A DNA stretch of 64,000 nucleotides from Thermoprotei archaeon (GTDB lineage: Archaea; Thermoproteota; Thermoprotei; Thermoproteales; B15-G16), in contig QMRC01000002.1 of NCBI GenBank assembly GCA_003649205.1, positions 146,770 to 210,769 on the forward strand, given 5' to 3'. The position numbers and the translations under genes were made by a program. Positions 1 to 64,000 of the stretch are shown here, one piece after another. The notes under the pieces were generated by a model. That model did no database searches. It saw nothing but the letters and a program-made list of their open reading frames with translations, and was not told the origin of the DNA. Each line of letters begins with the position of its first letter. Positions within the stretch are counted from its first letter, which is position 1.

Positions 1-101
1 AGCGTGTCCTTAAGGAAGTGAATGAAATCATCAAGAGACATCCAAGACTCCCTAAGGGTACTGCTATAGAGCTCGTGAGGGAAGATCGTGATAGTCATTG
101 A
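1..101 (+). CDS. VapB-like antitoxin, C-terminal part (truncated by window edge)
   Basis: Frame 3 reads RVLKEVNEIIKRHPRLPKGTAIELVREDRDSH*, overlapping the start of the PIN gene; similar tail to the second VapB at 857-1081. Confidence 0.6.
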   Translation, partial: RVLKEVNEIIKRHPRLPKGTAIELVREDRDSH

Positions 102-498
102 TGCATCTGCACTAGCTAAGTACATCCTAGGAGAAGAGCAGTGGGAAACAGTAGCTCAGTACCTAGAGCAGGAGAGGGTACTCACACTAGGTATGGCATT
201 AGTTGAGGTGCTAAACGTAGTGAGAAAAGCAGTACACATCCACAAACTACTCAGTAGGGATGTAGCACGTGAAAAGTACCTAGCACTAAAGAAACTCGTA
301 GAGAATGAAGTCATAGAAGTGGAGAATGAGGTAAAGTACCTTGAAAAAGCCTTCAACCTTGCTCTCAGCACCGGGATTACCGTCTATGATGCACTATACA
401 TCGTACAGGCAATGGAACACAAAACACAACTACTCACCAGCGACCGAGGACAAGCAGAAGTAGCAAAGAACCTCGGTGTAACAGCAGTAATCGTATAG
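88..498 (+). CDS. vapC: PIN-domain ribonuclease toxin (VapC family)
   Basis: MIVIDASALAKYIL...E(V)LN...TVYDALYIVQA...LLTSDR: PIN acidic residue pattern. Confidence 0.85.
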   Translation: MIVIDASALAKYILGEEQWETVAQYLEQERVLTLGMALVEVLNVVRKAVHIHKLLSRDVAREKYLALKKLVENEVIEVENEVKYLEKAFNLALSTGITVYDALYIVQAMEHKTQLLTSDRGQAEVAKNLGVTAVIV

Positions 499-856
499 CA
501 CTCAAACCCCCCTACACAGGACCCCACCAGCACCCTACAGATCCAACCCAATACCTCAACACTCCAGCAACATTGATGCACTAGAGCATACTACTCACCC
601 CCACCAATAACCAACTCATAGAAAGCAGAACACTGATTCTCAGAGCACCCTCAGAACAGAGTTACTCATGCTACCACCATCAAGATCTTACCCAACACAC
701 CACCCTCACCAAGCACATACACAAAGCACCTCAACCCCGAAACCAACGTCTCAACACAGGTAATTACTCTACCATACCTTTCCTCAATCTATGACTTGTT
801 GACAAGATGTTCGTTGAACATTTATAAGGCTCCGTGCTACGTAATGTGTCACGGGA

Positions 857-1081
857 TTGTGCATGAGTACTGTGATACATGTCCGTGTACCTAGGTATGT
901 AAAGGAGAAACTTGAGAAGTATGGTGTGAACATATCGGAAGAGGTAAGGCGTTTCCTTGAAGAGAGATTACGTCAGTTAGAAGCTCAGAAACTAGTGGAG
1001 GAACTTAGGAAGCATCTCGAGAGTATGCCTAAGGTAGGTGATAGTGTTCCACTAATTCGTGAAGATCGTGAAACTCGCTAG
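857..1081 (+). CDS. vapB: VapB-like antitoxin; real start possibly ATG 863
   Basis: Small RHH-like N-terminus (TVIHVRVPRYVKEKLEKYGVNISEEVRRFLEERLRQLE) directly upstream of vapC; TATA box TTTATAAG near 821. Confidence 0.75.
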   Translation: MCMSTVIHVRVPRYVKEKLEKYGVNISEEVRRFLEERLRQLEAQKLVEELRKHLESMPKVGDSVPLIREDRETR

Positions 1082-1087
1082 CAACAT

Positions 1088-1516
1088 ATGGCTGTACTAG
1101 ACTCATCATTCATCGTGAAACTAGTTATTCACGAACCGTACAGCGAAGAAGCACTTAATCTCTTCAGGAAACTCACTACATCTGGAGAGAAGCTACGTAC
1201 ACCATGCATAGCTCTAGCTGAGGTCCTCAATGCTATCTGGAAACATACTGTACTACTCAAAGATCTTGATCAGAGTCAGGTAGGGAATGTACTTAGGTAC
1301 CTAACTTCTCTCTGGCGATTACTTCATGTTCACCCAATCGATGAACTTGCTGAGAATGCTCTAAATGTAGCCACTAGGTTAGCAATTACAGTATACGACG
1401 CATTCTACATAGTCCTAGCACTACAGTACAGAGAAGTGCTCTACACCTTTGACAGAAAGTTAGCAGCTAAGGCGAAGGAGGTAGGTGTAGAGACTGTGGT
1501 ACCATCTGAGTCTTAA
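1088..1516 (+). CDS. vapC: PIN-domain toxin (VapC family)
   Basis: MAVLDSSFIVKLV...LAEVLNAIW...TVYDAFYIVLAL...LYTFDRKL. Confidence 0.85.
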   Translation: MAVLDSSFIVKLVIHEPYSEEALNLFRKLTTSGEKLRTPCIALAEVLNAIWKHTVLLKDLDQSQVGNVLRYLTSLWRLLHVHPIDELAENALNVATRLAITVYDAFYIVLALQYREVLYTFDRKLAAKAKEVGVETVVPSES

Positions 1517-1656
1517 TTGGGACTACCTCCTAAAACCATACAGGTAACTCACCTTAGAGGTTAGGGAGAGAGACTGAGTAAGCTTGCTCTTGTCACTAGT
1601 ACCTTAAGTACCTACCTCAATTGTTGAGAGAGCACTAGAGGGAGAGATTCGTAGAG

Positions 1657-1821
1657 TTAGACTTCGGCAAATTCAGTATCTTTGGTTGTTACTCTATCAC
1701 CTATGACATCTGGTTTCTCGGCTATGGTGATGTATACGAGGTTCTTGATGGTACCTATGTCGAGTAGGGTTTGTACTTTGGCTTTACTGTCCTTTACTGG
1801 AGATACTGTGCCTATTATCAT
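1657..1821 (-). CDS. Small ORF (54 aa) directly downstream of the PaREP1-like gene
   Basis: MIIGTVSPVKDSKAKVQTLLDIGTIKNLVYITIAEKPDVIGDRVTTKDTEFAEV*; below the ORF-track cutoff but protein-like composition. Confidence 0.4.
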   Translation of the reverse strand: MIIGTVSPVKDSKAKVQTLLDIGTIKNLVYITIAEKPDVIGDRVTTKDTEFAEV

Positions 1822-1826
1822 CTGGT

Positions 1827-2210
1827 TTATGTGATTGGTTCTTTCTCAATTCCTGTTCTGTTTTGAGTTTGTGCTAGTTGTTGTGTTTTCTTGAGGAGTT
1901 GCTCTATATCTGGTAGGCTTGCTTTGACTTGGTCTATTGTTAGTGCTGCTTCGTGGAACCCCCATACATGTAGGTCGTACGCGATGCTCCATCCTCGGTT
2001 TATGGTTGGTTCGTTTAGTTTTGTAGTGAGTGTTTTTGCTGCTTTGGATAGTAATTTTGTCCACCATTTACCTTCTCTATGTGCTTCCTGTGCTTCTGGA
2101 ATGTTGAATTTTGTGGCTAGTGCTTTTACGCATTCTTCAGCTACTTTGTATAGTTTCTCACTTGCTTGTACTGCATTGCCTTTTTCTAGGTATTCTCTAG
2201 CTTCTTGCAT
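1827..2210 (-). pseudogene. PaREP1-family protein, apparently lacking a usable N-terminus (frameshift near 2340)
   Basis: EAREYLEKGNAVQASEKLYKVAEECVKALA is typical of PaREP1; frame stays open upstream (YLESYLKKLREQSTDPETYIIDILTHKLCNPNEEIEARLELARKF) with no start codon. Confidence 0.55.
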
Positions 2211-2393
2211 GAATTTTCTAGCTAGTTCGAGTCTTGCTTCAATTTCTTCGTTGGGATTACAGAGTTTGTGAGTGAGTATGTCGATGATGTATGTTTCTGG
2301 ATCGGTGCTTTGTTCCCTTAGTTTTTTCAGGTAGCTTTCTAGGTAGTTTCAGGGTTATGCTATGTGACGTGGAGGTTGCCTCTAGGTGTTTCG

Positions 2394-2951
2394 TTATTTC
2401 CTTTCTTCTAAGTCTCCTCTTTCTCTTCGTAGGATTGCTTTTAGTGTGTATGTTACGATCCAGAGCTTGGCTGCTTCTTCGCACCCGTCCTCCATGAGCC
2501 ATCTCTTCGCTATCTCCATGATCTTATCTAGCTTGCTTAGGTCTATCTCCTTTGGATCTTTCTCCCTAATTTCTCTCACGACCTCTAGTATGAATTTAAC
2601 TTCCTCTGGTTTTAGCGGGTTTAGTGCTGTTTTATGTGCTGTTGCTAAGCGTTCGATTTCTCTTAGGAGGTATTCTCTTTCCTCGGGTGTGAAGAGCTTT
2701 TTCATTGTCATGAAGTCTATTAGGTGTGTATGGAGTGAGTGTATGAGTGAGGTCACTGTTCTGGCGCTACTTCTAATCTCTTGTCTTAGTTCCTTTAGTC
2801 TTTCATCTATTTTTCTGAATTTGTTGTCTATTTCCTCGAACTTCATGTCTATTGACGCAAATTTTCTACCTAGCCAGTAGGCTAGGGATATCACCGAGAT
2901 TACCACTGTGAGAAGCGTGCTGATAATTCCTGTAAGTACGTACATTTCCAT
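2394..2951 (-). CDS. N-terminal TM helix plus coiled-coil protein, function unknown
   Basis: Hydrophobic N-terminus then heptad-like FEEIDNKFRKIDERLKELRQEI. Confidence 0.65.
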   Translation of the reverse strand: MEMYVLTGIISTLLTVVISVISLAYWLGRKFASIDMKFEEIDNKFRKIDERLKELRQEIRSSARTVTSLIHSLHTHLIDFMTMKKLFTPEEREYLLREIERLATAHKTALNPLKPEEVKFILEVVREIREKDPKEIDLSKLDKIMEIAKRWLMEDGCEEAAKLWIVTYTLKAILRRERGDLEERK

Positions 2952-3095
2952 GTTCTCTACTTGAGCTGTGTTTAATGATTCTCCTAAGTATGTTACTGTG
3001 CTTCTCTCTTAAATGTCAGTATTTTGGTCTACGTTGTTTCTCTGTACCTGGTGTTGATTCGTAGTTTTCCCTAGTTTCATCTATGGTTTCGTTGT

Positions 3096-3145
3096 TCAGT
3101 TAGGCGTAACTTCTTCATCGTTCTGTTGTGGGCTGGATTCATCAT
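3096..3145 (-). ncRNA. C/D-box guide sRNA candidate
   Basis: ATGATGA-ATCCAGCCCACAA-CAGA-ACGA-TGAAGA-AGTTACGCCTAA-CTGA (C/13/D'/4/C'/12/D). Confidence 0.6.
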
Positions 3146-3172
3146 CTTTTCGTTGGTCTCTGTTCTCTGGTG

Positions 3173-3227
3173 TCAGTACCCGGTATCGGCTTAATCATCG
3201 ATGATCATCTTAGTCCTCCTTCATCAT
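3173..3227 (-). ncRNA. C/D-box guide sRNA candidate, tandem with 3096-3145
   Basis: ATGATGA-12-ATGA-7-TGATTA-15-CTGA; TATA-like CCATAAAACC about 30 nt upstream. Confidence 0.4.
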
Positions 3228-3517
3228 CGTTAACCTTTGTGTCTCTGTGGGGGTTTTATGGCGTTCTTCGTTTCTTGACTCTTTGTTGCTTCTTTGCTTT
3301 TCCTCTACAGGTAACTCATAGTGTTTCTTACCTCTGTTCTGAGGTTTCGCTATGTTTCTTTCTCTTTTCTTGATGTTATTTTGCTTTTTGTTCTCTTTCT
3401 TCTGAGTTTTTGGTTTTGTGGCTGAGTGGTGTGCTTCTTTGTGGTTTTCCCTGAGGTGTTGTTGCTGTGATTGTTTTGAGTAAGGGTTTTGTAGTTGTTT
3501 TGTTGTTGGTTACTGTG

Positions 3518-3571
3518 GTGATGATGCTTCCCGGGGAGCGTCCGATTGGTGATGAGTACGGTGCCTACTGA
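3518..3571 (+). ncRNA. C/D-box guide sRNA candidate
   Basis: GTGATGA-17-CCGA-TTGG-TGATGA-GTACGGTGCCTA-CTGA then CTCTTTT; GC-rich in an AT-rich gap. Confidence 0.6.
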
Positions 3572-3579
3572 CTGCTCTT

Positions 3580-4296
3580 TTAACTTGTTGGGAGGAGGTA
3601 CTTGAGTAGGTTTATTGCTATGTTTAGTATCTTCTTCTCTGCTCTTCTAAGATCTTTTGCTATTGCTGACTTAGATACCTTCAGCATTGATGCTAGTTCT
3701 GTTAGGTTTACCTTTCTTGGGTATTCGTAGTAGCCTTTGCTTATTGCTGTGAGTAGGACTTTGTTTTGTGTCTTTGTTAGTGCATATTCGTTGACTATGG
3801 ATGTTAGGTCTAGTAGTAGGAATGGGTTCATTAGCTTTGCTAGCATGACTATGTCCTCAGGTCTCACTCTTGTGCTTTTGCATATCTTAACGTCGTTGTA
3901 CTCTTTGAGTGTTGATAGGATTTCTGCTTCTTGCTTGCTATTTACTGATAGGAGGAACCAATCCTCTAGTCCTTCCTGTGTGAAGAGTGGTCTCAGTATT
4001 GCTAGTGGTTTATCCCATATACACTTTATTGCGTGTGTTGGTTTGCATACTAGCTCTAGTGCGCTCGTGTCTTTGCTTCTCCATAGTACGCCTACCTTCT
4101 TGACATTTAGTTTCTTGAATGTATCGATTATTTCGTGTATGTCCCTGTTCCTATGGAGTACAACCATCTGTACATAGAGTCTTTCTTCGTCGATTACTCT
4201 TGAGTCTATGACATAGACCCCTATGTTGTCGAACTTCTCAGAGATAGATATAACAGGGCAATCTGGCTGCCACATCTTTATCAATGTTAGCCTCAT
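3580..4296 (-). CDS. HTH_10/Bat-type archaeal transcriptional regulator
   Basis: C-terminal LTKTQNKVLLTAISKGYYEYPRKVNLTELASMLKVSKSAIAKDLRRAEKKI. Confidence 0.8.
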   Translation of the reverse strand: MRLTLIKMWQPDCPVISISEKFDNIGVYVIDSRVIDEERLYVQMVVLHRNRDIHEIIDTFKKLNVKKVGVLWRSKDTSALELVCKPTHAIKCIWDKPLAILRPLFTQEGLEDWFLLSVNSKQEAEILSTLKEYNDVKICKSTRVRPEDIVMLAKLMNPFLLLDLTSIVNEYALTKTQNKVLLTAISKGYYEYPRKVNLTELASMLKVSKSAIAKDLRRAEKKILNIAINLLKYLLPTS

Positions 4297-4414
4297 GCCA
4301 CATCCCTAACTATTTACAGCAATAAATATATTAATAAATAACAGTAACTCTAAGTTTCAACATAGTGAATATGTAAACCAAAACTCTTATCTATTCAGGT
4401 TAAAAAGGTAGTGT

Positions 4415-5917
4415 ATGAGGTTTTCCTCCATGGCTTCTGCTGAGAAAGCCATTAAGTTAGGTAGGTTGAAGGTTGGTCTAAGGTTGAGAGAGATACCACC
4501 ATTCATTGGTATCGCTGCTGCTTTCGGTCCAGGTATTGTCTGGGCTGCTATTGCTCAGGGTTCAGGTGAGTTCATTTGGTGGCCATACCTAGCAGCTAAG
4601 TACGGTACAGCACTAATGTGGATTCTACCAATCGCAGCTTACATGCAGTTCTTCGTCAATCACCTCGTAATAAGGTACACTGCAGCTACTGGAGAGGGCA
4701 TCTTCTATGGGTTTGCTAGAATTCACCCAGCATTCGCCATAATAATGATGATAATGTGTATGATAACGTTTAGCTGGATGGCGGGTTACGCAGGTGCAGG
4801 TGCTACAGCACTAGCAGCGTTAACAAACTTCCCACCAGGTTGGCCTGTTAAGCTACAGGTAATCTTCTGGACGTACGTGACTGTTGTTCTCTTCGTAGCT
4901 GCATTGTGTCTAGGTGGTGTAGTGTATAATGTTGTTCAGTACTTCATGTACGTAACCTTCGCGATTGCAACCGTTGGTCTACTAACTGTAGCTATTGCTT
5001 GTCCAGTCGTCCATAAGTATGCTCCTGAGTTCCTATCATCACTACTACCATTCCCAAGACCAGAGTTCTGGGAGGTAATTGGTAAGCTAGAGCCAGGTGA
5101 TGCATCTGTACTAGTGACCTGTATTGCCTTCGCCGGTATGGGTGGCTTCTTCAACTTAATGTACTCATACTGGTGGAGGGAGAAGGGCTTAGCAATGGCT
5201 AGGTATGTTGGTAGAGTCGTCGGTCTAGCTGGCAAACCAGAGCCAATTCCAGAGGCAGGTTTCGCGATTGATCCGGAGAAGCCAACACCTGAAGAAGCTA
5301 GGAGGAGATGGAAGGATTGGATGAAGTTTGCACACCTAGATAATGCTCTACTAGGTGTTACCAGCAACTTCGTCACTATCATACTAACGACAACACTATC
5401 GTACTCAATACTGAGGATGGTGTACCACACCTATCCAAAGGGTTGGGAGCTCTGTGTAGTACAGGCTAAGTGGTTCGAGATAATGTGGGGTCCAGTAGGT
5501 GCAATGATTCTGTGGATCATTGCTTGGAGCTTCATGGGTAACTGCTACCTAGGTATCATAGATGCTGTACCGAGGATGTGTACTGATGCTGTCTACGCTG
5601 TATTTGAGAGAGCTAGGAAGTGGTCGTATAGGAGATGGTACTACTTCTGGCTATTCGTCTACGTAGTACCTCTGTCCCTTATTACGCCATGGCTAGCTAA
5701 GCCAGGTTGGTTAATCATACTCTGTGGTATACTGAACTTCTTCGCTATGGTCATCTACATACCAGCACTGCTGTACCTCTACTACGTGATAATGAAGAGA
5801 GAGTACCCTGCAAAGTTCGCAGTACCGGGTACAGGTTGGCTCATTGCAGGCATCATAGCGTTCATATTCTACCTCTACACAGCGATATGGTACCTGAAGA
5901 TTAGGTTCGGTCTATAA
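4415..5917 (+). CDS. Nramp-like polytopic membrane transporter (start may be ATG 4430)
   Basis: 500 aa, ~11-12 TM segments, N-terminal GPGIVWAAIAQGSGEFIWWPYLAAKYG. Confidence 0.65.
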   Translation: MRFSSMASAEKAIKLGRLKVGLRLREIPPFIGIAAAFGPGIVWAAIAQGSGEFIWWPYLAAKYGTALMWILPIAAYMQFFVNHLVIRYTAATGEGIFYGFARIHPAFAIIMMIMCMITFSWMAGYAGAGATALAALTNFPPGWPVKLQVIFWTYVTVVLFVAALCLGGVVYNVVQYFMYVTFAIATVGLLTVAIACPVVHKYAPEFLSSLLPFPRPEFWEVIGKLEPGDASVLVTCIAFAGMGGFFNLMYSYWWREKGLAMARYVGRVVGLAGKPEPIPEAGFAIDPEKPTPEEARRRWKDWMKFAHLDNALLGVTSNFVTIILTTTLSYSILRMVYHTYPKGWELCVVQAKWFEIMWGPVGAMILWIIAWSFMGNCYLGIIDAVPRMCTDAVYAVFERARKWSYRRWYYFWLFVYVVPLSLITPWLAKPGWLIILCGILNFFAMVIYIPALLYLYYVIMKREYPAKFAVPGTGWLIAGIIAFIFYLYTAIWYLKIRFGL

Positions 5918-6229
5918 CTCTCTTCCCAACTTTTTAATAGCTACTAGCCCTCTTCACTTCCTCTCCTAACAGCTCCAACACACCGTCTATGATTCTCAAT
6001 CTGGATTTCCCTTCAATTTGAGGTCTGGAGAGGTTTAGGGTTGAATGATGCTGTAGTTTATTGAGTGTGTTAGGGAGGTAATACCTGTTATGGGTGTTGC
6101 TACTGGTAGTACGTACACTGCGAAAGTTTGGGAAATGGGTATTTCAATGTACCTAATCACTTGAGGGTAGGTGGTTGAGGAAGGTATGTGCTTTTTATAA
6201 ACTGTGTTGAAGTGAATTGGTTACTAGTG

Positions 6230-7894
6230 TTATAGCTGAAATACTGCTCCTTTATCTGCTGATGAGACTGCTCTCGAGTATCTGAGTAGGTATCCCTTAC
6301 TGATCTTTGGTCTTGGTGGCTTCCACTCCTTTAGTCTCTTCTCGATTTCTTCAGGTGGTAGTAGTAGATCTAGCTTCTTGTTCTTAAGGTCAATCCTTAT
6401 TCTATCTCCGTCGCGTACGATGGCTATTGGCCCACCTTCTGCTGCTTCAGGTGATACGTGTCCAATAGCTAGTCCTCTTGTTGCTCCTGAGAATCTACCG
6501 TCTGTTACTAGTGCTACGGATTCGGCTAATCCCATACCTGCTACTGCTGCTGTTGCTGCTAGCATCTCTCTCATGCCTGGTCCACCTTTGGGTCCTTCGT
6601 ACCTTATCACAACCACATTACCTGGAACTATCTTACCGTCTAGAATAGCCTTCACGGCATCTTCTTCGCAGTCGAAGACTTTCGCTGTTCCTTCGAAGTA
6701 CCTTAGGTGCTCTGGTATTGCTCCTATCTTTATCACTGCTCCTCTAGGTGCTAGTGTACCTTTGAGTATCATGATACCTCCTCTTGGACTCCACGGATTC
6801 TCTACACTCCTGATAACGTCTCTCCTCAGTACCGTAACTCCTTCAAGTAGCTCTCTAACTGTCTTCATTGTTACTGTTAATCTATCCTTGTGTATGAGTC
6901 CTAGTTTATCGAGTTCCTTCATTACTGCTAGTACACCACCTGCTTCGTAGAGGTCTAGCACGAAGTATGGTCCTGCAGGACTCAACTTACATAGTGTCGG
7001 TACTTTTTCGCTTAGTTCGTCGAAGTCGTCTAGTGTTAGGTCTACTCCTGCTTCTCTAGCTATTGCTGGTAGGTGGAGTACTGTATTTGTTGATCCTCCT
7101 AGTGCTAGGTCAACAGCTATTGCATCTAGGAATGCTTCTCTAGTCAGGATTTTGCTTGGTGTTATGCTCTTCTCGACTAGCTTGACTATGAGCATTCCTA
7201 CGTACTTTGCTAGTCTTACTCTCTCTGCGTAGACTGCTGGTATGGTTCCGTTTCCTGGTGGTGCTACTCCAAGTGCTTCTGCTAGGCAGTTCATGGTGTT
7301 TGCTGTGAACATACCTGCACAAGATCCGCAGGTTGGGCATGCTCTCTCTTCTACCTCCTTCAGTTCCTCTAGTGTTATCTTACCTGTCTTGTACTCACCA
7401 ATTGCTTCGTACGCATTCTTGAAGTCTATGAGCTTGCCCCTGTACTTACCTGGTAGCATTGGCCCTCCTGCTATGAGTATTGCTGGTATGTCTAGTCTTG
7501 CCATTGCCATTAGCATTCCTGGTATGATCTTGTCACATGAACCTACGAGGACTAGTCCGTCGAATCTATGTGCTTGTGCCATTATCTCTATGCTATCAGC
7601 AATTATCTCTCTGGAGGGTAGTGAGTACCTCATTCCTTCATGACCCATAGCTATTCCATCACATACACCAATTACACCGAACTCGATGGGTGTTCCTCCT
7701 GCCATTCTAACTCCTGCTTTAACTGCTTCAGCTATCTGTCTTAGGTGTATGTGACCTGGAATTATCTCATTCCATGCACATGCAATGCCGATTAGTGGTC
7801 TGCGTATCTCTTCATCGATGTAGCCCATGGCCTTGAATAGTGATCTATGTGGGGTTCTCTCAATACCTTCCTTCACGATAGAGCTTCTCATCAT
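6230..7894 (-). CDS. ilvD: Dihydroxy-acid dehydratase
   Basis: [71 protein letters not shown]. Confidence 0.97.
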
Positions 7895-8027
7895 GTGGGA
7901 GCACCTCCAAGTACTAGTAGCGTATGTGATGAATTATTATTTTACGTGGTTGACATGTTCTAATTCGTGATTGCGAACCTCGTAAAAATAGAGGGTTGGT
8001 ACTGAAGGTATTGGGTTTACGAGTGAC

Positions 8028-8258
8028 TTATAGGTACCCTAGTGCTCTTAGTCTCTCCTTAATCTTCTCCTCTTCTTCAGGTGTGTAGCTTGGTTTCTCT
8101 TCCTCTACTAAGACCTGTTCTAGGACGTACTTGATGAATTCCTCAACTGATGTGAATGTTCCTGTTTCCTCTATGAATTTCTTGGCTTTCTCGTACAGCT
8201 CTTTAGGTATCTTCACACTTACGTACTCATCGCTCATGTTGATTACCGTACCTCTCAA
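8028..8258 (-). CDS. Ribbon-helix-helix/CopG-like small protein
   Basis: EYVSVKIPKELYEKAKKFIEETGTFTSVEEFIKYVLEQVL. Confidence 0.7.
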   Translation of the reverse strand: MRGTVINMSDEYVSVKIPKELYEKAKKFIEETGTFTSVEEFIKYVLEQVLVEEEKPSYTPEEEEKIKERLRALGYL

Positions 8259-8286
8259 CTGCGTACCAGTACTTAAGTATTCTAAC

Positions 8287-9651
8287 TTATGGTGGTTGGA
8301 GTTCGAGTATTTGCTCTAGGATCTTCTCTACATCCTCTAACTTACCTACTTCCTGTGGTGGTTTCTCACTACACATAAATATCGCGTACTCTCCGTGATT
8401 ACTGTCATCAGGTCCCTTAGCGGTCTCTAGGCTGTATACTGTGTTGAATCCTACCATCTCATTCGCTCCGTAGTGTAGGTTGTCGAAGTACAGTGTTATG
8501 TCTGGCATGTATGTTGTCTTTGGTCCTGTGTATGCGTTCCACTTGTAGTGTACTACGTTATTTAGCTTCCTACCGTTGGGGTCTCTGACCTTACTTAGTG
8601 CGTCAGCTACCTGTCTACATATGTCCTCGTACTCACTCCTCTTTACTACTCCCTTTGGCTCCCTACCTTCGAGATTGATCCATACCTGACCTACGTAAGC
8701 ACCCCAAGACCATGCGATTGTTCTCTCCCAGTCGATTAGCTTCTTCTCGTCTAGTTGCTTCAAGGTCATGGGTTTACTTGGTTTCTCCTTGAGCTTTAGG
8801 AATCTCTCCTGAATCAGTACCTCGTTTACGTTGATTCTAGCGTACATTCTCTTAGCTCCGTGATCGCTCATGACTATGACTACGGTGTCTCTAGGTAGCT
8901 GTGTCACTAGGTTACTGAGTTCCTCATCTATCTTCTTGTAGAGGTTGAGTAGACCGTACTTCAGCTCTGGATCCTCTACGTACCTTGGGTGTTCTCTATC
9001 GAAGTACTTCCATAGTGTGTGCTGTGCTCTATCTACTGACATGAGTACACAGATAGCTAGGTCCCAGTCTTTAGTCCTTAGTAGGTACTTCAAGATCTTG
9101 AAGTCGTGCTCAATCTTCTCAATTAGCTTCCTATACAGCTTCCTAGGTTCTATTCTCCTGTAGTCGTACACATCTATTATGTACTGATCCTCACCACCAA
9201 CTACGTTGAGTACTTCCTCCTTTAGCTCTCTAGGCCATGTGAAGTCACTCGAGGTATCTGGTGTGAAGAAGTCTGCTACTACGTATCCCCTGATTCTAGG
9301 TGGTGGGTATGTGCCTGGTACGAAGCATAGTACGGTCTTTAGTCCTCGTTTACTAGCTCTATTCCATATGAAGTCTATGTGCTCAACAACTCTGTAGCTG
9401 TAAAGTCTATAGTCTGTGTAGGTTCCTGGTACTCGGTATCTTAGGTCGTAGAGTCCGAAGTATCCAGGGTTTAAGCCGCTGAAGGCTGTTAACCAGGCTG
9501 GTATAGTTATTGGTGGTACGGTGGATTGTACTCTCCTGTAGTATGTCTCGTATAGTTGTCTCATTGTGGGGAGTTCCTTAATCCAGGACTCAATCTGTAG
9601 CGGTTCAGCACTGTCTATACCGAGGATGAGAACTCTAGTCAATGCCCACAC
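8287..9651 (-). CDS. Type I phosphodiesterase/nucleotide pyrophosphatase (alkaline phosphatase superfamily)
   Basis: LILGIDSAEP..., TVPPITIPAWLTAFSG, VIVMSDHGAKRMYARINVNEVL, SNHGEYAIF. Confidence 0.88.
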   Translation of the reverse strand: MWALTRVLILGIDSAEPLQIESWIKELPTMRQLYETYYRRVQSTVPPITIPAWLTAFSGLNPGYFGLYDLRYRVPGTYTDYRLYSYRVVEHIDFIWNRASKRGLKTVLCFVPGTYPPPRIRGYVVADFFTPDTSSDFTWPRELKEEVLNVVGGEDQYIIDVYDYRRIEPRKLYRKLIEKIEHDFKILKYLLRTKDWDLAICVLMSVDRAQHTLWKYFDREHPRYVEDPELKYGLLNLYKKIDEELSNLVTQLPRDTVVIVMSDHGAKRMYARINVNEVLIQERFLKLKEKPSKPMTLKQLDEKKLIDWERTIAWSWGAYVGQVWINLEGREPKGVVKRSEYEDICRQVADALSKVRDPNGRKLNNVVHYKWNAYTGPKTTYMPDITLYFDNLHYGANEMVGFNTVYSLETAKGPDDSNHGEYAIFMCSEKPPQEVGKLEDVEKILEQILELQPP

Positions 9652-9658
9652 CTCCGAG

Positions 9659-9883
9659 CTAGTGTTTTCTGTTGACCCCCCAGGTTACTCGAGCCCAAAT
9701 TCTCTCATGGAGGTAGTACAGTACTGTCTTCACGAAATTTATGAGTATTCCGGTACCGATGGAGAACTCAGCTTTACCTGTCAGGACGTACAGTATAGCT
9801 ATGGTAACGCAGGTAGCTAAGCACCTCCACGTTGCAGCTTTCACGAGGCTTCTAGTTCTTGACTCTAGTGCTACCTTCATCAC
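9659..9883 (-). CDS. DUF2061-like small membrane protein
   Basis: SRTRSLVKAATWRCLATCVTIAILYVLTGKAEFSIGTGILINFVKTVLYYLHERIW. Confidence 0.7.
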   Translation of the reverse strand: MMKVALESRTRSLVKAATWRCLATCVTIAILYVLTGKAEFSIGTGILINFVKTVLYYLHERIWARVTWGVNRKH

Positions 9884-10506
9884 TTAGTCACCACGTCACT
9901 AATTGATGCTCCGAGACTGAGTAGACGTCTGTAAATGTCTATATGCTCTAGGTACTCAGTGACTGGTGGTGGTAGCATCTTCTTCCAAGACTCATCACCT
10001 GATAGTATCTTTCTCCTGAGTTCGCTAGCAGATACCTCAATGCACCTATGTACGTTTCGATGACCTGGTACAACTACGTAACCGAGTAAGTTGAACGCTA
10101 TGACCATCGGTGGCTTATTGCCGATGAAAGCTGTATCGCTTGGATTCATGTTGAGTAACTTCTCAACTGTCCTAGCCCAGGTAATGAGTGGGTGATTACT
10201 GAAGATAACCTTGTCCTCTGTTGGTAGTGGTGTATCCTTACCGAAGTCAGGTACAGCTCTAATAACTACCCTTGAGAGATCTACATCAGCCCACTCAAGT
10301 AACCTCCTCCAGCACTCAATCCTCTCGTTGACGGTTAGTGGATCCTTAGGACCTAGAGGTGTCTCCCTAACACCAATGATTACTGTACTAGCTATCTCAA
10401 GACCTAGCTTAACGCTAGCTAAGTGACCTTGATGAGGTGGTTGAAATCTACCTATGTACACTGCTCTCCTAAACAACATACCTAATCGCAGTGAGTAGCT
10501 TATCAA
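9880..10506 (-). CDS. nadM: Nicotinamide-nucleotide adenylyltransferase
   Basis: RAVYIGRFQPPHQGHLASVKLGLE nucleotidyltransferase signature; VSASELRRKILSGDESWKKMLPPPV. Confidence 0.88.
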   Translation of the reverse strand: MISYSLRLGMLFRRAVYIGRFQPPHQGHLASVKLGLEIASTVIIGVRETPLGPKDPLTVNERIECWRRLLEWADVDLSRVVIRAVPDFGKDTPLPTEDKVIFSNHPLITWARTVEKLLNMNPSDTAFIGNKPPMVIAFNLLGYVVVPGHRNVHRCIEVSASELRRKILSGDESWKKMLPPPVTEYLEHIDIYRRLLSLGASISDVVTK

Positions 10507-10537
10507 CCTAATATATCAGTTAAACAACACGTATACA

Positions 10538-10555
10538 TACGTGACATATCACGTA
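10538..10555. promoter_or_regulatory. 18-bp palindrome in the nadM/RHH divergent promoter; likely operator
   Basis: TACGTGA-CATA-TCACGTA, perfect 7-bp arms. Confidence 0.5.
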
Positions 10556-10609
10556 CAGACTAATGACATTTAGAGAGTAATTTAAGTAGGGTTCTTAGGT
10601 ATGTGATTA

Positions 10610-10843
10610 GTGATGAGTGAGGTATCAGAGAGCAAGAGAAGTAGGAAGAGAGATTACGTCAACATCTCCATACCTAGACCACTCTACGAGAGATTAGCTA
10701 AAGCACTTGAGGGTACAGGATTTAGAAGTCCAACTGAGTACATAATCTTCCTTATTAGGAAGTACCTACCGTTGCTAGAGTCAAAGGATGTGAAAAAGAG
10801 ATTAATTGCACTAGGTTACCTACCTGAGGAGGAGATGACGTAG
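10610..10843 (+). CDS. Ribbon-helix-helix DNA-binding protein
   Basis: RDYVNISIPRPLYERLAKALEGTGFRSPTEYIIFLIRKYL. Confidence 0.75.
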   Translation: MMSEVSESKRSRKRDYVNISIPRPLYERLAKALEGTGFRSPTEYIIFLIRKYLPLLESKDVKKRLIALGYLPEEEMT

Positions 10844-10915
10844 TAGGTACCTCAGGGTAGTGATTTGCATTAACCTACGTAATTTACATTAACCTTCCTT
10901 AATACCGTAGAGTTA

Positions 10916-11389
10916 GTGAGGATCATGGTCAGTAGAAGGCTTATCACCATAGTTACCGTTATCGCAGTGGTTATTGCTGTTCTAGCTATTGCGATCTATC
11001 TCAAGTACCAAGCAGTGAGCAGTAGTGTAGATAGTCTCGTTGTTGATGTTCGTGTAATGGGTCTCTTACCAACGGAATTTAGAGGTGGTAAGGCAGTTAA
11101 GTACAATATTAAACTGCTGATCTTAATCTACTGTAGAGTAGGTAGTTTTAGAGCAAGAGCTCTATCTATAAAGCTGTACTCAGATAGTACAGTACTTTAT
11201 GAAGAGCAATTGAAAGACATTGTAGTCACCAGAAGTCCCATACCAATAATCTCGACACTGAATGTGGATGCTAAGTACATAGAAGCGTTTCTAGGTAGAA
11301 AGCCAAGAGTTGTAGCTAGTGTAGTAGCTGAAGTCACGGTACTTGGTGTGAAGATTGGCGAGATTAAGCGCGTAATCGAGCTTAGATAG
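10916..11389 (+). CDS. Single-TM anchored protein of unknown function
   Basis: N-terminal TM helix followed by beta-rich domain. Confidence 0.55.
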   Translation: MRIMVSRRLITIVTVIAVVIAVLAIAIYLKYQAVSSSVDSLVVDVRVMGLLPTEFRGGKAVKYNIKLLILIYCRVGSFRARALSIKLYSDSTVLYEEQLKDIVVTRSPIPIISTLNVDAKYIEAFLGRKPRVVASVVAEVTVLGVKIGEIKRVIELR

Positions 11390-11558
11390 GAACTTCAATG
11401 AGATAACTTAGGGAAACAAGCTCCCAACCAACACACGTAGAATGTGGCACTTATCGCAGATTAGTAGTAGAGTGTAGTCACCGTAGTTAACCATTGAATA
11501 GCTAGGTATGAGGATTGAGGAAAGGCTAATAAATATGAAGAGATAAGGTGACACGACA

Positions 11559-11651
11559 GGGGCCGTCGTCTAGCCTGGACTAGGATGCCAGCCTGGGGAG
11601 AAACCCCGCCCAGAACGCTGGTGAGCCCGGGTTCAAATCCCGGCGGCCCCA
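11559..11651 (+). tRNA. tRNA-Pro(GGG) with 17-nt intron at 37/38
   Basis: GGGGCCG...CGGCCCC-A acceptor; CCGGG-TTCAAAT-CCCGG T-arm; CCAGC-CTGGGG[AGAAACCCCGCCCAGAA]C-GCTGG; TATA-like CTAATAAATAT ~26 nt upstream. Confidence 0.88.
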
Positions 11652-11686
11652 GGGGAGTACCGGGGTCAAACCCGGACTCCCCGCCA
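11652..11686 (+). ncRNA. tRNA-minihelix-like element abutting tRNA-Pro
   Basis: GGGGAGT-A-CCGGG-GTCAAA-CCCGG-ACTCCCC-G-CCA: 7-bp + 5-bp coaxial stems, T-loop-like loop and 3' NCCA. Confidence 0.5.
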
Positions 11687-11703
11687 ACTAATCCTCTCCT
11701 ATC

Positions 11704-12909
11704 TTAATCTCTCCCCAGAAAGTCAATAGCTTGCCTCACGTGTCGTGCTAAGTCATCGAGACCAAATACTATACTAAGCCGCTGTAGTCTTTCAAGCCAC
11801 TCGACGTGATGTCTACTCGCCCGGAATTCAGCAAAATACTTCCTATACTTCTCTGAATGATAATAATGAACTCTTTCAGCTGGTACCTTAAGGAGGTTAA
11901 CTGCTAGCTCTTTGAACGGCTCTACCTGTCCTAGTCCTACACATCTTACAATGACGTACTTCTTGCCACACTTCCTCCTAACTAAATATATTCTAACTCT
12001 CTCCTGAAGTAATTTTCTCAAGTCATCTCGACTGAGCCCTACACCCTTGATAATCCTCAGTTTAGCATTTCGTCTTCTATGCCTCAACTCCATGAGATAG
12101 AGGAGACAGTTTTTGCGCATGTGCTCTATTGAGAATCTTATCCTGAAGTACCTACTTGGTCTCCAATTCTCTTTTATTTCACCTAGGGTGTAGTCTATGT
12201 ACTTCATTTCTTTGAGTTTCTCTAAGACCTGTAGGATAGGTCGTAGCTTATGTTCACTACATCTAACGTAAATTGAGCAATGTACCCAGCCATGTTTATC
12301 CATGCGTACATTAACCGTGCCATCTCCGTCTACTAGACCTGATAAGAATTCAGCAACTTCATAGTAGGTATTAGGAAAGCAAACAACTCCTCTTCTTAGG
12401 CAGGTCACGATAGTAGTAACTTCTGGATCTTTAACTCTTAGGTACAACATGGGTTTTACTTCGTGAGGTAACACGTGTATACATCCAAGTCTAACATAGA
12501 GTCTTGGGTATGTCTTCAGTAGTATTGCACAGAGCTCCTTGTCTGTACTAGCAAAGCGTATGTATGGTCCCAACACAGAACCATCGGTCAGTGCTAATCC
12601 CACTCTATACCATACGTTGCTCATTGAAGTATTCTTTACAGTGATTTCCTCAACGAACTTACTGAATTCTCTCCTTAAGTACACTACCCTCTCATTGATG
12701 CAGTACCTAGCACTACGTGTCCTCGATCTAGCCACTATAACCAAAGAAGGTATATGTTTTATCTGCTCTCTCAGTTCTCTCGCTTTTTGCTTTAGTTGTT
12801 CTAGCTCTTCTTTGGTGAAGTATCTGTGTATTAACTCCATTACTTTGCTATGTAGTTTCTCTACGAATTCATCTATTTCATCGTACTTGATGGTGATTCT
12901 CGATTTCAC
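11704..12909 (-). CDS. LAGLIDADG homing endonuclease-like protein, free-standing
   Basis: Two motif copies: WYRVGLALTDGSV and EFLSGLVDGDGTV. Confidence 0.75.
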   Translation of the reverse strand: MKSRITIKYDEIDEFVEKLHSKVMELIHRYFTKEELEQLKQKARELREQIKHIPSLVIVARSRTRSARYCINERVVYLRREFSKFVEEITVKNTSMSNVWYRVGLALTDGSVLGPYIRFASTDKELCAILLKTYPRLYVRLGCIHVLPHEVKPMLYLRVKDPEVTTIVTCLRRGVVCFPNTYYEVAEFLSGLVDGDGTVNVRMDKHGWVHCSIYVRCSEHKLRPILQVLEKLKEMKYIDYTLGEIKENWRPSRYFRIRFSIEHMRKNCLLYLMELRHRRRNAKLRIIKGVGLSRDDLRKLLQERVRIYLVRRKCGKKYVIVRCVGLGQVEPFKELAVNLLKVPAERVHYYHSEKYRKYFAEFRASRHHVEWLERLQRLSIVFGLDDLARHVRQAIDFLGRD

Positions 12910-12979
12910 GAATTGTAGTGAGTGCTATGGGTTATAGGGGTCTTACATTTGGTCGACTGTGTTGTTTCTCTCTATGTCT

Positions 12980-13639
12980 TTACTTCTTGCTACTAAGTAC
13001 TTCACAGATCTTGATGACGAAGTCCTTTGCTACTGGTGGCCCCCATGCTGTTACTACGTTATCATCTACGATCACTGCTTTTTCAATGTACTCTGCTCCA
13101 CCTTCTCTAAGTATCTTGACTAGTGCTGGATCTGGGTAGCAGGTTGCTCTTAATCCCTTTAAGATACCCGCCTTAGCTAGTATTGCTGGTGCTGCACAGA
13201 TTGCTGCAACTACCTTACCTTTCTCGTGAAATAATCTACATAGCTTCTCTAGGTGTGGTAGTCCTGGTTCTGGTACCTTACCGACTACCCTTACGTATAC
13301 TCCCGGTCCTCCAATTATGACTATTGCGTCGTACTTCGTAGCTAATTCACTTAGCTTGTCCTCTATGTCTATGATGTAGTACCTATACGGTATGTCTATG
13401 GTCTTATTCATAGCTAGTACGTCTATGGTTGCACCTGCTCTCTCAAGTACTTCTCTAACTGGTTGGTACTCCTTTGGTTGGTATCCTTCAAATAGTACGA
13501 TTAATACCTTCTTGCCCTCTACCTTAGGTATTTTCGCTGGTATTGATGTTTGTATGTGAGTTAGTGTTAGGTAGAGTGCAGTAGCTATGATTATTATGGT
13601 GATTACTATGGCTAAGACTACTTTCTTCACATCAATCAC
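12980..13639 (-). CDS. DJ-1/PfpI family protein with N-terminal TM/signal
   Basis: YDAIVIIGGPGVYV...VAAICAAPAILAKAGILKGLRAT. Confidence 0.88.
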   Translation of the reverse strand: MIDVKKVVLAIVITIIIIATALYLTLTHIQTSIPAKIPKVEGKKVLIVLFEGYQPKEYQPVREVLERAGATIDVLAMNKTIDIPYRYYIIDIEDKLSELATKYDAIVIIGGPGVYVRVVGKVPEPGLPHLEKLCRLFHEKGKVVAAICAAPAILAKAGILKGLRATCYPDPALVKILREGGAEYIEKAVIVDDNVVTAWGPPVAKDFVIKICEVLSSKK

Positions 13640-13672
13640 CCTGAGTTTTGGTGCGTAACTGATGTTTAAGTT

Positions 13673-14128
13673 CTAGCTCATGGCTTTGCCTCTCCTCTCG
13701 AGCTTCTTCGAGATCCATCCTTCATTTACTTCTACTAGTTCCCATTCCTTCTTGAATTCTTGAAAGTACTTCTTGGCTTCTATCCAGAATCCATTGTCGT
13801 ACACTACAATACCGTGTTCGAGGGCATCTAGTACTGCTATGTCGAAGTTCTTTAGTGCTGTGTAGAACTCGTCTTCTGTGTATATCCATGGTTGTACCAT
13901 TGGGGTGTGGGGCATAAGCTTGAATCTCTCTAATCCCTTTGGTGCTGATTTGAGTACGATGAGGATATCTATATCGCTCCAAGGTTTCCAGCATCCTCTA
14001 GCTCTAGAGCCAAATACCACTATTGACCTAACGTTACTTCCTAGTCTCTTCAGTACTTCATCCCTAAACTTCAGTACGTAGACTCTGACATCTGTACCGA
14101 GTTCATCAGTACCTAAGTACTTAAGCAC
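13673..14128 (-). CDS. MNT-type nucleotidyltransferase (antitoxin-like)
   Basis: IVVFGSRARGCWKPWSDIDILIVLK. Confidence 0.85.
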   Translation of the reverse strand: MLKYLGTDELGTDVRVYVLKFRDEVLKRLGSNVRSIVVFGSRARGCWKPWSDIDILIVLKSAPKGLERFKLMPHTPMVQPWIYTEDEFYTALKNFDIAVLDALEHGIVVYDNGFWIEAKKYFQEFKKEWELVEVNEGWISKKLERRGKAMS

Positions 14129-14496
14129 CTCATCACCTCCGATACAACTTTTCTAGCTAATTCAATAGCTTTCTTAGCTACTGTCTCCGTGTACTCGATT
14201 CCATATCTCTTCCTAGCGTCAGGATAACGTGAAGCGTAGTAGTGTATCGTCAATTCTCTAAGCTCTTCATCACTCACTGTTAGCTCTAGTCCATATGCTC
14301 TAGCTCTTGAGTACAGTAGACATAGGTCATGTATTCTGAGGAAGTTGCCATGACGTAATAGGTATGCTTTGAGAATGTGTTGAATAGCTTGTTCAGCGTG
14401 AAAGCAAGCATATGCGTAATCTCCTACATAATACCTCTCCTCTGCTCTCTTGAGCTCTGAGCGACTACTCTCAATCCAGTCCTCTACTGTAGCCAT
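14113..14496 (-). CDS. HEPN-domain protein (toxin-like partner of MNT)
   Basis: RAEERYYVGDYAYACFHAEQAIQHILKAYLL...RYP.ARKRYG, overlapping MNT gene. Confidence 0.85.
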   Translation of the reverse strand: MATVEDWIESSRSELKRAEERYYVGDYAYACFHAEQAIQHILKAYLLRHGNFLRIHDLCLLYSRARAYGLELTVSDEELRELTIHYYASRYPDARKRYGIEYTETVAKKAIELARKVVSEVMRCLST

Positions 14497-14515
14497 CTCT
14501 TCTCCACCTACTTAA

Positions 14516-14564
14516 TCAGCTCAAATCGCTTTAATCACCTATCATCAAGACCAATCTTCATCAT
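14516..14564 (-). ncRNA. C/D-box guide sRNA candidate upstream of HEPN gene
   Basis: ATGATGA-AGATTGGTCTTG-ATGA-TAGG-TGATTA-AAGCGATTTGAG-CTGA (12/12); TATA-like GCTTAAGTAG ~25 nt upstream. Confidence 0.65.
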
Positions 14565-14590
14565 CGAGGGTAGGTGTGGTTGATACCTAC

Positions 14591-15565
14591 TTAAGCTTTC
14601 CTGCATTGTTTCATCGACTCTATGATCTTGACTACTTCTCTAGCGAGTTTGATCTTGGATTTTAGATCAGTCATTACTATGTTGCTTGTGATCACGTAGA
14701 TTTCGAGTTCCTTACTTATCCTCTCGCCTACTTCTCTATCTCTCACATCTACTACCATGGCGTCTACGTAGTCTCTAAGTATTTCAGCTACTGAGTAGCT
14801 CGATGGTTCGTAACCTATTGCTTTTAGGAATTTATGGAGTGGTCCTGAGAATGGTCTATTACCTACTATTGGTGATATCGCTACTACAGGTACTTCACCG
14901 CGTAGCTCCTTTATCTTCTCACCTAGTCCCTGTACCTTCAGTATAGGTAGTATGCTATTTACCGTGTTACTTGGTCCTATGATTATGGCGTCTGCTTGTT
15001 CTAGTGCTGTGATTACGTCTCTTGTTACCTTTGCTTTCTCTAGTCCTAGGAATGTTATTCCGTGTACTTCAGGTTCCATTCTGTACTTGACTAAGTACTC
15101 CTGTATGTGGAGGTTACCTATGTTCGTGAGTACGTAGGTTTCTACGTGGTTATCTGTTGCTGGTAGTACTGTGGCTCTGATACGTAGCTTACTTGCTAGG
15201 TACTTCGTTACCTGCGTTAGTGTGTACCCTCTCTTCATGAGTAGTGTCCTTGTAATGTGTGTTGCTAGGTCTCTATCACCGATGTTGAACCATGTCCAGT
15301 CTAGTCCGTACTGTTTTGCTTGTTGTAGGAAGTTGAAGGTGTCTTCTTTGATTCCCCAGTACTTACCTGTATCGAGGATGTTTGCGAAGAGGTATAGTAC
15401 TGTATCTACGTCAGGTGCTATGTAGAGGTCATTCCACCAGAAGTTATCTGCTACGTTGACTACGACAGTTATATCTTCTTCAGGGACGACATGTCTTAGA
15501 CCTTCGAGTAGTTTGGGCGTTCCTGTTCCACCGCTTAGAACTACGAGCTTCACCTTGATTCCCAC
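14591..15565 (-). CDS. cofD: 2-phospho-L-lactate transferase (F420 biosynthesis)
   Basis: LSGGTGTPKLLEGLRHV, NVADNFWWNDLYIAPDVDTVLYLFA, IIGPSNTVNSILPIL. Confidence 0.95.
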   Translation of the reverse strand: MGIKVKLVVLSGGTGTPKLLEGLRHVVPEEDITVVVNVADNFWWNDLYIAPDVDTVLYLFANILDTGKYWGIKEDTFNFLQQAKQYGLDWTWFNIGDRDLATHITRTLLMKRGYTLTQVTKYLASKLRIRATVLPATDNHVETYVLTNIGNLHIQEYLVKYRMEPEVHGITFLGLEKAKVTRDVITALEQADAIIIGPSNTVNSILPILKVQGLGEKIKELRGEVPVVAISPIVGNRPFSGPLHKFLKAIGYEPSSYSVAEILRDYVDAMVVDVRDREVGERISKELEIYVITSNIVMTDLKSKIKLAREVVKIIESMKQCRKA

Positions 15566-15661
15566 TTTGTTTGTGTTGCTTGGGATTTTTAGTTAAGTGC
15601 CGTGTCTACTCCTTGGGGTAGGCTCAAATAGATGGGTTGTTACTTGTGTTGAGGGGTTGGG

Positions 15662-16639
15662 ATGTGTTCTCAAGTCTCTATCTCTATCCTGGTTGAGCGT
15701 GGTCTATGTTCTAGCTGTGGTGCTTGTGCTGCAGTGTGTCCCTTCTCAGCTATTGAGTTTCCAGAGCCTTTCTCATTACCTAGGGTAATTGGTGATAAGT
15801 GTAGGTTGTGTGGTCTCTGCTATAGGATCTGTCCTCAGGTAGGTATTGTTGATGAGGTTAGGGGGAGAGAGGTTAAGCCGTTGGCTACGTACATGGCTAG
15901 GTCTACTCTAGCTGAGGTTAGGGGGGTTGCTCAGTGTGGTGGTGTTGTCACTACATTAGCTATGTACTTACTGGATAGGAGGTTCGTTGATGCTGTTGTG
16001 TCTGTTGGTAGGGATGAGTACTGGCGTCCAGTACCTAAGCTCATTACTGATAAGTTGGGGGTTCTCGAGGTAGCAGGTTCGAAGTATACCTACGTATCGG
16101 TTCTTACATTGTTGAGAGATGTCGTTAGAAGTGATGCTATTAGGTCGGTAGCTGTTATTGGTCTTCCCTGTCATATGAGAGCTATTGAGAAAATGAGGAG
16201 ATTGAAGTTAGCTGCCTCTCAGAAAGTTAAGTACCTCATCAGCATCTTCTGCATGCACAACTTCGAATATGGTGTAGTGAAGTACATTGTTGAGAAGTTT
16301 GGTCTCGATATCAAGTCCATCTCTAAGATGGATATAAAGAGGAGGTTCATAGTTAAGTTAGTGGATGGTAGGGTTCTCGAGGTACCTCTCAAGGAGTTAG
16401 ATCAGTTCGTTAGAGCTTGCTGCCGTAGCTGTCCAGAGTTTGTCTCCACAATAGCAGATGTCTGTGTCGGTAGTGTAGGTGCTGAAGAAGGTTGGAGTAC
16501 CGTATTCGTGATGTCTGAGAGAGGTAGAGGAATTGTTGAAGATGCTGTGAGAGATCAATACCTTGAGGTTAAGGAGCTACCTGAAAAGGCCATGAAGATT
16601 GTGGCGAAGTTAATCAGTATGAAGGTTGGAAGTAGATAG
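15662..16639 (+). CDS. Coenzyme F420 hydrogenase/dehydrogenase beta-subunit-like (FrhB/FpoF) with two 4Fe-4S motifs
   Basis: CSSCGACAAVCP, CRLCGLCYRICP, CGGVVTTLAMYLL, GLPCHMRAIEKMRR. Confidence 0.88.
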   Translation: MCSQVSISILVERGLCSSCGACAAVCPFSAIEFPEPFSLPRVIGDKCRLCGLCYRICPQVGIVDEVRGREVKPLATYMARSTLAEVRGVAQCGGVVTTLAMYLLDRRFVDAVVSVGRDEYWRPVPKLITDKLGVLEVAGSKYTYVSVLTLLRDVVRSDAIRSVAVIGLPCHMRAIEKMRRLKLAASQKVKYLISIFCMHNFEYGVVKYIVEKFGLDIKSISKMDIKRRFIVKLVDGRVLEVPLKELDQFVRACCRSCPEFVSTIADVCVGSVGAEEGWSTVFVMSERGRGIVEDAVRDQYLEVKELPEKAMKIVAKLISMKVGSR

Positions 16640-16699
16640 TAATAACTCAAGTAGCTAAACTTTATTTCCTGAACCAATGTCAGTTAGAGAGGGATCTAG

Positions 16700-18742
16700 T
16701 TGAGTAAGCCACTTCACGTCAAGATCGGTAAGCTCGAGTCCCCTCCCTTAGCTGCTGAGAACATTGATCTGGTCATCGGCTCTGTAGTTATTGAGGAGGA
16801 GTGGGAACCAACTGGTCCTGCTTCAAGACCTTCACTTCCAATGCTGAGGGCTTGGGATCTATTCCTCTTGAAGAGGTATGAACCTATGTACGTAGTTGAG
16901 AATAAGCTACAGCACGCAAAGACCTTACTCACACTCACGGTATCCGGTGCATTAGCCTACCTAGCACTAGCTAAGAGAAGGCTTAGAGCTGCGTACCGTA
17001 GGTTAGGTGAGGATGCCCCAATTGAGTTAGGTGTTGCTGTTGAGGCTCCACTCACTAGGTTACTGATAGGTATTAGGCCAAAGGTATTGACTGAGCTTGA
17101 GGAGCCCCTGAGGTATGCTGAGGAGCAGATAGTCGAGATCAGTGCAGCTATCCACAGTAATCAGGAAGCTAGTATCGAGGACTTGGAGTCAAAGATGTTT
17201 CACATAGGTACAGCTACGCTACTGCTAACTGAGGTAGCTGAGATAGCTAATTTAATGCTAGTTCCGAAGGGTATTAAGGTACCTGAAAAGCTTGAGTTTG
17301 GAAAGGCACTCATTGACTTCACGAAACCTGTAGTACTTATCCTCGGTGATGTTCCTGAGGTAGTAGATGTTGTTGAGTACTGTGAGAGAAGTGGGTATAT
17401 CGATAAGATCGAGATCGTGACTGGTGGATGCTATGCACTAGACACCGTTAGGGTTGGTAAGTACTTGGTTAAGGTCGTTGGTACGCTCGATGACGTTAGG
17501 GATGTTGTCGGTAGAGGACTTGTGGACGTACTCATCGTTGGTGAGCAAGGTGCTATACCAGACATAGTTGAGAAAGCCAAGGAGAAGGGTACTGTGGTGA
17601 TTACGACAACAGAGAGAGCTTACCTAGGTCTACCAGACCTTACAGGTGTGGATACTGAGAAGATAGTTGAAGCTGTTAAATCAGGTACAGTGAGGGGATT
17701 TGCTGTCTTGGATGCACAGAAGTTAGCTGAGGTAGTACCTAGAGTAGCACTGGTAGTTTATGAAGCTAGAAAGGAAGTGAAGCCTAAAGCTCTTGAGGAG
17801 GTAAAGGAGGTCTTTAGCAGGGAGAAGTACGTAATGAAGCCACCACTCGGACCTGTTCCTGAACCTGTTATCAGGGATCTAGGTGTTCCTGTCGTGATGG
17901 GTACTATACCTGGTATAATAGCTGTTGTTGGATGTAGTAACTATGGACCTAGCTCACTTGAGGAACTTGGTGAGATCCTTGAGGAGCTGTGTAAGAGGAA
18001 CTTCCTAATCCTCACGACAGGCTGTACAGCAATAGCACTGTCCAAGTACAGGACTAAGGAGGCAGGTCACGGGCTTTACGAGGACTTCCCAGATCAGACA
18101 TTGGTGATGGGATCTCCAACAGCTATAGCACACATAGCTGGACTCGCACTCAAGGTACCACAGATCTTCGCTAGAATGCCGCTTAGATCAAATGCACCTG
18201 CACTAGTCGACTACCTACTTAATAGAGTTGGTGCTGTTGGTCTAGCATGGTCAGCACCGCTCGAGAGGGATGCAGCAATTGCATGGGGCGTACTAAGGTG
18301 TGGTGTACCAGTTGTTGCTGGTCCAGCACTAGCACCTGTTGGTAGGTTATTCCTTGGTGATCCAACTAAGCCAGAGAAGTACGTGATATACGACAAGAGG
18401 ACGAAGAAGAAGGTATTCGTTGGACCAGTACCTGAGCACCTACTGTGTCTAGCTAAGAACAAGGACGAAGCACTGATACTGATAACTAAGCTAGTTATGA
18501 GGGCTAACGATGGTCACAGCGCTAGGGCTATCAAGGCATGTCACTACGTCGACATGTACAGGAAAGTACATGGAACACTACCACCAGACCTACCGAACTA
18601 CATCAGAGCTGAAGCAGACATAGCGATAACGGTCAAGGACGAGGTCATGAAGTTCCTACAGGAGAAGGGCTGGAAACCACTAGAGGAACCATTGGTAGAC
18701 CCAACGTGTCTACCGCTACTCCAAGAAATAACAAGTTTATAA
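16700..18742 (+). CDS. CdhA-like (CODH/ACS alpha) protein lacking Fe-S cluster motifs
   Basis: Colinear with CdhA from memory (LRAWDLFLLKRYEP; IPGIIAVVGCSNY; TTGCTAIALSKY; LNRVGAVGLAW) and upstream of cdhC; 9 Cys in total, no CxxC, TTG start. Confidence 0.8.
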   Translation: MSKPLHVKIGKLESPPLAAENIDLVIGSVVIEEEWEPTGPASRPSLPMLRAWDLFLLKRYEPMYVVENKLQHAKTLLTLTVSGALAYLALAKRRLRAAYRRLGEDAPIELGVAVEAPLTRLLIGIRPKVLTELEEPLRYAEEQIVEISAAIHSNQEASIEDLESKMFHIGTATLLLTEVAEIANLMLVPKGIKVPEKLEFGKALIDFTKPVVLILGDVPEVVDVVEYCERSGYIDKIEIVTGGCYALDTVRVGKYLVKVVGTLDDVRDVVGRGLVDVLIVGEQGAIPDIVEKAKEKGTVVITTTERAYLGLPDLTGVDTEKIVEAVKSGTVRGFAVLDAQKLAEVVPRVALVVYEARKEVKPKALEEVKEVFSREKYVMKPPLGPVPEPVIRDLGVPVVMGTIPGIIAVVGCSNYGPSSLEELGEILEELCKRNFLILTTGCTAIALSKYRTKEAGHGLYEDFPDQTLVMGSPTAIAHIAGLALKVPQIFARMPLRSNAPALVDYLLNRVGAVGLAWSAPLERDAAIAWGVLRCGVPVVAGPALAPVGRLFLGDPTKPEKYVIYDKRTKKKVFVGPVPEHLLCLAKNKDEALILITKLVMRANDGHSARAIKACHYVDMYRKVHGTLPPDLPNYIRAEADIAITVKDEVMKFLQEKGWKPLEEPLVDPTCLPLLQEITSL

Positions 18743-18786
18743 GTCTCGAAGCAAGAGATTATGAAGGTGATTTACCTATCTCCAAA

Positions 18787-18800
18787 CAACTATATAGTTG
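18787..18800. promoter_or_regulatory. Palindromic TATA region upstream of cdhC
   Basis: CAACTATATAGTTG, ~25 nt before the cdhC ATG (18820). Confidence 0.45.
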
Positions 18801-18819
18801 GTTAGGGTGATGTGTAGCT

Positions 18820-20241
18820 ATGTCCTCTAGCATAGTACCCGGATTTCCCGTCGACATTGGACCTGCGTACGAGGGTCAGAGAATTAGGAGACCAGACATG
18901 TACGTTGAGTTCGGTGGACCCAAGATAGCTCAGAAGTTCGAGCTACTAAGGGTTAAGAAGTTGGAAGAGGTTGAGGATGAGAAGGTTGAGGTTATTGGAC
19001 CTGACCTACCTGAGCTGAAAGAGGGTGAGAGCTATCCAATCGGTATAGTCATTGAGGTAGCTGGTGCAAAGCTCACACCTGAACTAGAGGGTGTTCTCGA
19101 GAGGAGAATTCACGACTTCCTAAACTACATCGACGGTGTCATGCACGTAGGTTCGAGAGCAGACATTTGGATTAGGATAAGTAAGAAGGCATACAGTAAA
19201 GGTCTCAATACACTGAAGCTAATTGGTCTAGCTCTGATCAAGCTATTCAAGAAGACCTTCCCAATGATTGAGAAAGCACAGGTAAAGTTCATAACAGATC
19301 TTGAGAAGGTTAAGGAGTACCTAAGTGAGGCAATGAAGGTTTACGAGGAGAGAGATAAGAGGGCACTAGCTCTAACAGATGAGGAGGTAGATACATTCTA
19401 CGGCTGTATCCTATGCCAGTCCTTCGCTCCTGGTCATGTCTGCATAATAACTCCTGAAAGACCATCAGCATGCGGTGCTGTGTCCTGGTTTGATGCTAGA
19501 GCAGCAGCCATGATCGATCCCAAGGGACCAATATTCCCAGTACCTAAAGGTAAGTGTCTGGATCCAGTTAAGGGAGAGTACGAAGGTGTTAACGAGAAGG
19601 TTAAGGAGAAGTCACTTGGGAATGTAGAGAAGGTGTACCTATACAGCATGTTCGACTATCCAATGACATCCTGTGGTTGCTTCGAAGCAGTAGCATTCTA
19701 CATACCTGAGGTCGATGGTATAGGTATAGTCCATAGAGGATTTAGAGGTAAGACACCTATTGGACTAACGTTTGGTCAGTTAGCAGAGCAGGTCGGTGGT
19801 GGTAGACAGGTAAGTGGCTTCCTAGGCATATCGATACTGTACATGAGGTCCAGGAAGTTCCTAATAGCTGATGGTGGATGGAAGAGAGTTGTGTGGCTAC
19901 CGAGCGAGCTTAAGGAGAAGCTAAAGGATGTGATACCACCAGATCTCTACGATAAGATAGCTACTGAGAAAGATGTATCAACTGTTGAGGAGCTAAAGAA
20001 GTGGTTGATCGAGAAAGGTCACCCAGTAGCAGAGAAGCTAAAGGCTGCTGAAGCAGCACCCCCAGCTGCACCACCTGCCGCACCTCCCGCACCTGCCGCT
20101 CCAGCTCCTGCACCAGCACCGCCAACAGCGGTTACGGTACCAGCAGCGGCACCAGCAGCACCACAGGTACCCATTAGGATAGTGCTGCACAATGCTAGGA
20201 TATACATCAAGAGAGTAGTTGTTGTGAAGAAGGGTACCTAG
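18820..20241 (+). CDS. cdhC: Acetyl-CoA decarbonylase/synthase beta subunit (ACS)
   Basis: FYGCILCQSFAPGHVCIITPERPSACGAVSWFDARAA and MTSCGCFEAVAFYIPEVDGIGIVHR: A-cluster region; Ala/Pro-rich linker near C-terminus. Confidence 0.95.
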   Translation: MSSSIVPGFPVDIGPAYEGQRIRRPDMYVEFGGPKIAQKFELLRVKKLEEVEDEKVEVIGPDLPELKEGESYPIGIVIEVAGAKLTPELEGVLERRIHDFLNYIDGVMHVGSRADIWIRISKKAYSKGLNTLKLIGLALIKLFKKTFPMIEKAQVKFITDLEKVKEYLSEAMKVYEERDKRALALTDEEVDTFYGCILCQSFAPGHVCIITPERPSACGAVSWFDARAAAMIDPKGPIFPVPKGKCLDPVKGEYEGVNEKVKEKSLGNVEKVYLYSMFDYPMTSCGCFEAVAFYIPEVDGIGIVHRGFRGKTPIGLTFGQLAEQVGGGRQVSGFLGISILYMRSRKFLIADGGWKRVVWLPSELKEKLKDVIPPDLYDKIATEKDVSTVEELKKWLIEKGHPVAEKLKAAEAAPPAAPPAAPPAPAAPAPAPAPPTAVTVPAAAPAAPQVPIRIVLHNARIYIKRVVVVKKGT

Positions 20242-20252
20242 GGTGTTCATTC

Positions 20253-20471
20253 ATGAGTACGAGACAGGAGGGGAAGAGGAGTACTGAGCAAGGTAGTGAA
20301 CTAGGTACTGATCTCCTCAACTTCCTCCTTTCTCTTGTTGGTTTAGGAGCTACTGTTGAACTTCACGGTGTGACGATAACAGCTGAGAAGGTTGTCATAA
20401 CGAGAATTGAGGGGAGTGGTAGTGAGTCAGGAGAGAAGGGTAAGGGAAGAGAGGAGAGAAGCAGAAGCTAG
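20253..20471 (+). CDS. 72-aa protein between cdhC and cdhD
   Basis: Contains GATVELHGVTITAEKVVITRIEG, resembling CdhC C-tail and CdhD N-terminus; overlaps the cdhD ORF. Confidence 0.65.
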   Translation: MSTRQEGKRSTEQGSELGTDLLNFLLSLVGLGATVELHGVTITAEKVVITRIEGSGSESGEKGKGREERSRS

Positions 20472-21792
20472 GAAGGTTGTTGCGGATTTACTCAAGCTAC
20501 TGAGTACAGCTGATAGACTAGAGTTCGAAGACGTTGTGATTGATGCTAGGGAGCTAACTATCGAGTTCATACCCCCATCAGCTCCAACAGGTCCAACGTA
20601 CCTGAAGCTAACCGTTGAGCCGGTTGGTGTACCACAGCCACCAGGTGGTAAGCTAGAGTTCATCCTTGAGGTAACTCCAACAGGCTTTAGATTACTCACA
20701 CCACCAGTACCTGGTGCTGTACCTATTACAGTACCGCCCATAGCTGCTGTCCCTAAGCTTGTTGAGTTTATTAAGGTGGAGTACAAGTACCCAAGTCTTG
20801 AGTTCAAGGGGTCAATTGCCGAGGTCAAGATAGGTGCTACGAAAGCTGAAGGTGGTACGAGATCTACAGTTATTAAGATTGGTGGTGACAATAAGCCCCC
20901 TATCTTCAGGTTCCTAGGTTACGTAGTTAATAGACCGAAGGTAGCACTAGACGTATTCGATACAACTATCCCACTACCTAGAGCTGTGAGAGATGCGTAC
21001 GGTGATGTTCTCTCAAATCCCTATGAGTGGGCAAAGAAGTGTATCAACGTGGTTAAGGCAGATCTAATATCGTTTCACCTAGTCAGTACTGACCCCGGTA
21101 TCAAAGATGTATCACCACAAGAAGCAGCTAAAGAGGTTGAGCAGATGCTCCAGACAATAGACATTCCATTCATTGTCGGTGGTTGTGGTAATCCAGTTAA
21201 GGACCTAGAGACCTTCGCGAAGGTAGCTGAGGTAGCTGCTAACGAGAGACTCGTACTGGCATCAGTTACCTTCGGTATGAATATACCTAAGTACGTTGAG
21301 GTTGTTAAGAAGTTCAATCACGTAGCACTAGCCCTCATATTCATGGATGTGACTCAGGCTAAAGCCATATGTCGTAGGTTGATGGATCTAGGTCTCAGCA
21401 AGGATAGGATAATTCTCGACCCGACAACGGCTGCATTAGGGTATGGTACAGAGTACTCCTTTAGTGCAGCTGAGAGAATTAGGTTAGCTGCTCTTAGAGG
21501 TGACGAGGATCTACAGGTACCAATGAGCTGTGCCGCGACAAATGCTTGGGCTGCTAGAGAGGCGTGGATGAAGCTAGATGCGTGGGGTCCAAGGGAGTGG
21601 AGAGGTCCTCTCTGGGAAGCTGTTACAGCTATGACGATGTTGCTTGCTGGTGCGGATCTCTTCATGATGATGCATCCACTAGCAGCGTCCATAGTTAAGT
21701 CTGTTACTGAGTTCATGGAGAAGCAGACGGTTAGGGATGTTATTGAGAAGGAGGTTTCTGAGTACTATAGCTGGGTGACTAAGAGGTATTGA
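20407..21792 (+). CDS. cdhD: CODH/ACS corrinoid protein small subunit (delta); start may be GTG 20422
   Basis: ALDVFDTTIPLPRAVRDAYGDVLSNPYEWAKKCI, FIVGGCGNPVKDLE, ILDPTTAALGYGTEYSF. Confidence 0.92.
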   Translation: MRGVVVSQERRVREERREAEARKVVADLLKLLSTADRLEFEDVVIDARELTIEFIPPSAPTGPTYLKLTVEPVGVPQPPGGKLEFILEVTPTGFRLLTPPVPGAVPITVPPIAAVPKLVEFIKVEYKYPSLEFKGSIAEVKIGATKAEGGTRSTVIKIGGDNKPPIFRFLGYVVNRPKVALDVFDTTIPLPRAVRDAYGDVLSNPYEWAKKCINVVKADLISFHLVSTDPGIKDVSPQEAAKEVEQMLQTIDIPFIVGGCGNPVKDLETFAKVAEVAANERLVLASVTFGMNIPKYVEVVKKFNHVALALIFMDVTQAKAICRRLMDLGLSKDRIILDPTTAALGYGTEYSFSAAERIRLAALRGDEDLQVPMSCAATNAWAAREAWMKLDAWGPREWRGPLWEAVTAMTMLLAGADLFMMMHPLAASIVKSVTEFMEKQTVRDVIEKEVSEYYSWVTKRY

Positions 21793-21808
21793 GAGGAGGT
21801 GACCTTAC

Positions 21809-23239
21809 GTGCCTAGGAGGATTAAGCCTCTTGATGTCTATAGGTTACTTCCGAAGCTAAATTGCGGTAAGTGTGGTGAACCGACGTGCATGGTCTTTGC
21901 TACTAAGCTGATTGAGCGACAGACTACACTCGATAAGTGTAGGCCTCTCTTCGAGGATCCTAGATTTAGGGAGAACTTGAGGAAGTTAATGGAGTTGTTG
22001 AGGCCTCCTGTTAAGGAGGTTACCATAGGTGTTGAACCTAATGCTGTTAAGGTCGGTGGCAAGGACGTTGTGTATAGGCATGAATGGACTTGGAGGAATC
22101 CAACAGCTATAGCTCTCGATGTTCACGATGGGATGGGTGATGAAGAGGTTGAGAGGAGGATTAAGTTTGTTAATGAGTGGTTCTATGAGAGGATTGAGAA
22201 GAGACTCGGTATTGACTTACTTGCTGTTAGGTGTGTCTCTGGTAGTGCTGAGCGATTTGTGAAGTTTGTCGAGAAGGTATGTAAGTTAACTAGTAAACCG
22301 TTGATCGTGTGTACTCTTGATCCAGCTACTCTCGAGGAAGTATTGAAGAGGATTGGTTCTCGAAGACCTCTAATCTATGCTGCTACTGAGAGAAATTGGA
22401 GGGAGTTCGCTGATCTAGCTGTTAAGTGGTCTTGTCCTTTGGTTGTTTCAGCTCCTAACGACCTATCTAAGTTGAAGAGCTTAGTGGTCTCGATAGTGAA
22501 GAACTTTGGTTATGAGGAGCTGGTACTGGATCCAGGTACCTTGGTTAGTAATGGTGGTTTCCTAGATACGATATCGAACTTTACGGCTCTCAGGTACTCA
22601 GCTATTGAGTTTGGTGAGAGGGAAGTAGGTTTTCCACTCATGGCTATACCAGCTACTGTCTGGATCTTCGAGAGTGGTGGTACTGAGGAGCTGGAGTTTA
22701 GGGAAGCAATTATAGCGTGTTCGTTAGTAGCTAGGTACGCGGATATTCTAGTAATGCATAGCTTAAGCCCATGGGTCTACATGGCTGTTCTCTGTCTGAG
22801 GGACTGCCTGTACACTGATCCACGAGTTCCACCATCAGTTAAACCTGGACTGTACGAGGTGGGTAAACCAACACCTGAATCTCCTCTCGTAGTTACCTGT
22901 AACTATGCACTCACAGTATCCCTAGTGAGAGGAGATCTTGAGAAGAGTGGTATCGATGCTTGGCTACTGGTGATAGATACTGAGGGTACCTCTGTAGCAT
23001 CAGCTGTTGCTGGTAAGAGATTCACAGCGGATAAGATAGCTGAGGCGGTTAAGGAGCTTAAGTTAGAGGAGAAGGTCAAGCACAGGTCGCTGGTGATACC
23101 TGGCTACGCAGCTAAGATAGCTGGTGAACTAGAGGATCTACTACCAGGGTGGAGGGTCTTCGTAGGTCCTAGAGAGAGTAGTGATCTACCTAAGTTCATT
23201 AGGGAGATTTGGAGTAAGGAGGTCCTGGGTAAGGCGTAG
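21809..23239 (+). CDS. cdhE: CODH/ACS corrinoid iron-sulfur protein large subunit (gamma)
   Basis: LLPKLNCGKCGEPTCMVFATKLIERQTTLDKC 4Fe-4S motif; PTAIALDVHDGM; LPGYAAKIAGELEDLLPGW. Confidence 0.95.
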   Translation: MPRRIKPLDVYRLLPKLNCGKCGEPTCMVFATKLIERQTTLDKCRPLFEDPRFRENLRKLMELLRPPVKEVTIGVEPNAVKVGGKDVVYRHEWTWRNPTAIALDVHDGMGDEEVERRIKFVNEWFYERIEKRLGIDLLAVRCVSGSAERFVKFVEKVCKLTSKPLIVCTLDPATLEEVLKRIGSRRPLIYAATERNWREFADLAVKWSCPLVVSAPNDLSKLKSLVVSIVKNFGYEELVLDPGTLVSNGGFLDTISNFTALRYSAIEFGEREVGFPLMAIPATVWIFESGGTEELEFREAIIACSLVARYADILVMHSLSPWVYMAVLCLRDCLYTDPRVPPSVKPGLYEVGKPTPESPLVVTCNYALTVSLVRGDLEKSGIDAWLLVIDTEGTSVASAVAGKRFTADKIAEAVKELKLEEKVKHRSLVIPGYAAKIAGELEDLLPGWRVFVGPRESSDLPKFIREIWSKEVLGKA

Positions 23240-23241
23240 GC

Positions 23242-24018
23242 ATGAGTATACTGATTGCTGTAAGCGGTAAGGGTGGTGTAGGGAAGACCGTCATCACAGC
23301 ACTCATGCTAAAGGCAATTACTGAGGAAGGTATTGAGGATAGGGCTATCCTAGTGATTGATGCTGATCCGGATGCTAATCTAGCAGACGTACTTGGCATA
23401 CCACTTGATGTAAAGAAAACTCTTGGTTACGTAGCTACTGAGTTCAAGAAGGAGCTAGAGAAAGCCTCTATATCCGAGGTCGATAAAGCTACAGTACTTC
23501 AGACACGAGTACTTGAGGTAGTTCAGGAACTACCTAAATTCGACTTCCTCGTTATGTGGAGAACTGAAGGTGAGGGCTGTTATTGCTTTGTTAACGCAGT
23601 TCTCTCCAATGTTCTTGAGTGGTTAATGGATCAGTACGACATAATCCTAGCTGATTGTGAAGCAGGGTTAGAGCACTTCAATAGACGAGTTTTCAAAGCA
23701 ATAGACTACTTAGTACTGGTTACTGATCAGAGTAAAGCGAGCTTCGATACTGTTAAGAGAGTTCTAGATGTTGTTCATGAAGTGGGTATAAGGGTTAGGA
23801 ATGTGGGTATCGTAGTCAATAAGTTCAGAGAACACTATAGAGAACGAGTTACGAAACTTGCTAGTGAAATTGGAGTAGAGATTTGGGGATTCGTACCATA
23901 TAGTGAGGCCATTGAGGAATTTATGTCTGAAGCTAGATCACTGATGGAGTTACCGAGAGATGAAGCTGCTTATGTAGCTGTGAAGGAGGTACTCAAGAAA
24001 AAAATAGGTATTTTGTAG
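23242..24018 (+). CDS. CooC/AcsF-like maturation ATPase
   Basis: IAVSGKGGVGKTVITAL, IDADPDANLADVLG, CYCFVNAVL; 2-nt gap from cdhE. Confidence 0.88.
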   Translation: MSILIAVSGKGGVGKTVITALMLKAITEEGIEDRAILVIDADPDANLADVLGIPLDVKKTLGYVATEFKKELEKASISEVDKATVLQTRVLEVVQELPKFDFLVMWRTEGEGCYCFVNAVLSNVLEWLMDQYDIILADCEAGLEHFNRRVFKAIDYLVLVTDQSKASFDTVKRVLDVVHEVGIRVRNVGIVVNKFREHYRERVTKLASEIGVEIWGFVPYSEAIEEFMSEARSLMELPRDEAAYVAVKEVLKKKIGIL

Positions 24019-24027
24019 GTTCCCGTT

Positions 24028-25026
24028 CTAGCTCCTTAACTTCTTGACTATTTCACCGATTAGTGCAAGAGCTTCTTTCTTCTTCGGACCTAGTGGTGAT
24101 CCCATTACAATGTGAGTTATTCCAGCCTTGATTAACTCTCTAAGTTTCTCAATGCACTCATCTGGTGAGCCTGAAATTGAGAAGTAGTCTAGCATTAAGT
24201 CATCTACGTTCTCAGCAGCTTTCTTGAAGTCTCCCTTAGCTAGTGCTTCTCTGATAGTGCTTACCTTACCTAGATCTATTCCTCGTTCCTTCAGTAATGT
24301 ATCTGGTGCTCCTGCAACTATGAACGCTACTACTAGTCTAGCTGCATCCTTTGCCTTCTTTGAATCTGGTGCTACTGAGAAGCAGGTATACGCTACAATG
24401 TCTATCTTGCTGAAGTCCTTTCCAGCTGCTTCAGCACCCTTCTTAATTAGTGGTATTGCCTTCTCGAAGTCCTTGGGGTGTGATGCGTTTATCAGTACTC
24501 CATCACCTAGTTGACCAGCTAGCTGAAGCATCTTAGGTGCTTGGGCACCTATGTAAATTGGTATTGCTCTACTTGGCTTGAAGTTTAGTCTTGCTCCCTT
24601 AAGCTTGAAGAACTCACCTTCGAAGTTAACTACTTCACCAGCAAGTAATCTCCTAATGACTGTCACAGCTTCTCTAACAGCTGTTAGTGGTTTCTTCCTC
24701 TCAATACCAATAGCTTCGAGTGTTGCCTTATCACCTGAACCTATACCGAGAATAGCTCTTCCACCACTAACCTCATCTAGTGTAGCTACTGCAGCAGCTG
24801 TCCAAGCTGGGTGAATAACATATGGGTTTGTAACACCTACACCTAGAGTTATTTTACTTGTCTTGATAGCCATCATGGTTAATGCGATGTAGACAGTACG
24901 GTTGCAGTAGTGATCTGTTACCCATATACTATCTAGGCCATTCTGCTCGGCAATGATTGCATACTCGACTAATGTTGAAATAGCTCTATCAGGAACCAGC
25001 TCTATACCGAACTTCAAGTTAACCAC
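24028..25026 (-). CDS. mer: F420-dependent 5,10-methylenetetrahydromethanopterin reductase-like
   Basis: FGIELVPDRAI, WVTDHYCNRTVY, GVGVTNPYVIHPAWTAAAVATLDEVSGGRAILGIGSGDKATL, IPIYIGAQAPKML, GDGVLINASHPKDF. Confidence 0.85.
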   Translation of the reverse strand: MVNLKFGIELVPDRAISTLVEYAIIAEQNGLDSIWVTDHYCNRTVYIALTMMAIKTSKITLGVGVTNPYVIHPAWTAAAVATLDEVSGGRAILGIGSGDKATLEAIGIERKKPLTAVREAVTVIRRLLAGEVVNFEGEFFKLKGARLNFKPSRAIPIYIGAQAPKMLQLAGQLGDGVLINASHPKDFEKAIPLIKKGAEAAGKDFSKIDIVAYTCFSVAPDSKKAKDAARLVVAFIVAGAPDTLLKERGIDLGKVSTIREALAKGDFKKAAENVDDLMLDYFSISGSPDECIEKLRELIKAGITHIVMGSPLGPKKKEALALIGEIVKKLRS

Positions 25027-25318
25027 ACAGTATCCCCACCTATGGGGGTCCAGACTTATTGAAGAGAGAAATACATTGTTATTAAAAATTACGATGTAGC
25101 GAATTTACTTAATTGCTAGTGCTAGTGGTAATCAATGGTTGGTTTGATTTGGTGTGATTAATTGCTTTTAGTAACTGATGGGTTTGCTTGAGCTACTATA
25201 ATTGGTAATTTTCCTCTCGTGTATCTGCTTCAAGTCAAGTACTTATACTTCTGAAGCTGTTTCTGGTTGAGGGTTAAGTACATTAGGTAACGAAGTCCAT
25301 ACCTAGCTACTGTAGTCT

Positions 25319-26101
25319 TTGGTGATCTCCATGGGTGAAGTACCTAAGGTAGAGATAATTGGGTTACTCGACTTTCCCGATGTTAAGCCAGGTGATGACC
25401 TTGGAAAGCTAATTGTCGAGGTTGCTAGGAGAAACGGTATTGAGTTCATGGATGGTGATGTAATTGTTATCGCTCAGAAGATTGTCTCTAAGTCCGAGGG
25501 TAGAATAGTTGATCTGCAGACCGTTAAACCGTCTGAGTATGCAGTGAAGTTGGGTGAGGAACTAGGTAAGGACCCTAGATTAGTTGAGGTGGTGCTTAGG
25601 GAATCTCATGAGGTTTTGAAGGCTGAGGCAGGGCACTTGATCTCGCTGACAAGACATGGATTCGTATGTGCTAATGCTGGTGTTGATCTATCTAATGTAG
25701 ATGGTAGTGGGTTAAGAGTAACGTTACTACCTGTAAATCCGGATGAGTCAGCTAGGAGAATTAGGGAGAGAATTAAGGAGTTGACTGGTAGGGATGTTGC
25801 TGTTGTCATAACAGATACCTTCGGTAGACCATTTCGTGAAGGTGTTGTGAATTTTGCAATAGGTATATCCGGTATCCATCCATTTCGTGACTACATAGGT
25901 AAGGTAGATAGGTACGGATACGTAATGAGAGTGACTAAGGTCTGCATCGTTGATGAGGTAGCTGCAGCGGCGGAGCTAGTTATGGGACAAGGTGCTGAGG
26001 GTATTCCAGTTGTAGTAATTAGAGGGCTCAGGTACGAGAGAAGGGATGACGCAAGTATTCAGGAAGTTGTTATGCGTAAGGAGAAGTGGTTATTCAGGTA
26101 A
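25319..26101 (+). CDS. cofE: Coenzyme F420-0:L-glutamate ligase
   Basis: VIAQKIVSKSEGRIVDL, HGFVCANAGVDLSN, VVITDTFGRPFREGVVNFAIG. Confidence 0.93.
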   Translation: MVISMGEVPKVEIIGLLDFPDVKPGDDLGKLIVEVARRNGIEFMDGDVIVIAQKIVSKSEGRIVDLQTVKPSEYAVKLGEELGKDPRLVEVVLRESHEVLKAEAGHLISLTRHGFVCANAGVDLSNVDGSGLRVTLLPVNPDESARRIRERIKELTGRDVAVVITDTFGRPFREGVVNFAIGISGIHPFRDYIGKVDRYGYVMRVTKVCIVDEVAAAAELVMGQGAEGIPVVVIRGLRYERRDDASIQEVVMRKEKWLFR

Positions 26102-26151
26102 TCAGCTCGTCGCGAGCTCGATCACTGCTCACGCTGGGACGGCTTCATCAC
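26102..26151 (-). ncRNA. C/D-box guide sRNA candidate
   Basis: GTGATGA-AGCCGTCCCAGC-GTGA-GCAG-TGATCG-AGCTCGCGACGAG-CTGA; TATA (GAATATATACC on minus) ~25 nt upstream. Confidence 0.68.
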
Positions 26152-26263
26152 CAAAACCTCATAGAGATACGTAGGTATATATTCCTTACCTTAGTGTTGA
26201 CAGAAAAGGGGTAAACGCTTATAAAGGGCATGTAGTCCTATTCTACGGCACCAACCACCTTGG

Positions 26264-27673
26264 GTGATGTTAATGAGTAGCAAATCCGCAGAGAAGAGTC
26301 CTATCTACTACCTCTTCAACCCTCGTAGCATTGCCGTGATAGGTGCTTCTCGTGATCCCAAGAAGATAGGTTATCAGATTCTCAAGAACATCATTGAGTA
26401 TGGATTTAAGGGAAAGGTCTATCCAGTCAACCCGAAAGCTGATGAGATTCTCGGACTAAAGTGCTACAAATCCATTCTCGATATACCTGATGAAGTTGAT
26501 GTCGCTGTCATATCGATACCTGCTCAGTACGTATTACCTGTTGTTGAGGAATGTGGTAAGAAAGGTGTTAAGGCTCTAATAGTGATATCCTCTGGCTTTG
26601 GTGAGGTAGGTAATGTCGAGCTTGAGAGAAAGCTAGTTGAGACAGCTAGGAAGTACGGAATGAGGATACTTGGACCCAATATCTTCGGTCTCTACTACGG
26701 ACCTGCTAGGTTGAACGCAACCTTTGGTCCTAAGGAGGTTATTCCAGGTAACATAGCATTTGTCTCACAGAGTGGTGCTCTAGGTATAGCACTCATGGGG
26801 TGGACCATTGCAAAGGGCGTAGCTCTCTCAGCTGTTGTCAGCATGGGTAACAAGGCAGATATAGATGATGCAGATGTCCTTGAGTACTTCGAAACTGATC
26901 CTAACACCAAGGTCATACTCATATACATGGAGGGTATTAGACCAGGTCTCGGTAGGAGGTTTGTTGAAGTGGCTAGGAGAGTATCTAAGAAGAAGCCAAT
27001 CATAGTTATCAAGGCTGGTAGAACAGAGAGAGGTGCTGCTGCAGCAGCGTCGCACACTGGTGCGCTTGCAGGAGCAGATGCAATATACAATGCGGCATTT
27101 AAGCAAGCAGGTGTGCTCAGAGCGATAGGTTTTGAAGAAGCATTTGATTGGGCTAAAGCACTGAGCATGCTACCACCACCTAAGGGTGAGAACGCAGTAA
27201 TCATAACGAATGGTGGTGGTGCTGGGGTAATGGCTACTGATGCAGCTGTTGAGTGCGGTATTCGATTAATGGAGATGCCACCAGATCTACAGGAGAGGTT
27301 CAGGAAGTACATGCCACCATTCGGGAGCCCGAAGAACCCAATAGACTTGACAGGTCAAGCAAGTGAAGAGGCGTACAAAGGTGCTCTCCTAGAAGCATTC
27401 AATGAACCTAGAATTCACTCCATAATACTACTGTACTGTCAGACAGCAATTACAGATCCAGAGGTGCTTGCTGATAAGATAATTGAGGCTTGGAATGAAG
27501 CTAAGGAGAGAAAGCCTATGGTAGTCTCATTCATTGGTGGAATTGAGTGTGATAGAGCTATGGCGAAACTAGATAAGGCTGGTATCCCAGCATACCCATC
27601 TCCAGAGAGAGCTGTTAGTGCTCTCAGTGCTGTCTATAAGTGGGCTAGATGGGCAGGTTACGTGAAGGAGTAA
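26264..27673 (+). CDS. acdA: ADP-forming acetyl-CoA synthetase, alpha subunit
   Basis: LFNPRSIAVIGASRDPKKIGYQIL, FVSQSGALGIALM, VIKAGRTERGAAAAASHTGALAG; TATA CTTATAAAGG upstream. Confidence 0.92.
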   Translation: MMLMSSKSAEKSPIYYLFNPRSIAVIGASRDPKKIGYQILKNIIEYGFKGKVYPVNPKADEILGLKCYKSILDIPDEVDVAVISIPAQYVLPVVEECGKKGVKALIVISSGFGEVGNVELERKLVETARKYGMRILGPNIFGLYYGPARLNATFGPKEVIPGNIAFVSQSGALGIALMGWTIAKGVALSAVVSMGNKADIDDADVLEYFETDPNTKVILIYMEGIRPGLGRRFVEVARRVSKKKPIIVIKAGRTERGAAAAASHTGALAGADAIYNAAFKQAGVLRAIGFEEAFDWAKALSMLPPPKGENAVIITNGGGAGVMATDAAVECGIRLMEMPPDLQERFRKYMPPFGSPKNPIDLTGQASEEAYKGALLEAFNEPRIHSIILLYCQTAITDPEVLADKIIEAWNEAKERKPMVVSFIGGIECDRAMAKLDKAGIPAYPSPERAVSALSAVYKWARWAGYVKE

Positions 27674-27726
27674 GCAGTTCCCCTTTCTCTCTCACCACTC
27701 CCCCTTTAGATCTGGGTACTAGCTAG

Positions 27727-27777
27727 GTGATGAGTGCGGACCCCACATGATAGATGATTGCCCCTCAGCACAACTGA
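27727..27777 (+). ncRNA. C/D-box guide sRNA candidate between convergent genes
   Basis: GTGATGA-GTGCGGACCCCAC-ATGA-TAGA-TGATTG-CCCCTCAGCACAA-CTGA (13/13). Confidence 0.58.
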
Positions 27778-27779
27778 TG

Positions 27780-29114
27780 CTACACCTTAGTAACCTCTAG
27801 ACTTAAAGTCCCACACCTCACCTCAGCTACTACACTAAACTTCTTATTAGCTTCATTAAATCCAGGTTCAACGTAATAACCACATACACCACTAGGTCCT
27901 CTAACAATACACGTACCTATCTCGACATGGGGTTTAATGCATACCTTAACCTCCTCTGGGATCTTTAAACTAGCTCTGGTAGTACCTGTACCCACCCTCA
28001 GCTTAACCTCACTTTCATTAACAACACTTGAGTAGGTTGCATTAACTACTAGCGTACCTGTCTCAATCTGTGTACTCAAGTCCTCAATACAAATACCGGA
28101 TCCATGGATTGCTACGGCACCTGTATCAACATCTACCTCCAACTTACTTAGCCTAGCACCATTGATAGAGAGCTTCACGGATCCAGAACGTACCTTCGTC
28201 TTCAAGTTCCTCAATTTCTCAATAGGTAGCTCAAGATGTGCCTCACCTACATCACACACCAAGCTCAGTACCCTGCCCTCTGTAGTGAGTTCAATACTAG
28301 GCTCCTTCCCCTTCTCACACCATACAACAACTCTACCACTACCTGGCTTGAGCACTATGGAACCAGACCCAACCTCAACAGTGACATCGGCTTCATGTCT
28401 CAGCTCAACACTACGATCAAGAACCTTCTCCCTCATGCCTAAACCAATCCAACCAAGGGATAGCGACTTAAGTGCTGAAGATAGTGCAGTACCTACACTA
28501 CGAAGTACTGAGGACAGCGCAGTACTCATAGGCTTAGTAAGACCACAGATAAGCCCTAGAAATCTACCCTCGTCCTCAGTTGATATCGATAACACATCAC
28601 GGCACTTAAGTAAGGCTAGCTCTCTCAGGTGTTTCGGTACTCTCAGAGAGACTACATCCTCTATCCTCTCAATAACGGTATCAAATAACTCAGCATCCAC
28701 ATCATCATCCACGGTGACAGATATAGCATCACGAATTATTGCTTTTTGTCCTCTCTCCCTCAACCTAGCCAATAACTCCTTAGTTACGTGTATGGAAATA
28801 GCATCTCTGAACACAAAAAGCTCAGTGGCTTTAGCCTTCTCATCCTCACCACTGTACAGGTTCTTGAGTATGCGATATACCTTCCAACCTAACTGACTTA
28901 ACCTATAGAGCCCCTTCTCATCCTTCTCGATTAAACCCTGTAGTGATCTTAGGTGAAATGCGAAGTGGCCTGAATCCCCTACACCAACACATTTCATCAA
29001 CTCAACGTACGGTAAGGGACCTCTCTCACCAAGTACAAGAACTACCCTCCTCCTAACCTCATGACTTAAAGCCTTGAAGATCCTATTCAGTTCCTCCTCA
29101 CTAACTTCAACCAC
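27780..29114 (-). CDS. ArsR-like winged-helix protein fused to a repetitive beta (DUF4097-like) domain
   Basis: N-term LNRIFKALSHEVRRRVVLVLGERGPLPYVELMKCVG; C-term repeating short beta motifs. Confidence 0.65.
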   Translation of the reverse strand: MVEVSEEELNRIFKALSHEVRRRVVLVLGERGPLPYVELMKCVGVGDSGHFAFHLRSLQGLIEKDEKGLYRLSQLGWKVYRILKNLYSGEDEKAKATELFVFRDAISIHVTKELLARLRERGQKAIIRDAISVTVDDDVDAELFDTVIERIEDVVSLRVPKHLRELALLKCRDVLSISTEDEGRFLGLICGLTKPMSTALSSVLRSVGTALSSALKSLSLGWIGLGMREKVLDRSVELRHEADVTVEVGSGSIVLKPGSGRVVVWCEKGKEPSIELTTEGRVLSLVCDVGEAHLELPIEKLRNLKTKVRSGSVKLSINGARLSKLEVDVDTGAVAIHGSGICIEDLSTQIETGTLVVNATYSSVVNESEVKLRVGTGTTRASLKIPEEVKVCIKPHVEIGTCIVRGPSGVCGYYVEPGFNEANKKFSVVAEVRCGTLSLEVTKV

Positions 29115-29203
29115 CCCTCCTCCCTCACGATATAGAAGGGACTACACAGTAATGTACTAATCCACTTAACTCAACACAACCTATGTGTAGAGAGTACTTC
29201 ACT

Positions 29204-29674
29204 TCATGGAGAAACGCCTAGGTACCTCAGTACCTGTGGTATAGCATCTCTAACCCTCATACCGTATAGCGTTACTGGCCTAATACCAAATTGCTGAAGC
29301 CAAGATACTACACCTTGACCGAAGTTACCTGCGACCACAGCTCTAGCACCTGTAGATGCAACCCACTGAGCTATAGCATAGCCGAAACCTCCACCCATAC
29401 CCCCACCCATGCCTCTACCCATACCACGTCCTCTACACCATCCACCACCGCCACCACCTCTAGCAAAAGTATTTGGAAATACATCTACTCTGATCACAGT
29501 ACCGTCAGGAGCTACATCGACGATGGTGAAGGTGCTGGCTCTAGCGAAGCCAGGTGATATCACATCATCGAGACCTCCTGTACCAAGGGTTGCAAATACT
29601 ATCCTTACTACACCACCGATCTGTGATCCAGAACTACTTGGAGGGTACATACTGTACACCTCGCTAGAGTACAA
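29204..29674 (-). CDS. NifX/NifB-like (dinitrogenase Fe-Mo cofactor family) domain protein with Gly/Arg-rich insert
   Basis: GFARASTFTIVDVAPDGTVI...AQWVASTGARAVVAGNFGQGVVSWLQQFGI. Confidence 0.75.
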   Translation of the reverse strand: MYSSEVYSMYPPSSSGSQIGGVVRIVFATLGTGGLDDVISPGFARASTFTIVDVAPDGTVIRVDVFPNTFARGGGGGGWCRGRGMGRGMGGGMGGGFGYAIAQWVASTGARAVVAGNFGQGVVSWLQQFGIRPVTLYGMRVRDAIPQVLRYLGVSP

Positions 29675-29809
29675 AAGTAGCGACGAAGCTTATAATTTAA
29701 GCATTCTCGATGTAGCGGATCAACAGTTAAAGGAAGGAGTCTTCATTAGTGTTGAACGTTATGGTCGTATTCCCATCAAACTAACTTAAAGTTCAGTGCA
29801 TAAGGGGGT

Positions 29810-30895
29810 GTGGGGGTTTCTATGCGTATTAGAGATATTAGGACTAGAGTTCTTGAGCTGAAGCTTAGATCAGTGTTCAGAACTGCTCTTGGTGAGGAAG
29901 AGCTGGCGAAGTCTGTGTTGGTTTTTGTTGAGACTGGTGATGGTGCTGTTGGTATCGGTGAGGCGTCCCCAGCACCTAGGGTAACTGGTGAAGATGTATC
30001 TACTGTAGTTGAAGTTATTGAGAAGGTGCTTAAGCCGAGAGTTGTTGGGCTTGAGGTTGAGGAGTTTAGAAGGATTTGGTTGACTATGGAGAGGTGTATT
30101 GAGGGTAATTACTCGGCTAAGGCGGGTATCGACATAGCTGTTCACGATCTTCTGGGTAAGGTTCTCGGTAGACCGCTCTGGAGATTACTCGGTGGTTTAG
30201 TGAGTGAGCTTGAGACTGACATAACGGTTAGTCTCGATAGGCCTGAGGTGATGGCTGAGGAGGCTAGGGTTGCTGTTGAGAAGGGGTTTAGGGTTTTGAA
30301 GTTGAAGTTGGGTCTTGATCCTAAGCTCGATGTTGAGCGTGTTAGAGCTGTGAGGGATGCTGTCGGTTATGACGTTAGGTTGAGGGTTGATGCTAATCAG
30401 GGTTGGTCACCTAAGCAAGCTGTCTGGGTTCTCAGTAGGATTGAGAGGTTTGAGATTGAGTGTGTTGAGCAGCCAGTACCTGAGTGGTGTATTGACGGTC
30501 TTAAGTACGTTAGGGAGAGAGTTGAGGTTCCTGTAATTGCTGATGAGAGTGCTAAGACCGTACGTGACGTAGCTCACTTAGCTAAGCTTGAAGCCGTGGA
30601 CGGTGTGAATGTGAAGCTAATGAAGTGTGGTGGTATCACACCAGCACTTGACATAGTTTCCGTAGCTAGATCTCACGACTTAATGCTGATGTTTGGCTGT
30701 ATGCTAGAGACGAGGGTCTCGATCACTGCTGCAGCATCAGTAGCTTCCTATGCGCAGCCTGAATTTATCGACTTAGATGCACCACTCAGTATAGTGCATG
30801 AACCAATTAAGGGAGGAGTAGAGTACGTAGGACCTAGGATGAAATTACCACTAGGTCCTGGTCTAGGTGTAGAGGTCATAGAGTGGGATCTATAG
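29810..30895 (+). CDS. Enolase-superfamily dipeptide epimerase / N-acetyl-D-Glu racemase-like
   Basis: SAKAGIDIAVHDLLGKVLGRPLWRLLGG, VLKLKLG, LRVDANQGW, VIADESAKTV. Confidence 0.85.
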   Translation: MGVSMRIRDIRTRVLELKLRSVFRTALGEEELAKSVLVFVETGDGAVGIGEASPAPRVTGEDVSTVVEVIEKVLKPRVVGLEVEEFRRIWLTMERCIEGNYSAKAGIDIAVHDLLGKVLGRPLWRLLGGLVSELETDITVSLDRPEVMAEEARVAVEKGFRVLKLKLGLDPKLDVERVRAVRDAVGYDVRLRVDANQGWSPKQAVWVLSRIERFEIECVEQPVPEWCIDGLKYVRERVEVPVIADESAKTVRDVAHLAKLEAVDGVNVKLMKCGGITPALDIVSVARSHDLMLMFGCMLETRVSITAAASVASYAQPEFIDLDAPLSIVHEPIKGGVEYVGPRMKLPLGPGLGVEVIEWDL

Positions 30896-31954
30896 TTTCC
30901 CTATCGAATGTAACCTATCTAGTACGGAATCAACTAACCTACCTGGATCTCTACGTGGATCAGCTGCTGGTAAACCAATCTCCCTCTCTATTTTCTCACA
31001 CATCTCTAGAATCTCATCTCTAGATCTACCGTATCCCATAATCGATATCGCTACTACCTTACTTGAGGGAACTAGGAACTCTATAGCTCTTATCTCTCGT
31101 ATAAGAGGCTCCATGGGTACAGTAAATCCGTCTCTGAACTTCCTCCATGGATCGTGTGCGAGAATGACAGCATCAGGCCAACAACCGTAGAGTATGGCTA
31201 CTGAGACCTGGCCATATGCAGGGTGGAGAACTGAAGCCTGTCCCTCAACGAGTACCGGATTGTAACCTTCCTTATCTAGCTCGAGTACGTGAAGCTCAAC
31301 AACACCTGGACAGAAATCTGAGGGAACTGCATCGATAACGGTACCTCTATGAGCACCAACCATTATCATGGTTTGACCAGTACCAACAACACCAACTCTG
31401 TAACCACGTTTCTCAAGTTCACTACACACCTCAAGTACAGTAACGTTCTTACCAACAACACAGTCAGTACCAGCAATCAGTACACGACCACACCTTGTCT
31501 TCCGAACATCACCAGACCATATACGAAGTAGTTCCCTCCTCGGCTTCCTAACATCAACAATCCTGACGCCATGCTCACTAGCTAACTTCGAGAACTCAGG
31601 GTCCTCACTCAAGAAGTAGTGAAGACCACTCCATATCTCGAGACCACACTCAATAGCTCTCCTAATTACAGCTCTATGATGTTCAGGAAGAACACCACCA
31701 ATAGTAGCTACACCAACGATAAGGACTTCAGGTCTATACACCAGAGCCTCATCTAGAGAAGCAACAACAGGAATACCTAGCTTACTCAAACCAAGAACCT
31801 CACCAGCATCACGACCGGCGTACCTACTGTCTATGACAGCAACAATGTCGAACTTCCTGCCACTGTACATAACGAGTATGTTAGCTGTCTTGCCAGTAAG
31901 TGAACCTAGGAAGCCCTCAGCTAGGATAACAGCTCTCTTACCCATAGACTGCAT
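30890..31954 (-). CDS. DUF1611/DgcN-like P-loop protein
   Basis: RVLIAGTDCVVGKNVTVLEVCSELEKRGYRVGVVGTGQTMIM...VEGQASVLHPAYG. Confidence 0.82.
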   Translation of the reverse strand: MQSMGKRAVILAEGFLGSLTGKTANILVMYSGRKFDIVAVIDSRYAGRDAGEVLGLSKLGIPVVASLDEALVYRPEVLIVGVATIGGVLPEHHRAVIRRAIECGLEIWSGLHYFLSEDPEFSKLASEHGVRIVDVRKPRRELLRIWSGDVRKTRCGRVLIAGTDCVVGKNVTVLEVCSELEKRGYRVGVVGTGQTMIMVGAHRGTVIDAVPSDFCPGVVELHVLELDKEGYNPVLVEGQASVLHPAYGQVSVAILYGCWPDAVILAHDPWRKFRDGFTVPMEPLIREIRAIEFLVPSSKVVAISIMGYGRSRDEILEMCEKIEREIGLPAADPRRDPGRLVDSVLDRLHSIGKL

Positions 31955-32100
31955 GTAACTTACACAACATATAAGACTTTACCTAAGTATCAGGATCAAC
32001 TACACAAGTGTAAAAGAAATTTAAGACACATAGGTACCTAGTTCAAGGTACAGCAACCTATTTAAACAACTCCTCAACACCACACGTAGGTGATTAACCT

Positions 32101-32658
32101 ATGTGCCCACTTAGACCAGGTAGATGCTATAGGCACTTTAGTGGACCACCATACACTAGGCTAGAGTACATACCAGGTGCACCACAGGTACAAATACCAA
32201 AGTTCGATCTAGGTAACGTAAATGGTAAGTTCGAGGTAGTGGTAAAGCTCGTAGCTGAGGAAAACGGTCAGATAAGAGCAAACGCACTTGAAGCAGCGAG
32301 ACAGATGGCTCATAAGTACTTAGCATCTAAGATAGGTGAGCAGAATTACCACCTAAGGTTAGTCACGTATCCACACCACGTACTTAGGGAGAACAAGATG
32401 TTAGCTATGGCAGGTGCAGACAGACTTCAGGAAGGTATGAGACTTGCATTTGGTACTCCAGTTGGTAGAGCAGCTAGAGTCTACAGGGGTAGTGTAGTGA
32501 TGTATGTGAGGACTAGAAAGGAGTACATAGATCATGCAAAGGAAGCACTGAGAAGAGCATCCTCAAAGATATCCATACCGTGTAGAATAGTTGTTGAAGA
32601 GCTATCAGAACCAAGAGGACCAGAAGGAATAGTTGGTTTCGTGAAAGTAGGTAGTTAG
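32101..32658 (+). CDS. rpl10e: Ribosomal protein L10e (uL16)
   Basis: [35 protein letters not shown]...[23 protein letters not shown]. Confidence 0.97.
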
Positions 32659-32669
32659 AGTTTCCTACC

Positions 32670-34073
32670 TCACTGACCAACCTTAATTAACTTGTACCTC
32701 TCGTAGATTAGCTCTACAGTACCATCTTTAATGTAGAATTCAACGTAGAACTTCCTACCCCATGAAGTGGTGTAGAATATAGCTCTCTCCTCACTTAACT
32801 CAATAGGTATTAGAGGTACAATGCTCTCCGTGTACCTATCTCTACGCTCTACATACAGGAAGTCACCACGTTTCCTAACGTAGAGCTTCATAGTACCCCT
32901 GTACGTCTCGTACGTACCCTCAAGTCTTTCAAGCAATCTCTCAGTTCTAATGAATGGTAGCTCCTTCTCAGGATCTCTACCCATCATTAGTGCGAGAGCG
33001 TACATCCCTATGTTTGAGAGCGGGTAACCAGATGCATTAGCTAGTACTGCAACACCTATCCTCTCCTCCGGTACATAACCAATAAATGCGGTGTAGACCA
33101 GAACTGAACCACTGTGCTCAATCAATCTCCTACCTAGGAAGTTCTTGTGAATGATTAGTCCGTACCCATAGTACTCCTCACCAAGAAGCTCAAAAGGTAG
33201 CTTTACATGTGGTTTCTCCATTAACTCTATCATCTCTTTGCTGAGTACCTGTACATCACCTAACTTACCACGGTTAATGTACATCATTAAGTATCTCGAG
33301 AGATCCATTACATTGCTGAGTAAACCACCATCAGCAGTTACACCATAGGGGAACTTACTAGCTATGTACCTACCCTCCTTATCCAGTATGTATGGCGTAG
33401 CTACGTCTGGGTCCTTCTCGACATCCTCCTTATGGAAGTACGTTCTCTTCATACCGAGAGGCTCCAGAATTCTCCTCTTGACATAGTCCTCATACCTCAT
33501 ACCACTGACCCTGGAGATTATATACCCCAACAGTACGTACCCTTCATTGAGGTAGAAGAACTTCTCACCAGGTCGTGAAACAGCCCACTTCTCTGAATCC
33601 CTCATGAATGAAATCACGTCCTCAGGTGAGGCTAGTGGTAGCCAAGTAGTATCGAGACCTAGTACACCAGATATGTAGGCTTCAGCATAGGCTAGTGCTG
33701 GGAGACCTGTCGTGTGAGTTAGGAGGTGGTGAACCCTTATTGGTTCTCCAAATGGCTTTATATCGAGAGGAACGTACTTACTCACAGGATCATCGAGAGA
33801 TAGTTTCCCCTCCTCAACTAATTGAAGAGTAGCTATTGCTGTGAACGACTTAGTTACAGAGCCAATACCGTAGATTGTGTGAGGTGTTGCGTGTAGACCT
33901 TGATCCACATCTCTAAATCCAAATCCACGAGCATAGATAACCTCGCTATCCCTAACTAGAGCAATACTGAGACCAGGAATCTTTGTCTTAGCTATCTTCT
34001 CCAATATGAAAGACTCTAACTTACCTATATCTATGGATACCATGGTCTGAACCAAATTACAGGTTATAACCAC
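32670..34073 (-). CDS. Serine beta-lactamase-like/PBP family hydrolase
   Basis: YGIGSVTKSFTAIATLQLVEEGKLSLDDPVSKYVP...HHLLTHTTGLP. Confidence 0.92.
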   Translation of the reverse strand: MVITCNLVQTMVSIDIGKLESFILEKIAKTKIPGLSIALVRDSEVIYARGFGFRDVDQGLHATPHTIYGIGSVTKSFTAIATLQLVEEGKLSLDDPVSKYVPLDIKPFGEPIRVHHLLTHTTGLPALAYAEAYISGVLGLDTTWLPLASPEDVISFMRDSEKWAVSRPGEKFFYLNEGYVLLGYIISRVSGMRYEDYVKRRILEPLGMKRTYFHKEDVEKDPDVATPYILDKEGRYIASKFPYGVTADGGLLSNVMDLSRYLMMYINRGKLGDVQVLSKEMIELMEKPHVKLPFELLGEEYYGYGLIIHKNFLGRRLIEHSGSVLVYTAFIGYVPEERIGVAVLANASGYPLSNIGMYALALMMGRDPEKELPFIRTERLLERLEGTYETYRGTMKLYVRKRGDFLYVERRDRYTESIVPLIPIELSEERAIFYTTSWGRKFYVEFYIKDGTVELIYERYKLIKVGQ

Positions 34074-34349
34074 ATAAATAAAGATCTACCCTTTCACCAG
34101 ATCTTCAGAACTCATAGCTAACACCATACACACCCTTATCCTAGTAACAGCACGTCCTACAACTAATAGGAGCATTAATGTACTTACTCAAGGACTAAAT
34201 TCCACATACTAAGAGCAACTCTAGACATAATACTCGCAAACGAATTGAAGAGGTGACAACACTCGTAGAGGGTATGTACGGTAATGTGAACCCTACGCGT
34301 CAAGTAATTACTGGGTAAGAGATGAGAGCTAGTGATGAGACTCGCCCTA

Positions 34350-34398
34350 TCAGCTCCGCCGATTATCTTCACCACTCAGGGCAGCGAAGACTCATCAC
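34350..34398 (-). ncRNA. C/D-box guide sRNA
   Basis: GTGATGA-GTCTTCGCTGCC-CTGA-GTGG-TGAAGA-TAATCGGCGGAG-CTGA (12/12, canonical D and D'); TATA-like GTTTATTTT ~26-30 nt upstream. Confidence 0.8.
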
Positions 34399-34568
34399 CG
34401 GATGAGGATACAGCCGAAGGGGGAAAATAAACTTCACCAATGCTTGAGTACAGGTAGGTAAACTATATAGGTGAAGAAAGTAGGTTGCTTAGCGCTTTAC
34501 TTCACGCTAGTAACCTAGCCAGGATTATGTGCTAATCTTTATCTTTATGCCGATAAGTATTGTAAAGT

Positions 34569-34928
34569 ATGAGAGCACCGTGTGAATACATATCAAGGTT
34601 AGTGATACCAGCTATCAGGGCGCTAGTAGCTGCATACCTAGTGAAGGAGTATAAGCTCTCACAAGTCGAGATAGCGAAGAAGCTAGAAGTCACACAACCA
34701 GCAATAAGCTATTACCTGCATTCGAAGAGAGGTAAGCAAGCACTTGAATTACTTAAGAGCGATGAAAGGGTAATGAAGTTAGTGAAGGAACTAGCTGAGC
34801 ACTTACGTAGTAATGAGAGATCATCTACGTTCCAAAAGTTCATATGTGAGATATGTGTCTACATAAGAAGTTCTGATGACTTATTTTCCGAGATAATGTC
34901 TCTAATGGACAGAAGGATGAGTAGGTAA
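34569..34928 (+). CDS. HTH transcriptional regulator (COG2522-like)
   Basis: YKLSQVEIAKKLEVTQPAISYYLHSKRGK then Cys-containing C-term. Confidence 0.82.
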   Translation: MRAPCEYISRLVIPAIRALVAAYLVKEYKLSQVEIAKKLEVTQPAISYYLHSKRGKQALELLKSDERVMKLVKELAEHLRSNERSSTFQKFICEICVYIRSSDDLFSEIMSLMDRRMSR

Positions 34929-35033
34929 CCTACTTTGAACTCCTTACACGGATAAGCTATTGCAAGTTAAACTCTCCTATTTACTTCGACGATAGACTTA
35001 TAGATATTCACAATTTTTTCAAAAGTTACAGCA

Positions 35034-35897
35034 CTACGTAAGTAACTCATCCATACTACCACTTCTGTATCCAAGTAGGTCCAGAGTAACGTACCTATAC
35101 CCCAGCTTCATGAGCTCTCTGGCTACCCTGTCCATGACTTCACAGTTAAAGAACTTCCACCTCTCATCCCTTCCAACTTCAATTCTAGCTATGTACCCAT
35201 GATCACGAACTCTAATCTGAGCAACACCTGTTAACTCTTTGACAATTCTCTCAGCTTTGGCTATTCTCCTCAGTCTCTCTAATGTAATAGCTTCACCATA
35301 GGGAATTCTCGTTGCAAGACATGCCATGGATGGTCTATTCCAGTTAGGTAGCTCAAGCGCTCTCGCTAGTTCTCTAACTTCATCCTTTGTCACACCTACT
35401 TCAGCAAGTGGTGACTTCACATTCTCCTCAAGTAGAGCGCGGTAACCAGGTCTACGGAGCTTCAAGTCGCTAGCATTAGTTCCATCAACTACAGCTATCG
35501 CACCAAATCTAGTAGCGACTTCCTTCATGCTCCTAATGAGCATCTTCTTACAGTGGTAACACCTATCAGGTGTATTACGAATGAACTCAGGATCGTTCAA
35601 TACATTAACCTCAATCATTACGTGTCTAACACCTAAGGAGCTAGCTACCTTCCTAGCCCACTCTAGATCTTCAGGTGGTTGAAGAGGTGATGTACATGTA
35701 ACAGCAATTACATTATTCAAACCGAGAGCTAGAATAGCTACCTTCAAGACAACAGAACTATCTACACCACCTGAGAAGGCAATAATGATAGGTCCACCAC
35801 ACTTTCTAAACCAGTTAACTAAGTTCCTGAACTTACTGAGTAAATTACTGCTTAATCTAGCTTCAACCTCCGTAATAGCTACACACATGGATTTCAA
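35034..35897 (-). CDS. larE: LarE-like ATP-dependent sulfur transferase (PP-loop)
   Basis: IIAFSGGVDSSVVLKVA, TPDRCYHCKKMLI, VDGTNASDL, RPGYRAL. Confidence 0.85.
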   Translation of the reverse strand: MKSMCVAITEVEARLSSNLLSKFRNLVNWFRKCGGPIIIAFSGGVDSSVVLKVAILALGLNNVIAVTCTSPLQPPEDLEWARKVASSLGVRHVMIEVNVLNDPEFIRNTPDRCYHCKKMLIRSMKEVATRFGAIAVVDGTNASDLKLRRPGYRALLEENVKSPLAEVGVTKDEVRELARALELPNWNRPSMACLATRIPYGEAITLERLRRIAKAERIVKELTGVAQIRVRDHGYIARIEVGRDERWKFFNCEVMDRVARELMKLGYRYVTLDLLGYRSGSMDELLT

Positions 35898-35957
35898 CCA
35901 CAGGTACAGTACCTAAGAGTATATGAACGAGCTTTTAAATATCTGAGTTACTAATTC

Positions 35958-36329
35958 ATGAGGGCTGGAGGTGTAGTGATGAGTAAAGACCAGGTAATTG
36001 GAATAGCTCTACTAATAGCGTCAATAGTGGTAATTCTAGTGTATGGTTACTTAGTCTTCTTTCCACCACCGCTCTACGTTATGGGTGTTAGTGTAGATAT
36101 CTTCGTCCTAAAGCTAACAGGATTCATAGCGATACTAGCTGTCTTCGGTATCATGGCGTGGATAGGGTATACACTAGCTACAACACCGCCACCAAAACCA
36201 ATTGAGGAAGTAGAGAAGGAAATTGAGGAAGAGCTCAAGAAGTTAGAGGAGGAGTTGAAGAAAGAGGAGAAGAAGGAAGAGGAAAAGAAGGAGGAGAAAG
36301 CAGCAGAGGAAGGAGAGAAAACACAGTAA
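35958..36329 (+). CDS. Two-TM small membrane protein with Lys/Glu-rich tail
   Basis: Two hydrophobic segments then EEELKKLEEELKKEEKKEEE. Confidence 0.6.
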   Translation: MRAGGVVMSKDQVIGIALLIASIVVILVYGYLVFFPPPLYVMGVSVDIFVLKLTGFIAILAVFGIMAWIGYTLATTPPPKPIEEVEKEIEEELKKLEEELKKEEKKEEEKKEEKAAEEGEKTQ

Positions 36330-36347
36330 GTGAACTAGGTACTCACC

Positions 36348-37175
36348 CTACATATGCGCAATCTCGTGTATTGAAACAACCTTCACTCTTCGTAGTAATA
36401 GTACATTCCCGAGTAGTAGAGCTATGTACCACAGCATGAGAGAGAACAATGCTAACCTCAAATCAACTAGTTCAATCTCTGCACCACCGAAGAAGTACTC
36501 GAAGTACCTACCTATCGGTGGTACCTTACCGAGGAATGTGTAGCACACTATGGATGCATAGGCATGGAATGGATTCACGTAGGTAGCTACTACACCGAAG
36601 TCTGTCCAGAGAGCTGCGTACGCTACAAATGCTATCATTAGTGGTAGCATAGCGATGAAGGTTAAGCTCTTGGGTTTACGGATGGCGAAGACTAGTAGAC
36701 CTAGATCGTACGAGAGTAGGTGTGCTAGAATGCCACCCATGACCAATGCGCCAAAGAGCATTAGTGGGTACTTCGGCACTACCCATACCCTGTACTTAAT
36801 CCATGTAATAACCATTGTTGAGATGTAGAATATAGCTAAGATAATCAGAAACACGACTAAGTTAGCTGCGAAATCCTCTATAGCGTACCTCCTAGGACTT
36901 AACTTCGTGAACTTCGTTACATATCGTGCACCTGCTATCTGAAATGCGGAAGAGTAGGTCAATGATATAGCTACAGAAGCTGCTGCTATCAATCCTAAGA
37001 ATGCAAATGCAGTTGCAGTATTTGTTTCGACATACTCTATCGGTACCTCACCTCCCTCCCTACTGAAGACAAAGAACCACATTATGAGCCAGAACTCTAC
37101 GAAGAATACCGACCAAAACAATAGGTGCTTATTCGTTACCAAGGACTTAACCTTTAGCTTCAGGAACAAAGTCAT
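36348..37175 (-). CDS. ABC transporter permease-like membrane protein
   Basis: Multiple TM; 4-nt overlap with ATPase gene. Confidence 0.7.
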   Translation of the reverse strand: MTLFLKLKVKSLVTNKHLLFWSVFFVEFWLIMWFFVFSREGGEVPIEYVETNTATAFAFLGLIAAASVAISLTYSSAFQIAGARYVTKFTKLSPRRYAIEDFAANLVVFLIILAIFYISTMVITWIKYRVWVVPKYPLMLFGALVMGGILAHLLSYDLGLLVFAIRKPKSLTFIAMLPLMIAFVAYAALWTDFGVVATYVNPFHAYASIVCYTFLGKVPPIGRYFEYFFGGAEIELVDLRLALFSLMLWYIALLLGNVLLLRRVKVVSIHEIAHM

Positions 37176-37969
37176 GAACTCACCTCCATAGCTAACTCAT
37201 ATACCCTGTCAAGAGTTATGAGATCTGTCAAGGCCTTACCCTCACCAGTCTCAACAATACTGAATTCCCTACCACTTATAGTGAATGTGAGTAGTGCCTC
37301 CTCTACCCTATTCGGAACTAATTTACTACGCTGTAGCTTCTCGACGTCAATTCTACCGTAGACTCTACCCTCGAACATCAGGTATGCAGACCATGTACGT
37401 AGAGCAGGTATGAGCCAAGTCTCATGTGTACTAATGATGATGGTACCTCTGTACTCAGTAATCTTCTTGAGGAGCAGAGCCTTCCTAGCTGGATCAAGCT
37501 GCTCAAAAGGCTCATCTAATACTACATGCTTTGCGCAAGAACACAGAGCTAGTACACTTGTCACAATCTTTCTTTGACCAGCAGATAACTCCCATAACTT
37601 TCTCCTATTGATATCCCTAGGCTTAAGACCGAATTCCTCAAACATAGCTAGTGCCTGATCTAAGTCGCCACCTGTTAGATCCATGAATAACCTAGCTAAA
37701 TCCCGAACACTAACTCCTAACATGGCGTAGACATCCTCTACATTCGTAGCCACTAGTCCTGGTTCGCCATATATACTACGTAGATCCTTACCATCAATCA
37801 CCACTCTACCACTATCAATAGGCACTAGACCAGTGATTACCTTGATTAATGTCGTCTTACCAGAACCATTAGGTCCTAGGAGCAGGTGCTTTGAGTCAAA
37901 GACACAGCTAATTCCGTGAAGGACTTCCTCACCATCGTACCCAGCATGTACCTCCACCAATTCTATCAT
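37172..37969 (-). CDS. ABC transporter ATP-binding protein
   Basis: LLLGPNGSGKTTLIKVITGL, ELSAGQRKIVTSVLAL, HVVLDEPFEQLDP. Confidence 0.93.
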   Translation of the reverse strand: MIELVEVHAGYDGEEVLHGISCVFDSKHLLLGPNGSGKTTLIKVITGLVPIDSGRVVIDGKDLRSIYGEPGLVATNVEDVYAMLGVSVRDLARLFMDLTGGDLDQALAMFEEFGLKPRDINRRKLWELSAGQRKIVTSVLALCSCAKHVVLDEPFEQLDPARKALLLKKITEYRGTIIISTHETWLIPALRTWSAYLMFEGRVYGRIDVEKLQRSKLVPNRVEEALLTFTISGREFSIVETGEGKALTDLITLDRVYELAMEVSS

Positions 37970-38036
37970 ACTTTAACCTCGAACTAGAGTTGGGTACTAA
38001 CCCCTTAAAAAGTGGATGGATATCTCCTAAATTGTC

Positions 38037-38138
38037 GTGAAGGTAGTGGTCTGTGGTAAGGGTGGTACTGGTAAATCGTCGACGGCTGCTCTTAACGATA
38101 TTAGTACCATAGTGAATAGGTTACTGTCAGTACGTTAG
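38037..38138 (+). pseudogene. Truncated N-terminal fragment of a CooC/MinD-type P-loop ATPase
   Basis: GTG start: VKVVVCGKGGTGKSSTAALNDISTIVNRLLSVR*. Confidence 0.6.
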
Positions 38139-38173
38139 ATGTTCAGCGAGATTGATTGTATTTGTAAAGAAAT

Positions 38174-38294
<121 letters not shown>

Positions 38295-38392
38295 TCTTCA
38301 CGAATTGGTGCCTACATGGGGTATTTATCATTATCTTCTTTAACTTACTTTGCTCCTGCTGTGTGTAGCTGCTTTAGCTAAGTTTAAATCTC

Positions 38393-39070
38393 GTGTGTAC
38401 CTTCCTCACATGGTCTATGAGTGAGGTATCTGTGGTATCACTTGACTTTGCAGGAACTATAGCTCCTAAGGACTTTATTGACTACTTCTGGCTTACATTG
38501 ATTCCTAAGTTCTACTCTCTTAAGTATGGTGTTGGTATTGAGGAGGCTTACAGGTACGTAATTTCGGAGTACGAGAGTGTTAGTACTGATGATGTTAATT
38601 GGTATCTTCCCAACTATTGGCTTGAGAGATTTGGTCTCATCGAGTATAGGGACGTGATGCTGAGTATGCTCAATGACTACGTTACTGTGTATAGTGAGGT
38701 TCCTACTGTTCTCACTAAATTGAGGGAAAATGGTATTGAGATTGTTATTGTGAGCAATACAGCTATTGAATTCATTGATGTCTTCTTCAATAAGTATGGT
38801 GAATTGAGGAAGTTTTTCTCTAAGGTGTATTCATGTGTTTCGCACTTCGGCATACCACGTAAGTCAAAGGAGTTTTACTTGCGAGTTATTGAAGATCTCG
38901 GTGTGAAGCCCTCTAATGTAGTTCACGTCGGTGATGATGTAGTCTATGACTTTGAGGTACCTCGTTCACTAGGTATTAAGGCGTACCTACTTGATAGATC
39001 TGGAAAGAGAAAATCTCCCCTCACAATTAGTTCTCTTACAGAGTTGCTTGATCTAGTGCTGAAGAAGTAG
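38393..39070 (+). CDS. HAD-superfamily hydrolase
   Basis: VVSLDFAGTIAP, IVIVSNTAIEF, VVHVGDDVVYDFEVPRSLGIKAYLLDR. Confidence 0.85.
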   Translation: MCTFLTWSMSEVSVVSLDFAGTIAPKDFIDYFWLTLIPKFYSLKYGVGIEEAYRYVISEYESVSTDDVNWYLPNYWLERFGLIEYRDVMLSMLNDYVTVYSEVPTVLTKLRENGIEIVIVSNTAIEFIDVFFNKYGELRKFFSKVYSCVSHFGIPRKSKEFYLRVIEDLGVKPSNVVHVGDDVVYDFEVPRSLGIKAYLLDRSGKRKSPLTISSLTELLDLVLKK

Positions 39071-39634
39071 TAGCATTCCATGGACTATGCAGTAGAGCGC
39101 AATGGAAATCAGTGCTACTGCAGCTACTGTGGTTACGTACCTTCTATAGCTAGTTAGTACACTCGATATCTGGGATGCTGCTAGGAAGCTAAGTACGTCG
39201 ACGAGGGTGAGTGCTGTGAAGGTCGCTAGGAATACCTCGAGTACTCTCCTACCTATTAGACCGAGTGTAATTGAGGTTATCTGCGTCTTATCGCCTAACT
39301 CCATTAATGTGAAGACTACAGGTAGCTTACCCAGGTTACCTACTAGAACTCCTGAACTCACTTCTTTAAAGCTCCTAGCTAGTAGGTACGTCAGGTAGAT
39401 ACCTGCTGAAAGTTCGAAGAGACCCTGTACTTGATGAGGTAGGTTAAGTAGTAGCTGTACGAGGATAGCATTTACTGTGGATACAATGAGTATGGAGAGG
39501 AGTAAATACGTGAGCGCTCTCCAAGTTTTACCTCTGTGGACTAGACCGAGAGCTATAGCTGTTAGCTGAGTCTTGTCACCTAGCTCCATTACAGCTATGG
39601 ACGATGTCAGTACTAGGTACGTAGCTACATCCAC
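39053..39634 (-). CDS. TMEM165/GDT1-family membrane protein
   Basis: Two ELGDKTQ motifs (AVMELGDKTQLTAIALG; TLMELGDKTQITSITLG). Confidence 0.93.
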   Translation of the reverse strand: MDVATYLVLTSSIAVMELGDKTQLTAIALGLVHRGKTWRALTYLLLSILIVSTVNAILVQLLLNLPHQVQGLFELSAGIYLTYLLARSFKEVSSGVLVGNLGKLPVVFTLMELGDKTQITSITLGLIGRRVLEVFLATFTALTLVDVLSFLAASQISSVLTSYRRYVTTVAAVALISIALYCIVHGMLLLLQH

Positions 39635-39734
39635 CTAAGTCACCTTATCAACCTCAGGTACCTAAGCTACTTCTCTTTTTCTGCAAGACAACCTTATCAC
39701 AGAGTTTGACCTAACATCTAGATGGGTTTTAGTA

Positions 39735-41228
39735 ATGAGTTACTGTACACGCATACTTGAGGGTATTGGGACAGAGATCGGTTTTGTAGCAAGTGGAGCA
39801 ACTGCGTACGCAGTACCTGTTGTCATCAGCAAGAAGTACGAGCACATGATATCAGATGAGCAGCTCGTGATAATTCACGATACACACTACCCAAGTACTC
39901 TCTTTCTCGGTGTATTGAGGAAGTTGACGAGGTATGAACCGTTTCTCCGTGAAAGGGTAAGAACTGTCTATGTAGATTACCCAGAGCTGATTAGTGAGAG
40001 CGAGCTCTACACTTTTACCAATGTAGTAGCTCTCCTCTACGCTGAGCTAGATACCAAGGAAGGGGTTGCTCATGAATGTATTCACGCTCCATTCCCTGGA
40101 TCAAAGGTTTACCTAGTTGAGAGAGGTGAGTACTTGAGTAAGTTCCTAAGGGTCAATAATGCTCTTGAGGTTGGAGTACATAAGTTCAGTGATTGGGTAC
40201 TACCACTTGATCCAAAGTACTTAACATATCACGTAGGTGTTTTTGGTGCTACTGGAACAGGTAAGTCACGTCTCATAAAGGCTCTCATAGATGAGATCCT
40301 TAAGAAAACTGACTACTCGGTAATAGTGTTTGACCATACAGGTGTTGACTACGTTCCCTTCTATCGAGATTACGTAGTACCTTCAGATACCATTAAGATA
40401 TCTCCTCCACTCATAGCATCTGTCATAGCTAAGCTAGCTAACCTATCTTGGAGTACCTATGGGGATTACCTCGAGATTACGTGTATGGAGTACGTTACCG
40501 GGGGTAAGAGAAGTAGTAAACAAGTTCAATTACAGAGTATTTGCCGGGAAGTCAATAACGGTATCGTCCTTGGGGGTTGTTGGAGTAAGAAGAAATTCAT
40601 TGAGAAATTAACTGCGAACATCACGAATCTGGGTGGTAGGAGAGCTACTGCTAGGAAGGCTGAGCTATTCATCGACTACTACCTAGATGATTCGTTCTTT
40701 GACTCACTCAATCAGAGGGTTTTACCTCCAAAGTACATTGTTGAGAAGGCTCTTCGTGAGAGATTGGTTGTTGTCGATTTGAGTAGGGATAGAGAGCTTG
40801 CTATCAAGCAGGCTATAGTTAAGGACGTTATGGAGGAAGTATGGAGGTTAGTGAAGGAGTATCAGAGACCTGTTAAGGTGGGTATTGTCATTGATGAGGC
40901 GCAGAACTATGTGTCTGAGGAGTGGAGTATCTGTGGTGATGTAATCGAGACAACTGTTAGGGAGGGTAGGAAGTGGCAGTACTTCGTAATTCTCGCTAGT
41001 CAGCGAGTTGCTAGAGATATTCGACCGTCGGTTAGAGCTAACTTGGGTACGGTATTCTTCTCAAGGTTACAAGCAACTGGTGATCTACGTGAACTAGGTG
41101 GGTACCTCGATCTTGGCGGTGTGACTGAGGCTTCACTAGCTCAGTTAGGTACTAGGGAGTTCTTCGTTGCTGGCCTCATGAATCCACTACGTAGACCAAT
41201 ACTCATTAAGGTACGAGAGGTGAGCTAG
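39735..41228 (+). CDS. herA: HerA-like ATPase (DUF87)
   Basis: HVGVFGATGTGKSRLIKALIDEI, VGIVIDEAQNYVSEE, LASQRVARDIRPSVRANLGTVFFSRL. Confidence 0.87.
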   Translation: MSYCTRILEGIGTEIGFVASGATAYAVPVVISKKYEHMISDEQLVIIHDTHYPSTLFLGVLRKLTRYEPFLRERVRTVYVDYPELISESELYTFTNVVALLYAELDTKEGVAHECIHAPFPGSKVYLVERGEYLSKFLRVNNALEVGVHKFSDWVLPLDPKYLTYHVGVFGATGTGKSRLIKALIDEILKKTDYSVIVFDHTGVDYVPFYRDYVVPSDTIKISPPLIASVIAKLANLSWSTYGDYLEITCMEYVTGGKRSSKQVQLQSICREVNNGIVLGGCWSKKKFIEKLTANITNLGGRRATARKAELFIDYYLDDSFFDSLNQRVLPPKYIVEKALRERLVVVDLSRDRELAIKQAIVKDVMEEVWRLVKEYQRPVKVGIVIDEAQNYVSEEWSICGDVIETTVREGRKWQYFVILASQRVARDIRPSVRANLGTVFFSRLQATGDLRELGGYLDLGGVTEASLAQLGTREFFVAGLMNPLRRPILIKVREVS

Positions 41229-41229
41229 A

Positions 41230-42393
41230 GTGAGCTACGACTACGAGGAAATTACGATACCAAATGGTAGGGTTGATAGGATCGACTTCTGGATTTCGCC
41301 ACCTGTACTCTACTCAGTAATTCGTACAGTTGATAAGTTGAGTCAAGTTCTCTCAACTAAGTCTACTAAAGTTCTTACTGCTGTGGGGAAGGTAAAGGAT
41401 AGGGTCGAGATAAAGGAAATTAGGACTAACATAGGGACTGATCTAGTCACTGTAGCCATAGACTCAACTTATACCATACCTTATCTAGAGTTAATTGGTG
41501 GTAACTTAGCTATTGTTGCTGCGGGATTCGTAAGGTATCCAGCATTGAAGAAGGGTATCAACAGCTATGCGACAGCAACCATTGTACTAGATGATGAGGT
41601 TCAGAACTTTGAGAACTACGTCAGTAAGATTGCTCAGTACATGGAGAGGAAGGTACTGTATAGATTGTTGAAGAAGTTGGAGAGAGGTTACAGATTTGAC
41701 TTAGTTGCTATCGATGGTAGTATTCTCCCAGCTCCTTTACCCTTTGCATTACCAAGTGGTATTAAGGGAAGGAGCGAGAGTAAGGTTGGTAAGGTGCTGT
41801 CCAAGAGTTTTCTCCTGATGAAGGAGATCATTAAGTTAGCTAGGAAACATAATGTTGCTATAGTTGGCATAATTAAGAGAGTTAGGACAAAGTACTTCTC
41901 GATTATTCTCGGTGAAAAAGCTCCAGTAAATGATAAGGTAATTGCTTCTCTCTTACTGAAGCCAAGTACCTACTTAGTGCTCGGTAAATTGGGTAGTATA
42001 GTTAGGGAGTATGTGAAGTATGTAAGGGGTTTGTCGTTGAAGGAAGTAGATGAGGTTAGAGATGCTCTTCCAGAAGTCGATGACATAGATGTTGTCTTCT
42101 ACCGATCACCCATGAGCCTCTATATGCAGAGTACCAAGGTTGAGATACTGAACTTTAGCAACGTAGATCTTCATGATATCATTAGCTATCTCTGCATTCA
42201 TACGACGCATACTGGAGTCCCTCACTTCATGGACATGGTAGATGCATACATTAGGTGCGAATCCAAGGTCTTACCTCATATACAGCAAATTCTCGAGAGT
42301 AAGGTAATTGAGAAGGGTGGATTACCTATACTAACTGGATTTACAAATCCACAGAAGATGCACCTATACCGCGATCAGTTTCATTCAAGGTAA
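41230..42393 (+). CDS. nurA: NurA-like 5'-3' nuclease
   Basis: Next to HerA; VAIDSTY, VAIDGSILPAPLPF, VGIIKRVRT. Confidence 0.8.
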   Translation: MSYDYEEITIPNGRVDRIDFWISPPVLYSVIRTVDKLSQVLSTKSTKVLTAVGKVKDRVEIKEIRTNIGTDLVTVAIDSTYTIPYLELIGGNLAIVAAGFVRYPALKKGINSYATATIVLDDEVQNFENYVSKIAQYMERKVLYRLLKKLERGYRFDLVAIDGSILPAPLPFALPSGIKGRSESKVGKVLSKSFLLMKEIIKLARKHNVAIVGIIKRVRTKYFSIILGEKAPVNDKVIASLLLKPSTYLVLGKLGSIVREYVKYVRGLSLKEVDEVRDALPEVDDIDVVFYRSPMSLYMQSTKVEILNFSNVDLHDIISYLCIHTTHTGVPHFMDMVDAYIRCESKVLPHIQQILESKVIEKGGLPILTGFTNPQKMHLYRDQFHSR

Positions 42394-43050
42394 TTACTTT
42401 GGTACATGTGTACAAGTTTCTTCCCTCTCCTCCTTTCTCTCCTCATATAATCTATGCAGTAGGAGACGAACTTTCTTCGCTATGATATCGGTCTTAGTTA
42501 TTATACCAACAACCCTGCCCCTATCAGCAACCAAGACTGCTGGTACACCCTGTGACAATATCTTAACTACGACGTCGATTCTCTCATTAACACTAATTAT
42601 CGGAAGAGCATCAGACATTATCTTCTCAACTGGTTCTTTGAGAATTGCATCACCTTCCCTAATCAACGCTCTCAATACATCATCCTCCTTAACAGTGCCA
42701 ATAACCTTGTCATCCTTTATGACAGGTAGCTGAGAAAAGCCATGTTTCCACATGAGTTTGATAGCCTTCTCGACACTATCCTCTGGTTGAACGTACACAA
42801 CGGGTGAGTTCATTACGTCACCTGCTTTAGTTCCTTCAGTAATGCTCTCTTCCAGTACTTTTAGTATTCTCCTTAGTGTTGATAGACGAGGATCAACTGT
42901 ACCAGCTTCAATCCTAGCTATTAGAGACTGACTTACACAAGCTCTCTTAGCTAGTTCTCTCTGTGTTAATCCAGCCTTTTTACGAAGGAGTTTTATGTCT
43001 TCAGGTGTTGGTAGAAAGGACATGTAGTAGCACCGAGTATAATTTTTCAT
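42394..43050 (-). CDS. XRE-HTH plus two CBS domains
   Basis: LRKKAGLTQRELAKRACVSQSLIARIEAGTVDPRLSTL; CBS repeats. Confidence 0.93.
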   Translation of the reverse strand: MKNYTRCYYMSFLPTPEDIKLLRKKAGLTQRELAKRACVSQSLIARIEAGTVDPRLSTLRRILKVLEESITEGTKAGDVMNSPVVYVQPEDSVEKAIKLMWKHGFSQLPVIKDDKVIGTVKEDDVLRALIREGDAILKEPVEKIMSDALPIISVNERIDVVVKILSQGVPAVLVADRGRVVGIITKTDIIAKKVRLLLHRLYEERKEEREETCTHVPK

Positions 43051-43082
43051 TGAGAATCTTAAAAATCTGATTTAGGCAAGGT

Positions 43083-44204
43083 ATGCTATTCGAGAGACCT
43101 AAGGATGCTCTACTTGAGGTGTTGCGTGAGGAGGGTCTCTTTTCAGTAGCTTGCCATGTAAGAGGTATTGTGAAGAGACCTAGAGAGGATCCATTTCAGG
43201 ATCTTGCTGTTGCACTTCTCCTCGGTAAAGGGGTTCTTACTGAACGACGTGAAGGTGATTTACCGAGAGGCGTCGTTTATCGTGAGGGTGTATTCAAGTT
43301 CTTGGGTGGTCCTGGAGATGAGCACCCTGATGTGGTCTTCAGAAAGGTAGGTAGCGGGTATAAGCACGTACTAGAGGGGGTAGCTCTCGAAAGGTTACTA
43401 TCTAGATTCCCCCTCATAGTGATTGACCTATCACTCTGGGAACGACATACAGAAGGTGAGAAGTCTAGGCTCATACAGCAGCTAGCTTCCTCACTTAACG
43501 TAGTTAGAGCATTTCTCTGGGATCAACACCTCGTACTTACATGTACTTACCCATCGATTGCTGAGCGATTTAGGAGAGCTGTAGGTCAGAGAGCAAGACC
43601 TCAAGTAACGCAGGAGTCAACACTTGAATTTCTCAGGAGTTTAGGTCGTGTAAGGGCTATTCTCCTAGATCCAAATGTTGATGAAGAACTCACTACAGAT
43701 GATGTACTCACTGCTGATGTCTTCGTCATCGGTGGTATAGTCGATAGAGAGGTACCGAGACCTGGTGAGACCAGGTTAATTGCTGATAAGTTAGGTTCTT
43801 TGGTTGAGAGAAAGAAGATCGTACTACGTGGTAAGTTGTATGGTGTCCCTCACAGGGTAAATAGAGTGATTGAGTTAATACTTAGAACGAGGTACGTTAC
43901 GAGAGATCTCGAGAAAGCAATTCTCTCTACAATGTCGATATACGATAAACTATGGAGACTTCGTCATGAACTTGTTGAGAGAGCTATTAGGGTTAGAATT
44001 GAAGGTAGTACCAAGCTCCTCATCTCGAGGTCAGTAGTTAATGAGTTACGTAGGTTTCTAGGTCTCGATATAGAGTATATTAACCTAGCTATAAGGCAGG
44101 TCGGTGTTGAGGTAGTTGATGACGATTATCTGGGTAAGGTGCTTCGGTCATGTGAAGTCGTTAGGAGAAGAGATGGTAGGGTAGTTTATGTTTTTAGGGG
44201 GTAG
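43083..44204 (+). CDS. Archaeal Trm10-like tRNA (m1A9/m1G9) methyltransferase
   Basis: VIDLSLWERHTEGEKSRLIQQLASSLNVVRAFLWDQHLVLT, FVIGGIVDREVPRPGETRLIADKLG. Confidence 0.8.
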   Translation: MLFERPKDALLEVLREEGLFSVACHVRGIVKRPREDPFQDLAVALLLGKGVLTERREGDLPRGVVYREGVFKFLGGPGDEHPDVVFRKVGSGYKHVLEGVALERLLSRFPLIVIDLSLWERHTEGEKSRLIQQLASSLNVVRAFLWDQHLVLTCTYPSIAERFRRAVGQRARPQVTQESTLEFLRSLGRVRAILLDPNVDEELTTDDVLTADVFVIGGIVDREVPRPGETRLIADKLGSLVERKKIVLRGKLYGVPHRVNRVIELILRTRYVTRDLEKAILSTMSIYDKLWRLRHELVERAIRVRIEGSTKLLISRSVVNELRRFLGLDIEYINLAIRQVGVEVVDDDYLGKVLRSCEVVRRRDGRVVYVFRG

Positions 44205-44235
44205 TTCCTGAAGTTGTTCTTGAAGAGGGTTTTGT

Positions 44236-45078
44236 GTGAGTAGTAAGGAGTTTACAGTAGTTATACCTGCATACAATGAGATGGGTAGGATAGATAAGTA
44301 CCTACCTGAGCTAGTACGTACTCTTGACAAGTACTTAGGAGATAGCTGTGAAGTAATTATTGTCACTGATGGGTGTACAGATGGTACTGATCTATGGGTC
44401 CATGAATTTAGTAAGCAGCATACAAACATCAAGCATCTAAACTTCAAGCATAGACTAGGTAAGGGAAGAGCTATTGTCACTGGACTGAGTATTGGCAGAG
44501 GTAGGTATCTCGCATATGTAGATGCTGATGGTTCAGTACCACCTAAGGAGGTAGTTAAGCTACTCCTATACATTAAGAAGGTGAACTGTGATCTAGTGAT
44601 CGCTTCACGTTACTTACCAACATCACAGATCCTTAGAAAGCCGCCACTAATACGTATCCTGTACTCAAGAATCTTCAATGCAATCACTAAGATGTTATTT
44701 CCTGTACTCAGCACAATTCATGATACTCAATGTGGACTAAAGGTAATTCGTCGAAGTACCTTCAGTAAGATTAAGAGTAAATTACTGGTACAGAATTTCG
44801 CCTTTGATGTCAATCTAATACTATCGGTAATAGACGTGAGTGGTGAAGTTGTTGAAGTACCGATTCAGTGGTTTCACGTTGATATAGGGAGTAAGGTTAA
44901 CGGAGAAGGTAGCATATTCACTAGGGTTAGATGCTTAAATAAGGTAGGTCTTCAAATGCTACTTTCAGTACTGAAGCTAAAACTCTACAGAGGTAGATTA
45001 GGTATTGGGAGAGCACTACTTCAGCACCTTGGTAAGGTACTTGACTTCCTAATTTCACTTACCTTGAGAGGTGAGTAG
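44236..45078 (+). CDS. Family 2 glycosyltransferase (dolichyl-phosphate glycosyltransferase-like)
   Basis: FTVVIPAYNEMGRIDKYL, GLSIGRGRYLAYVDADGSVPP, DTQCGLKVIRR. Confidence 0.9.
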   Translation: MSSKEFTVVIPAYNEMGRIDKYLPELVRTLDKYLGDSCEVIIVTDGCTDGTDLWVHEFSKQHTNIKHLNFKHRLGKGRAIVTGLSIGRGRYLAYVDADGSVPPKEVVKLLLYIKKVNCDLVIASRYLPTSQILRKPPLIRILYSRIFNAITKMLFPVLSTIHDTQCGLKVIRRSTFSKIKSKLLVQNFAFDVNLILSVIDVSGEVVEVPIQWFHVDIGSKVNGEGSIFTRVRCLNKVGLQMLLSVLKLKLYRGRLGIGRALLQHLGKVLDFLISLTLRGE

Positions 45079-45110
45079 ATAGGTTAGGTAGTGAGGAGCT
45101 CCTCATCCTC

Positions 45111-46055
45111 ATGTACATAGCGAGGAGTGGAGAGCACTCGGTATCAGTAGATGAGCTGTGTAGAAGCACAGGGATGAACCGAGTGCAGCTATACAAGCTA
45201 GTTCACAGATTGTGTGATCTCAACTTACTACACTTCACTGAGTCTCAACTCAGGTGTAGACTCGATCTAGATAACCTACGTGTAGTTACTGACCTACTAC
45301 CTAAACTGAGAACCGAAGTTCTTAGGTATAGAGCTCTGTACCTCGAGAGAACGACGTCTACACAGGATATCGTGCACAGATTAGCTAGGTGTGGATTTGA
45401 GGAAGGTTACGTCGTGATTGCTGAAGAGCAGCTTAGAGGAAGAGGAAGATGGGGTAGAACCTGGGTATCACCTAAAGGCGGTCTATGGTTTAGTGTACTG
45501 CTGAGACCAAAGGTAGCACTCCCACAGCAGATTTCAATGGCGGCATCACTATCAGTTGCTGAAGTACTTAACAACTTACTTAAAATACCCACATACCTCA
45601 AATGGCCAAATGATGTAGTGATTCAAGGTAGGAAGGTATGTGGAGTACTCGTAGAGTCAAAGTGCGGAAAATACGGTGTAGAGTACATAGCGCTTGGTAT
45701 AGGGATCAACGTAAATAATGAGGTACCTGAAGAACTTAGAGAACATGCCACATCACTGAGAGATGAAGTGAGACAGCAAGTACCTAGGGTACCAATACTC
45801 CTCAGCATACTCAAACAATTTGATCAACACTACAAACACCTGGAGGCGAAGAGAGGCAGTAGAGTAGTGACAAGGTACTACAAACTCCTCATAGAGCGAA
45901 ATCACAGGGTACGAATTGAATTGATCAATGGAGAACACATAGAGGGAAAAGTAATCGGTATAGATATCGACGGTAGCATAGTACTATCAACTGAAGGTAA
46001 GGAGGTACCCATACAGAGCGAACTTGTCAGGAAGGTACACGTACTTACAGAGTAA
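45111..46055 (+). CDS. birA: Biotin-protein ligase with N-terminal HTH
   Basis: TSTQDIVHRL, EEQLRGRGRWGRTWVSPKGGLWFSVLLRP, LKWPNDVVIQGRKVCGVLVES. Confidence 0.95.
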   Translation: MYIARSGEHSVSVDELCRSTGMNRVQLYKLVHRLCDLNLLHFTESQLRCRLDLDNLRVVTDLLPKLRTEVLRYRALYLERTTSTQDIVHRLARCGFEEGYVVIAEEQLRGRGRWGRTWVSPKGGLWFSVLLRPKVALPQQISMAASLSVAEVLNNLLKIPTYLKWPNDVVIQGRKVCGVLVESKCGKYGVEYIALGIGINVNNEVPEELREHATSLRDEVRQQVPRVPILLSILKQFDQHYKHLEAKRGSRVVTRYYKLLIERNHRVRIELINGEHIEGKVIGIDIDGSIVLSTEGKEVPIQSELVRKVHVLTE

Positions 46056-46103
46056 AGCAAAAATTAAAAATACCCAAGACACGTATCTCTAGGCGGGATC
46101 CAT

Positions 46104-46181
46104 GCGGCCGTCGTCTAGCCTGGACTAGGACGGCGGCCTGCCGCGCCGCTGACCCGGGTTCAAATCCCGGCGGCCGCACCA
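46104..46181 (+). tRNA. tRNA-Gly(GCC), encoded CCA
   Basis: GCGGCCG...CGGCCGC-A-CCA; GCGGC-CTGCCGC-GCCGC anticodon arm; CCGGG-TTCAAAT-CCCGG. Confidence 0.95.
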
Positions 46182-46222
46182 ACCCCCTCCTGGAACCTCC
46201 TCAACACCACCATATGGTGCTA

Positions 46223-47164
46223 CTAGAGATATGTTCTCACTAGCAACGGATATCTCTCTCTAAGTACATCAGCTAGTAATCTTGGGAATACTCTATACCT
46301 ACCCTTCTTGCTAACTGTGACGAGTTCATACATCTTCAACTTCCCTAAAATTCTCCTCAGTGATCTTAGTGAGATCTTGATATCCCTCGAGATAGGTACA
46401 TGTGGTAGCTCTCTAGCTATCTCCTCATCAGTAGCTTCTTCAAGTCTAGCTACTGCGAGCAACGTCAATCTCTCCAACTTACTTAAGTCAGTAAATACAC
46501 GCTCAGCTAATGAATTTCTCCTAGTTGAGACATAGGTAAGAAGTTCTCGATAATTACTCTCAAGAACATCTACTGAGAGCTTCCTTGAGATAGAGGTTAG
46601 GTACTCCAACAGTATACCTAAAGCACTTGGAACACCTTCACATAGCTCATACAGTACATCTGTGAAATCACGCTCTATATCAACCCCACATCTACTACTA
46701 AGAACTTGAAGAAATCTCTTAACTTCACCTCGTGTAAGAGGTCTCAACCTGATTAGTGTAGTACCACTAGGCGCTGAAGACTCTAGATAATTCACGTTAG
46801 CAACAGCTAGCAAGAACTTCGTACGCTCTTTCTCACTAAGGTACTTCACACTGCTCATAGATCCAGCATAGTCATCAAGTAAGTACACTACATCGCTACT
46901 GAACTTGTAGGAGGATGGATTCACTACACCACTCACATACCTAACATCTTTACCATACATCATGAGAGATGCTGCTATTGAGAATAGTAGACTCGTTTTA
47001 CCGTAGCCAAGCCATCCATGCACGATAACTACCTTAGTGCTCTCGCTCTGAAGTTCGGTAAGTATCCTCTCCTTAATCTCTAGGTGTGTTACATGTAGGT
47101 TAGGTGGTAGTGGCGATGTTGCTGATATGAGTGGTTTGTAGTGCTGTGTATGATCGTACTTCAT
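46223..47164 (-). CDS. Archaeal P-loop ATPase with C-terminal wHTH (STAND-like)
   Basis: VVIVHGWLGYGKTSLLFSIA, VVYLLDDYAGS. Confidence 0.72.
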   Translation of the reverse strand: MKYDHTQHYKPLISATSPLPPNLHVTHLEIKERILTELQSESTKVVIVHGWLGYGKTSLLFSIAASLMMYGKDVRYVSGVVNPSSYKFSSDVVYLLDDYAGSMSSVKYLSEKERTKFLLAVANVNYLESSAPSGTTLIRLRPLTRGEVKRFLQVLSSRCGVDIERDFTDVLYELCEGVPSALGILLEYLTSISRKLSVDVLESNYRELLTYVSTRRNSLAERVFTDLSKLERLTLLAVARLEEATDEEIARELPHVPISRDIKISLRSLRRILGKLKMYELVTVSKKGRYRVFPRLLADVLRERYPLLVRTYL

Positions 47165-47283
47165 GATCCTCGCCTAAATGCCTTCTCTTCATCAATCAGT
47201 GTAACCCTGATCGCTCATCGGATCTGAGAGAGTGTGCATGGGGAAAGTACATATACTTTTCCTCTACCTAGTGTACGTGCTGG

Positions 47284-47335
47284 ATGATGATTGCGTTGGT
47301 GGGGGTTATTGATGCCCGACGAAGGGCGAGGCTGA
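47284..47335 (+). ncRNA. Possible C/D-box sRNA (weak D')
   Basis: ATGATGA ... TGATGC-16-CTGA; TATA CATATACTTTT ~30 nt upstream and T-run downstream; no clear D' box. Confidence 0.35.
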
Positions 47336-47371
47336 TGCTATCTAGGGAAAGATTTTTCTCTAAGCGTATTC

Positions 47372-47569
47372 GTGGGGTCGTGGGGGTGTGTTATGGCATA
47401 CGTCCCTAAGACGTTGATGGTTGGTAGATGTTGGAGGTGTGGGAAGAGACTGTACAAAGGTGATACCTTCTACTACTGTGCAAGGTGTAATACGTACTAC
47501 TGTCCTACCTGCTACAGGAAGACCTTTGGTAAGTGTCCATGTTGTCAGCTACCGCTTAGAGAGGTCTAG
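47372..47569 (+). CDS. Small zinc-ribbon/RING-like protein (start may be ATG 47393)
   Basis: CWRCGKRLYKGDTFYYCARCNTYYCPTCYRKTFGKCPCC. Confidence 0.75.
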   Translation: MGSWGCVMAYVPKTLMVGRCWRCGKRLYKGDTFYYCARCNTYYCPTCYRKTFGKCPCCQLPLREV

Positions 47570-48039
47570 GAGCTGCCTCTTCTCAACTCGTTGACCTTAT
47601 TGAACACGGCATTGAGTACCTTAAGCATGTCTCCTGGTCTGTACCCACTTCTCGTACCTCGGTACCTCTTCTCGATATCGCCCATGGTTAGCTTAACTAC
47701 CTCTGGATAGATCTCTAACTCCATGTAATAGGTCTTGAATTTCATGTACTTACTCGGTACATAGGTAAATTCTCCGAAGTACGTGTAGTGACCTAATCTC
47801 AATGTTGACTCAACGATGTTGATTAATCCATCCATAGCTGATACGAACTTCATGCATGAGCTTTTCAGGTTGTCCTCATCTACTGTGTAGGCTGGTCCCT
47901 TAGAGAATGTCACGATTACTGTAAAGTCCTTCCTAACAGCCATCATCGATATCAGTACATCCAGGTATATTATGTGTAGACCCCTAACCCACTTACCACG
48001 TGTGAAAGAGAGCAAACCCTCAATTCTCATACCGATCAA
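47566..48039 (-). CDS. Conserved-looking hypothetical protein
   Basis: 157-aa ORF on an otherwise unoccupied strand. Confidence 0.6.
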   Translation of the reverse strand: MIGMRIEGLLSFTRGKWVRGLHIIYLDVLISMMAVRKDFTVIVTFSKGPAYTVDEDNLKSSCMKFVSAMDGLINIVESTLRLGHYTYFGEFTYVPSKYMKFKTYYMELEIYPEVVKLTMGDIEKRYRGTRSGYRPGDMLKVLNAVFNKVNELRRGSS

Positions 48040-48088
48040 CCCACATTACAAGTAACCTCTATAAAGTGTTACCGCTAGTGAATTCACG

Positions 48089-48139
48089 GTGATGAAGCTG
48101 AGCTACGCAGATTTGATGAAGAGTGCTTGCGAGGGCTGA
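48089..48139 (+). ncRNA. C/D-box guide sRNA candidate in the leader of the DUF763 gene
   Basis: GTGATGA-AGCTGAGCTACG-CAGA-TTTGA-TGAAGA-GTGCTTGCGAGGG-CTGA; TATA CTATAAAG ~26 nt upstream. Confidence 0.65.
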
Positions 48140-48141
48140 CT

Positions 48142-49350
48142 ATGGAGCTTCGTGGTGTAGTAGATCTCCCACTTCACGATGGGTACGTACCTACGTGGCT
48201 CTTCAAGAGAATGAGAAGGCTAACCACCGTGGTATTTAAGGTGCTCCTTGATGAGTTTGGTGTTGAGAAGCTCTTTGAGAGATTGAGTAATCCATTGTGG
48301 TTTCAAGCTCTTAATAATGTAATTGGTATGGACTGGAATTCAAGCGGTAGTACAACCGTTACCTGTGCTGTCATAAAGCTTGTCCTGAATAATGAGTTGA
48401 GGGGTTATGGAGTTAGAGTTGTTGGTGGAAAGGGAGTGCTTAGTAGGGAAGTTCCTAGGGAGCTTAGGTATCGTGCTCCCGAGCTAGGTCTTAGTGAGGA
48501 GGATGTCGATTACTTGATTAAGGTCTCGAGATTGGTAGCTAAGGTCGATACAGCTGCTGTTCAGAGTGGGTACACGTTGTATCACCATGTACTTCTATTC
48601 GATGGTGAGGGTAGGTGGTTAGTTATACAGCAGGGTATGAGAACCGATGTAAAGCTTGCGAGGAGGTATCATTGGTATCATGGATCGGTAAATAAACTAT
48701 TTACTGATGATCCTAAGGAAAAGGTTGTTGCTTTGAGATTTCACGAAGGTGTACTGAATTTAGTTCATAGGGATAGTGCTCGCTGTAGAGAAACAATTCT
48801 TGACTTAGTTTGTAATGAGCCTGTGGTGAGAACTATGAGGTACCTGAGGTATGTGAAGAGCACTATTAAGGCACATAGTTCGATGAAAAGTGGCCTTTGC
48901 ACGCTTGATGAATTCATAGGTACGTCAAATACTTTTAGCAAAGAGCTTCCACAAATTGGCACGACAATTTACTATAGATTACCGGGTGATGAATATGTAG
49001 AGAAGGTACTCAGGAAGGTTAAGGAATGTAATGTTGAGAGCTTTGATGACTTACTTCTCGTTGATGGGCTTGGTCCTGCTGTTCTACGTGCTTTAGCACT
49101 GATAGCTGAGGTCATATACCGTGATCCACCAGCATACTGTGACAACGTTACCCACTTGGTAGATGAATACGATCCATTTAAGTTCTCGTTTGCTCTTGGT
49201 GGTAAGGATGGTGTTCCTTATCCTATATCGAGAGAGTTGTATGATGAGGTATTGAATGTACTAGAGAGGTTGATCTCATCAAAAGAATTGAATCAAGGAG
49301 AGAGATCACACGTACTGGAAATGTACCGTAGGTTAAGGTCATTCACTTAG
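48142..49350 (+). CDS. DUF763-family protein
   Basis: VVDLPLHDGYVPTWLFKRM, GGKGVLSREVP, DTAAVQSGYTLYHHVLLFD, IQQGMRTDVKLARRYHW. Confidence 0.9.
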   Translation: MELRGVVDLPLHDGYVPTWLFKRMRRLTTVVFKVLLDEFGVEKLFERLSNPLWFQALNNVIGMDWNSSGSTTVTCAVIKLVLNNELRGYGVRVVGGKGVLSREVPRELRYRAPELGLSEEDVDYLIKVSRLVAKVDTAAVQSGYTLYHHVLLFDGEGRWLVIQQGMRTDVKLARRYHWYHGSVNKLFTDDPKEKVVALRFHEGVLNLVHRDSARCRETILDLVCNEPVVRTMRYLRYVKSTIKAHSSMKSGLCTLDEFIGTSNTFSKELPQIGTTIYYRLPGDEYVEKVLRKVKECNVESFDDLLLVDGLGPAVLRALALIAEVIYRDPPAYCDNVTHLVDEYDPFKFSFALGGKDGVPYPISRELYDEVLNVLERLISSKELNQGERSHVLEMYRRLRSFT

Positions 49351-49606
49351 AAATACTATGTTTAACCTACTCCTATGCTCCTCACAGTTGATACTTTTCC
49401 CTGAACTATTGATGAAAACATAATACCTTTACCTTAATGTGCTGTGCTTAAGTAGCTATTGCTGCTGGCTTTTTATGATGGAGAGGTTAGAAAGCACTTG
49501 GTTCACCGTCCAATGTATACGTTACCCAACAGTAGTACAGCACCCATAACAACCATGTGAATGAGTATGAGGTACCTGTACTCAGCTTCCTAAAAATGTT
49601 TTTAAT

Positions 49607-51298
49607 TTGAGTGAAGCCCCAGTTGGTGTGATGAGTTCTGAGGGATTCTGGATAGATCGTGTTACCTCAGAGATCAGGAAGAGGAAGCAGGAGCCTATTG
49701 TGTTAAGTACTGGGAAAACGCCGTCGGGACCAATACACATAGGTAGCTATAGAGAGCTGATCATGGTAAGTGCTCTGGAGAGGAGATTGAGATCGCTTGG
49801 TAAGGAGGTGAAGGTACTATTCTTCGTAGATTCTTTTGATCCCATGAAGTCTATTCCAGCGAATCTGAGAGAGGAGTTTAGCCGTGATGTAGTTGAAGAA
49901 CTTGAGAGGTACATAGGAAAGCCGTTGTGTGATGTACCAGATCCATATGGTAAGTGTCACAGTAGTTATGCTGAGCACTTTGCTGAAGAGTTCATTAGTA
50001 CGTTTGCTGAATTTGGTGTCTATGCTGAGGTTATTTACAGTCACAGACTTTATGAGAGGTCTGAGATGAAGGAGTGTGTTAGGTTAGTTCTCAAGAAGCT
50101 TGATGTAGTTAAGAAAATTCGTGAGAAGTACTTAGCTGAGGTAGCTAAGCTGGATAAGGAGATTGTTGTTGGGGAGTGGAGTCCTGTAATGGTTGTATGT
50201 CCTAGATGTGGTATGTTGGCACCAAAGATAGCAGGTGAAGTTAAACCGAATAGGGTCATAGATTATGATCTAGAGTCTGATAAAGTGTACTTCAGATGTA
50301 ACAGCTGCGGCTACAGTGATTGGGTACCTCTTTCAAGTGCTAGAGTTAAGTTGAGTTGGAGAATTGATTGGGCTGCTAAGTGGTTCATCTTTAAGGTTAC
50401 CTGTGAACCTGCTGGAAAGGATCACTGTGTACGTGGTGGAGCATATGATATGGCGTTAGAGATATGTAGGGAGGTCTTTGGGTATGAAGGTCCTGTGAAG
50501 GTACCTTACGAGTGGTTTACCTTTGGTGGTAAGGCGATGAAGACACATAAGGGAATAACGTTTACTCCAAGAGAGTGGCTTGAAGTTGCTCCACCTGAGG
50601 TCCTTAGGTTTTTGGTACTATCTACAGATCCAATGAGGCACATTGACTTTGTACCTGAAAAGGTTCCTAATCTAGTAGATAGCTTTGATACTGTAGAGAG
50701 GATTTACTTTGGTCTTGAGAAGCCTCGTTCTGAAGCTGATGAGTTTAAAGCTAGGGTAGTGTACCCGTTATGTGTTCCAGAGTGGCGATTAAGGAGAAAA
50801 CCTGCTAGAGTACCGTATAGGTTAGCTGTGTACCTAGTTCAGCTAGGTGATTTACTTGGTGAGGATAAGGTGTTGATGAAGGCTATGGACTTTGCGAGGA
50901 GGTACTACGATAAGCCTGAGCTAGATGAGGAGGATGTGAAGGACATCAAGAGAAGACTATACATGGCAAGCAACTGGGTTAGGAAGTATGCACCGGATAG
51001 AATGAGGTTTAGCATTTGTCCTGAGGTTCCTGAATCCATTAAGAAGAGTCTTAGCCCTGAACAGAGACAAGCACTTAAGGAGGTAGCTAATGTACTTGAG
51101 ACTGAGGAACTAAGTGAAGTAGAGCTCCAGAACAGGATATTCAAGATAGCTAGTGACCTAGGTATCGAGGCACCCAAGGTATTTCAAGCTGTGTACCTAG
51201 TACTTCTCGGTAAACCTTTTGGTCCTCGGCTAGCCCCACTACTACTAGCTCTTGACAGGGAATGGTTGGTGAAGAGATTGAGAGATGCTATAGCTTAA
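49607..51298 (+). CDS. lysS: Class I lysyl-tRNA synthetase
   Basis: VLSTGKTPSGPIHIGSYREL, WRIDWAAKWFIFKV, YEWFTFGGKAMKTHKG. Confidence 0.93.
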   Translation: MSEAPVGVMSSEGFWIDRVTSEIRKRKQEPIVLSTGKTPSGPIHIGSYRELIMVSALERRLRSLGKEVKVLFFVDSFDPMKSIPANLREEFSRDVVEELERYIGKPLCDVPDPYGKCHSSYAEHFAEEFISTFAEFGVYAEVIYSHRLYERSEMKECVRLVLKKLDVVKKIREKYLAEVAKLDKEIVVGEWSPVMVVCPRCGMLAPKIAGEVKPNRVIDYDLESDKVYFRCNSCGYSDWVPLSSARVKLSWRIDWAAKWFIFKVTCEPAGKDHCVRGGAYDMALEICREVFGYEGPVKVPYEWFTFGGKAMKTHKGITFTPREWLEVAPPEVLRFLVLSTDPMRHIDFVPEKVPNLVDSFDTVERIYFGLEKPRSEADEFKARVVYPLCVPEWRLRRKPARVPYRLAVYLVQLGDLLGEDKVLMKAMDFARRYYDKPELDEEDVKDIKRRLYMASNWVRKYAPDRMRFSICPEVPESIKKSLSPEQRQALKEVANVLETEELSEVELQNRIFKIASDLGIEAPKVFQAVYLVLLGKPFGPRLAPLLLALDREWLVKRLRDAIA

Positions 51299-51305
51299 GT
51301 TGAGT

Positions 51306-52334
51306 CTACAGGACCTCCTTTGTGTAGTCAATCAACTCAAGTATTTTCTGAGGATAGTACCTTCTCCTAAAGATCTTAGCTATCACAGCCATCAACCTAT
51401 CTCTGAGAGGTAGCTTCAAAGTACATCCACATGCTACTGGATGCCCACCACCTCCAAATCTCCACACCACTGGTAGTAGATTGATGTCTCTAGCTCTACC
51501 TGCGTAGAGAGATACCGAATCATCTCGATATATTACCACAGCGAAGTCAGCACCATACCTCTCACAGAATTCCTTAACTAAAATACCCGCACCCTTAATA
51601 CCTGTACCCCTAAAGTCAACTACGATAAACTTCCTACCTCCCCTAGTTGTGTGCACCTCAATGAACTTAGCCACATCAGTAAGTACCTTACGTTCTCTAG
51701 CCTCAATTCTCTTAGCTTCCTCAAGCAATTCGTTAGATAGCTTAATGCCCCTAGCTAATGCCTTCAGTAACCTAATCCTAGTTCCATGCTTCTGAGTTAA
51801 CCTCCTATAGACATGCGATACCTCTAGGCTGTACCGTGCCGTATCTGCATCGTTTGCAACCTCAATAAGTTCCTTCGTATACTCGTCCACTAGATTAAGG
51901 TACTTAGCTACTACGGAGGTAGCACTTGGTGCTCTCTCAATACATAGCTTATCAACATAGGGAGAAATCGTAGAGAGAACTTCTTCAGGCCATGTGTGGT
52001 GATCAAACCAATAGATTCTACATCCTCTCTTCCTCAAACTCACTAGTGAGGATACTACAGCACCCACCTTCCCTCTATTGAGTGATATATCTGAGATAGC
52101 TATGTGGTACCCTTTACCTCTCCATAGGCTAACAATACGGAGTACTTGATCAATATCTCGAGGTCCAGCAAATATTACCTCACTGTCTCCAAAGTATCTA
52201 AGCAGGAGAGCACCAGCAATGACACCATCAACATCTCTATGTGTTATAACTACGTTTCTCTTAGCTAGATTCAGCAATCCCTTTAGTAGGAAGTACATTA
52301 GGCGAAATCGCCTAATTACCTCAGCTAAGTCCAT
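51306..52334 (-). CDS. DHH/DHHA1-family phosphoesterase
   Basis: VVITHRDVDGVIAGALLLRYF, YWFDHHTWPEEVL, RFGGGGHPVACGC. Confidence 0.93.
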   Translation of the reverse strand: MDLAEVIRRFRLMYFLLKGLLNLAKRNVVITHRDVDGVIAGALLLRYFGDSEVIFAGPRDIDQVLRIVSLWRGKGYHIAISDISLNRGKVGAVVSSLVSLRKRGCRIYWFDHHTWPEEVLSTISPYVDKLCIERAPSATSVVAKYLNLVDEYTKELIEVANDADTARYSLEVSHVYRRLTQKHGTRIRLLKALARGIKLSNELLEEAKRIEARERKVLTDVAKFIEVHTTRGGRKFIVVDFRGTGIKGAGILVKEFCERYGADFAVVIYRDDSVSLYAGRARDINLLPVVWRFGGGGHPVACGCTLKLPLRDRLMAVIAKIFRRRYYPQKILELIDYTKEVL

Positions 52335-53713
52335 TAGTAACCAGCCTCTACAACATTTCTTGGCTTCATAATTTCTCTAAGGAGTATTGTAGCGTAGTTA
52401 CCTCTACGTAACGTGAACTCCACTGTAACCCGTCGATACCCTGGATGTAGTTCGTCTTCCTCAACTTCGAATCTGAAGTTGAGTATGCGGGTTGATGCTG
52501 GTCTAATGGTTCCTCTCGATGAGAGTTCGGGCATGGACTTAATCTTGAAGTCTTCAAGGCTCAACTCTTCTTCCTTAAGTACTTCTCGCTCAACTTCACC
52601 GGGCTCTCCATCTGCGAGTATGGTGTTATATCCAAATACATTCAGTACTAGAGCTGCCTTGCCATCTCTAATTAGTTCAAAAACTTTATCCCTATTACTG
52701 TCAGTTACCTTCACTAACGACTTAGTTGGAAATCCATGAGGATCTAGTAGAGCTACGAAATCCCCTCTAACAGGTTTGCTAATTGGTAATCCTCGTTCTA
52801 GCCTTCTACTCAGTACCTTATTGAATAGGTATGCTTGGTATGCCTCAATAAATAGTGTCAGTAGGTTTCTCGGTAATCTACGTAGAGCACCAACGAAGTC
52901 TCTAGGGTATTTGGATAGGTGCTCTAGAACTAATCTCTCAACATCATACCTCTTCGGTAGTAAAGTAAGTGCTTTTGCGTAGTCTCTGCTCTCCCAGATA
53001 ATCTTCCTGATTTCAGCTATTGAGCTACTCTCATAGGGGTAGGGTCTCGCAATTAACTCCATAACAGCATCCTCAAACCTCTCCTTAACGATATACTTCC
53101 CAACTAAATGTGTATTCGGTCTCCTGGTACCAAACCTCTGATGTCCATAAAATGAAGGTAGACCACCAAGGGAATTTAACTCCTCTAGGATAGCACCTAT
53201 CCTACGCTCAATCTCACTTTCACTCAACTCAATACATCTAATCACTATGCAAAAGTGATTACCGAAAATACATGATGGTGTAAATGGTCTATCACTAGCT
53301 ACAGGGACTTTAATGCACATGTTACTCGGAAGCTGTACACTCCTCAACTTATGTGGAGCAACACCGAACACACTAACAACCTGGGCAGTAACAGCAAAAG
53401 CATCCTTGTAACCACCCCATGAAACTCTAGAGAAGTCTACACCTAACCTCTTCACCAACTCCCAAACAGCCCTTAAGGTATCTACACCACGTTTCTCAAG
53501 GATAAACCAAGTCCAAGGACCAGACCTAACATATTTACTCAAATTTACAGGTACTTCAGCACCAACTCTCACAACCTCACCATCCAGGAGCACCTCCTCA
53601 ACAACAAAATCCTCATACCTACACCTAATTCTACCACCAATACCCTCAGTATCGGTAGCGAAGACCTCTAAACCCATAAACCTCTCCAACTCATCGAAAC
53701 TACGCAGTACCAA
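52334..53713 (-). CDS. truD: tRNA pseudouridine(13) synthase
   Basis: IRCRYEDFVVEEVL, FSRVSWGGYKDAFAVTAQ, SFYGHQRFGTRRPNTHLVGKYIV. Confidence 0.93.
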   Translation of the reverse strand: MVLRSFDELERFMGLEVFATDTEGIGGRIRCRYEDFVVEEVLLDGEVVRVGAEVPVNLSKYVRSGPWTWFILEKRGVDTLRAVWELVKRLGVDFSRVSWGGYKDAFAVTAQVVSVFGVAPHKLRSVQLPSNMCIKVPVASDRPFTPSCIFGNHFCIVIRCIELSESEIERRIGAILEELNSLGGLPSFYGHQRFGTRRPNTHLVGKYIVKERFEDAVMELIARPYPYESSSIAEIRKIIWESRDYAKALTLLPKRYDVERLVLEHLSKYPRDFVGALRRLPRNLLTLFIEAYQAYLFNKVLSRRLERGLPISKPVRGDFVALLDPHGFPTKSLVKVTDSNRDKVFELIRDGKAALVLNVFGYNTILADGEPGEVEREVLKEEELSLEDFKIKSMPELSSRGTIRPASTRILNFRFEVEEDELHPGYRRVTVEFTLRRGNYATILLREIMKPRNVVEAGY

Positions 53714-53773
53714 GAACCTTCACCTCACAAAGCATTTTAGAGAGGAGCTTGTAGTACATGGTGACAGTAGCTG

Positions 53774-53998
53774 GTGATCACTATGGAGGAGTCAAAGGAG
53801 TTAAAATTTATTCGTGAAGTACTACCGCAAGTAGCTCCAACATCAGCGTACTCACTCCTACTCGATACCCTAATCAAGATACTGAAGCTACTGAACCAGA
53901 TGAATCGCAAGTTAGAGGACGTGGATGTAAGGCTTAAAAGAATTGAGGAGCTACTTCAGAAGAGAGAAAGTGAGGAATTACGAAGAGGGGACACATAG
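53774..53998 (+). CDS. Small coiled-coil protein
   Basis: LIKILKLLNQMNRKLEDVDVRLKRIEELLQK. Confidence 0.6.
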   Translation: MITMEESKELKFIREVLPQVAPTSAYSLLLDTLIKILKLLNQMNRKLEDVDVRLKRIEELLQKRESEELRRGDT

Positions 53999-54003
53999 GG
54001 CTT

Positions 54004-54918
54004 ATGAGTTATGAAAATCTCATACTTGTTGAAAATCTGAGAAATGACTCTAGAGAACTTAGGATATTTTCAATACCTAAAAAACACACAGTGCTCCTAC
54101 CACTTTGGTGTATAATCTCTGCCTACTTCCTCTACATATGTACGTACGTAGCTAAACACCCAGAAGTACTGAGGGAAACTAAACCCGCACCTACTGAATT
54201 AGCTATAGGACTTATTGTAGATCTGCTATACTTAGGTATAACAATGTACGTACTACACTCAGTAATCAATGATTTCCTAAAGATAGCCATTGAGCGTGCG
54301 CTAAAGCTCTCTGTAACGATGAAGGATCTTCTGACTTCAGTTAAGAGATTGGGCAGAGAGAAGAAAATGGAGGAAAGTAACGTGGTGAAACATGTGGAAT
54401 TAGTTGAGCGGTGTACATCACTTTACGAGAGGATACCATACAGGATTAGGAATCTCAAACTACTGCCATCACTATTCTCGCTAATACTCCTCATTGGCTT
54501 TCTAGCTAGGAACCCGCTAGCTGTGGGAACAGCAATTGCCTTCACAGCAGTAGCAATAACCACTGAGGTCACACTAACTACCAGGATGTTGATGTGTGAG
54601 TACTCTGAATTTACAGAAGCTATGAAGTGCCTAGCCAAGGTGGATACAGGTGTGGAGGTACTAGCAAGGCACCTGAAGAACCTACAGTACATCTTTACCT
54701 GTTTCGAAATTACGGTAGCTGTAGCGGTACTACCTCTAGCTCTACTTCAATCACATCCACTAGACATAGCGACTATATACGTCTTGATGGTTATGCTAGC
54801 CATAATCTACTACCTCCACATGAAGTACCTCCTTGAGTTCTACGAAAAGTATTTGAATACACAGACAACATCTATAGAGACCATAATAGATTCGGTAGCA
54901 AGGTTGCTAATACCATGA
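54004..54918 (+). CDS. Polytopic membrane protein of unknown function
   Basis: Several hydrophobic segments; overlaps Lhr gene by 4 nt. Confidence 0.65.
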   Translation: MSYENLILVENLRNDSRELRIFSIPKKHTVLLPLWCIISAYFLYICTYVAKHPEVLRETKPAPTELAIGLIVDLLYLGITMYVLHSVINDFLKIAIERALKLSVTMKDLLTSVKRLGREKKMEESNVVKHVELVERCTSLYERIPYRIRNLKLLPSLFSLILLIGFLARNPLAVGTAIAFTAVAITTEVTLTTRMLMCEYSEFTEAMKCLAKVDTGVEVLARHLKNLQYIFTCFEITVAVAVLPLALLQSHPLDIATIYVLMVMLAIIYYLHMKYLLEFYEKYLNTQTTSIETIIDSVARLLIP

Positions 54919-57794
54919 GTACCGACAACGTATTCTCACTCCTTCACCCGAGAATACAGGAAGCTATTAGGAAGAGAGGATTTGAGAAACCAACTGAACC
55001 ACAGAAAGCCGCTATACCGCTGATACTTAAGGGCCATAATGTACTGATAATAGCACCAACAGGTACAGGTAAGACTGAAGCAGCAATACTACCAATATTC
55101 CACCTACTTCTAACTAATGAGGAGGTACGTAATGAACGTGGCATTAAGATCCTCTACATAACTCCACTGAGAGCGCTAAACCGTGATCTCCTCCATAGGT
55201 TAATATGGTGGGGCTCTGAGCTAGGTATTAGAATTGGTGTAAGGCATGGGGATACTGATCAGAGTGAAAGAGCGAAGCAAGCTAGGGATCCACCTGACAT
55301 GATGATTACGACGCCAGAGACCTTTCAAGCAATGTTGTCAGGTAGAGTATTGAGAAGTCATCTCTCTAAGGTTCGTTGGGTTGTAATTGATGAGGTTCAC
55401 GAAATTGCTGAGGATAAGCGAGGATCACAGTTGGTATTAGGTCTCGAGAGACTTAGGTTCATTTGTGGTAGAGACTTCCAGGTTATAGGTCTATCAGCTA
55501 GTGTAGGCTCACCTGAAGAGGTTGCTAAGTTCATAGTGGGTACAGATAGGGAGTGTCTAGTGGTTAAGGTCAAAGCCCTTAGGCATGTTGTACTGAAGGT
55601 TGTCTGTCCTAAGCCTGGTCCTGAAGATAATCACCTAGCTGAGAAGCTGTACACTCACCCGGAGGTAGCTGCTAGGCTCAGATTGATGTATGATCTAGTT
55701 AAGGAGCATAGATCAACTCTCATATTTGTCAACACTAGGAGCATAGCAGAGGTCCTTGGTTCTCGCTTCAATGTGTGGAGCATAGATCTACCAATAATGG
55801 TTCACCATGGATCTCTGTCTAAACCTTCGAGGATAGTAGCTGAGACAGGTCTTAGAGAGGGTAAGCTGAAGGCTCTTGTCTGTACCTCTAGTCTTGAGCT
55901 TGGTATTGACATTGGTCACGTAGATCTAGTCATTCAGTACATGAGCCCAAGACAAGTAACGAGATTAGTACAACGAGTTGGGAGGAGTGGTCACTGGGTA
56001 GGTGGTGTTGCTAAGGGTGTTATTGTGACTGACGACCCTAATGATACGCTTGAGGCTCTTGTCATATGTAGGAAGGCTGTAGCTGAGGAACTCGAACCAA
56101 TTAAGATACCTAGCAAGCCTCTAGATGTGTTGTGTCACCAGATTGTTGGTTTCCTACAGATTAGGTCTAGGTGGAAGCTTAGTGAGTTGCTTGAGATCAT
56201 TAGGAGAGCTTACCCGTACAGGGACTTGACAATTGATGAGTTAAGAGCTGTGGTTAGGTACATGCATGAGAGGTACCCGAGGTTAGTTTGGTACAGTGAA
56301 GAGGATGATGTGATTGTTAAGCCAAAGAATACACGTGGTATGTACGAGTACTTCTTCACAGAGCTCTCAATGATACCGGATGAGAAGCAGTATCTTGTAG
56401 TTGATGAGTCTACTGGTACTCCTGTCGGTATTTTGGATGAGTCGTTCGTTGCTGAGTACGGTGAACCTGGTATCAAGTTCATCTTTAGAGGGAATGTGTG
56501 GATTTTGAGATCGATAGTGGGTGATAGGATCTACGTTGTACCTGCTAGGGACCCTACTGGAGCAATTCCCTCATGGGTTGGTGAGGAGATTCCAGTACCC
56601 TTTGAAGTTGCTCAGGAAGTTGGTAGGATAAGAGCTTTTGTGTACAGTGAGCTTAAGAGAGGTAAGTCACTACAGGATGTCATTAAGGAGCTACTCAATC
56701 AGTACCCGTACACCGATGAGAGTACATTAGCGGAGGCGCTTAAGCCTGTTGAGGAGAATTTCAGATTGGGGTATCCTGTCCCAACAGATAGAGACATTGT
56801 TGTGGAGTGTCTCGGTAACACAGTCATAGTACATGCTCACTTCGGTACGCTTGTCAATAGGACTTTAGCTAGGTTAATAGCGCACGTACTGACAGAGGTA
56901 CTCGGTCATGGTGTTGGTGTTCAGCAAGATCCGTACACCATCGTTATCTACTCATCGAGTACTCTAGGTAAGAGGAATATTGAGAAGGCAATAGAGGAGC
57001 TCCTGAAGTATGATATTGATGAGCTTCTAACGAGAATTGCTAAGAGAACCGGTCTATTTAAGCGAAGGTTAATTCATGTAGCTAGGAGATTTGGTGCTCT
57101 TCCTAAGGGTGTTGACTCAAGTAGTATAAGCTTGAGGAAGTTAGTTGAGATGTTTGAGGGCACTCCAATAATGGCTGAAGCACTTAAGGAGTTCAAGCTC
57201 AAGGACGTTGATGTCGTGAAGACGAGAGAAGTTCTCGAAGATATTAGGTATGGTTACTACAGGATAACTATCCTAGAGCTTCCAGAACCTTCTCCTCTCG
57301 GTAAGCTTGCTCTTGAGAAACTCTCTAAGAAACTTGAGCTAATACCACCAGAACGTTTAGAGAAGTTAATTATTGAGTCTACAAGAGCTAGATTATTGAA
57401 CGAGGTCAAGGTCTTGGTCTGTACTTCGTGTTGGAAGTGGTATACTGTTACGAAGGTGAAGGAGATACCTGATGTAGTATCTTGTCCTCTCTGTGGTTCT
57501 AGGAGAATAGGTGTATGTGATTTAGAGGAGGATAGGGTCAAGTCTCTATTAAGTAAGGTACGGTCTCGTGCTAGGTTGAGAGATGAGGAGCAAAGAATTG
57601 TTGAGAGATTAGTTAAGTCATCTGAATTAGTTGAGCTGTATGGTAAGTCTGCTATTGTTGCTCTCTCTGCAAGAGGTTTGAGTATTAATGATTGTAGAGA
57701 AGTTCTGTCACTTATTCCTGATTACAGAAGTATTGACTTCATAAAGCTGGTCATTAGTAAGGAGAAGGAAGTACTGAAGAGGAGGTTCATATAG
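54915..57794 (+). CDS. lhr: Lhr-type DEAD/H helicase
   Basis: VLIIAPTGTGKTEAAILPIFH, VVIDEVHEIAEDKRGSQL, VCTSSLELGIDIGHVDLVIQYMSPRQVTRLVQRVGRSGH. Confidence 0.95.
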   Translation: MSTDNVFSLLHPRIQEAIRKRGFEKPTEPQKAAIPLILKGHNVLIIAPTGTGKTEAAILPIFHLLLTNEEVRNERGIKILYITPLRALNRDLLHRLIWWGSELGIRIGVRHGDTDQSERAKQARDPPDMMITTPETFQAMLSGRVLRSHLSKVRWVVIDEVHEIAEDKRGSQLVLGLERLRFICGRDFQVIGLSASVGSPEEVAKFIVGTDRECLVVKVKALRHVVLKVVCPKPGPEDNHLAEKLYTHPEVAARLRLMYDLVKEHRSTLIFVNTRSIAEVLGSRFNVWSIDLPIMVHHGSLSKPSRIVAETGLREGKLKALVCTSSLELGIDIGHVDLVIQYMSPRQVTRLVQRVGRSGHWVGGVAKGVIVTDDPNDTLEALVICRKAVAEELEPIKIPSKPLDVLCHQIVGFLQIRSRWKLSELLEIIRRAYPYRDLTIDELRAVVRYMHERYPRLVWYSEEDDVIVKPKNTRGMYEYFFTELSMIPDEKQYLVVDESTGTPVGILDESFVAEYGEPGIKFIFRGNVWILRSIVGDRIYVVPARDPTGAIPSWVGEEIPVPFEVAQEVGRIRAFVYSELKRGKSLQDVIKELLNQYPYTDESTLAEALKPVEENFRLGYPVPTDRDIVVECLGNTVIVHAHFGTLVNRTLARLIAHVLTEVLGHGVGVQQDPYTIVIYSSSTLGKRNIEKAIEELLKYDIDELLTRIAKRTGLFKRRLIHVARRFGALPKGVDSSSISLRKLVEMFEGTPIMAEALKEFKLKDVDVVKTREVLEDIRYGYYRITILELPEPSPLGKLALEKLSKKLELIPPERLEKLIIESTRARLLNEVKVLVCTSCWKWYTVTKVKEIPDVVSCPLCGSRRIGVCDLEEDRVKSLLSKVRSRARLRDEEQRIVERLVKSSELVELYGKSAIVALSARGLSINDCREVLSLIPDYRSIDFIKLVISKEKEVLKRRFI

Positions 57795-58267
57795 TGAAGT
57801 ACCGCAAAGTATGTGTTGGTGGTACCTTTGATGTGCTTCATAGAGGGCACATGAAGCTAATCGAGGAAGCATGTCAGGTAAGTGATCACCTAGTCATCTG
57901 TGTCACTACCTCGGAATTTGCTTCTAGGTTTAAGAGGAGAGTTGTTAGAGCTTTTGAAGATAGGATTAGAGATCTCCTCAATTTCCTCAAGGAGAATGGA
58001 CTTGTCAATAAGGTATCCATATTACCTACTGAAGACATTTACGGAGCTACACTGATTGACCCAGAGATTGAGGCTATTGTTGTAACTGCTGAGTCCTTGA
58101 AGAGAGGTTTCGAGGTTAATCTTGAATGTTGGAGACGTGGTATGAGGTTACTCGACATAGTTGTTGTCCCGATGGTTAAAGCTGAAGACGGAAAGCCAAT
58201 TTCAGCTTCTAGAATTCTAAAGGGAGAGATAGATAGAGAGGGTAGAATTGTGAAGTGTTTAAGGTAG
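57794..58267 (+). CDS. coaD: Archaeal phosphopantetheine adenylyltransferase
   Basis: VCVGGTFDVLHRGHMKLIEEA; ISASRIL. Confidence 0.88.
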   Translation: MKYRKVCVGGTFDVLHRGHMKLIEEACQVSDHLVICVTTSEFASRFKRRVVRAFEDRIRDLLNFLKENGLVNKVSILPTEDIYGATLIDPEIEAIVVTAESLKRGFEVNLECWRRGMRLLDIVVVPMVKAEDGKPISASRILKGEIDREGRIVKCLR

Positions 58268-59650
58268 TGTGAACTTCGTTTTAGCTACGTCCTTTGATAT
58301 TCTCTCAGATGCCGTTTCCTCATAGATTCTCTTCATTATATTGACCTCGTGATCTGTCAAGAGCATCCCTCTACTTGCTTTCATCCTCCTCTGAATCTCG
58401 ATTGCCTCATCTAGTGATAATTCGATGAGGGGTTTACCGTAGTCTCTAGCGTATATGGTGAAGGGAGGTACATCCTCGTAGACACTACCATATAGGTGTG
58501 CTGCAGGACCTATCTTCCTACCACAGTAAATCGTGACATTGACTGCAGTCTTAACCCAGTCACCTATGAAAGCACCGATCTTGTTCACACCTGTATCTAC
58601 ACGAACCTTACCCACGTACATCTTGATAGCTCCATAGGTATTTTTTAGGTTAGAGACAACAGTTCCAGCACCAATGTTAACCCATTCACATACATAGGAG
58701 TCACCTAGGTAACCGTGATGCTTCTTATTGGTGAAACCTTGTACTACTACGTTCTTAAGCTCACCACCAACATATGAATAAGGCCCTATGTTAGTTCCAT
58801 GCTCGAGATTTGTATTAGCACCAACTTTACTGAACCTACCGATGTACGTTGGTCCTTCGATATAGGTAAACGCATTCACTTCAGCACCCTCATCTATCAA
58901 GACAGGTCCTCTCCTCACATCGATCACTACATCCTCATCAACTTGAGCACGTGGATGAAGAAGTACCTTCTCCCTATTACCCTTGACCTTACCTTCAAAC
59001 CTACACCACTCAAGCTCACGTTTAAGTAGCTCTATGTCCTCAGCTAGGTACCTCTCATTCCACAGCAATATCTCCCACAGATTATTTAGGAATGTTAACT
59101 CTTCTTCCTCAAGGACCTCAACAGTTTGGGATAAGAAGTCAAGTAGTTCTGGTGATATAGGTGCTTTTAAGAACTCAGCAGCTGTTATAGCTAATGATGG
59201 ATGCAACTTGGCTACAGCTATGTAACCCCTACTAACTACAACAATATTACCGGTACTAGCAATTACCTTCCTAATTACTTCGAGAGCCTTATTATCAACT
59301 ACCAACCTACCATTTATGAGTAGAGTAGTTGGGTAATCTAGCTTCGATACATCATTTACACTAACGAAGTTGAAATTTAAGTAAATCCTGTAAAACCAAT
59401 CAAAGTATGGTGCTAGGTAATCTCTCATGAATAGCACAACGTATTCAGCACCTAGCTTAGCTGCTGCTCTAAACCATAGAGGAAATACACCAATACGAAT
59501 CTCGTACGTTGGTCTAGCGTAGACGAGCGGGTACAACCTATATAGCTCAATGTCCTCGAAGAACGCAATACATATTCCGCTACCACGATTTTTCTCAATC
59601 AGCTCACAGTATATTGGGTACATGATCTCGAAGTACAGAACAGATCTCAA
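58259..59650 (-). CDS. Sugar nucleotidyltransferase-like (NTP_transf_4) with left-handed beta-helix domain, GlmU-like
   Basis: LYRLYPLVYARPTYEIRIGVFPLW; hexapeptide repeats. Confidence 0.8.
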   Translation of the reverse strand: MRSVLYFEIMYPIYCELIEKNRGSGICIAFFEDIELYRLYPLVYARPTYEIRIGVFPLWFRAAAKLGAEYVVLFMRDYLAPYFDWFYRIYLNFNFVSVNDVSKLDYPTTLLINGRLVVDNKALEVIRKVIASTGNIVVVSRGYIAVAKLHPSLAITAAEFLKAPISPELLDFLSQTVEVLEEEELTFLNNLWEILLWNERYLAEDIELLKRELEWCRFEGKVKGNREKVLLHPRAQVDEDVVIDVRRGPVLIDEGAEVNAFTYIEGPTYIGRFSKVGANTNLEHGTNIGPYSYVGGELKNVVVQGFTNKKHHGYLGDSYVCEWVNIGAGTVVSNLKNTYGAIKMYVGKVRVDTGVNKIGAFIGDWVKTAVNVTIYCGRKIGPAAHLYGSVYEDVPPFTIYARDYGKPLIELSLDEAIEIQRRMKASRGMLLTDHEVNIMKRIYEETASERISKDVAKTKFTLP

Positions 59651-60003
59651 TTAGATAAAAATCTACGCCATACATCTACATACGACATCAAAACGCTGCA
59701 GAACCTAGTAGACAACTTGATCACAAGTACTCTTCTACCTCTCTTCTCAACATCAATAAGACCACACATCTGTAACCTCCTCACAATATACAGTAAGTTA
59801 CTTTTTGAGGTGCCAACTACAGTACATAACTCTCTAATACTCTCTGGTTTCACCTCAATGCAACCACTTGACTTAACTAGGAGAAGTAGCTTAACAGCAG
59901 CATCTACGAGAGATTTCCTGTTATAGAACACTCTTGCCACTAACTCACTCAAGGTCATGCTCTTGAGTGGGTAGAGCCTAAGTGTTGCCCTCTCCCTAGC
60001 CAT
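59647..60003 (-). CDS. Winged-helix transcriptional regulator
   Basis: IRELCTVVGTSKSNLLYIVRRLQMCGLIDVEKRGRRVLVIKL. Confidence 0.7.
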   Translation of the reverse strand: MARERATLRLYPLKSMTLSELVARVFYNRKSLVDAAVKLLLLVKSSGCIEVKPESIRELCTVVGTSKSNLLYIVRRLQMCGLIDVEKRGRRVLVIKLSTRFCSVLMSYVDVWRRFLSN

Positions 60004-60107
60004 GTAGTTACTAACGGGTTAATGCTAGTAGTATAGTCGTTAGAGTTAGTATGATAATTATGAGCAATGCTACAAGTAATCGTCTAATTCTGTACCTCCT
60101 ATACCTC

Positions 60108-60548
60108 CTACCGTACAAGACCTAACACCTCGCCAACCTTAATACCATCGTAGAGGATACGTCTATGATCGAAAGCCAATTCCTTGGGTAGTGACCTAAT
60201 GTCAAATACCTTGACCTCCTTAGTCTCATTAGATGTCCGTAGAGTACCACCAATAACAACACCGACGAAGGCAATAGATACTACGTGACCTCTTGGATCC
60301 CTAGTGGGTTCTGAGTACACACCGACAGTTCTCAACAACTTGACCCTTAAACCAGTTTCCTCATAAAACTCACGTACGGCAGCGTCTTCAACACGTTCAC
60401 CATACTCAACAAAACCACCAGGTAAAGCCCAGTAACCACTGTACGGTTCACGTACTCTCTTGACCAACACCACCTTACCAATGCTGTAGAACCCAATAAC
60501 GTCAACAGCTAGTGCAGGTCCTCTACCTGGACTCAGAATCGTCATCAA
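60108..60548 (-). CDS. NUDIX hydrolase
   Basis: GGFVEYGERVEDAAVREFYEETGLRV Nudix box. Confidence 0.97.
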   Translation of the reverse strand: MMTILSPGRGPALAVDVIGFYSIGKVVLVKRVREPYSGYWALPGGFVEYGERVEDAAVREFYEETGLRVKLLRTVGVYSEPTRDPRGHVVSIAFVGVVIGGTLRTSNETKEVKVFDIRSLPKELAFDHRRILYDGIKVGEVLGLVR

Positions 60549-60613
60549 GAAGTAAAAATAGCTAGGAGTAGATAAGGATTGTCAAACTAAAAATGGAGGG
60601 TTCTAAGCTGAGA

Positions 60614-60841
60614 TTATCCAAGTAGTGGAATCAATGCTTCTCTCCTACCGAGTCTCTCTTTCACCAATAGGTCTCTGATGGCTACTCTAATTGCTTCACT
60701 ACGTGATGGGTACCTACCCTCCTCAACTAACCTATCCAACTCCTTAAGCATTTGCTCAGGGATGTGGAATGTTATCAGTACCATAGGCTCCTTACGACTC
60801 TTAGCCCTAGGCATACTACCACCACGTAATTGTCTGACCAT
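60614..60841 (-). CDS. CopG/RHH transcriptional regulator
   Basis: MVLITFHIPEQMLKELDRLVEEGRYPSRSEAIRVAIRDLL. Confidence 0.92.
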   Translation of the reverse strand: MVRQLRGGSMPRAKSRKEPMVLITFHIPEQMLKELDRLVEEGRYPSRSEAIRVAIRDLLVKERLGRREALIPLLG

Positions 60842-61102
60842 ATTGTTATACGAAATGACTTTAAAGGATTGGTATGGAGCATCTGTATTACGTAGTTACA
60901 ATAAGTTCATCAAATTTACTTATCATCTCTTCACAGAGCTAGTTTTGGCACCGTTTTACACGCATTTTTGGAAATTGAGTTTTTAGATGTTGAAAAACCC
61001 ATTTTAACTAGATATCACATGAGTACGTAGACCCTATTCACACGCTACTTAACGCCAGTACGTAACTAATTATTAAGTGGACGCTTAGTTAAGTGATTTT
61101 GC

Positions 61103-61153
61103 TCAGCATAAAAGAACTTCTTCATAAGCATCTGCAAGAGCCTGATTCATCAT
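61103..61153 (-). ncRNA. C/D-box guide sRNA 3' of histone gene
   Basis: ATGATGA-ATCAGGCTCTTG-CAGA-TGCTTA-TGAAGA-AGTTCTTTTATG-CTGA (12/12). Confidence 0.72.
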
Positions 61154-61169
61154 CGCAGGGCACTTAATA

Positions 61170-61406
61170 CTACAGTGGAAGTGGTATGGCAAACCACCTG
61201 GCTAATCTCCTAGCAGCTAACTTCACGTCCTCAGCCATAACGGTTTTTCTACCGGCATGTCTAGCCAATTCAATAGCTTCTCTAGCGATCTCATACGCAA
61301 TAGCTTCAAGAATGTCTCTGAGCACGTAAGTCGCTTCTTCACTAACCCTCTCAGCACCAGCTTTATGGAATATCCTATCAATTGGAGCTAGAGGGAGCTC
61401 AGGCAT
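61170..61406 (-). CDS. Archaeal histone
   Basis: LAPIDRIFHKAGAERVSEEATYVLRDILEAIAYEIAREAIELARHAGRKTVMAEDVKLAARRL + RWFAIPLPL tail. Confidence 0.95.
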   Translation of the reverse strand: MPELPLAPIDRIFHKAGAERVSEEATYVLRDILEAIAYEIAREAIELARHAGRKTVMAEDVKLAARRLARWFAIPLPL

Positions 61407-61531
61407 TTAATCACCGTACTAATCTCCGAAGTTACTGAATAAAAACTTAGTGACTTATGCCTCGAGATAATAGTGGAAAAATTCTCTTTTTCACTCTCTG
61501 TATTGTACTTGTGAGTACTTGTGATGAAGGG

Positions 61532-61580
61532 TCACAGGGTAGGGGCATCATCACCTATCTGTGGAGGACTTTTGCATCAT
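61532..61580 (-). ncRNA. C/D-box guide sRNA candidate (degenerate C and D)
   Basis: ATGATGC-AAAAGTCCTCCA-CAGA-TAGG-TGATGA-TGCCCCTACCCT-GTGA (12/12); TATA GGTATATTAG ~25 nt upstream. Confidence 0.5.
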
Positions 61581-61682
61581 CCCCACAACGTGACTAATAT
61601 ACCTCGACATATATACCTAGTGCTGTTCACTGCTGCTACTCCATGAAGAAAAGAATATAGTTAAACAACGACTTACATATGA

Positions 61683-61755
61683 TCGCCGCTCCAGCCCTCC
61701 ACGAGAGCCCATGTCTGGGTTCGATGAGTGGAGGAAGCTTCACCCCTTAACACCT
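61683..61755 (+). ncRNA. K-turn hairpin with downstream ACA; H/ACA-like guide RNA candidate
   Basis: CCTCCAC-GA-GAGCCCA-TGTC-TGGGTTC-GAT-GA-GTGGAGG then 15 nt then ACA; TATA-like AATATAGTTAAA ~25 nt upstream. Confidence 0.58.
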
Positions 61756-61767
61756 GAATCTAGATAA

Positions 61768-63732
61768 GTGACTATGTCTAGGGAGAAATTGCCACATATA
61801 GCACTCCTAAGTAAGGTAGCGGTTGATCTGTTTTGGTGCCCGAATTGTAATGTGCCACTAATATCCATAGATAAGTGTTCTAGATGTGGTGAGAGGGGAT
61901 TTCCCGTAAAGGCGACACCACCGAGAGATGTTAGACCTGCATTTGAGTTCGATGTACAGCAGCTACGTGGGTTAGCTTCTACTGAACTAGGTATTCCAGG
62001 TAAGTATGTGGATAAGTTAATTCCTAGCAATCAGATTATTTTGCTTAATAAGGTTCCGTACCCTGATGTTGCTGATGAGGTTATTGTTGGTGGTAAGGTA
62101 GTTGCTCATAGGTTCTTTGATCCAGTTCTCTGGCGGTGGAGACTAAAGCCGGTGTACCATGGAGTAGCTGCTATGGTTAGGGAAAAGGTAGGGTATTACG
62201 CGATTGTTAATTTACCTAAGTTAACCCGTGGTTACGAAGTCCATAGAGATAAGATTGTTGAGTGCGAACTACCTCCTTACAGGGGTTCCTTTGTAGCTGT
62301 TGAGACTAGTGATGGTAGGTACCAAGCTGTTGCGATTAAGACTAGAGGACAAAGGATCAAGATAGTTAAGGTGTGGCCTAGTAAGGACTACTCCTCACCT
62401 GGTAAGTGCTCGAGTATAGATGTTGCTATTGAGGCTAATTACTCTCGATTGAGGAGACTAGAATCTAGGTCATGCATTTTCCTGCAGACACTCAAAGATA
62501 AGATGTGGGGTGATAGGCACTTCTTCATATCGTTTTCAGGTGGTAAGGACAGTTTAGTTGCTCTACATCTCGCTGTCAAGGTACTTGATCTCAGGGATGT
62601 AGTGTTTAATGATACAGGTCTTGAGTTACCTGAGACTCTAAGTAATGTAGATGAGGTGGCTAAGGCATATGGTCTAAGAGTATACCGTACTGAGATTGGT
62701 GATAAGTTCTGGAACTTAGTTTCTAGGTACGGCCCCCCAGCAAGAGATTATAGGTGGTGTTGTGAGGTTTGCAAGCTCGCTCCTCTGGTTGATTTGATTA
62801 AGAGGGTCTTCCCTGGTAAGAGATTGAGTATTATTGGTCAGAGGAAGCTTGAGTCCTTTAAGAGAGCTTCGAGATCGAGATTGTCCAGGAGTTCCGTTAT
62901 TCCTAAGACTCTTGTTGCTGCTCCGATACATGACTGGTGTGCTCTCGATGTTTGGCTCTACATCTTTAGGGAGAAGCTCAATGTGAATAAGGTCTACTTC
63001 CATGGTATTGATCGTGTTGGTTGCTGGATGTGTCCTGCATGTGAGTTAGGTGAGTACGAGATTTTGAAGGAATTACACCCAGAGCTGTGGAGTAGATGGG
63101 AGGAGGTACTCTGTAGATTTGCAACATCAAGAGGCTACCCTGAGGAGTGGGTTAAGTATGGTCTATGGAGATGGAGAAGCTACCCTGGTGATATAAGGAG
63201 AGTACTTCAACTCTGTGATTTTGATGTGTCGAGAGCAAGTGAGGTAGATGTCGTTAGAGCTATGGTGGAGAGCCCACGAGTTATGCATAGTGGTGAAGTT
63301 CTCAGGATTGAGCTAGCTAGGTCGAGCAATGTGAGTAGTGAGCTAGTGTATGAGCTGCTGTATACTTTTAAGGATCTCGAAATTCTGTACAGGGGTGACA
63401 AAGTAGTGGTAAGGTACGGTAATTATAGTGCTTGTATTGAGGTGAGTAGTTGCTACCTGATTGAGATCAGAGGTGTTAGGGATTGGAGTAGTGATCTCGA
63501 GATCTTACTCAAGTACTTACTGTATCCTAATCTTGTACCTCAGCTATGTACTGGGTGCTCTCTCTGTGTAAATCTGTGTGAAACCGGTGCACGCACTGTA
63601 GATACTCTTCATAGAGTAGTTCTTGAGAGATGTAGTCGTTGTGGTTCATGTTCTCGTGTATGTCCTGTATTCAGGTATGTGACTAGTGACTTAGTTAGGT
63701 TTGTGAAGTTGAAGGTACTGGGTATTGTGTAG
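61768..63732 (+). CDS. PAPS-reductase-family PP-loop protein with N-terminal Zn-ribbon/PUA-like and C-terminal 2x[4Fe-4S]
   Basis: CPNCNVPLISIDKCSRCG; FISFSGGKDSLVALHLA; CTGCSLCVNLCETGA, CSRCGSCSRVCPVF. Confidence 0.88.
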   Translation: MTMSREKLPHIALLSKVAVDLFWCPNCNVPLISIDKCSRCGERGFPVKATPPRDVRPAFEFDVQQLRGLASTELGIPGKYVDKLIPSNQIILLNKVPYPDVADEVIVGGKVVAHRFFDPVLWRWRLKPVYHGVAAMVREKVGYYAIVNLPKLTRGYEVHRDKIVECELPPYRGSFVAVETSDGRYQAVAIKTRGQRIKIVKVWPSKDYSSPGKCSSIDVAIEANYSRLRRLESRSCIFLQTLKDKMWGDRHFFISFSGGKDSLVALHLAVKVLDLRDVVFNDTGLELPETLSNVDEVAKAYGLRVYRTEIGDKFWNLVSRYGPPARDYRWCCEVCKLAPLVDLIKRVFPGKRLSIIGQRKLESFKRASRSRLSRSSVIPKTLVAAPIHDWCALDVWLYIFREKLNVNKVYFHGIDRVGCWMCPACELGEYEILKELHPELWSRWEEVLCRFATSRGYPEEWVKYGLWRWRSYPGDIRRVLQLCDFDVSRASEVDVVRAMVESPRVMHSGEVLRIELARSSNVSSELVYELLYTFKDLEILYRGDKVVVRYGNYSACIEVSSCYLIEIRGVRDWSSDLEILLKYLLYPNLVPQLCTGCSLCVNLCETGARTVDTLHRVVLERCSRCGSCSRVCPVFRYVTSDLVRFVKLKVLGIV

Positions 63733-63745
63733 CGGGGGTTTCACC

Positions 63746-64000
63746 TTGCCGTATAGTGCCTGGGCTTTGAGTAAGAAGTACTTTACTAATAGGTTACGTA
63801 ATGAGATGGAGCTAGGTCTAGTGGACCAAGACATAGTGAATTTCCTTCTATACATCAATGAATTGGATGATTTCTACACCACATCTTCCTGTAGTGGTAG
63901 AATAGCTATTGGTACTGGAGAGACTTTGAGCAATAAGAGAGCATTTAAAATAGTTTACAAGTGGCATACTCCCATTAGTACACATGAGCTTGAGGAGGCT
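63746..64000 (+). CDS. TYW3-like wybutosine-synthesis methyltransferase, N-terminal part (runs off window)
   Basis: TTG start: LPYSAWALSKKYFTNRLRNEMELGLVDQDIVNFLLYINELDDFYTTSSCSGRIAIG. Confidence 0.82.
   Translation, partial: MPYSAWALSKKYFTNRLRNEMELGLVDQDIVNFLLYINELDDFYTTSSCSGRIAIGTGETLSNKRAFKIVYKWHTPISTHELEEA

Follow-up and report, generated by a model that had tools for sequence, protein, structure and literature searches.

The hairpin insert at tRNA-Pro

The window, that is, the whole 64-kb stretch of DNA that was analysed, carries on its forward strand a tRNA-Pro(GGG) gene at positions 11559-11651 (Rfam RF00005, 48.1 bits). Its base 73 is the A at 11651, and its anticodon loop appears, from the sequence, to be interrupted by a 17-nt intron at about 11599-11615. 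This gene was not called by ARAGORN. Another tRNA gene of the window, 118 bp long and located on the reverse strand at 38177-38294, includes a long GC-rich hairpin intron.

Base 73 of tRNA-Pro(GGG) is directly abutted by an element at 11652-11686 that reads GGGGAGT-A-CCGGG-GTCAAA-CCCGG-ACTCCCC-G-CCA. It is composed of a tRNA-like minihelix inserted between base 73 and CCA on the same strand (11652-11683; a 7-bp stem, an A, a 5-bp stem, a GTCAAA loop and a G) and of a CCA at 11684-11686, with perfect pairing in both stems. The inner part, CCGGG-GTCAAA-CCCGG (11660-11675, forward strand), resembles a T arm, the ordinary T arm in this genome (G000) being CCGGG-TTCAAAT-CCCGG, a sequence common to 29 of the 46 tRNA matches. 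The hairpin is predicted to fold with -26.3 kcal/mol (z = -4.5), a stability equalled by none of 200 shuffled sequences. A descriptor of the minihelix (7-8 bp, 0-3 nt, 5 bp, a loop of 6-7 nt, N and CCA) scanned over both strands of the window returned 11652-11686 as sole match, and nothing was returned from 60 Markov sequences. The sequence, coordinates and stem geometry given for the hairpin in the original prediction are thus exact, as attested by sequence check, fold and descriptor scan. An intrinsic terminator is ruled out, as no T-run follows the hairpin. No Rfam family other than tRNA provides an identity for it, the weak mascRNA matches covering the tRNA itself.

A sister copy at tRNA-His

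The 11-mer GGGTCAAACCC occurs twice in the whole G000 genome, once in the tRNA-Pro element and once at position 65 of contig C14. The latter occurrence belongs to a sister hairpin (C14:51-86) placed directly after the 3' half of a tRNA-His(GTG) gene, at a contig edge of this draft assembly, and reading GGTTGGGG-CAC-CCGGG-GTCAAA-CCCGG-CCCCAACC-G-CCA. The T-arm-like hairpin is identical in both copies, the inserts being 32 nt long at tRNA-Pro and 36 nt long at tRNA-His, and four of the seven pairs of the outer stem differ, all four on both sides, so that pairing is compensated. Although two sequences are few, four compensated pairs would hardly be expected unless a helix had been selected for or copied. 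The ordinary tRNAs of G000 vary in the same manner, their T arm being constant and their acceptor stem variable. The original prediction would have been undermined by a loss of stem pairing or CCA in relatives. Both are kept in the single sister copy, while the element is found in no other genome examined.

In G000, CCA directly follows base 73 in 40 of the 46 tRNA matches, or in 38 of 43 distinct genes once three mirrored tRNA duplicates on contig C3 are left out. As most tRNA genes of this genome encode CCA at this place, the CCA at 11684-11686, which precedes a pyrimidine-rich trailer, very probably belongs to tRNA-Pro itself and is most likely its native 3' CCA, displaced by the hairpin. 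The pyrimidine fraction of the trailers after the hairpin CCA reaches 0.69 and 0.63 in the two copies versus a mean of 0.62 in the other trailers of G000, levels that are weak evidence alone since 5% and 15% of random stretches of the window attain them. Judging from the sequences, the parsimonious reading would be that base 73 was separated from base 74 by 32 or 36 inserted nucleotides, rather than that the hairpin is a separate CCA-ended gene.

Two further tRNA genes of G000 (C1:29038, L033; C12:49812, L096) display TCA in place of CCA and have a common trailer start, TCATTTACTCATT. Contig C3 (291,428 bp; L108) is a perfect inverted repeat about its exact midpoint, 145715, which is the 3' end of a tRNA-His gene, with at least 1,215 bp checked per arm. 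This mirror symmetry is very probably an assembly fold-back, part of the genome then being counted twice.

A LAGLIDADG family living in and beside tRNA genes

On the reverse strand, at 11704-12909, lies a homing-endonuclease-like gene of 401 aa with a PF14528 (LAGLIDADG_3) match above cut-off (E 1.4e-6), which ends 17 nt beyond the hairpin CCA at tRNA-Pro. A homologue of 399 aa (31% identity) starts about 200 nt after the tRNA-His hairpin, on the same strand as that hairpin. The 401-aa protein includes the motifs GLALTDGSV (about 104-112) and LSGLVDGDGTV (about 189-199), in which the acidic residues D109 and D194/D196 are invariant across four family members, and its single-sequence structure model is uninformative, with a pLDDT of 37. 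The motifs and acidic residues are those of a LAGLIDADG protein, so that homing endonuclease activity is predicted.

Profile searches for relatives led back to tRNA genes in several archaea. In G021, the relative stands about 150 nt beyond the 3' end of a tRNA-His gene (identified by eye) that lacks an encoded CCA, and no hairpin is present there; in the order, a number of other tRNA-His genes do have an encoded CCA. In G033 (G033:C218; L172/L327), it resides inside an intron of roughly 760 nt in a tRNA-Ala-like gene, for which ARAGORN, when long introns were allowed, gave an intron of 763 nt. G383 and G389 (L332, L331) also have a LAGLIDADG gene within introns of tRNA-iMet, as apparently do, by reading of the flanks, G350, G362 and G292 (L328, L329, L330). 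These genes of tRNA-iMet introns occur in either orientation and in archaea of three different families.

Within G000, a third family member ends 95 nt upstream of tRNA-Val. Three of the four members there are thus separated from a tRNA by no more than about 200 nt, an arrangement with a chance probability of about 3e-6. Exceptions to this association are the fourth member (G000:C6:88043-88672; L338), with no recognised tRNA nearby, and the relatives of G086 and G075, which are included in long frames and are probably inteins. That the family is mostly resident in or beside tRNA genes and linked to the insert loci is thus well supported. By close similarity, the endonuclease was found in no phages, viral contigs or genome contigs. 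Upstream of the fourth member, many short GC-rich hairpins are observed. In G043 (L156:1222-2130), the 5' end of a tRNA-Asp gene contains the stop codon of a LAGLIDADG-containing ORF.

Distribution of the hairpin

Searches for the hairpin relied on its sequence or on loci already collected, and none of the relatives compared belongs to the same family as G000, which, from its relatives and its tRNA introns, would be placed near Thermoproteales. The hairpin core, with at most one mismatch, gave 14 matches outside G000 among 398 genomes of the phylum, none of them beside a tRNA. No hairpin insert was found in the tRNA-Pro flanks of relatives nor in the visible tRNA-His flanks, and in a descriptor scan of 1.6 Mb of loci from relatives, the tRNA-Pro and tRNA-His copies were the only ones to abut a tRNA 3' end. 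A pattern joining a tRNA T arm to a hairpin yielded eight matches in viral contigs, none of which is a minihelix abutting base 73; among the matches listed for genome contigs, there was no such minihelix and no archaeal case. Many of the matches in these two sets (for genome contigs, among those listed) are terminators after bacterial tRNAs. This distribution means that the arrangement at 73/74 is either of recent origin or restricted to a lineage with poor sampling. The literature searched, itself incomplete, yielded no account of a sequence inserted between base 73 and CCA. To our knowledge, all archaeal tRNA interruptions are introns or splits, spliced at bulge-helix-bulge motifs.

Proposed insertion by homing and removal by end processing

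The hairpin may well have been inserted at the target site of a homing-endonuclease element that makes use of tRNA 3' ends, and be tolerated through end processing and CCA re-addition. This explanation is favoured because the same 73/74 site is occupied in two tRNA genes of a genome in which 38 of 43 encode CCA directly, and because homologous LAGLIDADG genes are present at both loci and have relatives in or near tRNA genes. Against it stand the missing hairpin at the tRNA-His of G021, the failure of the searches described above to find the insert in any other genome, and the contig-edge location of the tRNA-His copy. The original prediction had listed both an element inserted at the tRNA and a processing signal among its options, and these two gain from the clean insertion at 73/74, the compensated second copy and the association with a tRNA-linked endonuclease family.

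The endonuclease would recognise an uninterrupted junction formed by the tRNA 3' end, CCA and the trailer. By disrupting this target, the insert would protect the allele carrying it, as introns do for intron-encoded endonucleases, and repair of cut alleles would copy the hairpin and the endonuclease gene together. On general grounds, a stable helix abutting base 73 is an unpromising substrate for RNase Z, yet it is shaped like an RNase P substrate, with an acceptor/T-arm helix and RCCA. As the hairpin has this shape and mimics such a helix, RNase P would be expected to cut at its 5' edge, so that base 73 would become the last base of the tRNA. Alternatively, the insert could be removed by an RNase Z cut after base 73; on CCA-less precursors, the archaeal enzyme retains base 73 in the tRNA and requires no more than an acceptor stem (PMC7479834). 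In either case, the lost CCA would be restored by the CCA-adding enzyme and splicing would be unnecessary. An archaeal CCA-adding enzyme gene is present in the G000 genome (E 2.6e-144), so that a lost CCA can be re-added, and a search for type T RNase P RNA, run without positive control, gave no match. More tentatively, the two loci could exemplify a splicing-free residence of a mobile element, in which an endonuclease-linked mimic of the top half of a tRNA, lodged at 73/CCA, is cut off by tRNA-end enzymes before CCA is restored.

The hairpin could also be a host device, an encoded processing signal by which RNase P (or RNase Z) sets the 3' ends of two tRNAs, with the endonuclease genes being chance neighbours or later arrivals. 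In geometry it agrees with the 12-bp helix of acceptor and T arm that tRNA-end enzymes recognise, the changes between the two copies are compensatory, and plant mitochondrial t-elements are cleaved by RNase P and RNase Z and CCA-tailed while remaining uncharged (PMC11658184). However, such a device would serve only two of about 43 tRNA genes, most others simply encoding CCA, both copies adjoin the same endonuclease gene family, and the hairpin was not found in the relatives checked, all of which makes a host cassette unlikely. A true intron at a new position, 73/74, would have to be excised by the splicing endonuclease at a relaxed motif and ligated by RtcB, its endonuclease gene having moved outside. 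Indeed, relatives of the endonuclease reside inside tRNA introns, and hairpin-forming introns shorter than 50 nt occur in rRNA genes of Thermoproteales (PMC4496867). The insert boundaries nevertheless speak against it, as at their exact positions the central helix would have one to three of four pairs and the flanking helices zero or one pair, in either topology. Under strict criteria, no bulge-helix-bulge was found there, though of five control tRNAs only two yielded their canonical intron in this test, so that a relaxed motif could have escaped it. An intron at this position is considered improbable.

In archaea, integration of mobile elements at tRNA ends is common (PMC3293823), and the hairpin equals a tRNA devoid of its D and anticodon arms; it might be what is left of a tRNA having lost both arms, or of a viral or plasmid genome that had integrated at the 3' end of the tRNA, without function today. 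Such an origin is quite improbable. Within the window, the only further occurrences of 15-mers from the 3' end of tRNA-Pro are in the two other tRNA genes, and no direct repeat of this end marks a far border, apart from tRNA genes with the same T arm. Moreover, neither acceptor sequence (GGGGAGT or GGTTGGG) belongs to any listed tRNA, and the compensated stems argue against decay. The original prediction also proposed a naturally encoded CCA-ended minihelix, possibly aminoacylatable, and a stable RNA of this kind, charged or acting as a guide, would fit the CCA-ended helix of classical minihelix size. This proposal does not hold well, as the CCA is explained as that of the tRNA gene, the outer stems differ between the two sites and the element is found in no relative; a functional minihelix is accordingly very improbable.

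If the homing-linked insertion is correct, tolerance of an insert via end processing and CCA re-synthesis would be a solution separate from splicing, and RNase P would have in the hairpin a natural minihelix substrate of the acceptor/T-arm type, encoded in a genome. The insertion would also tie a LAGLIDADG family to tRNA genes as its habitat, which bears on the spread of tRNA introns in Thermoproteota.

Comparison with known systems

Several known systems share part of these features. The archaeal tRNA and rRNA introns carrying LAGLIDADG homing endonucleases, many of which are known in Thermoproteales along with small hairpin introns (PMC4496867), involve the same endonuclease superfamily and likewise interrupt an essential RNA gene, including by a small hairpin insert. 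Here, in contrast, the insert stands outside the tRNA body, at 73/CCA, with no bulge-helix-bulge and with the endonuclease gene outside the insert.

In phage T4, the free-standing homing endonucleases of the seg and mob groups perform "intronless homing", SegB being located between tRNA genes (PMC2988022). As in the present loci, the endonuclease gene lies beside, and not inside, the associated gene, and tRNA regions are included. Nevertheless, the protein is here of the LAGLIDADG rather than the GIY-YIG or HNH type, the setting is an archaeal chromosome, and a structured RNA is inserted at the tRNA end.

By its shape only, the hairpin would correspond to a t-element, i.e., a tRNA-like fold directly abutting an RNA end. 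In plant mitochondria, such a structure can be cut by tRNA-end enzymes, which defines the end of the neighbouring RNA. The same may hold here, but in the present case the upstream RNA is a tRNA and the hairpin is devoid of D and anticodon arms. Finally, the minimal substrates of RNase P and the acceptor/T-arm minihelices display the same coaxial helix of 7 + 5 bp with a CCA end (PMC4033280). Most of those were built in the laboratory or serve as models of evolution, whereas the hairpin described here is encoded in a genome, and its loop counts six nucleotides (GTCAAA) instead of seven.

Follow-up and report, generated by a model that had tools for sequence, protein, structure and literature searches.

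A putative catalytically inactive CODH alpha subunit retained in the acetyl-CoA synthase operon of a Thermoprotei archaeon

The window, the whole 64,000-nucleotide stretch of DNA analysed here, contains an acetyl-CoA synthase (ACS) operon on the plus strand with the gene order FrhB-like oxidoreductase, CdhA1, CdhC, CdhD, CdhE and CooC/AcsF-like ATPase (Table 1); the name of the last gene is based on gene order and its CxC motif. The CdhA1 reading frame starts with TTG and has no internal stops. The host assembly comprises 2.07 Mb and is 94% complete with a contamination estimate of 4%. An assembly error in CdhA1 is unlikely, since its deletions and substitutions are in frame and scattered along the gene, and the surrounding operon is uninterrupted on a contig of 323 kb. 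All six A-cluster cysteines of CdhC (196, 199, 208, 218, 285 and 287) are present together with the alcove residue Phe202, in agreement with the original prediction of a competent ACS subunit.

The FrhB-like protein is comparable to the zeta subunit described for the F420-reducing CODH (PMC11493965). This zeta-type gene precedes a CdhA that has no clusters for electron exchange. By eye, the operon is flanked by CofD-like (14591-15565) and Mer/LLM-like (24028-25026) genes on the minus strand and by CofE-like (25319-26101) and ADP-forming acyl-CoA synthetase-like (26264-27673) genes on the plus strand, which is consistent with F420 and C1 metabolism. A short open frame between cdhC and cdhD (20253-20406) resembles, also by eye, the N-terminal segment of CdhD.

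Table 1. Genes of the ACS operon, sites in CdhA1 and related loci elsewhere in the genome. Positions refer to the window unless a locus or contig is named; Met, M. thermophila CdhA numbering.
Feature	Position	Strand	Remarks
FrhB-like F420 oxidoreductase, two Fer4 motifs	15662..16639	+	Pfam FrhB_FdhB N and C, Fer4
CdhA1	16700..18742	+	CODH alpha homologue, predicted catalytically dead and cluster-less, 680 aa
Deleted B/D-cluster loop, between residues 65 and 66	16892..16897	+	alignment
Tyr87 at the catalytic His site (His93, CODH-II numbering)	16958..16960	+	alignment
G-D replacing GHN, C-cluster His (His261) lost	17345..17350	+	alignment
Cys244, C-cluster ligand retained (Cys295 equivalent)	17429..17431	+	alignment
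Gly284 at the Cys333 position, ligand lost (EQC to EQG)	17549..17551	+	alignment
Deleted E/F two-[4Fe-4S] ferredoxin insert, between residues 364 and 372	17789..17815	+	alignment
Arg392 (Met Arg500), A-cluster glycine contact	17873..17875	+	alignment; PMC11474084
Val399 (Met Val507), CO alcove	17894..17896	+	alignment; PMC11474084
Cys412, C-cluster ligand retained (Cys446 equivalent)	17933..17935	+	alignment
Cys442, C-cluster ligand retained (Cys476 equivalent)	18023..18025	+	alignment
Pro473 at the Cys526 position, ligand lost (GSC to GSP)	18116..18118	+	alignment
Phe490 (Met Phe601), CO alcove and gate	18167..18169	+	alignment; PMC11474084
Arg523 at the catalytic Lys site (Lys563, CODH-II numbering)	18266..18268	+	alignment
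CdhC (ACS beta)	18820..20241	+	A-cluster ligands complete
CdhD (delta, corrinoid protein small subunit)	20407..21792	+	TIGR00381 above cutoff
CdhE (gamma, corrinoid Fe-S protein), four-Cys Fe-S motif	21809..23239	+	NF003195 above cutoff; Pfam FeS
CooC/AcsF-like P-loop ATPase, CxC motif (residues 113, 115)	23242..24018	+	
CdhA2	L004:7470-9545		691-707 aa
hypD and CdhA2, hypD 3' end overlapping CdhA2 5' end	L004:6386-9545 (G000:C2)		
Duplicated hydrogenase locus L249	G000:C3:25299-25502	-	
Duplicated hydrogenase locus L250	G000:C3:265927-266130	+	

CdhA1 is a CdhA (TIGR00314, ACDS alpha) by descent, as originally proposed, and not a member of another family. It scores 531.7 bits against TIGR00314, under the equivalog cutoff of 781.3, and the structures 8riu_A, 9c0q_A and 3cf4_A align to nearly its entire length; identity to other CdhA proteins is 33-41%. 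We modelled CdhA1 with AlphaFold2, using sequences from the window and related loci as input (pLDDT 86.1, pTM 0.86). Among the PDB matches listed, the model comes closest to the alpha chains of M. thermophila CODH and CODH/ACS and of the Ca. Ethanoperedens F420-reducing CODH. The TM-score to the archaeal alpha chains is 0.87-0.88 by query length (0.87 to 9c0r_A), and among the matches listed the CooS-type CODHs reach 0.44-0.56. Given the high score to CODH alpha chains, CdhA1 is predicted to adopt the CODH fold still, despite the lost metal sites.

For a census of metal ligands, CdhA1 was aligned in turn with two sets of CdhA proteins, 49 from the phylum and 142 canonical ones from archaea and bacteria. 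The CODH-II residue numbers attached to the ligands are those we take to apply; the alignment columns themselves were computed. The ligand and acid/base positions missing from CdhA1 are near-invariant in the 142 canonical proteins, and mapping the ligands onto known CdhA in this way confirmed that the losses are real. The nine cysteines of CdhA1 are residues 228, 244, 412, 431, 442, 534, 583, 614 and 670, hence none occurs in residues 1-227, as a count from the sequence had indicated. All B/D-cluster cysteines are absent, and the E/F insert is deleted. Only three of the six C-cluster ligands (one His and five Cys) are left, which is less than the set of a catalytic Ni-CODH, and both the B/D relay cysteines and the acid/base His and Lys of such an enzyme are missing. 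The motif replacements listed in the original prediction proved correct item by item. Its description of a subunit stripped of clusters holds for the B/D and E/F clusters and for three C-cluster ligands, but not for Cys244, Cys412 and Cys442. The epsilon subunit (cdhB), the partner of alpha in the archaeal ACDS alpha2epsilon2 complex, had been noted as absent from the window; a PF02552 search found none in the window or in the whole assembly (94% complete).

The surface by which CdhA contacts ACS has fared differently from the invariant B/D loop. In the M. thermophila complex, CdhA binds ACS and shapes the CO alcove with its Rossmann fold 2, which stands in for the A1 domain of bacterial ACS; the contact residues named are Arg500, Leu504, Val507 and Phe601, and the C-terminal extension contacts ACS as well (PMC11474084). 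The N-terminal extension of CdhA probably assists in keeping the ACS subunit in place (PMC11493965). CdhA1 has the equivalents of Arg500, Val507 and Phe601 (Arg392, Val399 and Phe490), and CdhC has its own alcove residue Phe202. The Leu504 position, variable even among canonical CdhA, is occupied by Val396. Among canonical CdhA, Arg500 and Phe601 show no variation apart from one unreadable residue. CdhA1 keeps 12 of 13 invariant positions in the N-terminal tail, 50 of 81 in Rossmann fold 2 and 22 of 28 in the C-terminal extension, versus 0 of 13 in the B/D loop.

Proteins that have lost CODH ligands recur in ACS operons of other lineages. A contig scan with CdhA1 alone as query returned no relatives; the scan with an alignment as query did. 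A second cluster-less CdhA of exactly the same type as CdhA1 was not found in 44 other genomes of the order or in a sample of 400 genomes of the phylum. G025, from a sister genus in the same order, encodes a 454-aa mini CdhA immediately after cdhE; it lacks the B/D loop, Rossmann fold 1 and the E/F insert, and genes for CooS and a CooC-like ATPase adjoin it. A similar 373-aa piece lies at a contig edge in G033, another sister-genus genome, which also has a canonical cdhA-cdhB pair. Eight dead CdhA proteins were found in Dehalococcoidia. Four of them (G404, G405, G660, G679; 698-705 aa) have lost the six C-cluster ligands and the E/F insert and kept the B-cluster cysteines, with the gene order cdhD-cdhA-cdhC where flanks were fully read. 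Three (G416, G549, G471; 768 aa) have lost the C-cluster ligands and retain most E/F cysteines, and the last is a 445-aa mini CdhA between cdhD and cdhC in G527. Wherever flanks were read, the dead CdhA genes adjoin cdhC, cdhD or cdhE. In the genomes of the order and phylum sample, several short open frames of 571-643 aa (G332, G110, G309) stop at contig edges and were excluded from the count.

The Dehalococcoidia proteins can be arranged as a series of CODH decay (L202, L203, L204, L199-L201, L228), from loss of the C-cluster ligands to additional loss of the ferredoxin insert; the G527 protein, also devoid of Rossmann fold 1 and the B loop, is the furthest along. One MAG record, L157, titled Dehalococcoides mccartyi, has a canonical CdhA, which is at odds with published descriptions of Dehalococcoides as devoid of CODH; the label may be loose.

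Arg500, Val507 and Phe601 are retained in all ten dead CdhA proteins aligned. CdhA1 keeps 58 of 84 near-invariant C-terminal positions, and 21 of the 84, including Arg500 and Phe601, are kept by all dead CdhA. The chance of both these residues being retained is about 0.06 if positions are drawn at random, which is only modestly unlikely. A full-length tree including CdhA2 (see below) was uninformative due to extreme branches, and a tree of the C-terminal domain without CdhA2 was used instead. On this tree, with five reduced proteins included, the reduced CdhA require at least three changes. The contact residues and these convergent cases strengthen the original proposal that ACS was kept, CODH chemistry was lost from CdhA1 and the subunit was retained structurally. 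The 'scaffold' role suggested for it can be made specific: what CdhA1 has kept corresponds to the parts which, in archaea, stand in for the A1 domain of bacterial ACS (PMC11474084).

All 18 genomes that have canonical CdhA encode the epsilon subunit, versus 0 of 10 genomes with only a dead CdhA in the operon (Fisher P = 8e-8, only a guide because the genomes are related). Epsilon was likewise not found in G021 and G042, which have only a divergent FrhB-linked CdhA. CooS is present in six of the ten other genomes with a dead CdhA (G025, G033, G404, G405, G660, G679) and was not found in G416, G549, G471, G527 or the host genome. Most of these genomes are draft assemblies, therefore gene absences may reflect incompleteness.

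The host assembly encodes one other protein of the Prismane/CODH family, CdhA2, whose gene lies about 19 kb beyond the end of the window on the 323-kb contig that carries the operon. A search for a second cdhA, for cdhB and for cooS returned this gene; neither canonical CdhA nor cdhB nor CooS was found. CdhA2 has the C-cluster His and five Cys, both acid/base residues and both ferredoxin motifs. Its B-cluster-like loop contains four cysteines with altered spacing, and clear D-cluster cysteines are absent. At the positions of M. thermophila residues 500, 504, 507 and 601 it has His, Pro, Val and Trp. In the 400-genome sample of the phylum, CdhA2 best matches canonical CdhA proteins, at about 30% identity. 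The candidate upstream start codons of CdhA2 fall within hypD (TIGR00075, 437 bits); no second case of a CdhA2 overlapping hypD was found in the phylum sample of 400 genomes. The predicted loss of CO dehydrogenase activity applies to CdhA1 and need not extend to the cell, as CdhA2 carries the full C-cluster and ferredoxin-insert ligands. The host genome also encodes [NiFe] hydrogenases with both CxxC motifs present. One [NiFe] hydrogenase gene cluster, which looks like group 4, is present in two oppositely oriented copies on a single contig, with identical protein sequences, and is either an inverted repeat or an assembly artefact.

We consider it probable, at about 70%, that CdhA1 is a catalytically dead CODH subunit (pseudo-CODH) kept as a partner of ACS, with CO handled by another enzyme or by none. 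CdhA1 would dock on CdhC through Rossmann fold 2, the C-terminal extension and the N-terminal tail, sealing the CO alcove above the A-cluster and gating the passage of CO. Its job would be that of the alpha subunit in archaeal CODH/ACS and of the A1 domain that bacterial ACS carries within its own chain. It would be unable to make or oxidise CO or to carry electrons; CO could be supplied or removed by a separate enzyme, for which CdhA2 is the only candidate in the host genome, or the ACS could operate without a CODH. Several observations speak against this reading: chance retention of both Arg500 and Phe601 is only modestly unlikely, position 504 varies even in canonical CdhA, three C-cluster cysteines persist, and the upstream FrhB-like gene is suggestive of electron transfer that CdhA1 cannot serve.

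The possibility that the ACS runs without any CODH, splitting acetyl-CoA for methyl groups while CO leaves, or using outside CO, with CdhA1 docking and gating only, is compatible with the pseudo-CODH reading and differs in the CO partner. We regard it as conceivable, with the odds somewhat against it. The failure to find CooS or canonical CdhA in the host assembly and the four genomes with a likewise dead CdhA and no CooS found (G416, G549, G471, G527) point this way, and there is a precedent in D. mccartyi, whose incomplete Wood-Ljungdahl pathway has ACS without CODH (PMC7005905). Against it are the full C-cluster ligand set of CdhA2, the CooS kept in the six other dead-CdhA genomes and the incompleteness of the assemblies.

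A tentative extension of the pseudo-CODH reading, rather doubtful at present, is that CODH has been split in two, CdhA1 serving ACS docking and CO gating only and CdhA2 making the CO that becomes a ligand in the [NiFe]-hydrogenase cofactor, and perhaps the CO used by ACS as well. The source of CO for [NiFe]-cofactor assembly in anaerobes is unresolved (PMC12134894). The overlap of its gene with hypD makes CdhA2 a concrete candidate for this source.

It is unlikely that CdhA1 and CdhA2 form a heterodimer working as one CODH/ACS, with CdhA2 contributing the C-cluster and CdhA1 the docking site for ACS. Their residues are complementary, ACS-contact in one and catalytic in the other, and the genes share a contig; but they lie tens of kb apart, the D-cluster loop that sits at the dimer interface is missing from CdhA1, and CdhA2 is at best about 30% identical to canonical CdhA. 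Still less probable is a new activity in which Cys244, Cys412 and Cys442, three retained C-cluster positions, hold a different metal site or cluster: the other three ligands, the acid/base residues and the electron relay are all gone, and the Dehalococcoidia and mini proteins have lost the same cysteines save for single remnants. Decay of a functionless gene, to which the very long branch of CdhA1 and the lack of a close relative for a selection test would fit, is the least probable of all, as the 680-aa frame and the operon are intact, the near-invariant C-terminal positions are largely kept (58/84) and several lineages maintain proteins of this kind.

Compared with known systems, the metal-less subunit CdhA1 is a variant within the known CODH/ACS alpha kind, with a presumably altered function. 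It shares with CdhA of archaeal ACDS (M. barkeri 3cf4, M. thermophila 9c0q-9c0t) near-full-length homology, the predicted fold (TM 0.87), the operon with cdhC, cdhD and cdhE and the ACS-contact residues; unlike these proteins it has no B, D, E or F ligands, no acid/base residues, half of the C-cluster ligands and no epsilon subunit found in the genome. It is also related in sequence to the A1 domain of bacterial AcsB (NF040764, E = 7e-16; 6yua_A, E = 2.8e-6) and keeps residues analogous to the A1 contacts; like A1, it may serve the A2/A3 domains, here supplied by CdhC, as a partner that has the CODH fold but no metal. However, CdhA1 is a separate gene upstream of cdhC, not fused to A2/A3, and it is larger than A1, belongs to the CdhA lineage and still has Rossmann fold 1, which both A1 and the mini CdhA lack. 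The FrhB-like, two-Fer4 gene directly upstream of CdhA1, and upstream of a divergent CdhA in sister-genus genomes, recalls the zeta-type CODH of Ca. Ethanoperedens thermophilum (8riu, PMC11493965), whereas CdhA1 lacks both epsilon and the E/F clusters expected to pass electrons to a zeta-like subunit. As in D. mccartyi, compared here by its description, the ACS appears to have no active CODH in its operon; unlike in D. mccartyi, a dead CdhA is kept. Our literature search returned no papers on cluster-less CdhA or hypD-tied CODH, which does not prove their absence, and no experiments on CdhA1, CdhA2 or the related dead proteins.

The A1 domain has been proposed to arise by duplication of CODH Rossmann fold 2, with no intermediate offered (PMC11474084), and its origin is an open question. 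The dead CdhA proteins form size grades, from 768 aa (full length, Dehalococcoidia) through 698-705 aa and the 680 aa of CdhA1 (ferredoxin insert lost) to minis of 445-454 aa with an A1-like layout. The minis match the AcsB A1 profile NF040764 at positions 5-271 (G025), 3-255 (G527) and, for the partial G033 protein, 30-255. Such graded proteins in ACS operons may be living analogues of the intermediates and a model of how a docking domain could have arisen. They also warn that inferring CO2 fixation or CODH activity from the presence of cdhA can mislead. In at least one recent survey, ligand-less sequences are removed prior to analysis (PMC13240472), so that such proteins would be missed.

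In three sister-genus loci (L090:6663-10088, L094:232-3658 and L095:233-3659) an FrhB-like gene is followed by a divergent 764-aa CdhA. Read residue by residue, the divergent CdhA of L011 (G019) has Glu at the C-cluster His, Ala at Cys295 and Leu at the catalytic His, with the B and E/F cysteines kept. The divergent FrhB-linked CdhA of the sister genus may be either an altered CODH or another pseudo-CODH.
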